A stretch of 64,000 nt of DNA from the NCBI GenBank assembly GCA_028015205.1, contig CM051516.1, positions 62,562,230 through 62,626,229 of the forward strand. The letters are read 5' to 3'. The translations under genes were made by a program, and so were the position numbers. Shown piece by piece: positions 1 to 64,000 of this stretch. Position 1 is the first letter of the stretch. Each line of letters starts with the position of its first letter. A model generated the notes under the pieces. It saw nothing but the letters and a program-made list of their open reading frames with translations, was not told the DNA's origin and did no database searches. The stretch is from Mytilisepta virgata. Lineage: Eukaryota > Mollusca > Bivalvia > Mytilida > Mytilidae.

Positions 1-3000
1 CACTTCCAGGTTCAGTGTGTTTTTCATCACCACAACAGCGTCTTGGCTCGTTTTCAGTTTGGCCTGTTCATAAACGATTCTGGCCAGGACCTCTTGCCGA
101 GGCAGGATTTTTCTATACAGGAACTGGGTGGGATGTTAAATGTTTTATGTGTGGTATAACAACATCTGTGGAAACGTGGATTCAGCCAGAAAAGCCAGGC
201 GAAGCACATGCGCGTTTAAATCCGCATTGTAAATACGTAACAGATTTCGGATATAAAAAACACGAATTTGCAGAGATTGTAAATTCAAATGCATTGCAAA
301 CTGAACCTGATGTACCGAAATTACCAAAGGCATCCTCTGATCAGAATAAACAAAGTAACATAAATAACACGTCACAAGGTGAAAATGAAGTACAGTTTAA
401 TAATGACGAAATGCCCTTAGAATCATCAGATTCTATTAATAAAAATAGTAATGTAGTTTTTGCCACAGACAATGTCTTTTCTCCTTACATGTATTGTTTT
501 AACCATCATGATTATTCACAAACGTTGTCACAAACTGGTCACCTAAATCTTTCGAATGACAAGGCAGGGGGTATTAATTCGAATGGGATGAATGACTTGT
601 TGAAATCTTCACCGGGTATAGTTGAAGTTGATGCCTTGAATGTGATGAACGAAGTCGCAATCGATAGCGAGGCATACGTTGAAAAATATTTAAAACCGCA
701 TTTTTCTTACAGAAGTTCAGATATTAATATTTTATCTAATACTGGATTAAATGAAAACTTCGACCGCGGTGTAGAATTATCTAACAAAGAACAGGTTCAT
801 CAAACCACAGATGCAAGGTATGGGAAGGTCACACCACCCTATAATAATGTAACAGTTGTTCGATACAAATATCCACAGTTAAAGACGTTTCAATCAAGAC
901 TAGAGTCGTTTGCAGATTGGAAATATTTTGTTAAACAAAATCCTGTCAATCTTGCAACGGCAGGATATTTTTACACAGGTAATACACATTTTTTATATGG
1001 AATTTTTTAAGCATCTTCCTTTAAGAATATTTTTGTAAACGAATAATCATTGTATGAATAATATAATGTAGGTGTGGATATGGATCCTCAGGACAGAAAG
1101 ATGAAGGTTTTGGGTTCCTGTTAAACACATTGTCAGTGTAATACAATAACAAATTAAATATAGTTTTTTATTCCTTCTTCGATCAAAGTGATATATTTTT
1201 GGGTACTTTGTCCACAAAATACCTCCGCGGTTTATAGTAGATAAAATAGATAATGGTATACTTTAAGCACTGACAAACACGACAAAGGGGGTGAAATCAA
1301 TCCAAAAAGGGCGAATCTACGTACCTTAACCATCTACCACTTATACACATGTTGTATTAAAGGGAAATAATTAGAACTCTCTTGGCTATTTCTTTCGTAT
1401 TGGTTACCAAGAATCATTTGTTTTTGATATTTCTGTGATGCTCTGGATTACAAGCTAGGTTTCCTATTCAGGTGGAATCAACATAATTGTTATAAATATT
1501 CGGAAAAAGTCATTATTTCCTGGAATATGTACGTCTTTTAAAAAGGTCCCTGAAATTATATAACCATTTTGTGATTTTATTAATAAATAAATGATTATCA
1601 TCTTAAGACTACCTACGAAGACCATCTTTGAAATTTGTTTAGTCTTGGATTTTTTATTTTGCAGGAGAAAGCGATGTAGTCCGTTGCTTCTGTTGTGATT
1701 TAGGATTGGCTGAATGGGATGAAAAAGATGATGTTTGGGTAGAACATGCCAGACATAGTTCTAGTTGTTGGTTTCTAAGACAAGAGAAAGGAGATGAATT
1801 TATCTATGATGTTCAGAGAAAATGGAAAAAAGTGAGTCCAACTCTATAATACCATCACATAAAACTTTTTGCCACTACATTTAATTGCATCTGTGTAATC
1901 ACAGACGCCACGGTCTGTTTTAGCAAAGATGAAAACGGACACAAATGGACAAACAGACACCAAACTATTGTAGAATATTCCAACACGTCTCACCGGAAAT
2001 GATTCTTAATTGATTTCTTCAAAATTGTATGAAGCTTTCCAGTCCTTTGAGAAACACAACACTCTTTTTGGTTTTTTTTTCTCGTAAAAAAAGAAGATAT
2101 TACTGGTAAGAAGTTTTAACAGGGTGTTTGGAGTGATGGTACCAACAAAGGTTGAACATAACCCTGTCTGAGAAGTGTACATTGTATACAGTCTATAAAA
2201 TATAACTGTACAATATGTATAAAGGTCTTCTTTCTACTAACTTTGTTATGGCACGTTTATTTTAAACTTTGAACATGTCATTCTGCTGGATAGTATCATT
2301 TTGAAAGAAATAAGAACTTATCTAAGCAAACATACCATATAAACTTTGATTATTAATTGTGTAGATATACAACCCAAAGCACCCTGTGTTTGAAGACAAA
2401 GAATTAAGATTATCGACATTCGAAGGAGTATGGAGAACTGATATTGAGCAGACCCCAGAGATATTGGTAGACGCTGGATTTTTCTATACAGGTGAGAGAT
2501 AAGCTAATAAATGTTTGGTTAAAATCACAATATTTAATTATAAAGCTGGCAATAGAAAAGATCACCAATGACATACTGGTCAATGAAGGCCGTCCAAACG
2601 TCAGACCTCCTATAAAGAGCAGTCCAAACGACATACTTCCTATAAACAGCATAGGGTCGGGATTAGGGATTAGGGATTAGGTTTATAATTATAGTATCAA
2701 GATAGTCTGACTTCGTACATGTACAGGCACATAGCATCGGATGGTCATGGTTTAAATATGTTTTGTGGTTAACCCTGTTCAGTTTTGACACTCTGGTATG
2801 TAAACAACTATAACAACCAATACATTATGATTTCCAACAAGGTGATATCTAACTAGTGTTGACCCTTTTCAAGACTAACTTTCAAATACTGGATACAGGT
2901 AATACTACGAATAACGTTGACGAATGTTTTATATATGATTGAAATGTTTCCTTCACATTCCTTATATATATATATTTCACTGTACTTTTGATCTTTTTAG

Positions 3001-6000
3001 GAGAAGATGACGTCGTCAGATGTCATTATTGTGATGGTGGACTCAGGAACTGGGAAAATGGTGATATTCCCTTGGAAGAACATGCAAGATGGTTTCCATT
3101 TTGTAAATTTGTTATTAAAATGAAAGGAAAAGAGTATATCGAAGCAATACGTCATAAAAACGAGGTAATTACGACTGAATCATGAACATGATTTTTGACA
3201 GTAAATTCTTAGCCAGGGCGTAAGTTTTCACTATTTGTTGGATAGAAAAAAACAAAATACATGCTTTATTTCATTCTTTACTAGCGATTATTTTTTGAAG
3301 AAAAGTTCTTGTGACCACAATTTTGCAAAGCCAAAAATTATTAATTAATTAACAGGTCGGCAATCAATCAGGTACTGTGGACGGGCTTTTATTTTTATAA
3401 TGCAATTGTATGCTCTTAAAGTTTAATAGTGGCATGTTTATGACAACTTGTATGTCTTTCCTCTACAGCAAAAAGAACGTAATGAGCAGATATTGAGTGA
3501 AGCGAAAGGTAAACATATGTTTCTTTAATACAGATATTAATACTTAACATTTACTGTTATAAAATTGTAAAATATGTGAAAACTAAGGAGTATCTCCGCT
3601 TTTTTAAAGAACTAACTGCTTAAATATACATTTCGTACTAAGTACATGTAGTTAGCAATTTAATTTGTAAATTTGTAAAACCGTAAATACTATTATAAAC
3701 TTTTTCGCTGATATTGTTTTACATATTGAAGAAGAAACGTTAAGATCTAGAGTTAAAATAACATATTTGAAATAAAACAGATAATACATAGGAATATATG
3801 TTCACCAACAAGATATATATTTCTTTTCAGATTCATTCGTCCACCATCCGTTCTTAAAACAATTAGAAGAGCTCTCTTTTCAATCAGAAAACATCATCTT
3901 CGCGATGAAAGATTTTACAAGAAAGGAAGGTAAAATTACCTTAAGTCTACTTATTATTGGAGCATAATGTAAACGAAGCATCTATGCAAGTAGTGTTATG
4001 ATTTAAATCGAAAAAGTCATAATATACAGGTAATATACATGTCAAGTACTGTGACGCCGTTTACTCTCTTAGCAACATCAATCACATGTGGATTCTAAAA
4101 AACTACAAAGAACTTTACAGTGTTTCAATATCTAAGGTGATGTTGGACCTGTTCCCACTGTCGTTACATCTCATGTGCCTCCACCGATTTGTCACTTCTA
4201 CCGGATTGACTTTGTTGAACTTCATGACGGGTGTCGTATACGGAGCAAGAACTGCTTACCCCTCCGGAGCGGCTGGGTTCACTCCTGGTTTTTATAGGAG
4301 TTCGTGTTCATTTTTTTTGTGTTTATTTGTTGTGCTTGAGGTTGTTCATTTGTCTTCCCGGGTTTGTCTGTCCAATGGATTACGTTTTTTTTTGCTCCTT
4401 AGGTATATTTGTATATTACGAACAATGTAGGTCACTCTCTAAAATTCATTCTATTAGAACATTTGATTTTTCAACAGGTTATACTAGTATTCCACATGTG
4501 CAATTAAAATACCGGATAAAAGAAATAATTCAAAAAGCTTTTAATTCTATTTTGGGCTACAAATACATTGTTCTGGAATATACTTCTACATACTTTACAA
4601 ATCGTATTCCTAGACGGAAAAACATTTTGTTCTGCACCGAGGTGCAGGTCATCAGTATGCTTGAATTTCTCATTGACAACATATTTGTGAAGTTCAGAGG
4701 AAATATATTACAGCAATTAGTCGGCATACCAATTGGAACAAATTGTGCCCCAGTGCTAGCTGACTTGTTTTTACACTCATATGAGACGAAGTTTCTTCAA
4801 AATATAGTAAAGGAAAAGAAAATAAAAGAAGCTAGGTCCTTAATTTCACCTATAGATATATTGATGATGTTCTTTCCATTAACAATCCTATCCTGACTTT
4901 GCAAAATAGATTCCATCAATATATCCTTCAGAACAAGAAATTAAGAAAACGACGGAGACCTCTTCCTCCTCCTCGTTCTAGACCTTAATCTAGAATATGA
5001 CAACAGTGGTCGACTAAACACCAAAATTAATGACAAGAGAGAAGATTTGAATTTTGAAATTATAAATTTTCCACATCTCTGTAGTAATATACCTGCTTTC
5101 CCAGCATATGGAGTCTATATCTTTCAATTAATTCGCTATGCTAAGGCTTGTAGCAACTACACGGAGTTCCAAATTAGAAATAAGCGTCTGAGCAGTAGAA
5201 TGATAAACCAAGGCTATGAGAAATCACGCCTTCTTCGTTCCCTACATGGAGTTCCAAATCAGAAATAAGCGTCTGAGCAGTAGAATGATAAACCAAGGCT
5301 ATGAGAAATCACGCCTTCTTCGTTCCCTACACGGAGTTCCAAATCAGAAATAAGCGTCTGAGCAGTAGAATGATAAACCAAGGCTATGAGAAATCACGCC
5401 TTCTTCGTTCCCTACACGGAGTTCCAAATCAGAAATAAGCGTCTGAGCAGTAGAATGATAAACCAAGGCTATGAGAAATCACGCCTTCTTCGTTCCCTAC
5501 ACGGAGTTCCAAATCAGAAATAAGCGTCTGAGCAGTAGAATGATGAACCAAGGCTATGAGAAATCACGCCTTCTTCGTTCCCTACACGGAGTTCCAAATC
5601 AGAAATAAGCGTCTGAGCAGTAGAATGATAAACCAAGGCTATGAGAAATCACGCCTTCTTCGTTCCCTACACGGAGTTCCAAATCAGACAAGCGTCTGAG
5701 TAGTAGAGATATGTTGACCACTGTTTACTGATGTGACTTATGAGTCGGTTGTTATAAAGGCTACTCATTTTAGTAAACAACCCAGAATTATAACAACCGT
5801 CATATAAGTGGGAGGTTTGGCATGTCGTAAAACCTGCATTAGCCCACCATTTTCATTTGAAAATGCATGTACAAAATAAGGAGTGTGACTGTTGCTTTCC
5901 AGTTGTTCTGGGTGTTTGTTTGACCTCCTACCTTGCCTGTTTTTGGACTTTGATTATGACATTTGCCTTGGAGTTCCATTTTTTGTTATGAAACTTTATT

Positions 6001-8396
6001 TCTCCATTAAACAAATATTTTGCAAATTAGAACTCCCTCACCAGTGACCTTGTTGAATTCCATAAAATAAAGTCCCAAAAGTAAACATGATATCAATAGA
6101 ATGATTATCTTACTAAATTTTCCATTAATTTATTTTCAAAGAATTATTATTATTGGTTTGTATGAATAAAATGATTGGTTTATAAACCTTTTTTCTTCAG
6201 GTCATATTAATTTTACTTTAGAAGATTTAATTGAAATCATAATCACTAAAAATAGTGGAAGTCCGACTGAAGAATCAGAAGCGAAAAATGGTAAGTATTG
6301 TTTTTTTTTTTTTTTTTTTTTTTTTTTTTGTTGAGATTAAAGTTTTATTGATACAGAAAATGTATTACCAAAATATCATGTTCAACATCATTATCTTCAA
6401 ATATAAATATTTTCTAGATATACCTGTAGCTGGGGGTATCTGAACATTTATTGTTGTGCGATATTGGGTGCTAGTAATAGATCTTGTAGTATTTTCCTAA
6501 GCCTATCTCGTCCTCAAGAACTCTGTAGAAAACTCCATACAACGGCCTGTTTGGACGTCACAAACCTTAATGGAGAATATCCGACTATCGAATCATTAAT
6601 GGCGGATGACCATACATTATCACCGACCTCACCAATGTCTGAATCAACGTTATCACGATTTGACCTGAAATCATTAGGACTTGAAAAAATGCATCAGAAA
6701 ACCCCCTTTTAAGAAAACGATAAACAGAATATCGGGTTTTCTAGAGATAGATATTCTTAAACTTATATATGTATTATGTTTGAAGGTTAATTTCTTATGT
6801 ACATTAACATTGTTATCGTTTTCTTTCTTATTAATACGATATTGTTGTCTTTAATTACAGTCAATGATCTTCAAAACATATCTGAAGAAGTTAGTAAAGG
6901 TATGTTATTTTCTGTAATGTTCATATAAATTTCTTTTTTAAATCGCACTATCGATAAGGACAAGAATAATAAATTCTATAATGATACAAATTTTGATTCA
7001 ATCGATATACACATTTCATCAATTTACAACTCATTAGTTGTGCTCAAGGCCTAAAATGTTGAAAACCAATACGTTTACGAGTACAGAAAAAAATTCAAAA
7101 AATGACCAAAATGAGTTAGGCCAAAACCATCTAAGAACAGAACTGTGCACGAGGGAAATACTACTTAATTTTCACAAAATTTCACACATTTTTGTATCAG
7201 TAAATTTAGAGTGTCAATTCAGGGCTTGTATCGACATATTAGCAGCTGAGATGGTTATACCCTTGGCTACTTGGAATCTTCCAGCGGTTGTATCGACTCA
7301 GTGGTGATAGCTAAAATCTATGATATCGACTTTTATGCATAAGATATCTCTTGAAAATCAAGATTTTGAACAGATATATCATGTTAAGGAGGGGTATTTG
7401 CGAAAAATACCAGTCGAGAGAATGTTAAATTTCGCAAGCCGTAAGGCAAGGGAAATTCATTCTCAAGACTGGTATTTTTCGAAATACCCCTCAAGAACAT
7501 GCTATATCTGTTTAATTACACCGAATGTTAACGTACAAAACGCATTGATGATCGTGACATAAAACGCATTGATGATCGTGACATTACAAGCGTCCAGTCG
7601 GATAGAGTATTTTTTGGCAAATACCACGGCAGAGAGGGTAAAAAAGGCATATCCTTTTTGCATATACCCCGGCGCTGTTTAAAAATGAACGATATTCATT
7701 TGATAAAAGTAAATTGGTGAAAAATACACTGGCTATCAACCAATCAAAACCCAGGATTCTTACATAAGGTGTAATTATGTCCAATATTCATGGTATATGT
7801 TGATATGTCGGATACACTAGATAGCTTAAAAATTTTCCTGTCATATGACCGATAATACTGGGATGCATCTGAGGTAACTTTTTTATTTTTGAGGACTAAA
7901 AATTTAATTATCGGTATTTTTATCACACAATTCAACAGTACATTGAAAGATGTTACAATTTCAAAATGATAAATGTATGTCATAAATATTCTAATACATA
8001 TCTTTACCTATTTGACATTCATTTATTCTTTTCATTTTTTCGGATTCGGTCAATTTGAGGGTTGTTGACAATTTCCGTTCTTTTGTATAATAAAAAAACG
8101 ATAAAATTCATACACAGAAACTGTTTGAAAATCTAAGAAATATCTCATTTTGAAAGGATCCAGACAAAAAATGATACATTTTCCTTTCTATCGTTTCAGA
8201 TCCTGCAGCACTCAAAGAAATAAACAGACAACTTAAAGAAAACCTATTATGTGTTTTGTGTAAAACAAACGAAATATCGATAGTATTTACAAACTGTGGA
8301 CATAGAATAGTGTGTGAAAACTGTGCTAAAGCTGTTTCTCGGTGTCCGCGATGCAACCAAAATATTAAAAAGTCTGTGAAGACATTTTTGTCGTAA
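1..8396 (+). CDS. Inhibitor of apoptosis protein, BIR-BIR-BIR-UBA-RING (5' partial)
   Basis: An IAP-family E3 ubiquitin ligase; such proteins bind caspases or death-signalling adaptors through BIR domains and ubiquitinate partners through the RING (family knowledge). Exons read here: <3-978, 1665-1831, 2365-2491, 3001-3164, 3469-3508, 3831-3929, 6201-6290, 6861-6899, 8200-8396. All have GT/AG borders and matching phases and join into 632 codons plus stop. BIR1 is whole in the first exon (CFMC ... HARLNPHC). BIR2 and BIR3 are each split after a FYTG/YFYTG motif and carry CFCC...HARHSSSC and CHYC...HARWFPFC, with the GLAEW/GGLRNW context of type II BIRs. A UBA-like segment spans 3831-6290. The RING has CVLC, CGH-x2-C-x2-C and CPRC. 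About 210 low-complexity Asn/Ser-rich residues separate BIR1 from BIR2. The frame is open to the window edge, so the true start lies upstream. No CARD is seen. Close paralogues in XIAP/BIRC2-like clades cannot be separated by eye. Confidence 0.9.
4086..5710 (+). mobile_element. Degenerate Penelope-like reverse transcriptase with upstream tail copy
   Basis: Lies in the IAP intron 3930-6200. At about 4130-4430 is a non-coding tail block also found at six other places in the window. It is followed directly by reverse-transcriptase-like coding: TFDFSTGYTSIPH, IDNIFVKF, VGIPIGTNCAPVLADLF and, near 5010, KREDLNFEIINFPH with AYGVYIFQLIRYAKAC. These motifs match the RT family with a YIDDVLS box. The frame is broken by stops and shifts, so it is a relic. 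Tail-then-body order on one strand would fit the partial tandem arrangement known for Penelope-like elements. The clade assignment is inference, and no GIY-YIG domain was seen. Confidence 0.65.
5161..5710 (+). repeat. 85-bp tandem array inside RT remnant
   Basis: Six near-identical 85-bp units plus a partial one begin at about 5161, 5246, 5331, 5416, 5501, 5586 and 5671. The unit is a piece of the RT coding sequence (ending in a GYEKSRLLRSL-like stretch). Since 85 is not a multiple of three, each unit shifts frame. Units differ by only a few bases, for example one A/G change near 5545, so amplification looks recent compared with decay of the host element. Confidence 0.9.
5800..6010 (+). repeat. 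Dispersed retroelement tail (GGAGGTTTGG family)
   Basis: A stretch starting with a GGAGGTTTGG block followed by a run of AAACC and CCCACCA motifs. It resembles, loosely, the blocks at 16730-17000 and 51265-51500. It contains no reading frame and is probably the 3' end of a non-LTR or Penelope-like element lying behind the tandem array. Confidence 0.45.
6301..6329 (+). repeat. Poly-T tract next to splice donor
   Basis: An uninterrupted run of 29 T begins ten bases after the exon ending at 6290, just downstream of a GTAAGT donor of the IAP gene. It may be the tail of a minus-strand retroposed sequence or simple low complexity. Length may be unreliable in sequencing. Confidence 0.9.
6486..6712 (+). 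other. Protein-like open stretch of unknown origin in IAP intron
   Basis: Inside the intron 6291-6860 there is an open frame of about 75 codons, noticeably less AT-rich than its surroundings. It has a protein-like composition, including TTACLDVTNLNGEYPTIESL and a Ser/Thr/Pro-rich segment ending in SLGLEKMHQKTPF before a TAA. A possible acceptor (TTTTCCTAAG) lies at 6490-6499. It could be an alternative terminal exon of the IAP gene, an exon of a nested gene or a pseudogene fragment. No family was recognised. Confidence 0.3.
7390..7491. repeat. Hairpin-forming MITE-like inverted repeat
   Basis: Two arms of about 35 bases face each other. The left arm is AGGGGTATTTGCGAAAAATA and onward; the right arm ends in the reverse complement of AGGGGTATTTCGAAAAATAC. 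They enclose a loop of about 30 bases. A related single arm is visible near 36005-36070. This fits a small palindromic MITE within the last IAP intron. A 24-bp direct duplication (AAAACGCATTGATGATCGTG unit) follows at 7538-7585. Confidence 0.6.
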
Positions 8397-9869
8397 TAAA
8401 TAAGTTAAACAGATTTTCGCCTCATGCTTTTATATTTCCGAATATTTACCATCTTCTTTGTTAATATCATACAACAGATTTCTATAAGAATAAACTTATC
8501 CGAATCCGTATCAATCAGGTTAAATATCTATGATAGTAAGCTTTCATTTCGCCGGATGACGTACCAGATATTAATAATGAATTTTTACAGTTAAATTGTA
8601 CTTATTATTGTTATATATAGTTAACGTAAGGTGTATGGGTTTGTTCATAACTCCGAATTACCCTGAACATTAGGCATCAATTGGCCTTGGGTTCAATCAT
8701 TGCATGCCGCAGGGTCTTTATTTAACAACACATTTATTATATTGTGAGGTATAATGATATAAAATATTGTTTGTACAAGCACAAACACACTGATAGCTGA
8801 ACTATTATATACTGAGTACAGAATAAGAATAAGAATATTTATTTTTCCAATCAAGGGCCCGGCTAGGGACAAGATATTTCACCGATTATACATGGAGAAC
8901 ATACAATTACAATAATAAAATAAATTAAACAATTAGCATATTACAATATAAATGTAGCAATTGCTAATCGGTGGATTTTGCAGTAAGATAAGTGGATACA
9001 GCAAAAACAATATTAGCCTACTGCGATTCTTTTATATTCAATAATATAGAAATGCAGTAAGATACAGTCCTCCTCGTGATCTAAGCAAACGAGTGATCGA
9101 GTTTTTAATTAAGTCATCCAAATTCAGAGATCATCAAGGGCAGGTGCTAACGAACATGTATACAAAGTGCTGCTTTAGTTATGTAGTGATGTTTCACAAG
9201 ACAAAAAACAAAAACATTTGAAATAAAAAAAAATGAAAGATCAAACTAATGACCAAATCACATGGATGATACATTTGTAAGTTGTCCAGATCCAGAGGTC
9301 ACCAGGGGTCACTGCCGCGGGAATATATGTTGTTCATAAATCTTCACTTAAAGAAAAAGATAGACGACGTAGTGTCCCTGACTGTATTTATATCTCCATT
9401 CTTATCATATAATAATGTGTAGGTCGGCCATTCTTAGTTGAAATCGTATTCCAAGGATTTTTTTTACAGTACATGTATATATCATACAATGCGGAATTTT
9501 TATACATAAATTTGAAAAACAATATTTCAACAATAAAACTCCCACCACCATTTCCGCCGACGGGTGTGTATACGACGGACGACGACATTGGAGATGCCAT
9601 AAATGTAGGCTAATTGAAATATTTAATTTCAAACATAAATTTCCAGGTGATAGGACTACACTGTTGTTTTTTCCATGGTAAATGCCACTAAATGTCTCGT
9701 CACATCTAAACAATGTTTGTCCGATATAAAGTTATGATTTATAGATTTACCGTGGATGTAGCATGTGTAAGTTTTCCGAGAAGTTTTCAACATTAAATAA
9801 AAATGTATTCAGCGGCATAAGATAAAGAAGTGTGAATTTTGAAATTAAGAATGTACATTTTGTTGAAAT
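8397..9869. other. Intergenic, no gene seen
   Basis: AT-rich sequence after the IAP stop codon. Only chance frames were found. A weak tRNA-B-box-like GGGTTCAATCA at 8690 and an AATAAGAATAAGAATA stretch at 8822 suggest old SINE or LINE debris, but no boundaries could be set. Confidence 0.6.
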
Positions 9870-10590
9870 CCTGCCATCTTAACTACATTTAAAAAAAAGG
9901 AAATTGAAGTTAAAATTGAATTCAAATTAAATTTGTTAAGATTCGGCCAAGAAAGGGGAAGTTAGAAATTGGAAAATTAAAATCGTCCCTTTTATCATAA
10001 ATTTTAGTACGTATCTCTCCATTTTCGATATTTATGGCAAGATCTATAAATGAACAGGATTTGCTATTCTATTAATCTTGGATCAAATGTAGCTCTTTCG
10101 AAAAAATGTCTTTTGCATATTTAAGAAACTCGGGGTTATCAACACTAAGTACATCATCAAGATATCTGGCATTGTCTTTAAATATATCAAGTAATATATC
10201 ATCATTTTGTATCACACCCTTAAGGAGTTTTTTCATGAAAGTCTGTTCATAACAATAATAAAAAAATCGACAATAAGAGGCCAACACTTTGAACCCTGCG
10301 TACTCGATACACAGTATTGCCAAAAAGAACAAAAATGTTGTCCAGCAAGAAGTGTTTATTTAGCTGTTGAGTCCATTTTATTGGAAAGTATTCTTTAAGA
10401 CAGGACATAGTAAGTTTACCAATACCAATTCTTCGAGACATGCATATTATTTGTATAACATTGTGTACAACAGAGGAATCGTGGATTCATGAAGAGATTT
10501 AGATTCAGCAACTGCATCAAACAGCAATTGAAAAGAAAAGTCAGATCTTTGCAATCTATAATAATATCTTATACTTGACACTTCACAGGC
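9870..10590 (-). mobile_element. Degenerate Penelope-like reverse transcriptase
   Basis: Read on the minus strand in broken frames. LLDNIFVLFGN comes first, then YCYEQTFMKKLLK, then the catalytic-type box ARYLDDVLSVDNPEF. After a frameshift come FIDLAINIENGEIRTKIYDK and RDDFNFPISNFPFLG. The order matches the RT fragments at 4440-5160 and 18378-19000. Stops and frameshifts show it is not functional. A LINE fragment lies directly beyond it. Confidence 0.75.
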
Positions 10591-10593
10591 AAT

Positions 10594-10870
10594 TTGACGG
10601 GTGCCGTTAACGGAGAAGGACATGCTTACCCTTTCAGAGCACCTGTTGTCACTTCCGGTTTTTTAGGAGTTCCCATTGCTAATGCTTTAGTTCCTGTGCT
10701 GTCTTGTTATAGTTTTGTTTCATTTCTATACCTTTTTATCCGTTTAGTTATACATGTATCCTTGTCTTGTTTGTTTGTTGTGTTCCATTCTCCTGACTTT
10801 GTCTTTTCCTTGGGCTTCGAATTTGTGGACTTTTCCTACTGTTTTGTCGCTTCGGTATTCTTTTGGCGAT
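10594..10870 (+). repeat. Penelope-like element tail copy
   Basis: A plus-strand copy of the non-coding tail that also occurs at 4130-4430 and 12985-13190. It carries the GACGGGTGCCGTTAACGGAG block, the TTACCC...GAGCACCTG block and a T-rich end. Its orientation is opposite to the RT fragment next to it, so it is a separate insertion. A 115-codon frame inside it is judged non-coding. Confidence 0.6.
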
Positions 10871-11756
10871 ATTTAGCATGGGTTTTATTATATAGTACAA
10901 AGGGAATCTACCGAGGTCTGATAAGACTGCAATATTTGTAGATTTATAATGAACTCCCTGTATAAATTTACAAAATATTTGATGCAATAATTCTGCTTAT
11001 ATCTGTATGATTGAAAACATGCATACTTGTTGGCAATTCCGGATTTAATGGAAAAAAAAACTTAAAATAATTTAAAATATGTTTTCAAAGATTTCTTATA
11101 CAATTCCTCCTGGGCAAATGAGATGGAGTCTAATGCAGAAAACAAACCCAAATACTTGTATTTGTTTCCACATTCTAAAACTATATTCTCATTTAAGCAC
11201 CAGTATATCAATTTTTGTTTGCAAGTTTCGTCGACAGTAATACTAAATCATCAGCATACATTAAGCAGTGTATGGATCTGGAGTTTAAGAACACTGGATC
11301 TGCAGAATTTTCAAGATATTTAAGTAAATCGTTAATAAATATTTTGAACCGATTATGGCTCAATTAATTCCCATGTTTGACTCCTAATTTTTGTAGGGAA
11401 GAAGTCTTGTACATGTTTTCAACAATTTGGCAAAAACTGGGTTCCAATTTCAATTTCTAATAACTAACATAATCCCTGCATGTATTGCAGTATCAAAAGT
11501 CTTTTTTAAATAACAAAACAGGTATATAATTTACCATTTTAGAGTTGCAATATTTATCAATAATAGTTTTCAGTACGAAGGTATGGTCCGTAATTCTAGC
11601 CTTTCTTGTAAATCTCATCTGGCAATCAGTAATGATCTTGTAATTTTCTAGAAATTTAACTAATCTTTCAATTAATACTCGATTAAAAAAAATTTCAAGC
11701 CCATGGTAATTACTGGGATCATACATATTATTGTTCTGTGAATGGGCACTATACAT
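10871..11756 (-). mobile_element. Degenerate LINE (jockey/CR1-like) reverse transcriptase
   Basis: On the minus strand, in several frames, RT landmarks appear in order: YDPSNYHGLEIFF, IERLVKFLENYKIITDCQM, DHTFVLKTIIDKYCNSK, FDTAIHAGIM, LFKIFINDLLKYLE, the catalytic MYADDLVLLS near 11250, and later STNIAVLSDLGRFPLYY near 10900-10960. This is the standard block order of non-LTR retrotransposon RT plus its C-terminal region. Frameshifts and stops make it a relic. The YADD-type box separates it from the YLDD-type element next to it. Confidence 0.8.
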
Positions 11757-11884
11757 CCTTCTGCCCAGATTTATGGGTACAAACTGTTAGTAGGACAGGC
11801 ATTAAATAATTTAGTAAGGCACTGCAATACTGATGATTGCCAATTTTTAACATACGATTTGAAATATGATTTGGTTCATTTTTA

Positions 11885-11990
11885 TGTTTCGGAGTTTAGT
11901 GTGCCGTCCATTTTGCTGAACTAGTATACATTATTGTTTAGGGGCCAGCTAAAGCCCGCCTCTGGGTGCGGGATTATCTTGCTGCGTTGA
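11885..11990 (-). repeat. Truncated copy of the dispersed repeat at 31670-32210
   Basis: The reverse complement shares the GCTGG(C)CCCTAAACAATAAT and ATGGACG(C/G)CACACTAAACTCC blocks of the larger plus-strand repeat at 31790-31875. It is a short fragment with no frame of its own. Confidence 0.7.
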
Positions 11991-12603
11991 ATTCATTTTG
12001 CTAATAAAAAAATTAACTAATGAAAGTAATCACTTCAACAATTAAATGGTCGAACATGATCACGAACTAATGCAGCGTTATGAGTAACAATTGATCGACT
12101 TGACATAGTTTTTTTACTTCCTTGTTCAGTAACCAAGAATTGAATTTTTATATGTACTGGACTTCACACTGAGGTCGAGGCGGTAAGTTTTAGGATTCTG
12201 TTATTTGGTTGCTTTACTGGTTATTTTTTCTCTTATCTTTGTCATCGGATATGCATTTACTTTTTTGTAACCAGTTCATCTTATGGAAAATCTCAATCTC
12301 CTAAACTATTGAAGAATACCAACATAGTTTGCAAACATTAGTTTTCTTTTCACTTATACCTTCAAATATTTGACATTTTCTATATTTCTTACATTTTCGA
12401 AGGTTCTATAATGATGTAGTTTTATTTCTATTTTCTTTTATGTGGGTAGACTGCAAAACTACAAAATCAATATCGTTGATTCCCAAACTGTGTAGGGAAA
12501 ACCCATATTTCTTCGCTTTATTTTAAAACAGACTATAATTTCAGCAAATTTATTTTCAGGTCATGTTAATAATCATATATAAAGAGCCTTTTTACATTGC
12601 ATT
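11991..12603. other. Intergenic, no gene seen
   Basis: AT-rich sequence between the LINE remnant and the stop of the RING gene. A CAG|GTCATGTTAATAATCA stretch at 12558 faintly resembles the acceptor side of the IAP exon at 6201, but there is no open frame behind it. Confidence 0.5.
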
Positions 12604-14264
12604 TCACGCAAAGTTTTTAAATGTTTGACCTGTTATTGGTGGTAATATCGCCACATTCCTTCCTTCAACTAGCTTACCACAGATGCAAACTCGTGTTGTA
12701 GTACATTCAGTACAGATCAGATGACCACATGGTTTATTTACAAATGCGAAGTTGAATTTGTTACACATAAAACACTTCATTTTCCTCTTAAGTTCGGCAT
12801 TTTCTTTCTTGAGTTGTTCCAAATCTGAAACGATCATAATAAGAATTACTGTCAGAACCGGCAATGATCCCCGCTCCCTCAGAAGTCCAAAATGTAAAGT
12901 CGTATCGCCCATCTCCATATGATGTGCATTCATTCATTCTATAAAGACAACATATTAAAAAACCCAATGAAAAATTCAACAATTTGTTAGTTTCTGTGTT
13001 GTCTTGTTCTAGTTTGGTTTAGTTTATTATAGGTTTTTTATTCTTTAAGTTATACATATTTCTTTGGCACTTTTGTTTGTTTTGTTCCATTCTCATGATT
13101 TTGTCTTTTCCTTGAACTTCGAATGTATTGCTTTTTCCGCTGTTTTCATGGTTTTGTCGTTTCGGTATTCTTTTACCGATATTTAGAAATCAAAATACTG
13201 AATACGACAGTAGTGTAAAAAATTAAAGTGCATAAGTTGAAAAAAGAAACATTTAGGTAATAAGTTTAAATTCACAATTTTCGAAATTCGACCCAGCGGA
13301 CCCCAAGTTTGAAAATCAAAATTAAAAAAAAACTTTATTCCCCACCTTAGAAGTGTATGATATCACAGTAAAGAAAAAATGCTACGAATTGAAAAATTTA
13401 GATTAGGTCACATGTTTTAATAGAAAATTTTCTGGAAAAGGAGTTTAAGTCAAAAGCTTAAAAATGGTATTTTATTTCTATAAATGCGGCACCTGTGGGC
13501 CCCAGTTTTGTTATTCAAAATAAGATAAAATATCTAGTCCTTAATGCGCATCTATATATTGTATGTAAACATTCTATGAAAAAATAACTTCATAAACCCA
13601 TAAATGAAAGGGAAGTTGAACCTTAGGTTACTATAAATTGTAACTTACAGGGACGAAGACAACTACAAACTACCCTAAACTTTCTTCGAAAAAGCGCGTA
13701 CAATAATGTCGTATATTTTTTGCAAAAGCTGCAATTCCCGACAAAGAAATAACTTTTGGTATTTCTAGACTTTTTCCTAGCTTTTGTTGGGAATGAATGT
13801 TTGCTTTTGTTCTTCTAATCTTCTAAATAGTGTTGTTAAATATACAGATTGCTTTATTTTTACACTTTTATTTGCTATCGGTTTAAATAAAAAAAGATTT
13901 GGATCAGATTAAATGTATTATCATCACATATCTTCAAGGTAAGCTGAAATAATTTCAGGTAACAAAATAAACTAAAGGGTTTGTTCCAAGTTGCACTAAA
14001 ATCTAATATATATTTACATAACAACGATTGTTTCGAGTCATTGTTGTGTGTAGTGGTCAATTTCCGTCGATCCTCTGAATCATGTTGTCTGTAATTTACA
14101 CTGATGAATGACGGACTGTCGGAACGTTTTCCTTGTAAAATGGAAGTTATAGCCTTTGATTCATCGTGTATTGTACCATTACCAGTAACAAAATTGTGGT
14201 TATCACTATGCTGTCCCCCAAAATCTAAAACATCTGGAGATTCATCTGGATTCTTCTCTGCCAT
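12604..14264 (-). CDS. Coiled-coil RING finger protein (IAP-related, no BIR)
   Basis: Two coding exons, 14264-14018 and 12824-12604, joined in phase 1 through a GTAAAT donor and a TTTCAG acceptor, give 155 codons plus stop. The first exon starts MAEKNPDESPDVLDF and is polar and probably disordered. The second opens with a short heptad-like helix (LEQLKKENAELKRKMK). It then has a compact RING: CFMC, an 11-residue spacer, CGH-x2-C-x2-C, and C-x-C as the last pair. This layout (helix then C-terminal RING) matches the end of IAP proteins, so it may be an IAP-derived E3 ligase that lost its BIRs. The start follows an acceptor (TTTACTTTTAAG), and the exon upstream at 15250-15373 appears to be 5' UTR. 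Further intermediate exons cannot be excluded. The intron carries a Penelope-like tail copy. Confidence 0.65.
12985..13190 (+). repeat. Penelope-like element tail copy in RING-gene intron
   Basis: Shares with 10690-10880 a run of matching blocks (TCTTGTT(C/A)TAGTTT, GTTCCATTCTC, TTTGTCTTTTCCTTG, CGTTTCGGTATTCTTTT). It is non-coding and opposite to the host gene. The remaining intron, 13191-14017, is AT-rich and shows nothing further. Confidence 0.6.
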
Positions 14265-15249
14265 TCCTTAAAAGTAAATCTACAAATTTCAACTTGCGAC
14301 GCGTCATTTTGTGCAAAAAATTATAATAAATAAAAATAACCGCACAATTGTGAAAAGTAGAACACTGCAACAAATAAAATTAAACTAAATATAGAACATA
14401 ATATCAAAATAAATAGATAAACAAACTAATAACGTTGAAGTTTTCTTCAGAATTATATACAAAATGTACACATAGAATATGCGTTTTTATTCTGGCTATA
14501 GGCCATAAATAGTGAGATTATTTCGACCAAAGAATATATGTTTAATCTTACTATATAAATTGAGTATAAGAGTCCCTGTCCCAAGCCAATATCATAATTG
14601 TTGGGTATTTATATCATTTAGCTTTAATTTTACACTCATTTGAAGATCGTGTGGTGATTATTTTTGGTCAGTTTAATTCGGAGATTGGATGTTGTCTTCT
14701 GGACTTTATATCCGTTCTTTCTCCTCATATGTGTCTATGTTCTCCTCTAACGCATTACATACATGTATATATTAGAAAAAGTTACTGACAAAGCAACGTT
14801 AAAATGTGTCCAATTTCTGCGTACCAAAACGTGTTGTTACTGTAAATACCGTCACGCAATAGTTAGTTTCTATTTCCGCCATTTGATTATTATCTCTTCA
14901 AATATCTTGAAAAAAATGAATAAGATTCTTTCATTTAAACAATATTGTATTCCCCTCTTCTCAGGTACAATATAAAATAGGCCAGTTTTACTATGTTTCA
15001 TTATTGATCGTTAAAACAGAAGTGTAAGAACCAATTGTGATATGATTTCATACCCAGAAACAGGAAATTATTTGTTTCATGCGTAGTCCTTATTATTCAC
15101 ACTTGCATTTTGAGTTTAATGTGGGCAGGTTAACGGAGCAAATAAATATTTACAACCATCAAATCGAAACTGATGTCAGTATATATTAAAATACTGTTAT
15201 TTTCATTTATAAAATATACTTAATATGTGTTTGATTATTAAAAACTCAC

Positions 15250-15373
15250 CTTAGTTTCTCTACGGACCGAAACGTGTAATATATTTGGTGAGTGCGATGC
15301 TGATAGTCGTGTCGCAGTCTAGATCTTGTCATATGGCAGTTTCCTTCCGGAACTATATCAGAATTTGTTTTTC
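15250..15373 (-). other. Probable 5' UTR exon of the RING gene
   Basis: A 124-base block bounded on the minus strand by a good acceptor (TTTATTTCAG) and a strong donor (CTAAG|GTGAGT). In the frame needed to reach the ATG at 14264 it contains stops, so it would be untranslated if spliced to that exon. No transcript evidence is available. The bases 14265-15249 between them hold no other feature. Confidence 0.4.
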
Positions 15374-15825
15374 CTGAAATAAAGTGCACATGTAAATAAT
15401 GTTGACTTGGGTATTTATGAACAATTATTAGTCCGGAAAAGTATTTATCTTTGAACAATTTTTATTGTACAAAATTACGTACACTTACATTTTAGCCTAA
15501 AATGTTAAATACGCGTAAACAAAACACGTGCTGTGCAGATCTGGGCATTTGTTAGAACACTACTAAAATGTCATCTATAAATTTTATCTCGCAAACAGGA
15601 GAGATATTTCACATCCTTTTTTCCAGGAGTGATTAAACAGAAACTGACACGTTTTTGCATATTTTATAAACAAAGTTTTTTTCTTAATAGTCGAAGTCAT
15701 AGAGGATTCTGCCCTCAACACAAAGATTAAAGTTTCATAATAGTCCAACAAATAACCGTTACTTTTACTCCCAACACAATACAATTTCACACACAACCTC
15801 CATAGAAGGGTCATTTCCGTTAAGT

Positions 15826-16490
15826 AATATCACTACAATGGGAAAACCTTGCCTTTAGACGTGTTCACACAGGACAAAATCTTATCCTTTTTAGTAAGCG
15901 TGCGGATGAATATACAATTTACAATCTTTCACTTTCATGACTATTTTAGAATATTAGTAACATCTTTCCTTCTAATGATAGTTAAAAACTTTGGGAAAAA
16001 AATATTTCATTCGTGCTAAGTAGGAAACTACTTCCTCAACTCAAGGATCGAGGGACAGATAAGTCACAGTTTACGTCAAAATGAAGAAAAACGTTATATG
16101 CCATTGTGTAGTAATTACAAGTAGTAACTGTGACATGTTTTGGAGTTTGTAGTGAAAGAAAGGCGCTGAAGGCAAGGGTTCTTTGTTGAGTTATTGTGGG
16201 TCACAGTAAACGGAACTACTTACCTGACAGCACAATTGAATGAATTTATCGTTATGACGCAAACTATGAAGTTCCCTCGTCCATTCAGTTCGCGAAGTAG
16301 TTTCCTGCTTGGGACTACTGTAATTCAATTTCACCAGGATATATTTCTCAAAATTATTGAAGAAAAAACGTCACAAATGTATAAAGTGGTCATAAAGTAT
16401 ATTCATCCGCACGCGAATGAAAAAAAGACAAGATATTGTCCTATGTGAATACGACTAAAGGCATGGCAATTTCCCAGTGGAGTAATACGG
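15826..16490. repeat. Large imperfect inverted repeat (foldback/MITE-like)
   Basis: The left arm at about 15826-16080 and the right arm at about 16195-16490 are reverse complements with substitutions and gaps. Matching blocks include CCTTTAGACGTGTTCACACA / CCTTTAGTCGTATTCACATA, GTGCGGATGAATATAC (exact) and AGGAAACTACTTC. The spacer is about 110 bases. The right end also contains a perfect 10-bp palindrome pair, GGCAATTTCC ... GGAAATTGCC, at 16466-16499. No transposase frame is present, so it is probably a non-autonomous element. Target-site duplications were not resolved. Confidence 0.7.
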
Positions 16491-16729
16491 AAATTGCCAG
16501 GTGTCGGAGTTTGGCGGATTCCATACAGTGATATTTGTCAATGCAATTTTCTTATAACATTTAAGACACCATCTTGATTTTGTTGTAAGGTTTAGTAGCT
16601 CACCGTTGATTTTCAGGATAAATAAATGTACCGTTCACTCTAATTTTGCAGTTCTAGCAAGGGGTCACCTTGTTTGTAATCATACTGTATTTTTAATTTA
16701 TTTTAAACCAGAATGTCAGTATAGATAAA

Positions 16730-17000
16730 GGGGAGGTTTGGGTATCCATAAAACCGGTTTCACCCCACCACTGTTCAGTGCCTGTGCAAAGTCAGAATAT
16801 CCTGACTCTCTCTGGTGTTCATGATTGTTTTTTGTACTCTTTTATATTATTTTATGTCCGGAGTTATTTCAGTTGGGTTGAATTGATTGATTGGTATGTC
16901 ATTGTTGACCTTTCCTGTTATCCATATTGTTGGTTTTTTTAACTACATGTATACATGTTATGTTGACTTGGTGTAGCCATTCATCTCCGCCTTCGTATAA
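16730..17000 (+). repeat. Dispersed retroelement tail family 2
   Basis: Begins with GGTATCCATAAAAC and CCACCACTGTTCAGTG and continues with T-rich blocks including TTTGTACTCTTTTATATTAT. The same block order occurs at 51265-51500. It is non-coding, and probably a LINE 3' end. Confidence 0.65.
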
Positions 17001-17289
17001 CCACGTCATTTAAATTGGCCTTTATGACGGCATTTACCGGTTTATCCCTGGGACATTCTAATTCCACAAAGGGTCATATTTATTGTTAACGTGTGAATAA
17101 CCATTATTCAGATAAAACTAAGTAACTATCTAACTACAAATCCCTTATCATGGAGAGGATAAGGAGAAACTTCTCCAAAGGTAACAATTGTTCCGTAGGA
17201 AGATATATGATTCAAATCAATTGCACAGTTTTCTGATGTAAAAGAAGGACGTGGGAATTATTCCCCAGAGTAACAAACCCTTAACAATA

Positions 17290-17403
17290 ATGGCATCCTC
17301 TCATGTCAGGGTTCTTAGACAACATGTTCCTTCAAACAATGTGTACTCAGAACCGTTACTTGAGAGAATGCAAAAACGGAATATTATGCAGATGTGTAAA
17401 GTG
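17290..17403 (+). CDS. Orphan candidate first exon, unknown protein
   Basis: An ATG in fair context (AATAATGG) opens 38 codons, MASSHVRVLRQHVPSNNVYS then EPLLERMQKRNIMQMCKV. They end exactly at a strong donor (AAAGTG|GTAAGT) in phase 0. Composition is protein-like and the base content is higher in GC than the flanks. No following exon was recognised on the plus strand downstream, which is filled with retroelement debris. It could be the first exon of a broken gene, an exon of a distant one, or chance. No family recognised. Confidence 0.3.
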
Positions 17404-17481
17404 GTAAGTTGGTTTAAAAACAATTACCATTTAAATATACATTTTGTAAAAAGCCATTACAAACTATCATTTTTTGTCTGA

Positions 17482-18109
17482 AAAGAATTCAGCACAGGTT
17501 GTTGCGAAGAAAAAGTTAAAACGTTATAATATACGTTGTATGTTCATTAATATCAATTCACATTAAACACTTCTAACAGTTTATATGTTAAATCTTAATT
17601 CAAAACAGACAAATAATTTGACGGAAATAAGTTTTACAGACATAATTTTATCAAACTTACCCGAAAATATGATCGTCAGTCAGATTGCCATCAATTTGAC
17701 ATGTGTGACGTCAAAGCCTTTTGTTATTTAAATTCTTTAAAAAAAATCAATAAATCCAGTGTTCTGACCCTGAGTTACCTGTGTTCTAAATACGTAGTAC
17801 TTGGTATATTTTATGAGAAATCACACCATTTCAAAATTATAATAATCATAGTCCGTATTGACCAGAATTAAACTAACAAAACTATTTCACGAGTATGAAG
17901 TCTTAATAAAGCATATTTAACACTACATACATGTATTTACAGAAACAAACAAAAAACATTTAAAAAAATAAACATAAAAATTAAAGATTCGTTTCTGCGA
18001 AGCACAAATGAGAAGGCCTTTCCTTTCCAAACATCTCCCCTACCTCTTTTTAGAAGTTTACGTAAGTTTGGGGGAAAACGAAAACGTCAAAAATTGAAGC
18101 CTAAACCAC
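17482..18109. other. AT-rich, no gene seen
   Basis: Contains short A-rich and T-rich runs only. No frame of interest and no repeat that recurs in this window was noticed. Confidence 0.5.
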
Positions 18110-19000
18110 CTATATGTAAAGTCAAGAAATACCAAAAGGAATATTCGAAGGAGGGGAAAATCGAAACAACTGACAAACTCCAGAGAACAACGAAAACAAG
18201 ACCAAAACAATACGTGCACTACAATTAAAAACTAAAAACATATGAACAACATGGACCCCACCAAAAAACCGAGGGTAGACTCAGGTGCTCCGGAAGAGTA
18301 AGCATACGCAGTCTCTGCTTGTTGTAAGACACCCGCCATGCTGCCTATGTCAAGTCCGGTATGAGGAAGGCATAACATCAATGGAACAGGTCCATTTTCA
18401 TTTGGGAAGCGTTTTTTTCATACATGTCAACCAAGTCATGATGACGTCCGTAAAACTTTAATAAAGATGACTCCAATTTATTAGCAACATATCCCTGTCC
18501 AAGAGAATTTTCTGTCAGGAGCCGGGCTCTGTCCAGGAAGTCAATGTATATGTCACAAGCTCTGGAATAACGTACGAGTTGTGAAATATATACTCCATAC
18601 GCCGGCGCTTTTGGAATGTTGGCGCTCAAAAATGGAAATTTGACGATTGGAAAGTCAAAGTCATCCCGTCTGTCATAAAGTTTTGTATTCAACCTTCCTC
18701 TGGGTGTCTATTTTGAGGTGAAGGTCAAGATAAGATGCAGAGTTGGCAGGTCTGTGGTATCCTTAATTTCAAACTCATTGGGATAGATGAAATGTAAGAA
18801 ATTCCCAAAACGTGAATTGTTGAGTGATAAATCATCATCTATGTAGTGGAAGCCCGTCAAGGAAGTCTGCTTCATATGAGTAAAGGAACAAGCCGGCCAG
18901 GAGTAGCGCCCAAATTAGTGTTCATAGGAATGCCAATTGTCTGTTGGAAAACACGTCCACCAAATTGAACATATATGTTGTCGATCAAAAATTCAATCAT
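18110..19000 (-). mobile_element. Degenerate Penelope-like element, RT and 3' tail
   Basis: On the minus strand the order is IDNIYVQFGGRVFQQTIGIP, a broken LFLYSYEADF block, IDDDLSLNNSRFGNFLHFIY and, after a shift, TKLYDRRDDFDFPIVKFPFL. AYGVYISQLVRYSRAC and KFYGRHHDLVDMYEKN follow to about 18378. The tail at 18115-18375 carries the GAGCACCTGAG block and ends in a CCAAAAGGAATATTCGAAGG-type sequence that recurs at the right window edge. Frameshifts make it non-functional. It is the best preserved of the RT relics of this family here. Confidence 0.75.
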
Positions 19001-19199
19001 CAGGACAATTTCGTCCTCTGTATATTTTTTATAAGATTTGGAGTGGTTTTTAACAAAGTATGATTTATCTCTTCCAATGACAAGGAAGGTGTATCTGCTG
19101 TTGCCATTTTAGCCACACCTTTTAGACGTTTTTCCTGGTTGATTACCACTTTATGATCGATCGTACGGTTTTTTACTAAAAACGTCATTAATATGACCT

Positions 19200-20130
19200 T
19201 TAAATTTTACGATTTTAGACGTTTTCATGGATATTAAAATTGTCACAATAATTAACATTCCAATATATTGAAAACCTCTACAGAAATAACCATGACCTGT
19301 GACCTATCTCAATGTCATTGGTCACTGAGGTCATTGGAAAAGATCCCATCCCTTTATCCTGTACCATTGTCAAGTTATAAACGAAAAACCTCAAGTTTGA
19401 ACGTTCTAAGGGTAACTACTCCCGTAAGATGACATCATACAAATGTAATCACGTAATCATTTGTAAATAAATAAAACATTAAAATTAATCTCCACGGAAT
19501 TTACAACATAACACAGAGAATAATGTAACATTAATTGTAATGTTTCATTTATTTACAAACTATGAACATTTTCAATTTAAATTACAATGTTCTTATTTTA
19601 TTTCTATATTTTTTACAATGAACATTCCTTGAACATGAAATATATTGGACGTCAAATATTTGAATTCAGTACTTCAGGGCAAACTTTCACAAATGTAAAT
19701 ATCCTGACGGCGGTTCCATGTAGATAACAATAAACAATAGCATCCTTTGAAGTGTTATGTCCTTAATACTTCTTATTTATTTATGCGGAATTAGGACAAA
19801 CGGTTTATTCGTCTATTCCAACATTTTGAAAATTACAGGTAAAAAGGTAAATTTTTGTGTTGGACTAGCAAAAAATACTTGTGCAAGAAGATGATTTAGA
19901 GTGATTATGTTATTAAAACATATACATATGTGGATAAGTTAATTAAGGTCAATTAAACTAAATTTTGTTTGATAATTAATAAAAAGACAGGTTGTTCAGA
20001 ATTTTTAATGAGAATTAAATTCAATATAATTTTTAAAAAAAAGTCAAGCACTAAAGCATTATACAAGAAAACAATAAAGGATCAAGTTAGCACTAAAATA
20101 TTATTGAAAAAAGATAATATTAAAGTCTAT
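19200..20130. other. AT-rich intergenic, no gene seen
   Basis: Long A/T runs. A 110-codon frame at 19969-20301 is Lys-rich at its start and runs into repeat sequence, so it is not supported as a gene. Confidence 0.5.
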
Positions 20131-20334
20131 CACTGGTCCAAGTGGAGAAGATGGCAGGCTGCATCGCCAAACTGTAGGTGTGTCAGTTCATCATTTTGTA
20201 GTCTTAACTTCAATGTGTCGTCTCTGTATTTTCTTTTCTTGGAGGCGCGTTTAACGCCGGCAGCTTACTGTAACAGTGTACATGAGGTGACAGCGAAGTA
20301 GTTTTATAAGAGTAAAGCTGTTCGGGTGTGGAGA

Positions 20335-20640
20335 CTTAAAAAGGACAAATATACCTAACGAGCAATAAAAAAAAACGTAATCCATTGGACAGACAAACCC
20401 GGGAAGACAAATGAACAACCACATGCACAACAAATTAACACAGAAAACTAAAAAACAATGAACACCACGAACTCCTATAAAAACCAGGAGTAAACCCAGG
20501 TGCTCCGGAAGGGTAAGCAGTTCCTACTCCGTATACGGCACCCGTCGTGAAGTTCAATAAAGTTAATCCTGTGAAATTCACTAATTGGTGGAGGCACATG
20601 AAATGTAACGACAGTGGGAACAGGTCCAACATCATTTAAG
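20335..20640 (-). repeat. Penelope-like element tail copy
   Basis: The reverse complement matches the block at 4130-4430: the ATGTTGGACCTGTTCCCACT start, GTATACGG...TACCC, CTGGTTTTTATAGGAGTTCG, CCCGGGTTTGTCTGTCCAAT and a T-rich end with AGGTATATTTGTCC. The short frames inside are shared by all copies but interrupted, so they are not taken as genes. Confidence 0.75.
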
Positions 20641-21169
20641 ATATTGGAACACTGGAATGGTCAATCAATTCGTGATGACGACCGTAAAGTTTCCTGTCAA
20701 GTAGTTTTTCTTTTTATTCTTTTCAATATGACTCATTTGTTATGGTCTCTATAAATCACGACCGAAATAGCTATGACCCGAATTTCCAGTCAACGAACAC
20801 TTTACATTTAAGGACTTGATCACAACTTATGAGTTGTAAGCACATTTTGTACATCAAAATTTGTATATAAAGCTGTTTATTAGAACATATCAAATTTAAC
20901 CCATAAATGTGCTTAAAGACAATGATGAATAATACTGCCTATCGGTTTGATTAATATTCAATTCTTTGATACCAGTTTTAATGCACAAAATGTGCACATT
21001 TCGTCGATTTACGATTCATCAGTTGTGCTCAACACACAAAAGAAGTATGGTTTAATCATAAGATGTATGAATTTAAAGGTCTTTATTCGGTAATGAAAAG
21101 GGATTGGTCAACTGACATAGTGTAAGAGCAAGGAACGTAACTTTATAATACATAAAAAGTGCGTTAAAA

Positions 21170-21325
21170 AAAAAGAGGACAAATATACCCAAGGAGCAAT
21201 CAAAAAAAACGTTATCCATTGGACAGACAAACCCGGGAAGACAAACGAACAACCACAAGCACAACAAACATACACAAAAAACTAAAGACAGTGAACAACA
21301 CGAACTCCTATAAAAACCAGGAGTG
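21170..21325 (-). repeat. Truncated Penelope-like element tail copy
   Basis: Same tail as at 20335-20640, shortened at its 5' side. It keeps CTGGTTTTTATAGGAGTTCG, the CCCGGGTTTGTCTGTCCAAT block and the T-rich AGGTATATTTGTCC end. Confidence 0.75.
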
Positions 21326-21408
21326 AACATATAATTAACATATAGTTCATGTCCTTATATTATGAAAGATGTATTACACTTTCCATAAAGTTTACTTAGA
21401 ATTAATAG

Positions 21409-21409
<1 letters not shown>

Positions 21410-21480
<71 letters not shown>
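21410..21480. repeat. (AT)n microsatellite
   Basis: A pure alternating TA/AT tract of about 71 bases. It can extrude as a cruciform and is likely polymorphic. A set of short AGATATCTTATAA repeats follows at 21560-21630. Confidence 0.95.
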
Positions 21481-21484
<4 letters not shown>

Positions 21485-21730
21485 AATACACTCACAAGGC
21501 ATTACAAAAATTGTATGATTTTGTGGAAAATTTTATCGTGAAAACTATCATCATATAATTTATAAGATATCTTATAAAGAAAATTATATGAGATATCTTA
21601 TAAACTATATGAGATATCTTATAAAGTTTATTAGAGATCTTGAAGTTAGAATGAATAGTAAAACGGCTTGCCATATACAACGTTAACAATGTAAAACATT
21701 GGAATGCAAGTATAAACTCACAGTTCTGCT

Positions 21731-21905
21731 ATCTTATACATGTGGTATCCTTGATAAATCATACATTCTAGTCTTACATTTGTGGTATTCCTTGATAAAT
21801 CATACATTCTAGTCTTACATTTGTGGTATTCCTTGATAAATCATACATTCTAGTCTTACATATGTGGTATCCTTGATAAATCATACATTCTAGTCTTACA
21901 TTTGA
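21731..21905 (+). repeat. 41-bp tandem repeat, about four copies
   Basis: The unit contains TGTGGTATTCCTTGATAAAT and CATACATTCTAGTCTTACAT. Copies differ by single bases (40 or 41 bp). Confidence 0.85.
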
Positions 21906-24263
21906 AGCTATAATGTTTACTAACACTGGATGTATTTAAATAGCCGAATTTAGATCCATCCATTGACGTCACACCGATAGACATGTGACGAGCAGACGGA
22001 ATTCCCAAATTCCCATGGAAATGTTCTAGAAGATGACTTTACCCAAATCTCTTTAAATTGACAGGATCAAAACTGCAATAAAACCACAGGGGCCCGACTA
22101 CGGGATATTTTTTTTGTCTTGTTTCGTGAGACTTATATTTAGATACCCGTTCGGAACATACCCTCCTGTAATATAATACTTTGAATAGCAATTGTGGTCG
22201 TTGCAATTTTCTATATAGAATGAAATAGGTTACATATAATAGTATAACTACAAAATATTAGGTTATTTTTAGATTTTAATTACCAAATGGGTTTTTGACC
22301 GTTGTTTTTGTGACGCAATGCATTGTATTCTAATAAACCGTCAAACGATATTCGGTATATCCACTTTTATTTAAAAGCGAACTGTGTGTGTAAACTTTGA
22401 CAAGAAAAATTATATTTTTCCACGTGGAAGTTTTATCCTTACAAAGAATGGGATACTACCACAAAAGTTGTAAACTGCAATAAACATTTATGTAGGCCAT
22501 GGTTTTTAAATGACATGACGGTTACTGGTTTGTGAAACGTTTTTTGTTAATTTTTCTTGTTTAAATGATCAATTACATAATTTGACTGGCCAATGGTTAT
22601 CTTATGAAAATACTTTTATTCAAAATATGGTCTTAAAAGGATATATTGCAGCATATTAATCACAAGAGCAATGAAACGGCCAAAGCAATGTTTGATACAT
22701 ATAAGACATCAAATGAGCACAATTAGAGTTTTTTCCTATTAAAATAGAAATAATTCATTGGGTTATTGACTTGTGGTTATTTAAGAATACCCTTCAAATT
22801 ATTCAATTCGGACAACAAGTACTTACTGTTGGATTTATCAGCTTGTCATACTTGAGGTATCGCTTCTTACTCCCCGGGCGTCTTGGCTTATTGTCAAAGA
22901 TGCATTTGCAACTCTATTAATATCCGAATGCTTTTATACTGCATGAGACTAAAATTAATATTAGTTTTGTATGGTTTGTTTTTCTAGATCCTATTAGTCA
23001 TGTTACTCAGTATGACACATATTGAGGACAGAGAATGTGAACATTTAAAGTTTATTTTAAATAATAATTATTTGTCAGTTGATTGTTATTTTCTTCCTTG
23101 ATTGTTATTATAGATTTGATACTTTCAATTACAACAGTAGTCAAGTAATGATATCACGATAAATGATGATGAGTCATAACATATATCATTTTATAAATTA
23201 TAATGTTAAATAATAAGTGACCAGTGTATATTTAAGTAAAATAAAATTATTAGTTCAAACAAATATCTTAACGGTCTCGGGTATTTTTTTTTAATTCCGT
23301 ATTTTCAAATAAAACGCGCTGATTACTACTAAAATAAAATAAAAATCATCAGCTACGTAATTCATTTTGGCCTTCAAAATTCAATTTAAAAGTTAAAACA
23401 AATGCTGTTCCGAAAGGTTTATATTATCGACAAAAATAAATAATAAATTTATAAAAAGTTTTATATGTATGTACTGTAATAGGGTAAACATGTAAAATGT
23501 TACTATAACCGAGTAAAATAAATAAATATATATATAAAGATTTGTTGAATAATGTATCATGTATTCAAAAGTAGTCATAACACAATAAATTCACAGTATT
23601 TATGTTAAAAATAAAGTTTACACTTAAATGCGCTCGAGCTTAGAGAAAAGATGTTCGACACAATAATTGTGTCTAATGATGATGACAAAATATATGATTA
23701 ACAAGTTTGTCATAGAAAAATACATTTTATTTAAAAATCTATAGTTTCAGCTAGTATGCCCTCAATCCCAGTCATTCACCTTGAGAAAATGAAAAAGTGG
23801 AGACCCGAGGAAAAAAATAAATCAAATTAAATGTATATGTAAATATGCATGCTCTTTAAAATAGTGTAATAAAATAATCTATTCTAATTTCATCCATTAT
23901 GTCTTCAACGAAATTAATAAACTCTTTGCCGTATACGGATATTTGGACTGCTTGAGGACATTGATACGGACCTGTTACATGCATATTCAAATTCATACCA
24001 CTTTTGATAAAATTATGAACTTTTGATAAAATAAATATAGATATCTATTAATTTAATAGAAATGTATGATATTATATTAATATAACAAAATGTACTTTTA
24101 TGTTAAAATGTATAGCAATGTGATAAGATATTCAATATAGATTATTGCTGTATTCCTAGTATTTGTAATCTAATTCAATTCTCTAAATCAATCTTTAAAT
24201 GCTACTTAATTATAGATTCTCCTTCAGGAACGATTGAGTTATGGAATTTCTCCACCCGAGATA

Positions 24264-24324
24264 GTTAAATTTTCTAATTTCAACACGCGAGCTTTGGCGA
24301 GCGTGTTAGAATCTAAAATTTAAC
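24264..24324. repeat. Imperfect hairpin
   Basis: GTTAAATTTT...AACACGC on the left pairs with GCGTGTT...AAAATTTAAC on the right across a short GAGCTTTGGC loop. It sits directly upstream of a SINE tail and may be part of that element or a separate small palindrome. Confidence 0.55.
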
Positions 24325-24334
24325 TGTCGCCGCG

Positions 24335-24395
24335 AAATAGCCAAATGTGCTGAAAACAGCGTTAAACCCCAACTAAGCTAACTAATCAATTTGAT
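24335..24395 (+). mobile_element. Truncated SINE tail
   Basis: AAATAGCCAAATGTGCTGAA and the following AACCCCAACTAA block match the 3' end of the SINE at 39425-39715. The tRNA-like head is missing. Confidence 0.6.
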
Positions 24396-25279
24396 TTTGT
24401 GACCGGTTTTTCAAAACTTACTAGACAAAAAAGATCAGAATACATAGACATGAATTCAAAGACACATCTTTGATACAAAATCATCAGGAAATATTTTTTA
24501 CACTTTGAAATCAACAAAAACAATAAACAAAGATTGAAAATCTAAGGAATTCGTATATTATTGTAAGTAGAGAAAATAGTCAAAATTATAAAATTCACCA
24601 ATCAAATAGATTATTGTAGATAAGATGATCTTTTCATTATTAAGATAACCATTATATGATATCAGTTTTAAAAGGGTATTTCGTCGACTTACGACCTATT
24701 TGCACAAACTTGAAAATATTTGGAACTATATAAGTCTTGCTTTGATCCGTTCAAATGAATTCAACCATGAAATGTTGGTTTTGTTTGTAAATAGTGTAAA
24801 CGGTATGGTATATTAACAATGCACTAGGCTGTATATCAAAGCCAATGCATGGATAGCATAATAATGTAAACATTTGATATATCAAAGCCATTCCCATAAA
24901 CCTAGTGGGCAGTAAGATATGATATGTTGTAATAAGTATTAACAACTACTTTTGTACATATTTTTTAATTCACTTCATATGAAAAGTTTAAAATATGTTG
25001 ACCTGGTATTGAATTCCATATACTCTGACACATGTTATAAATTGATTAAACCAAAACAAACGCCACACTTGTCGCTACATCACAGTCATGGCAGTACAGT
25101 TGATACTTCTAATATAGTACTTCTTGGGAACTTTTGAATAAACAAATATATTTATGCGATGCATCTCTGATTTTTGGAAATGCTTTAAAACAAGGAATAT
25201 GTTGATTATCATAACCATAGTATTATTTCATTATTTGAGAGTTAACTTGCAATAATTTGTACCAATGATATTTTCGGTG

Positions 25280-27458
25280 TCAATTTGAAATTCTTGAGGG
25301 AAGCAACGTTTGGGTGTGAATCTCAGGTGGATTTGTCTGGAAAACGCATGAATCTTGAAAGACACACTTTGAACACACCAAATGACCACATGGAATGAGA
25401 ACAAATGCAAAAAGCCCATGTCCACATATGTAACAAGTGTAGCATCTAAGTTTTTTTCTTAATTCAGAATTTTCTTTTTTCAATTTCTGTAAATCTGTAA
25501 AGGTAGAAAACTGGATTAGAATAACATTTAAGAAATAGAATAAAGGCAAATACATAATACATGTAATACAGCTTTACTTAAGGCCTGACTGTAATTTTTT
25601 TTCAGTCTATGAAGAAATAACCTCAATCACGTGGTGCACACTAAATAACCCGCGTATTTGAAAGTGTGTGCACCATGTGCATGGAGGTTATTTCGAATAG
25701 AATGAAAACAAAATTATTGTCAATTCTTATAATTTAATTCCGGTTGTTTTGACGTGTAAAACATCGGGATACCCTTGCCTTTGACGTCATAGGAAAAAAG
25801 AAAATTTTAGTCTATGATATGACGCGTTACATCCAATATTAAATTATAATGGATAACAAGAAACATAAATAGAAATGGTGAGCTGTCAAAAGGGGCATAA
25901 AACGACTAAAATGTATGAAATACGCCTGTCGAACAAAACCAAATATAAAATCGTAAAAAAACAACAATCAAACTAAAAAGTTAAAAATACCCAACGTTTC
26001 GACCATTATGGTCTTGATTACGAGCGTGTAAAAAATAAAAATAAAAAGGTATTGACTCTTTGAAACCCAGAGCAAATTAATTATAATGCTTTAACTAAAA
26101 CTTCAGTTGACCTTATGCCATCCAATTAAACAATGACGAAGTTTTCTTTACTTTTTCATTTACTCCGAATGAAGTCGTTATCAAATACATGTATATGAAA
26201 GGATAAACTACACCCGATATTAATTGATGATTTGGAGGGTAAAATCCATTGCGGCAGTTTTCGACAAATTAACGTTCTAACAGAATAATATAGGAAAACA
26301 TGCAACCAAATTGAAACCAGAGGATCCCAGTAGCCTGTATGGCTCACTTGATATTTCCATTTGTTCATTCCTAAAGGACCGTGATATTAACATCCATGCC
26401 ATGTTTGTTTTCAATCCATTCAGTCATTTTCAACAAGAAGCTGTTTGTATGTTTTTCCAAGAGGGTCCTATGTTAAACTAAGTCCCCCGCTGGCCGCCAT
26501 TTTGGATGACAGATGAGCACCAAAGTAACAACACTTGGTAAGCAGCTCATAAGGAACATTCATTCTATGTTTGGTTTCAACCATTCTAGAAGATTTTCGT
26601 ATGTATTTCCCATAGGGTACAATGTTAAACTAAGTTCCCTGCTGGTGGCCATCCTGGATGAATGATGGCAACAAAGTAACAACACTTGGTGAGCACCTCA
26701 GAAGGAACATTCATGCCTTGTTTGATTTAAATCCATTCAGCATTTTTCTAGAAGAAGATTTTTGTATGTATTTCCCATAGGATCCTATGTTAAACTAAGT
26801 TCCCACTGTCGTAACCTTTCATGTGCCTCCACCGATTTGTGACTTCCCCCAGATTGACTTTGTTGAACTTCACGAGCAGGAGAAGGAACTGATTACCCTT
26901 CCGGAGCACCTGGGTTCACTCCTGGTTTTTATAGGAGTTCGTGTTGTTCATTGTTTTTTAGTTTTCTGTGTTTATTTGTTGTGCTTGTGGTTGTTCATTT
27001 GTCTTCCCGGGTTTGTCTGTCCAATGGATTACGTTTTTTTTTTTTTGTTGTTTTTTTTTTTTTTTTTTGCTCCTTAGGTATATTTGTCCTTTTCATAAAG
27101 TTAATTTTGTTGATAATTGCAATTCTAAAATAAACTCACAATTACTTTTCCAGAAACTGCAGACAGGTGAAGACCTATGCAGCAGATCTATATCACGAAC
27201 AGTCTCTTGAAATCTGACATCTATTGTTTCTGAACATTCATGACATTGAATAACGTTTTTTGTCAGTTGAATGAAGCCGTGCTCTGCTAAGGATTTGGGC
27301 CATGCTATCGGGAAATGTGACCACGTTGTAAAAGTATTTAATCGGCAAGTAATATGAGAAAAGGGAAGAAAGGGTTCGACTTCTCTAGGTGAATCTGACT
27401 GGACATTGCGTGTGGAAAGAGTTCTAGGTTCAGCTGTAAAACCATCAAGTATATCCAT
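25280..27458 (-). CDS. Small one-BIR RING protein (IAP family, RING damaged)
   Basis: Two exons on the minus strand, 27458-27146 and 25494-25280, have a phase-1 GTAATT donor and a TTTACAG acceptor and give 175 codons plus stop. The first exon starts MDILDGF and holds a divergent BIR: RLNTFTTW, SLAEHGF, CHEC, then HRSSPVC. That last His-Cys spacing is five residues, one less than the usual six. The second exon opens with a helix (LQKLKKENSELRKKLR). It continues into a RING with CYIC, an 11-residue spacer and CGH-x2-C-x2-C, but the last pair reads C-x-F where the paralogue at 12604 has C-x-C. So one zinc ligand is missing. It may still be expressed as a BIR protein with a weak RING, or be a young pseudogene. 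The 1.65-kb intron carries a retroelement tail, a tandem array and a palindrome. Extra exons are not excluded. Confidence 0.6.
25598..25710. repeat. Palindromic MITE-like hairpin
   Basis: GAAATAACCTC...CACGTGGTGCACAC on the left faces GTGTGCACCATGTG...GAGGTTATTTC on the right with a short loop. Weaker pairing extends outward (TTTTCAGTCTAT / ATAGAATGAAAA). It lies in the intron of the BIR-RING gene. Confidence 0.65.
26440..26805 (+). repeat. Tandem repeat, about 150-165-bp units
   Basis: TATGTTAAACTAAGT(T/C)C recurs at about 26470, 26622 and 26787, followed each time by a GGCCATC(C/T)TGGATGA-type block and AACAACACTTGGT. It is related to the arrays at 32270-33050 and 41960-42950. It runs into the Penelope-like tail at 26800. 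Confidence 0.7.
26800..27095 (+). repeat. Penelope-like element tail copy with long poly-T
   Basis: Full tail block as at 4130-4430: TTCCCACTGTCGTAACCTTT, GGAGCACCTGGGTTCACTCC, CCCGGGTTTGTCTGTCCAAT and AGGTATATTTGTCC, with an expanded T-run at 27032-27068. It is inserted in antisense in the intron of the BIR-RING gene, about 50 bases from the BIR exon donor. Confidence 0.75.
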
Positions 27459-30434
27459 ACCTCTGCCTCTTGGCTATCCAATTGGCTGTGAAACAAAATG
27501 TATTTTAAATTATATACAATGGAATATTTGAACAAGTATTTCCATGAAATAAGTCAAAACAGTAGGAAGAATAAAAAAAGAACTATCAGTTTCATGTTTG
27601 AAAATCAACCGTCAGAGAAATTTCAATAAAGCTAACAAGGTAGGCGTATTGGTGCATTTCTTTTTGTAAAAGCCGTAATAAACATAGATCAAAATAAAAG
27701 CCTTTCACATAATAACGTGACCGAAAGCTTAAATAATTTCCTCAGATACAGAGTATTATTGATTAACAAGTGAATTATTATTGGCTTCAATACGACTAAA
27801 ACTGTCTTTTCAATACAGAATAATTAACTCGGCCAATGTCGAAAAACCCCGGCCAATAAGGCTGATTCGATTTTCTCTAGATTTTAGTTTGAAAACATAC
27901 GAAAACTCCGAAACTACATTTTATATAAATGTATACATGGTCTGCGATTAAAGGTGCTTTAAAATTGATAATTATAAATTATTCAGTAATAGCTCTGACT
28001 AAAAATATCTTTCATAATCCTCATTCTAATTCTTCAATGAATATACTAGAGAAGAGTTAGTTCGGAAAAAATTCATACAGAATATGCATTGTGAAAACTA
28101 GTTAATAAAGATATCATTAGGTGGTTCTGTCTGCATTGGCCTTGTTTTTTGGTCCTCGGTCAGCTGTACAGCAAGCCTCGGACCAATAACAAGGTAAATA
28201 CAGAAACAACCAAGTAATATCATAGTTTTGTGACAGACTAAACTCATCCTCCTAGTTGTTGTAAGAACAAATTCCAATACCGTTTACACATGGGTAAAAA
28301 AAAATGAAAATGTAAACAAACCAGCAATATGAACATGTTTTGAAGTGATAGAATGTACATTGTAGTTTCGTTACCATTACCAAAATTAAATAAAAGTAAT
28401 AAGGACAACACAGGATACTTACAGGTCTACTCTAGTGTGTTGATGAAGGCAGATACATATATGTGGATGAGACACTCGTCACTCCGGAAATTGTGCATTA
28501 ATACCTTCCGTGTTCGGTATTTTTTTTCTTTTTATATATATTTTGTTTACTATATATACAGTAGTCGTTACGGGGATTGTCTTTTAAATATTTCTAAACA
28601 AATGCTTACTAGAAATTCATCTGACATTAAAAAGCTTTTTTTACAAATAAGCTGGGACCGTGGTACTTCACAGAGGATTCTGTACATGTATAAAACTGGG
28701 AAATGTTTTCTAATGTTTTTTTCAGTTTCAAATTATAACATAAACTATATTGCTTCTCTGACCGTTTGGATAATTAATGCCAAAGCTTTTGTTCAACTCA
28801 ACATGAATTTGTTGTTTCAGGTAAGGTAGTATAAAGAAAGACTAAACAAATATATCATCCCTACCCCGGGATCCTTACCAAACATTTTATAAAATAAACC
28901 TTGTAGTCGTAAAACACTGGACATAATCGGGAGATTCTCGGTTTTATAAGGTCAACAATGACATATTAATTAATTAATCAAATGGACAGATCCTCAGATA
29001 ACAAGACCAAAACCGGTTCTGGACCTGCGTTGAAGCCCCGGTCGAAGCATGCAATTCATTGATCGGCAAACAGGGGGTGGCTGCACGACAAATCCACAAA
29101 TTGCTTACACGCTCAACTCATTATCAAGCTGCAGACAAAATATAAAATCAGTCCCTTTTTGTAGAAGCCAAGAAAATTTTGACAGTTTCCTACCCAAGGT
29201 CTTTCGGACGGACGAACGGACAGTCAAGCAGTTACCTGGTTATTAGACCTGCTTAGCCGTTGGCGACGCTTACCTGGTTATTAGACCTGCTTTGCCGTTG
29301 GCGACGCAGGTAGAAATAACGTAAGAGCACAATACACAAAGATAAAAACAGGGAGTCAGGATCGTCTGACTTGGTACAGGCACTGAGTGTTGGTGGGGTT
29401 TTATGGGTACCCAGACATAACATGTATGGAATGCTCCCTGACACATGGCCCCATTCAATTTTTCAAAACGCTGCTTGGCGTCAGTGAAATATCAGAGCAT
29501 GTATTTGATGTCAGGACAAGAATTTCATTCATTAAATATTAGTAAAAAAAAAATGGACCACCGAAAAATAAGTCAAAATTTATTTTGATGTACAAACTTA
29601 CCAAATCTTCATAATATGTTAATTGAGTTGTATCAGTATAAATTACTATTTAATGGTTTTGAAATAAAAAATGTGATCACCCTACTGGCTATGTCAGAAT
29701 TATTTCCTGTTTCTCCTTCAAGCACATGTCACTAATTTGGTTTTCTTTATTACAGGCTCACGTTTAGTGTTCTTGCACTGTAAACACAGGGTAAGGCTAA
29801 TCCATTTTGGAAGAGAAAAGATAGCGGGAATGTCTTTTTTCAACCAATGAGGACCAAAGCTATGTCAATGCAACTTAAAACAAGTGATTTATTTTGTTTT
29901 AATCAGAAATAAACACACACATTTATTTATTTTCCATGAATGAACTACAATAATTTTAAATTACATTGCACTAAAAAGAAAAATCTTATTTCACATCGGC
30001 ATGTTTTTGTAAAGCTTCCTTTGAGCACATAGCATTACAGTATTGTAATAATGATAGATCCAGCTAGGAAGACTAGAAAATATAAAAAAATTAGCAAGCA
30101 GTCATAAAATATATCTCATGTAAATAGATATTCATGGTGACAGATAAAAATAATTTAAAATACATGAAAAGTTTAAAAGGTATGCAACTCCTTATTCAAT
30201 ATTTAAATATATGATCATTTATTTAAACAGAGGACATCTTCAAAAAAGAAAAAGAATGAAAGATGAAAACTACAGGCAAAGATAAAACAATTAAAGGTCT
30301 TTTAGAAAATAATTATCAAATTTCAATAAAATATAGTATCTCAGTCACATCCTTATGGGACTCTTGTCCATCAGCTATTCTTACAAAACAGGTATAACAA
30401 AAGCAGTCCATCGATATCATAATTGTTTTATGTG
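27459..30434. other. Intergenic between BIR-RING gene and ZMPSTE24
   Basis: No supported gene. A 158-codon frame at 28353-28829 (+) is T-rich and shows no domain. A strong minus-strand donor (GACCT|GTAAGT) near 28425 could end a 5' UTR exon of the BIR-RING gene, but this is speculative. The hairpin at 28120-28215 is listed separately. A 45-base direct duplication (CTTACCTGGTTATTAGACCT unit) lies at 29229-29308. Confidence 0.5.
28120..28215. repeat. Palindromic MITE-like hairpin
   Basis: CCTTGTTTTTTGGTCCTCGG on the left pairs with the reverse complement of CCTCGGACCAATAACAAGG on the right, and GGTTCTGTCTGCATT pairs with AATACAGAAACAACC further out. The loop is about 12 bases. Confidence 0.65.
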
Positions 30435-48084
<17,650 letters not shown>

Positions 48085-48250
48085 TGTCACGCCAGGGGAA
48101 TCGGTAGCGGAAGTGTTCGCGAACACATTAAAAAACAAAAACGACAACCGAATTTTCCGGTTTATTTTTTTTTCGGGGGGGGGGGGGGGGGGCGTGTAGA
48201 CTCAATATATGGCACAAAAACTGAGCGGCGACAGGGTGCGTGACTTTTAG
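48085..48250 (-). promoter_or_regulatory. Probable ZMPSTE24 5' UTR/promoter region with G18 tract
   Basis: Directly upstream of the ZMPSTE24 start the sequence is GC- and CpG-richer than its surroundings (TTCGCGAAC, GGTAGCGG). It contains 18 consecutive G on the plus strand at 48175-48192, which is C18 on the coding strand, about 90 bases before the ATG. No TATA box was seen. A CpG-type housekeeping promoter is inferred. Confidence 0.4.
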
Positions 48251-51200
48251 ATCGCAATAAATAAGAATTATCATTCGAACTATTTAACAGCTACACATGT
48301 GCACGATCGTTTTCAAATAGTCAATCTGAGAATAGACAAATTTATCCCGTGCCAGACTTCCATGACTTCTGGCTATTTTATTTTATTTTATTTTATTTTT
48401 GTATTATATAATGAGTAATTTTAATAAATATTCGTGCGTTTATTATCGATCTGCTATATACTATCAACGTCCTGATACTAAAAACTAGGATTTTCATTTT
48501 TATAGCTACATTTTTTTATAATTAATGGAGCATTTTAATAAAGGTGTGTGTGTAAGGGGAGGGTGTCACAAAGAATGCAGAAATGAAATATAATTTCAAA
48601 TATCTGATAAGTAACATTTTAATTTATTTTAAATTAATCATTTATCTTTTTTGTTATCATATTATATAATTAATTCTATTTACTCGTATGAACGATATTT
48701 ACTTTGTTATGACAAGGTAGAAGCTGATTGGGATGGGCGCCTTCTTGAATAATTTCACAACAATCGTAAAAAATAACACATTTCAACCTTAATTGGAAGC
48801 AAGAAAAATGGGGTCTGAAATGAATTGGTCTTCATGATGATATTCTATCATATATTAACTTTATTTTGTGGGGTTGGATTAAATATCAAGAGGAAATCAT
48901 CGAAATTATTTTTTGAAAAATGAGTCCTTATGCAAAATTCACGTATGTTATATCAAGGACGTATATTAGTATATATATGTTACTTATACGTCCTTGGTTA
49001 TATGTATTTATTAGGTATTAAACACAAAAAATTCAAATAAAATTGGAAGCAAAAATTTTATGCCCTGGACTGATTTAAAGTACATATCGAAAACGACCAA
49101 AAGATAAGCTATACAGTGAGGGGTTGGATGGTGTCAAACACACGTAACAACTACGTTGTGGGCATTTAATTAACAAGTCCCATTAATTTGTATTGATAAA
49201 TCGACAGCCATTATTTGACACCTATGTACTACCGGTGTCTTCTGACTATTCCTACATTTTTTATTTTACTAAGGTGGCTATTCCTACATGGGAGATTATG
49301 GGAAGAACAATAGATGTTGTTATTGCAAAATTTAGTGATACATTTGTATTATGATTTTTTGATATTATTTACTTGTATATATTAATGTTTTCACCTAAAT
49401 AATTTCATTTGCTTGTGAATAACATTGCGCTTATAAATTGATATTGTGCTTTTGAATATTTTTTACACAAAATGTGTTATGAAATTATTAAATAAAATAT
49501 TGTAGTATAAACTATTCTTTTTCCTTATTGTCCACAAGATTTACCTGGATTTACCCTTTTTCATTAGTTTAGTGTGGTTACAACATAATCCTACATAATC
49601 CCATTGTTTACATAAAAATTCTGGGAACTCCAACATAAAATTTTACTATTTTACCTATAAAATTCAAAATGTAGGAAAAGCCAGAATAAACCGTACTACC
49701 AAAAGTCACGTGATGACCGAAATAGCTGGATATGTTTCTTTTAACGCAATAGAATTAGGACCTTAAGTTAACCCAATGTTTATAGAAACGTTTTATTATA
49801 CCGCAATATTAGGACCTTAAATTAACCCAATGTTTATAGAAACGTTTTATGATACGACAATGTATAAATGTTCCTACAGCATACACTAATTAATTGGTCT
49901 TTGAATCGTCTGGTTTAAGTATTTTTGTTGTAACAGGTTTAAAGCTTTTCCATTCTTAAAATGTATGAAAATTACTGGACTGGTGTCGGACAATCGTTGA
50001 AAAGACCAACGCAAGTAAACGTTTTGGCTGAACAATATTTTTGTTTGTTTTTGCAACTGTGTAGCAACATGTCATTAGGGAACAACCATTTAACTTCAAA
50101 GGGGGAAGGAGTATGTTTTTTTTGTGAAAAAAATATTCTGATTGCAAAGGGAAGGAAAAAAATAATCTTTTACAGCAAGGGCCCCAACAAAAATATGTTT
50201 TACAAAACAACGGAAAAAACTTTTCTGGTTTAGATATATCTTTTCAAAAAACAAAAAAAACAAAAAAGAATCCGAGAGTTGATTTAAAATATCACAGGCA
50301 TTACAAGAAAAGCTTTAGACCATTATTTAATACAAACCTGACTTGATTTGTTTTGAACATAACAAAAGATTTTCCTTAGTTTTTTTCAGTCATACTTGAC
50401 CTTTCAGTGATTATAACCATCAAGATGGAGCAACAATCATGACAATCAAAGCATTGTTCCTTTTTAAAATATGCATACATGTACATATACCCAATGTGTG
50501 TCTACCCAGTACTGTGTGGAATTATGATTATTATTATTTGGAAACATTTGGTAAATGTATGATGGTTTAAAGGTGTATAACAACAGACCAGACAGTGAAT
50601 GCCTTAAACCACATTCGACACCATCACCACACAGGGGATATCAGAGAGACTATGATATTTATTTACGAGATGGACCTATGTGCATGTGATGTGTGTTGCA
50701 AAGATCTGAACTATAGAATAGAGAAGAGCCAAAGAGACAACAAACCGACGAAAGAGCAGAAAACAATCTTGTTTTAAATTTACAAATGAAAAATATATGC
50801 AAATGTTTTGTTATAAAAAAACAAATTCATAGTATATACCAGTTTTATTTACTGATAGTGATTTCATAGGAATAAATACATCTTTTACTTTCTGGGCATT
50901 GCTAAAAAAATCTGATTCGCTTTGGTAAGAAAAAAAAATTATTTGGTTTGATTGTAGTCCAAAAAAAATAAAATTGTGTCCATGCCTTGAAAAAAAAATT
51001 TCAAACCAATATAAAAAACATACTCCCCTTGAAGTTAAATGGTTGTTCACTTAAGATACATATGGGTATAAACCGTGCTATTTATATCACCGAATTGTTT
51101 TAATACTGTAATGAACAGTATTTTATGAAGTTAAATTCAGATAATGACAAATTATATATTTGATAGTTTTATGAACGTATCATGATGATGTACTTGCTGT

Positions 51201-52368
51201 CAATAACTTCAATGTGACCTTCCTATCTACATTATGAACCACCCATACAATTGTAACTATTACAATATATATGGGTATCCATAAAACATATTTAACCTCA
51301 CCACTGTTCAGTGTCTGTAATACGTTTGAGTAGTGTGTGCACGTGACACTCTTTTCTTTCTATGTTTGTGTTTTGTGCTCTTTTATGTTATGTTTGTCCA
51401 AGGATTTGTCAGTGTGATGGAATTAATTTATTATTATGTCTTCGTTGACCTTTTCTGCTACCCGTTGTTGTTTATAGTTTAATTTACGGTGTAGTCAAAG
51501 GTCCAATGGTTCATTTCTTTTAGAGAACACTTAGTCCGATAATGCTCTAACGTTTGTCCTATTGACTTAGTCGTAGAAAAATGGGAAATTTGCGAACAAG
51601 ATTTATCAAATTTTTTGCCCAAATTTCAAATTAATTTTCTGTCGAGAAAATCGTCCCAGGCAAGGGTTCTCGGTATCCATTCACACGTGCTCCCCGGACT
51701 CACCCATGGCGGATACAATGTATATTCTGTGGGACGGAAATTAAGTCACCTTGCAGTCCCCATCGTTCAGACAGAAGAACCAATCAAATCAAGCAGGCGA
51801 ACATTATATTTACGTATATGCATTAAACTAAATAGTTCGGGTTTATCTTTGTAGTTTTGAATGTAATCTCCGTCTATTTTTTTCAATTATTCAACCACAT
51901 TTCGTGTTTGGGCGAAGAGTGTGTGGTGAACACTATAGATATCTAATTTTGTCTATTCAGTTTGGAGATCTGATGGGATATTTTCTTCTTTACATTTTAC
52001 TCCATACCCGTTCTTTTTCATAGAAATGTGATAAAATGTGCAATACAGAATTTAAGGACTCATATCCAGAATATTTGATAATTCGTTTTTTCATGTAAAT
52101 TGATCTTTGTTCAATTTTTTACTCTCGATCAGGTGACTGAGAGTTTTATCTTCATTTCCATATATGCCCAAAAAGGCACTTTTATTACTTCAAATGGTAA
52201 TTGGTACCCCCCTTTTTATATAGTTGGAGATAATATAAATTCTATCTGCATCGTCACTGCCGAACACCGCTTGTCAATGATTTCGAACCTCCCAAACACC
52301 AAGTAGAATGTTAACGTGTTCAAATTGGACTATTAACATTTTTAAATGAATTTTATTGCAAAGTAATA
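48251..52368. other. Intergenic between ZMPSTE24 and the ShKT-Ly6-CTLD gene
   Basis: No supported gene. It contains a 54-bp duplication at 49746-49856 (AGGACCTTAA(G/A)TTAACCCAA unit). An inverted pair of repeat copies lies at 50070-50230 (+) and 50820-51055 (-), sharing GAACAACCATTTAACTTCAA. A fragment of the 31670 repeat lies at 50712-50770. Small frames at 49961 and 51615 show no domain. Confidence 0.6.
51265..51500 (+). repeat. Dispersed retroelement tail family 2
   Basis: Shares GGTATCCATAAAAC, CACCACTGTTCAGTG, TTTTGTGCTCTTTTATGTTA and a GTTGACCTTT block with 16730-17000 in the same order and strand. Confidence 0.65.
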
Positions 52369-55300
52369 TTACACAATCTTTATCTGACAAAGTGGTCTGT
52401 ATTTGTGGGAACAAGCAACATTTTGTAGACCCATTGTGTACGAATTGCTGTTTTGATAAAAATGGTATACTGCAATCATACAGAAACGGTTGTCTGTGTT
52501 CCAATGTCTGACAAACATTTCAGGCTCCATTGGTATTCCGGTGGTATCCCAAACCCACTGAGGTCTTGATCTGGAGTGACTGACGTCTGTCATTCCTACA
52601 TAACCTTGGAATTCTTTAATTAGAAACGAACAAGTATATTGTTTCTGTTTAAATGATAACTTTAAGATAAACATGCAAATAGTTATAATTCGATACTAGC
52701 CCAAAATTGATACTTTGAATTTACTGCTACAAAAAATATTAAATTGTGTGAACTTAAAAGTGTCTCCCTCGATATTGTGCTTAGCTCTGCTGTATATTGT
52801 GTGAACTTAAAAGTATCTCCCTCGATATTGTGCTGAGCTCTGCCCCTAAATTGTGCGACTTAAAAGTATCTCCCTCGATATCGTGCTTAGCTCTGCCCCT
52901 ATATTGTTTGAACTTAAAAGTATCTCCCTCGATATTGTGCTAAGCTCTGCCCCTATATTGTTTGAACTTAAAAGTATCTCCCTCGATATTGTGCTAAGCT
53001 CTGCCCCTATATTGTTTGAACTTAAAAGTATCTCCCTCGATATTGTGCTAAGCTCTGCCCCTATATTGTTTGAACTTAAAAGTATCTCCCTCGATATTGT
53101 GCTGAGCTCTGCCCCTAAATTGTGTGAACTGAAAAGTCAAAAACGAAATTTGCACACATTGTGCAGCAAACTTAATACCAAAGAATTCATCATAGGTAAT
53201 GAAAAGGTTTTACTCTAAGAATTCGCTAGAAAATTTTGAAAAATAATTCAAAATTCCTTGTTTTATGTGAATGTAGTACAAACAGCAATGATTTGTCGAA
53301 TAGACATTATATTGTTGAGATGATTTTAATAAAATCATAAGAAAACAATACACAAAGGAAATAAAGTGATAATCAGTTTTATGTAACATACCTGTACTTG
53401 ATACATGAAACAGTCTCTTTGAATATTTTAAGAATTCTTGTAACTCAAATGTGGTGTTAAATTCTGCTAAATGGGAACATTTTTGTTTACAATATTCCTA
53501 AAATTAAGTAGATGAAACGTGTTAGATACTTAGATGTGTGTACTTTTACCTTTTACCGTGCTAGTATTCCCTAGTTACTAGTGTATATATATGCAATATA
53601 CCATGTACATACATTGTTGGAAAATATATAGTTTATACGTGACAAAGGCTAGAAATGAAAATTTTACCGAGGACCTTGTAGATATACGCAATACTTTGTT
53701 TTTATCCTCCAAGTTATTTACTGTAAAATTATTCTTTCAACTATTAGCTGAAAATTCGTCTAAATTGAAAATAGAAACTGTATTTTTCTGGTATTACATA
53801 ACGTATTGATTATAATTTACGAATGTAAGTACATGTAGGGCTTGGTTTTATTGTTTAACCAGGAATGCAGGATTTTTGGGGAGGTTAGAGTATTGTAAAA
53901 ACATTTTGAAGCCGACGCCACATTCTGTGTCATATTAAGCCAGGACCGTATATATTCATTTGTAGCTCTTATCTACTACATATATAAATTATTCTTTTTA
54001 TTTTGGATATGAAGTTACTTTTGTCTTGTTAGATTTTTTTATGCTTTTTTTTGATACATTTAGCGCTTTTTTGAAGTGTTGAAAAATGCTGAAATTAACA
54101 CAGCAATCCCAATAAATCCCTTCGAGATCTTCCTAAGATACATTGAGCATTATGTTTTTTTCAGGGGTGATTAAATTTCATAAATATCTCCATTAAAAAA
54201 ACTAATCCGACCAGAAATATTTAAATACATAACTCACTTTACTTTGGTCTTTGTTCATGACAGAATCACCAAGATGGTAGCAGATATTATCTAGCGAATG
54301 AAACCCTATTGGGCACCGAGATACTTTGTCACAACCTGAAATTATGAAACTAGTGTTATGATCTTTACGGAAACTTTTCATTGGATAATTTATTATTTTC
54401 GATAAACTGTTGGCGTGTCCGACATTTTAAAGTTTCAGTTGTAATTTTTTAAATTATAAATATGTACAAAGCATACAAGACTAATTTTCATATAATTCGA
54501 GAAAGTTTATTTGTTTTATATTATATTTGTGTAAATATTTGCTTTTATTTAAATGTAAGCCAACAATTGTGTTTTGGTATACAGACCTGGTGCCTTTGTC
54601 GTGATAGCTGTATGTGTTGGCTTTACACTATCAGTCGTCGAAGTGTTTGCATTACATTTCTCTCCAATACAGCATTTCCCTTGGAATGAAAATGTTTGTC
54701 GTCTTCCTAAGATATCTGTTCCCGAGTTACGGAAATTATGACAAATCTATAACAAATGGGAATTAAATGACAAAGGTGACGTAAACCATACATAGAATGA
54801 TTATATTTCGTACAATCATTTAGATTTATATAGAAACAATATGTTTCAAACAAGTACATACTTTGTGATATTGCACGTTGAACTATTTTTAGAAACATGA
54901 TATATTACCCAGTGAAGCACCATAATTGTATAATATTTCGTTGTCACTATTTTCGTCTTTTATTTCAGAAAAAAGTATATGTCAACCATCAATTACATTT
55001 AGTAATGAAAACGACATTATAACACCAGCTTCATTTAGATCATCAGTCTAAGCACTTGTGACGGATTACGGGAGCTCATCCCACAGAGCTACCTAGCGCT
55101 TCCCCAGGTAGCGGATAGGGGAGACCTTCTCTTTTGGGGGTTGTCAGGTCATAATACGGAAAGCATGACCGCGGACAATAGTGAGTAACGTATTTTGAGA
55201 ATGCCACACTCCCTCCACACCAAACACTCCTTCTGAAGTTTTCGAAAAAGAGTAGGCTAATGTCGCTACAGAAAGCTAAATTATCCGACCTTACCCATCC

Positions 55301-58300
55301 ATCCACCCTTTTACTGTGGCGGTCAAAATCGGTTTCCTTCTGTGTCCCGCCACATCCTTATTTAAATTGTTTGATAAATTGTGGAACTGGTTATCGTCCA
55401 GAAGAAAGAAACAATTCAAATTCTATCATTAGTAGATAACAATTAAACAACTCCATTAATTTTTTTATTAAACATTATACTGAAATTATTCATTTTTATT
55501 ATTATAATTCGATAAAACTAAGTAGAAACATTGAAAATCATGAAAATTAATACAGGTTGTAAATACGTTATTGATGAATAATATTTTACCGAACTGTCCA
55601 TACAACCTAATCTCAAGGCAGGCTTTAGTGCATGTGTCAGAACTTCCATTGTGAAACATTCCTACAGGGAAAACAAATATCAAATTGTACTTATATTGCC
55701 GTAAAAGTATAATACATGTTTTTACGCATATAATCATGATAAAAGGTTTTGAAGTAAGTAGAATAAATTTCAATTAATAGTTTATAATTAAATGTATTGA
55801 ATCCTAAAGTAAGCACCATATAAAGGCGCTAGAATGATCCATAACTGTACCAGTTTGGTTCAATTTTGAATTGCTTTTTACTGACTTATTCCTGGATCCA
55901 TTCATTTCTACTAGTTAAACATTTTTTTTTTATATTCCCAGCTTCAATACAAGAAAAACGTTTTAAAAACTTATTATTGTGTACTATGTTTATGTAAGTT
56001 TAGGTGTAGAACCATCTTGTCAAGTGGTCAGGGTCATCAGACACAATTATGAAAAAGGACCATGGTTGGCAGTCTGGTTTATCAGAAAATTCTGAAAGAG
56101 GACCGCCTAAGGATTATCGCTGCCTAGATAGTTCCAAGGTTTAGCCGGATGACGGACGACAAACGACGGACGCCAAGTGATGAAAATAGTTCACATTTTG
56201 GCTAGGTGAGATAAAAATGAGAAGCATAATGTACAAGTCTCTATTAAAGAATGCCAGAGAACGAGTTTCCCATAATGAACCATGGCCAAGACAATACTTG
56301 TCGACTTGTAAATATGAGGGGAAAAACGGATATGGAGTAAAATGTGGAGAAGACAAGATGCCTTTCTCCGAAGACCAATAAAAAAAGACATCCAGTGGTC
56401 ACTACGTGAACTATGTGGCAAGGTCTATATGGCCCAATAACCATATGGTATATAACCAGTTGAAACAGCACAGTAAACAATCATCAAATAAGGTTCAGAA
56501 ACTAAGGTATACTAGAAATTCCAGCGACCAAAACATTCATTAGGGTTAAAATAGTTTTGTTATTTATGTTATGACAAGTGATCGTATGGTTGTAAACAAA
56601 TAGCTAAAATCTACAATACTTAAATTGCCGAGCAAATGGCAAAGTGTCACAATTCAAATAATTTTTTATTCATGTAACTTGCACGTGTTAATATCTTAGA
56701 TTATTCTTTTGATTCGTTGCAAATATGTATGAAGATGACTAGAACAACAGAAAGGGAAAGAAAAGGTAAAATTGTTGTACTACCTTGCCTCCATTGCATT
56801 CGACTGTTGTGTTGCATTTTGCTGCACTATCAACCTCATCACATGATAGACAATTGTCTTAAATATAACAAAGAATCAATCAATCATATAGCGATAAATT
56901 AAGGAGAAAATGCATTTATTGATTATATGGTCGTATTGCATTGCTATTGTTTCATATTTATTGTATTTCTCTTTCTGAAGACGAAAGATCTCAAATACAA
57001 ATCTTATTATACATCACACCTCATGTACGAATAAGGCTTATCTTGTTATCAGAAATGCAAGTATGAAAATAGCTAGAATTAAATAATAGTAAAGAAAAAA
57101 GTATGCACAAGCTCAATCAAGACTTGTAGTTCCAATAAAAAATTACTACCTCACTTGGCCCCCTTTTTCTCTTCCAAATTATTGCCCCCAGAATGTACAT
57201 AACAGTCTCATAGTATCATATACGTTTAAACTATTGTTCTTGCATTTAAAAATTTTGGTTACCGTTAACAAGATACATATGGATGAAACCCAATATACTT
57301 ACAACACGTCCCACAAGTATGAGGACAGATGGTATTTGCTATACAGCCATCTGAGCACATGTTTGGTATAATTGTAGAGATTCTTCTACAGACAAGGTCT
57401 TTACATAGAGATCGGTTCTGTGATTTATCTGTGTAAATAAGGTTCATATCAGGGAAGTTTGAATACATAAACCGTAGAAAAAAAATATTACTATAATTTT
57501 TTTCATATAACTCCGTTTTAGATTAGAACAGTTTGATCGAAACTTAATTGTAACCCTAGCCTCTAATTTGGAATGCATGGTACATATGGTATGCACGCAT
57601 GTACAGATCAAAGCTTAAGATTATAACAGATATCAGGAGTCAATCTGATATTTTTCGTTGTTGTTTTTCACCGACAACTGATAAAACCGGAAAGACGCCA
57701 CATGCAGTTTTCGATTTCTTAGCGAAGGCGTATATTAACAAAAATAAACATTGGTACATTCGGATCTAGAGGATTTAATCTTTTCAGGTAACTCAGATGT
57801 TTACGGATTTCATAGTCCTTTTTTTATCATTCATGTAGTCCAGTCAATCTAGCATAAATTTGACCCTAACCTTAAAGTAATTGCAAAAGCAGATTTTTAA
57901 GTTTTAATCTTTAGCATTATACCCCAAATATACATAGAAAAAAGTCCAACAAAATCTAACTTGAGGAAAACTAAAAAATCACGATTTTAAAATTCCTATG
58001 GAGATTTGCATTGAAAATGGGAGATAACTCTGCAAAAAAGGCAGAAATATCAATAAAAATTGATACAAAATTATAACTTTACCGCTTCTATTCAGGAGAA
58101 TGTATTGATTCTTGATATTTTAGCCGTCTTTAGAGTATAACAAACAACTCCAAAGGTGTTTTCATATCTAGAACCTAGATTTCGTAATTCATTAGTTGAC
58201 CATTTATTAAATTTTTCAACATGTCAAGGTAAAGAATCTCAAATTTAATAAAAATGATTAAGCATATATTATTCTTTTTGTGGTTTAAAGTTTCTTTAAA

Positions 58301-61300
58301 CAAGGTAGATGCTGAACAAATATAATTTACAGATATAAACAATACCAAATTTTCACATTATTTTTTCAAAATGGTCTCAAAGCCACAAATTTGCAATTTC
58401 TTTAATGAAAAATGTGCAAAAAAATAAAAATACCCATAACACTTCGGTTTTGTACATTTCATGAGCAGAAGATTATATAATATAGTCAAATACGAACTTA
58501 TAACCCCATCAAAGTATCATACTTTACATGAATTTTAAGAAAATCAACTAAAAACTGACCAAAAAAACTAAATTTTGCGGAGTTATCTCCCCTTTCTAAT
58601 GTTAATTTCCATAGGAAATTAAACATGCTGATTTTTAGTTTTCCTCAAGTTAGATTTTATGAGGCTATTTTCTGCGTATATTTGGGCTTAATGCTATAGA
58701 TTAGAACTAAAACATTTTCTGTTGCAATTACTTTGAGATTAAAACTTAGTTTGACTGGACGCTATCAGTTTTTAACAGTTTTTTATTCATTGATAGTCAT
58801 TCGATATTCTAAAACTGTGAAAATTTCTACACCGGAGTGTAAGCTTACCATGTACAGGTATTTTTGTAGTTGAGGTTGTAATCTTTAACAGAACTGGAAG
58901 ATTGTTATTGCACTTGTCAGAGTTACAACACCCTGCTTCTATACTAACACGTTTGTGTGAAATGGATGAATACTGAAGACAGGTCTACAATTTAAAGAAA
59001 GCGCAAAATTAATGTATTCATAGAATTTTAACTTAAACTTAGCACTATACACTATATTAATTGTCTGTTTAAAATTAATGATAAGTCAACCATGTATTGT
59101 ACCGAACCAACACTCTGAGATTCATTTTCAATGTCGCAGCGACGTAACACACCCCTTCATTTTACTAAATGAAAAAAGAATTAGTAAAATAAAATAAAAC
59201 ACGTCGTATATTTATATAAACGGCCAAACTTGTAAATAAATAAATAAATAAATAAAAGTTGTATATAAAGTACATACTTTCCGAGATCCACAACCAAGTC
59301 TATAAGTTTCTTCGAAGTGGTCGTTGAATGTTTGAACAGTAAAACAGAACTGTAAAAGTAGAAGTCAGTTAATATTTCTGACGAATCATGGGCGGTTCCA
59401 GGATATCTGAAAGGGGGGCGTATATTAAAACTTTCAATGTCGCAGAAAATTTTTTTTTGACATTTTTTTTGTTAAAAACATAAAATAATTGTGAAATGCA
59501 CTAATGTAACGGTTCCTGACCTGGAGCATGTATATTTTAGAGTATGTGTTTAATGAATGAATATGATAAATTGCCATATTCAATTCAATATAAGCAGATT
59601 ACGATAGTTTTTTTTTGAAAAGGGGGGGGGGGGCGTACGCCCACTACGCCCTCACTTGGACCCGCCCCAGCGAATGAGTACAGAAATCTTATACTGGGTG
59701 TTTGTATTCTGTACTGGTTTATTGTAATCTTTGATTTGTTTGTCGTGATATGCATTTTATCTTCTAGATTGGATTTCAGATATCCTTGTCAATTTTGCGG
59801 TTATCATATGTAATAGAGATTATTAATAAACCTTTTTTTACTGATTCTTAGAAGATAAATAAATTTGTATTAGTACACGATATATATATCATAGTCCCCA
59901 TCCTGAAATATTTGTACAATGCTTACGAAGAGGGAAATAAAAATATTAGTACATGACGACACAGCGACAGATGCTTTGATACTTCAAAGGCCTTCCCTTG
60001 AATTTTTCAATCAATCCTATATTTGAAACAACCCCGATTACGTCTTTAATAAATTAGAAAATATTGTCCTCAGAATATTACACTGTATGTGTCATATGGA
60101 TTCCAATTGATTAGTTGGCAAACTATGAATTCATTTTAGATGTTTTATACACTGACTTCAAAAAGAATTGAATGTAATAATTTGCTGAGTAGAAAACATT
60201 GAACCAATAAGCTGAAGGAGAAAATCAAAAGCCAAAACTATAAAGATAACGCGATCTCAGTAGAACGAGATAATATTTTATCAAGAAATCAAAATTAAAA
60301 CTTAAAAGTTAGACCTATGATTAAAATAAATAGTAGATAAATTGAAAACAGAAAACGGTAATACAAATGATAGGACGTGAAGTTGTTTAGAAGTATACAA
60401 ATATCTTGTAAAAACTACGAACAAAACTTACCTCATCACTTGAATTACACTGCATAATAGAGTGACAATTTGTAACATCATCTACTTCATGGCAACTGTA
60501 GCAAATCAAGGCTGGAATTGTTTTTTTTTTTAAAGAATATCAAATATTTCAGAAAGATATATTATTGAAGTACATCAGCATGTTACATATGAAATATGAA
60601 TATAAGCACCACGTCTGCTCAATTACTAGTATTCAGAAACTGTAGAAGCCATAAACCAAAGACTTGTCAGGTTGTTAACTAGGAAGTTAGCATTTTAACT
60701 ATACTAACCCTACTGAATGTCGTAAAAGCTGCATCAGCAGATTTTTCATCTAATTTGTTATCTCAAATAAAAAACAGTAAAATCTATATTGTTCATGTTT
60801 TTATTTAATGTTGTCGTCATCTTAATTGTAATTTCGAATCTGCATGTAGACTAAAAGTATTTAATCACGTCAAACCTTTTATCTAAAAGATGCATGTACT
60901 AACACCAGGGAAGAGATATTTGTTTTGTAATGTTGGGTTCTACTAACCATTAAATGACCTGTTTCCATTTTTGATATTTTGCAACCTAGTGTAGATATAG
61001 AGCCTCAATTTTATCATATTTTTTAGTTGAAATAGACAGTTTGACGTTACATACGACATTTTCCACAAAATCTTGTACATAATTTCGCCATACATGGGTC
61101 GTCACACATATCTGGTTTATATTGTGCCATCATATGACACAGCTGAGTGTCTTTATCTGAACATAATCCAGCAGCATCGCAAGTAATTATACACAACAGG
61201 ACAATTATTACTGCAAGATGGAAAAGAAATGTTTATAGCAGTGTCAAATTAAATATATTTTCACTAGATTGATACAAACAAACATGATACATCTATAAAT

Positions 61301-63117
61301 ATGATTGGTTAAAAAATTATGAAATGTCACCAGTAATTCAATGTTTTTTGTACATATTCAAATTGTCTGAGTGCCAAGAAAATGCCTCTGATATACATTA
61401 GAATCTTCTGTAATTATTTGTAGAAAACAAATTATGTAACTGGACTGCACAGACATTAATACAGAGCGAAATAGCATTAATAATGACACCTATTACATTC
61501 TACAGTGTATTTCAAAAGTTTGTTGTCGTTAAAAATTTTACCGTTGAATCCAATTAATGCTAAAATTACATACAAAATATTAACCGTAAATTATAAACAC
61601 GGCTCTAAGTACTTTGTATTTTCAGCTGAAAATTGAAATATCTATATCTATATTTATATCGGACCATTCTAAAACGGTTCTAGGGCAGAACAAACCCTGC
61701 CATAAATGGTTCTGAGGTAGAACCGTCATAAACGATTCTATAGTAGAACTGTTCAGAATGGTTCTAGGATAGAATTGTCATTAATGGTTCTAGGTCCGAA
61801 TTACCTATAGTATATAATTTTAGAGCAACTATGCATGAAGCTGGTTGATATGTCGAAAAGACGATTTTTCAGATTTTGAAATAAGTAAACCTCAGAAAAG
61901 TCTTGGTAATTTGATGTATCAAATTGATAAACTACCTTAAATTCTTGATTATGCAGGTGATATTTTTTACTTTTTTTATTCTAGAATTTACAAAATACCT
62001 GTAGACAACAACATTCACTTCTAACACCGCAACTATCTTTATAGGCTAACAAAAATACAAAACTACAATTTCAAATTGTATAACCACACGACAGTGCCAT
62101 GTGGTGATTTTATTTTCTAGAAATAACATCGCATCAAATTTTACCGCCTATCATGCGATAAATAAAGAAGTCACTCATGAAAAATTATATCTGTAACATT
62201 TAAATTCCACAATATAAGCAAGATAAATATAAGAAAAACATGTCCATATGAGTTGCCCCTGTCGTGCTGAATGACTGGATACTTGAAACGTGGGAAAACT
62301 AGCTAACGGTCTATGGGAAGACAATTAGAAGAAATTAATTGCAATCTAATTCAGTCCCTTCAAACGATTGAAATTGCATTGTTCTCTGCAAACTATTACG
62401 GTATGTTAAAAGCTGATTTGAAAATTACGACAACAAGTTAATTATTTTATTTCTTGTAATTTTGATGTTCAAAAGTCATAAACTTACAAAATTTCTGTTT
62501 TGAACAGATGCAATTTCTAGCGTTTGCTCTTGATAATTTGATGTTAAACTTATAATATACCGTAAATTCATGACCTTACCGGTAAGATTTTACATTATAA
62601 CTCTACGGGGTATTACGGTAAATAAAACAGCTAGTGTTAAATATAAACTAAATAAAGTATCGCCATAAATGGTCCTAAGATAAAACTGTCAAAAATGGTT
62701 CCAGGAGAGAACTGTCATAGATGGTTCTAAAAGTGTCAGGATGACGTTCTAGAACAGTTTTTTGGACAGTTGAGGACAGTTCTAGAGATATGTTAAAATT
62801 GAGCCCAGATGTAATTTGCGCCCGCCCGACAGAACAATGAATAAATAATGATGAAAACAAATGAAAAAAAATACAAAATTCGTGTTTCATATGAAAGAAG
62901 TGAAACGGTGAATTTAATTCTGCGCAAAACATTCCTACACAAAAGGCCGATGTCCATGCAGAGAACGGCGATTTAATCACACTGAGAAGAGAACACTTTT
63001 TAAAAATCATGGAATAGAATTGAATATATTTCTGACGTAACTTACTTCTATAAACTTTAAAAAATAAAATGATTTTAATTTGGCAAAATTACCTGTATAC
63101 CTGTAGAACTGAAACAT
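52369..63117 (-). CDS. Secreted ShKT - Ly6/uPAR - ShKT - Ly6/uPAR - C-type lectin protein, complete, 12 exons
   Basis: Exons (- strand): 63117-63093, 61210-61055, 60511-60432, 59349-59278, 58984-58849, 57428-57303, 56857-56784, 55661-55590, 54746-54587, 54335-54238, 53497-53392, 52604-52369. All have AG/GT borders, compatible phases and a sum of 446 codons plus stop. Residues 1-23 are a signal peptide (VIIVLLCIITCDAAG). ShKT-like 1 is 25-60 and 2 is 165-198, each with seven Cys (one more than canonical) and a similar C-x10-C-x3-C core. Ly6/uPAR 1 (64-137) and 2 (201-279) each have ten Cys and end in CCNSDKCN / CCIGEKCN. Thr/Ser-rich linkers follow both. The C-type lectin domain (about 302-446) has CPIGFHSLDNICYHL, KQKCSHLAEFN, PQWVWDTTG and VACSHKYRPLCQ. 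No clear EPN/QPD or WND calcium motif is seen. There is no membrane segment, so it is probably secreted and likely binds glycans or proteins (inference). Exact ligand unknown. The intron between exons 5 and 6 holds a transposon copy. Confidence 0.85.
52743..53135 (+). repeat. 54-bp minisatellite, about seven copies
   Basis: AACTTAAAAGTATCTCCCTC recurs every 53-54 bases from 52751, with GATATTGTGCTAAGCTCTGC in each unit. Since 54 is divisible by three, the plus strand has an open frame of 18-residue repeats (SISLDIVLSSAPILFE core). It lies in the last intron of the lectin gene, antisense to it, and is probably non-coding. Confidence 0.9.
57838..58760. mobile_element. Non-autonomous DNA transposon with long inverted ends, copy 2
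   Basis: Nearly identical by eye to 40970-41905 over its whole length, in the same orientation, with the GTCCAGTCAA ... TTGACTGGAC ends. No transposase. A TA lies on the left flank, while the right flank reads GC, so a TA target duplication is not confirmed. Host: intron between exons 5 and 6 of the ShKT-Ly6-CTLD gene. Confidence 0.8.
61660..61800 (+). repeat. Imperfect minisatellite (AATGGTTCTAGG family), array 1
   Basis: Repeated (A/T)AATGGTTCT(A/G)(A/G)G - TAGAA(C/T)(C/T)GTCAT units of about 33-40 bases. The same family recurs in the same orientation at 62655-62790. Both lie in intron 1 of the lectin gene, about 1 kb apart. Confidence 0.65.
62655..62790 (+). repeat. Imperfect minisatellite (AATGGTTCTAGG family), array 2
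   Basis: CATAAATGGTCCTAAG, AAAATGGTTCCAGG and ATAGATGGTTCTAAAA units alternate with AGAACTGTC blocks. Direct-orientation relative of the array at 61660. Confidence 0.6.
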
Positions 63118-63954
63118 CTTGACCCTGTAGTAGTACTACAAACTGGTAAGATAAGAAAAACGTGAGGATTGTTGTCACTTTAAGAGACTTGATTAATATA
63201 CATATTTGTATCCTTCAAAACTAATATATACTTTTCTTTATTTGAGTTTTTAATATACCAAAATTAATAAACATAGGTAAATACTACAGTCCAATTATAT
63301 TTCATTTCGGATTATTCTCCCAAAATTTGTTTGACATTACTCTAAGAATTGATCTCTATAAAACGATGTTCAACACGGTAAGTATAATAATATATAATTC
63401 TTTGATACCAACTCTCCTCAGAATCCTACCTCATTCGTTAATCAAAGACAAACTATAAAAATCTGAATTGATTTTTCTAATTAAATCAAAACTAGAATTA
63501 ATCTGATCAAGAGACTAATCTTCTTGATATCTCTGTAAGCTGGATGCCAAATTGAATCATAAAGTTAGCCCGTGTATTCCTATGATAATCCACACCACGT
63601 TGTTTTGGGTCAGATAAGATATACCGGTTGGTCTGCAGGTGTAATACACGTGGATACACATGAATGCTATCAGTTTCATTATTGTGAGGGAACTGATTGG
63701 ATATTTAATAAATTCTAATAAAAGTGACCAATGAAGTTCGTTCTGTAGAAAATCGCCCAAACCAAGAAAGCTTTAAATTTAAATTCCAATCGTCTTCCAC
63801 CCTATTTATTGTTTATACAAGCCATTTCTATAAATTGTAGTATTGTGTATATACTATATTTCAATACCTTTTTATGATGTCAGATATATATATTAGTGAT
63901 TTTGCTTTTGACATTAATTTGAATAAATGATCTTTATTTCGATTAAGCTCATCT
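63118..63954. other. Upstream region of the ShKT-Ly6-CTLD gene
   Basis: AT-rich, with no gene seen. A TATATATTAG stretch about 105 bases before the ATG (minus strand, near 63225) could serve as a TATA-like element, but such strings are common in this AT-rich DNA. Confidence 0.35.
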
Positions 63955-64000
63955 TTATGTAAAGTCAAGAAATACCAAAGGAGTATTCGAAGGAGAGAAA
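63955..64000 (+). repeat. Start of another repeat copy at the window edge
   Basis: ATGTAAAGTCAAGAAATACC and GTATTCGAAGGAG match 18115-18160, the tail end of the Penelope-like element. It is cut by the window end. Confidence 0.7.

Follow-up and report, generated by a model that had tools for sequence, protein, structure and literature searches.

A bivalve protein family joining ShKT-like, LU/Ly6 and C-type-lectin-like domains in one chain, from a locus of Mytilisepta virgata

In the 64,000-nucleotide stretch of Mytilisepta virgata contig CM051516.1 analysed here (the window), a gene of 12 exons, rebuilt from the sequence, runs on the minus strand from 63117 to 52369 and comprises 449 codons plus a stop, with no internal stop (Table 1). 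All 11 introns are GT..AG, the exon borders having been placed by reading the sequence, so that the splice signals and the open frame hold partly by construction. Intron phases are identical in module A (exons 2-5) and module B (exons 6-9), namely 1-1, 1-0, 0-0 and 0-1, and the exons of the C-type-lectin-like domain (CTLD) start in phase 1. With the Mytilus californianus protein P0001 as tblastn query, which begins within ShKT-like domain 1, the best match per exon recovered exons 2-12 in order at 46-77% identity, together with weaker cross-matches between modules A and B. The modelled exon 1 (25 bases) is tentative, being one of six candidate first exons 5' of exon 2, and no homology support was found for it; the donor of exon 9 is non-consensus. 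A preliminary description of this DNA had proposed a twelve-exon join without a stop and with agreeing splice borders and phases, which the rebuilt model and the tblastn search bear out, at three codons more than the 446 it had counted. No second cassette or LU2-CTLD block was seen in the window: with the window protein and P0001-P0012 (12 relatives) as queries, all tblastn matches lying elsewhere than in the gene had E values of 0.41 or more, and the 5' side is barely covered because only 883 bases of the window lie past exon 1. Rfam (gathering threshold) and ARAGORN returned nothing on the window.

Table 1. Exons of the gene model, with positions in the window
Feature	Position	Strand	Basis
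Exon 1 (tentative): start codon and first 8 signal peptide codons	63093..63117	-	model; 1 of 6 candidates
Exon 2: remaining signal peptide and ShKT-like domain 1 (7 Cys)	61055..61210	-	P0001 (part), P0002 match
Exon 3: LU/Ly6 domain 1, first part	60432..60511	-	model and tblastn
Exon 4: LU/Ly6 domain 1, middle	59278..59349	-	model and tblastn
Exon 5: LU/Ly6 domain 1 end (CCxxxxCN) and most of linker 1	58849..58984	-	model and tblastn
Exon 6: linker 1 end and ShKT-like domain 2 (7 Cys)	57303..57428	-	model and tblastn
Exon 7: LU/Ly6 domain 2, first part	56784..56857	-	model and tblastn
Exon 8: LU/Ly6 domain 2, middle	55590..55661	-	model and tblastn
Exon 9: LU/Ly6 domain 2 end and Ser/Thr/Pro-rich linker 2	54587..54746	-	model and tblastn; donor GTCTGT
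Exon 10: C-type-lectin-like domain, start	54238..54335	-	model, Pfam, tblastn
Exon 11: C-type-lectin-like domain, middle	53392..53497	-	model and tblastn
Exon 12: C-type-lectin-like domain end and stop codon	52369..52613	-	model, Pfam, tblastn

The encoded protein is ordered as putative signal peptide, ShKT-like, LU/Ly6, ShKT-like, LU/Ly6 and CTLD, and its hydropathy, read with the tentative exon 1, fits an N-terminal signal peptide without a transmembrane segment. UPAR_LY6 (PF00021) matched two stretches with 34.7 bits against a cut-off of 24.8 (36 and 26.6 bits when the domains were scanned singly), and a match at E<=1 was present in all 12 aligned family members; the ten-cysteine Ly6/uPAR assignment made earlier stands. 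Ten cysteines and the CC-x4-CN ending were found in both LU domains of 13 of the 14 proteins (the window protein and 13 relatives), the garbled P0003 giving none; in LU2 the ten-cysteine pattern also took the last ShKT-like Cys, and three residues were trimmed at the front of the LU2 rows for the tree, which makes these rows begin with the LU Cys. The cysteines, the ending and the above-cut-off Pfam score are shared with LU/Ly6-uPAR three-finger proteins, but here the LU domains sit in a larger, probably secreted protein, alternate with ShKT-like domains and are followed by no hydrophobic C-terminal tail.

The label ShKT-like reflects the terminal C-x3-C-x2-C pattern and two helices predicted with middling confidence. 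The plain ShKT label of the preliminary description is weakened by the extra seventh Cys, invariant in 17/17 copies, and by Pfam, as ShK (PF01549) matched neither window copy at E<=1 and one of the 17 family copies at E 4.6; these 17 are from 25 copies found, the other eight being near-copies set aside by our choice and not by result. Among solved structures there was no significant match, the ShTK protein 7l2g being a weak one (E 0.69). ShKT-like domains have been described in secreted mucus proteins, namely ShKT/SXC-bearing mucins and limpet P-vulgata_14, which resembles the window protein in having a ShKT-like together with a C-type-lectin-like domain; their ShKT domains have six cysteines as against seven here, and P-vulgata_14 has metallopeptidase, ApeC, CUB, Kringle and Sushi domains, with no LU domain listed in the available text (PMC7333891).

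Lectin_C (PF00059) scored 26.8 bits against a cut-off of 22.6 when the CTLD was scanned alone but went unreported for the whole protein, so that the lectin domain named earlier is recovered in the first scan and not in the second; 2 of 12 family members scanned whole were matched, and the fold was found to be that of a CTLD. In structures predicted for the relatives' proteins, confidence was low outside the CTLD (block means <=74 in one model and <= about 50 before the CTLD in another), and strands were predicted for the LU domains with low confidence. No ShKT or LU chain was among the best 50 matches listed per fold search, which is no evidence against either fold because the CTLD fills these lists. 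EPN or QPD, and WND, are motifs of calcium-dependent sugar-binding C-type lectins. In a string search these motifs were absent from all ten CTLDs considered (P0003 was excluded, as were P0002, P0006 and P0013, whose CTLD is missing or cut); by sequence the domain does not class as a calcium-dependent sugar-binding C-type lectin, and it may bind sugar by another route. CTLDs of the NKR-P1, LOX-1, CLEC-2 and mincle type, which belong to vertebrate cell-surface receptors, share about 13-20% identity with it in a different domain context. Identity to the Ca2+-independent bivalve C-type lectins SPL-1 and SPL-2 of Saxidomus purpuratus (PDB 6a7t, 6m5m, 6a7s) is 14-16%, and unlike the window protein these chains of about 137 residues are a CTLD alone.

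Protein searches found 13 relatives. They come from mussels, oyster and scallops, apart from P0004, an uninterrupted 500-codon frame in a contig of <=1665 bases that is presumably a transcript. P0005 (499 aa) aligned at 30% identity over 100% of the query (E 3.2e-55). Mytilus californianus LOC127725323 has the same domain order as the window protein, with 58% identity over 92% of the query, and so have Crassostrea gigas LOC105331275, Mizuhopecten yessoensis LOC110456467 and LOC110456457, and Pecten maximus LOC117328010 and LOC117328011, the Cys count of these proteins also being the same where they are complete. The domain order first proposed is right, and its suggested confinement to the mussel lineage is not supported, the same order being present in oyster and scallops. 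Outside mussels, oyster and scallops the protein searches named no homologue, under a name filter that is imperfect (P0011 and P0012, both from oyster, escaped one search although another had found them). All nine complete members have 42 cysteines, counted from the first one of ShKT-like domain 1 to the C-terminus. Linkers are short (16-27 residues) in the window, M. californianus, M. edulis and oyster proteins and longer in scallops; linker 1 of M. galloprovincialis, in a suspect model, has 196 residues. The names that relatives carry are "uncharacterized" or alike, one Argopecten member being "mucin-2-like" and one cut-off name beginning "B-cell differe". As the preliminary description had supposed, no account of this domain order was found, here in the open-licence literature with the terms used; in the available text of PMC9125321, uPAR is mentioned solely in the reference list.

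Chains that include the CTLD are P0001 in a mussel, the complete oyster and scallop proteins, and P0004. A product ending after the second Ly6 domain, which the preliminary description had named as evidence against itself, is seen in part, in the M. edulis record P0002 (302 aa, without CTLD); its last residues, as judged from the P0002 protein, are compatible with read-through of the next intron. P0006 and P0013 stop within the CTLD and are probably models running into an intron. The M. coruscus model P0003, in which a 16-residue repeat occurs about twelve times within LU2, was excluded from two of the alignments, the LU tree and the domain table. Because relatives with all parts are present in public protein sets, it is confirmed that the gene is real and that its exons are joined by more than chance, as had been claimed; the earlier interpretation as a whole is partly supported.

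In the LU tree, LU1 and LU2 separate into two clades (support 99/97), which shows, as far as a short tree can, that the (ShKT-like + LU) pair was duplicated before the mussel, oyster and scallop lineages split. M. galloprovincialis P0013 groups in the LU1 tree with oyster and scallops (94/88), apart from the other mussels, a placement that makes an older gene duplication likely and leaves orthology unsettled. The CTLD was the least conserved domain in 36/36 protein pairs, and in 33/36 with conserved cysteines excluded, these pairs sharing members among nine proteins of which six are scallop or scallop-like (P0001, P0002, P0003, P0006 and P0013, five of the 14, were left out for a missing or cut domain). 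Such a fast-changing CTLD suggests a recognition role without proving it, and would also fit relaxed constraint. In oyster, two proteins share 198 identical residues and then diverge, a single N-terminal half being continued by two unlike LU2-CTLD halves.

We tentatively favour, at a little under an even chance, a secreted, disulfide-rich, multi-domain recognition protein made of a scaffold with a variable head, a function that we infer. The (ShKT-like + LU)x2 part would be a stable scaffold binding a host partner or matrix, from which Ser/Thr/Pro-rich linkers, perhaps O-glycosylated, would hold the CTLD away as a ligand-binding head. This head may bind its ligand without a classical calcium site, as in SPL-1 or CTLDs of the NK-receptor type, and the extra, seventh Cys in both ShKT-like domains could form a twenty-first disulfide, bridging the two modules or making dimers. 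We would place the protein in body fluid or mucus, in a probably immune or mucosal context, given the fast change of the head and its apparent exchange in oyster. Possible, if on the unlikely side, is the broader proposal that constant scaffold and exchangeable head constitute a previously unnamed diversity system, in which ShKT-like/LU/ShKT-like stays fixed, the LU2-CTLD block of exons, entered in phase 1, is duplicated and alternatively used in oyster and diversified by gene duplication in scallops, and the odd Cys pair clasps two modules or molecules.

It is unlikely that the protein instead serves structurally in mucus, byssus or shell matrix, its Cys-rich modules cross-linking a gel and its CTLD binding matrix sugars or mineral with no recognition of foreign bodies, for the linkers are short in the window, M. 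californianus, M. edulis and oyster proteins, and divergence sits in the CTLD, not in the Cys-rich part. A role in gamete recognition, or as a seminal or egg-coat protein, is quite unlikely; the LU domains would then act like Bouncer and SPACA4, which are LU proteins, and the fast CTLD would be a species barrier. Bouncer and SPACA4 do function in fertilisation (available text of PMC8488580) and the CTLD is indeed the least conserved domain between species, yet a species barrier needs no exchanged head within one oyster species. Improbable too is a soluble regulator that would engage an ion channel, receptor or protease through its LU or ShKT-like domains, with the CTLD only localising it. The LU protein SLURP-1 modulates nicotinic receptors (PMC5709491, in part) and the mussel digestive gland has putative metalloproteases with ShK domains (PMC5549309, in part), in agreement with this idea, but Pfam found no catalytic domain in the window protein, and the Lys-Tyr pair, a dyad that matters in ShK (available text of PMC7333891), was seen by eye in 0/17 aligned ShKT-like copies. 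That two adjoining genes, one for a (ShKT-LU)2 protein and one for a CTLD protein, were wrongly joined, as the end of P0002 and the exon 9 donor might suggest, is very improbable given that P0001, the complete oyster and scallop proteins and the frame of P0004 each hold all parts in one chain.

Three common extracellular domain types are brought into one fixed order across mussels, oyster and scallops, in proteins under no telling name, and 42 cysteines, repeated phase 1-1 modules and an eight-cysteine CTLD define a family open to searches and tests. Should the two LU2-CTLD halves of the oyster be real splice forms, they would represent a further bivalve route to vary a soluble lectin-like head, and would bear on how invertebrates diversify recognition.

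On the minus strand between 63117 and 52369, 12 exons join without a stop, as the preliminary description had it, although the spliced length is 449 codons plus the stop rather than 446. GT..AG bounds all 11 introns, partly by construction, the borders having been set by reading. In a tblastn search of the window that did not use this model, the Mytilus californianus relative (P0001) had a best match at every exon from 2 to 12, in the right succession and on one strand, with weaker cross-matches between modules A and B as well, bearing out the earlier view that this is not a chance join. Exon 1 alone depends on sequence only, 63117..63093 being one of six candidate first exons upstream of exon 2. 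The phases of module A (exons 2-5) recur exactly in module B (exons 6-9), thus every ShKT-like exon and every three-exon LU (Ly6/uPAR) unit is symmetric, phase 1-1, the usual signature of exon shuffling; exons of the C-type-lectin-like domain (CTLD) likewise start in phase 1. Pfam profiles recovered the LU and lectin domains proposed earlier, UPAR_LY6 with 34.7 bits (cut-off 24.8) and Lectin_C, when the CTLD was scanned alone, with 26.8 bits (cut-off 22.6); Lectin_C was not reported for the whole protein. The linkers measure 27 and 22 residues (Ser+Thr+Pro 33% and 50%); the longest in the family, at 252 residues, belongs to a scallop relative that bears the name mucin-2-like.

Features of the window protein and of the window
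Feature	Position	Remark
Predicted signal peptide	N-terminus	
ShKT-like domain 1	residues 25-60	
LU/Ly6 domain 1 (LU1)	residues 64-137	linker next
ShKT-like domain 2	residues 165-198	
LU/Ly6 domain 2 (LU2)	residues 201-279	linker next
CTLD	residues about 302-449	
AATAAA	52352..52357 (-)	11 bases past stop codon; possible polyadenylation signal, though very close
Tandem array, intron 11	52743..53137	7.4 copies, 54-base unit, 94% matches
Open frames, BIR domains and RING-like end	3..1007 (+), 27096..27473 (-), 12607..12933 (-)	Pfam
Open frames, Peptidase_M48 (39.7 bits) and Peptidase_M48_N (36 bits)	34149..34496 (-), 43806..44165 (-)	Pfam
Adjoining open frames	4228..4893, 4945..5265	first looks like reverse transcriptase on visual inspection; neither matches Pfam at E<=0.1
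Tandem array	5157..5707	6.5 copies, 85-base unit, 98% matches; starts within 4945..5265

Searches of 5.8 billion proteins (6, 12 and 11 rows per search) returned 13 relatives in total, from the mussels M. californianus, M. edulis, M. coruscus and M. galloprovincialis, the oyster Crassostrea (Magallana) gigas (2 proteins) and the scallops Mizuhopecten yessoensis, Pecten maximus and Argopecten irradians (2 each), together with P0004, placed among scallop sequences in the LU tree; a restriction to the mussel lineage, as first suggested, does not hold. Nine proteins, the window's included, are complete from the first ShKT-like cysteine through the CTLD end, and the other five are cut or garbled models. 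No paper with this domain order, for which the preliminary description knew of no described protein, was found in a full-text search of open-licence literature, and we therefore file it as known domains in an undescribed yet widely held combination.

Chains ending after the second Ly6 domain, which the preliminary description counted against its architecture, are represented by P0002 from M. edulis, whose last seven residues are absent from P0001 and appear to be a reading into the intron, the phase being a fit. Since exon 9 of the window gene has a non-consensus donor, GTCTGT, and read-through appends 11 residues and then a stop, mussels may have a form that lacks the head. On the other side, P0004 has 500 codons, its longest contig being 1665 bases; because the window gene has many introns, we take it to be a transcript, which would support one continuous chain. 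P0003 (M. coruscus, 420 aa) carries about a dozen repeats of the 16-residue unit VSPDKCxTTTECNxGK within LU2, perhaps a minisatellite over exon end and donor annotated as coding, and in P0013 (M. galloprovincialis, 533 aa) linker 1 is repetitive and the CTLD ends early.

When 26 LU domains from 13 of the 14 proteins were placed in a tree (200 bootstrap trees), one branch parted 13 LU1 from 13 LU2 (support 99/97, present in 100% of bootstrap trees). Although the alignment is a short one of 85 columns and the program cautions that long branches meet, the split accords with the fixed domain order; duplication of the ShKT-LU pair therefore probably predates the divergence of mussels, oyster and scallops. 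The window protein joins the M. californianus and M. edulis members (LU-domain identity 66-78%; branch support 91/81 and 94/95, not starred), a placement that points to a mytilid distinct from those two species. P0013 lies farther off, with 41-53% identity to the window protein by domain and an LU1 that sits with oyster and scallops, which suggests two or more family members in mussels.

Counting the first ShKT-like cysteine and all those after it, each of the nine complete members has exactly 42 (7 + 10 + 7 + 10 + 8 by domain in the window protein). Seven cysteines are invariant across 17/17 aligned copies of the ShKT-like domain, versus six in ShKT, the extra one apparently being the fourth by spacing. 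As an odd number in each of the two domains leaves one pair, we predict a disulfide joining the two ShKT-like domains, or two molecules. To the usual six, the CTLD adds one cysteine immediately ahead of the domain and a second, four residues past the first helix cysteine, a pattern seen in 11 of 14 proteins, the remaining three stopping before or within it.

Identity is lowest in the CTLD in 36/36 pairs of complete proteins (mean 37% versus 57-64% elsewhere), and in 33/36 with conserved cysteines excluded (34% versus 51-56%), which we read as a trend rather than a test because pairs share members and six of the nine proteins are scallop or scallop-like. It shows most plainly in the Argopecten pair, with 98% identity in LU2 and 57% in the CTLD, and in the oyster. 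The two oyster proteins (P0011, P0012) are identical over 198 residues, past ShKT-like domain 2 and three residues beyond the position that corresponds to the window gene's exon 6/7 border, and share 64% (LU2) and 32% (CTLD) thereafter. The simplest reading of these sequences is one oyster locus with two alternative LU2-CTLD blocks; a recent gene duplication, with one half shared or mis-joined, is possible, and no sign of a second block turned up in the window.

Elsewhere in the window are pieces of inhibitor-of-apoptosis-like genes: frames whose BIR matches score 70.3 and 23.9 bits against a cut-off of 22.9, and a RING-like end that at 22.3 bits stays under its cut-off of 27. The peptidase frames probably belong, as exons, to a single CAAX prenyl protease gene (ZMPSTE24-like); going downstream from the twelve-exon gene on its own strand, this is the next one seen.

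We propose that the window protein would be secreted, as predicted from hydropathy only, with the two ShKT-like/LU modules making up a stable base, the linkers serving as stalks and the CTLD acting as a head that may meet variable ligands. For a lectin-like head that changes fast and can be exchanged, in an animal that feeds by filtering, immune or mucosal use would be the likeliest setting; its rivals are gamete recognition, a part in mucus or in the shell matrix, and the regulation of receptors or proteases.
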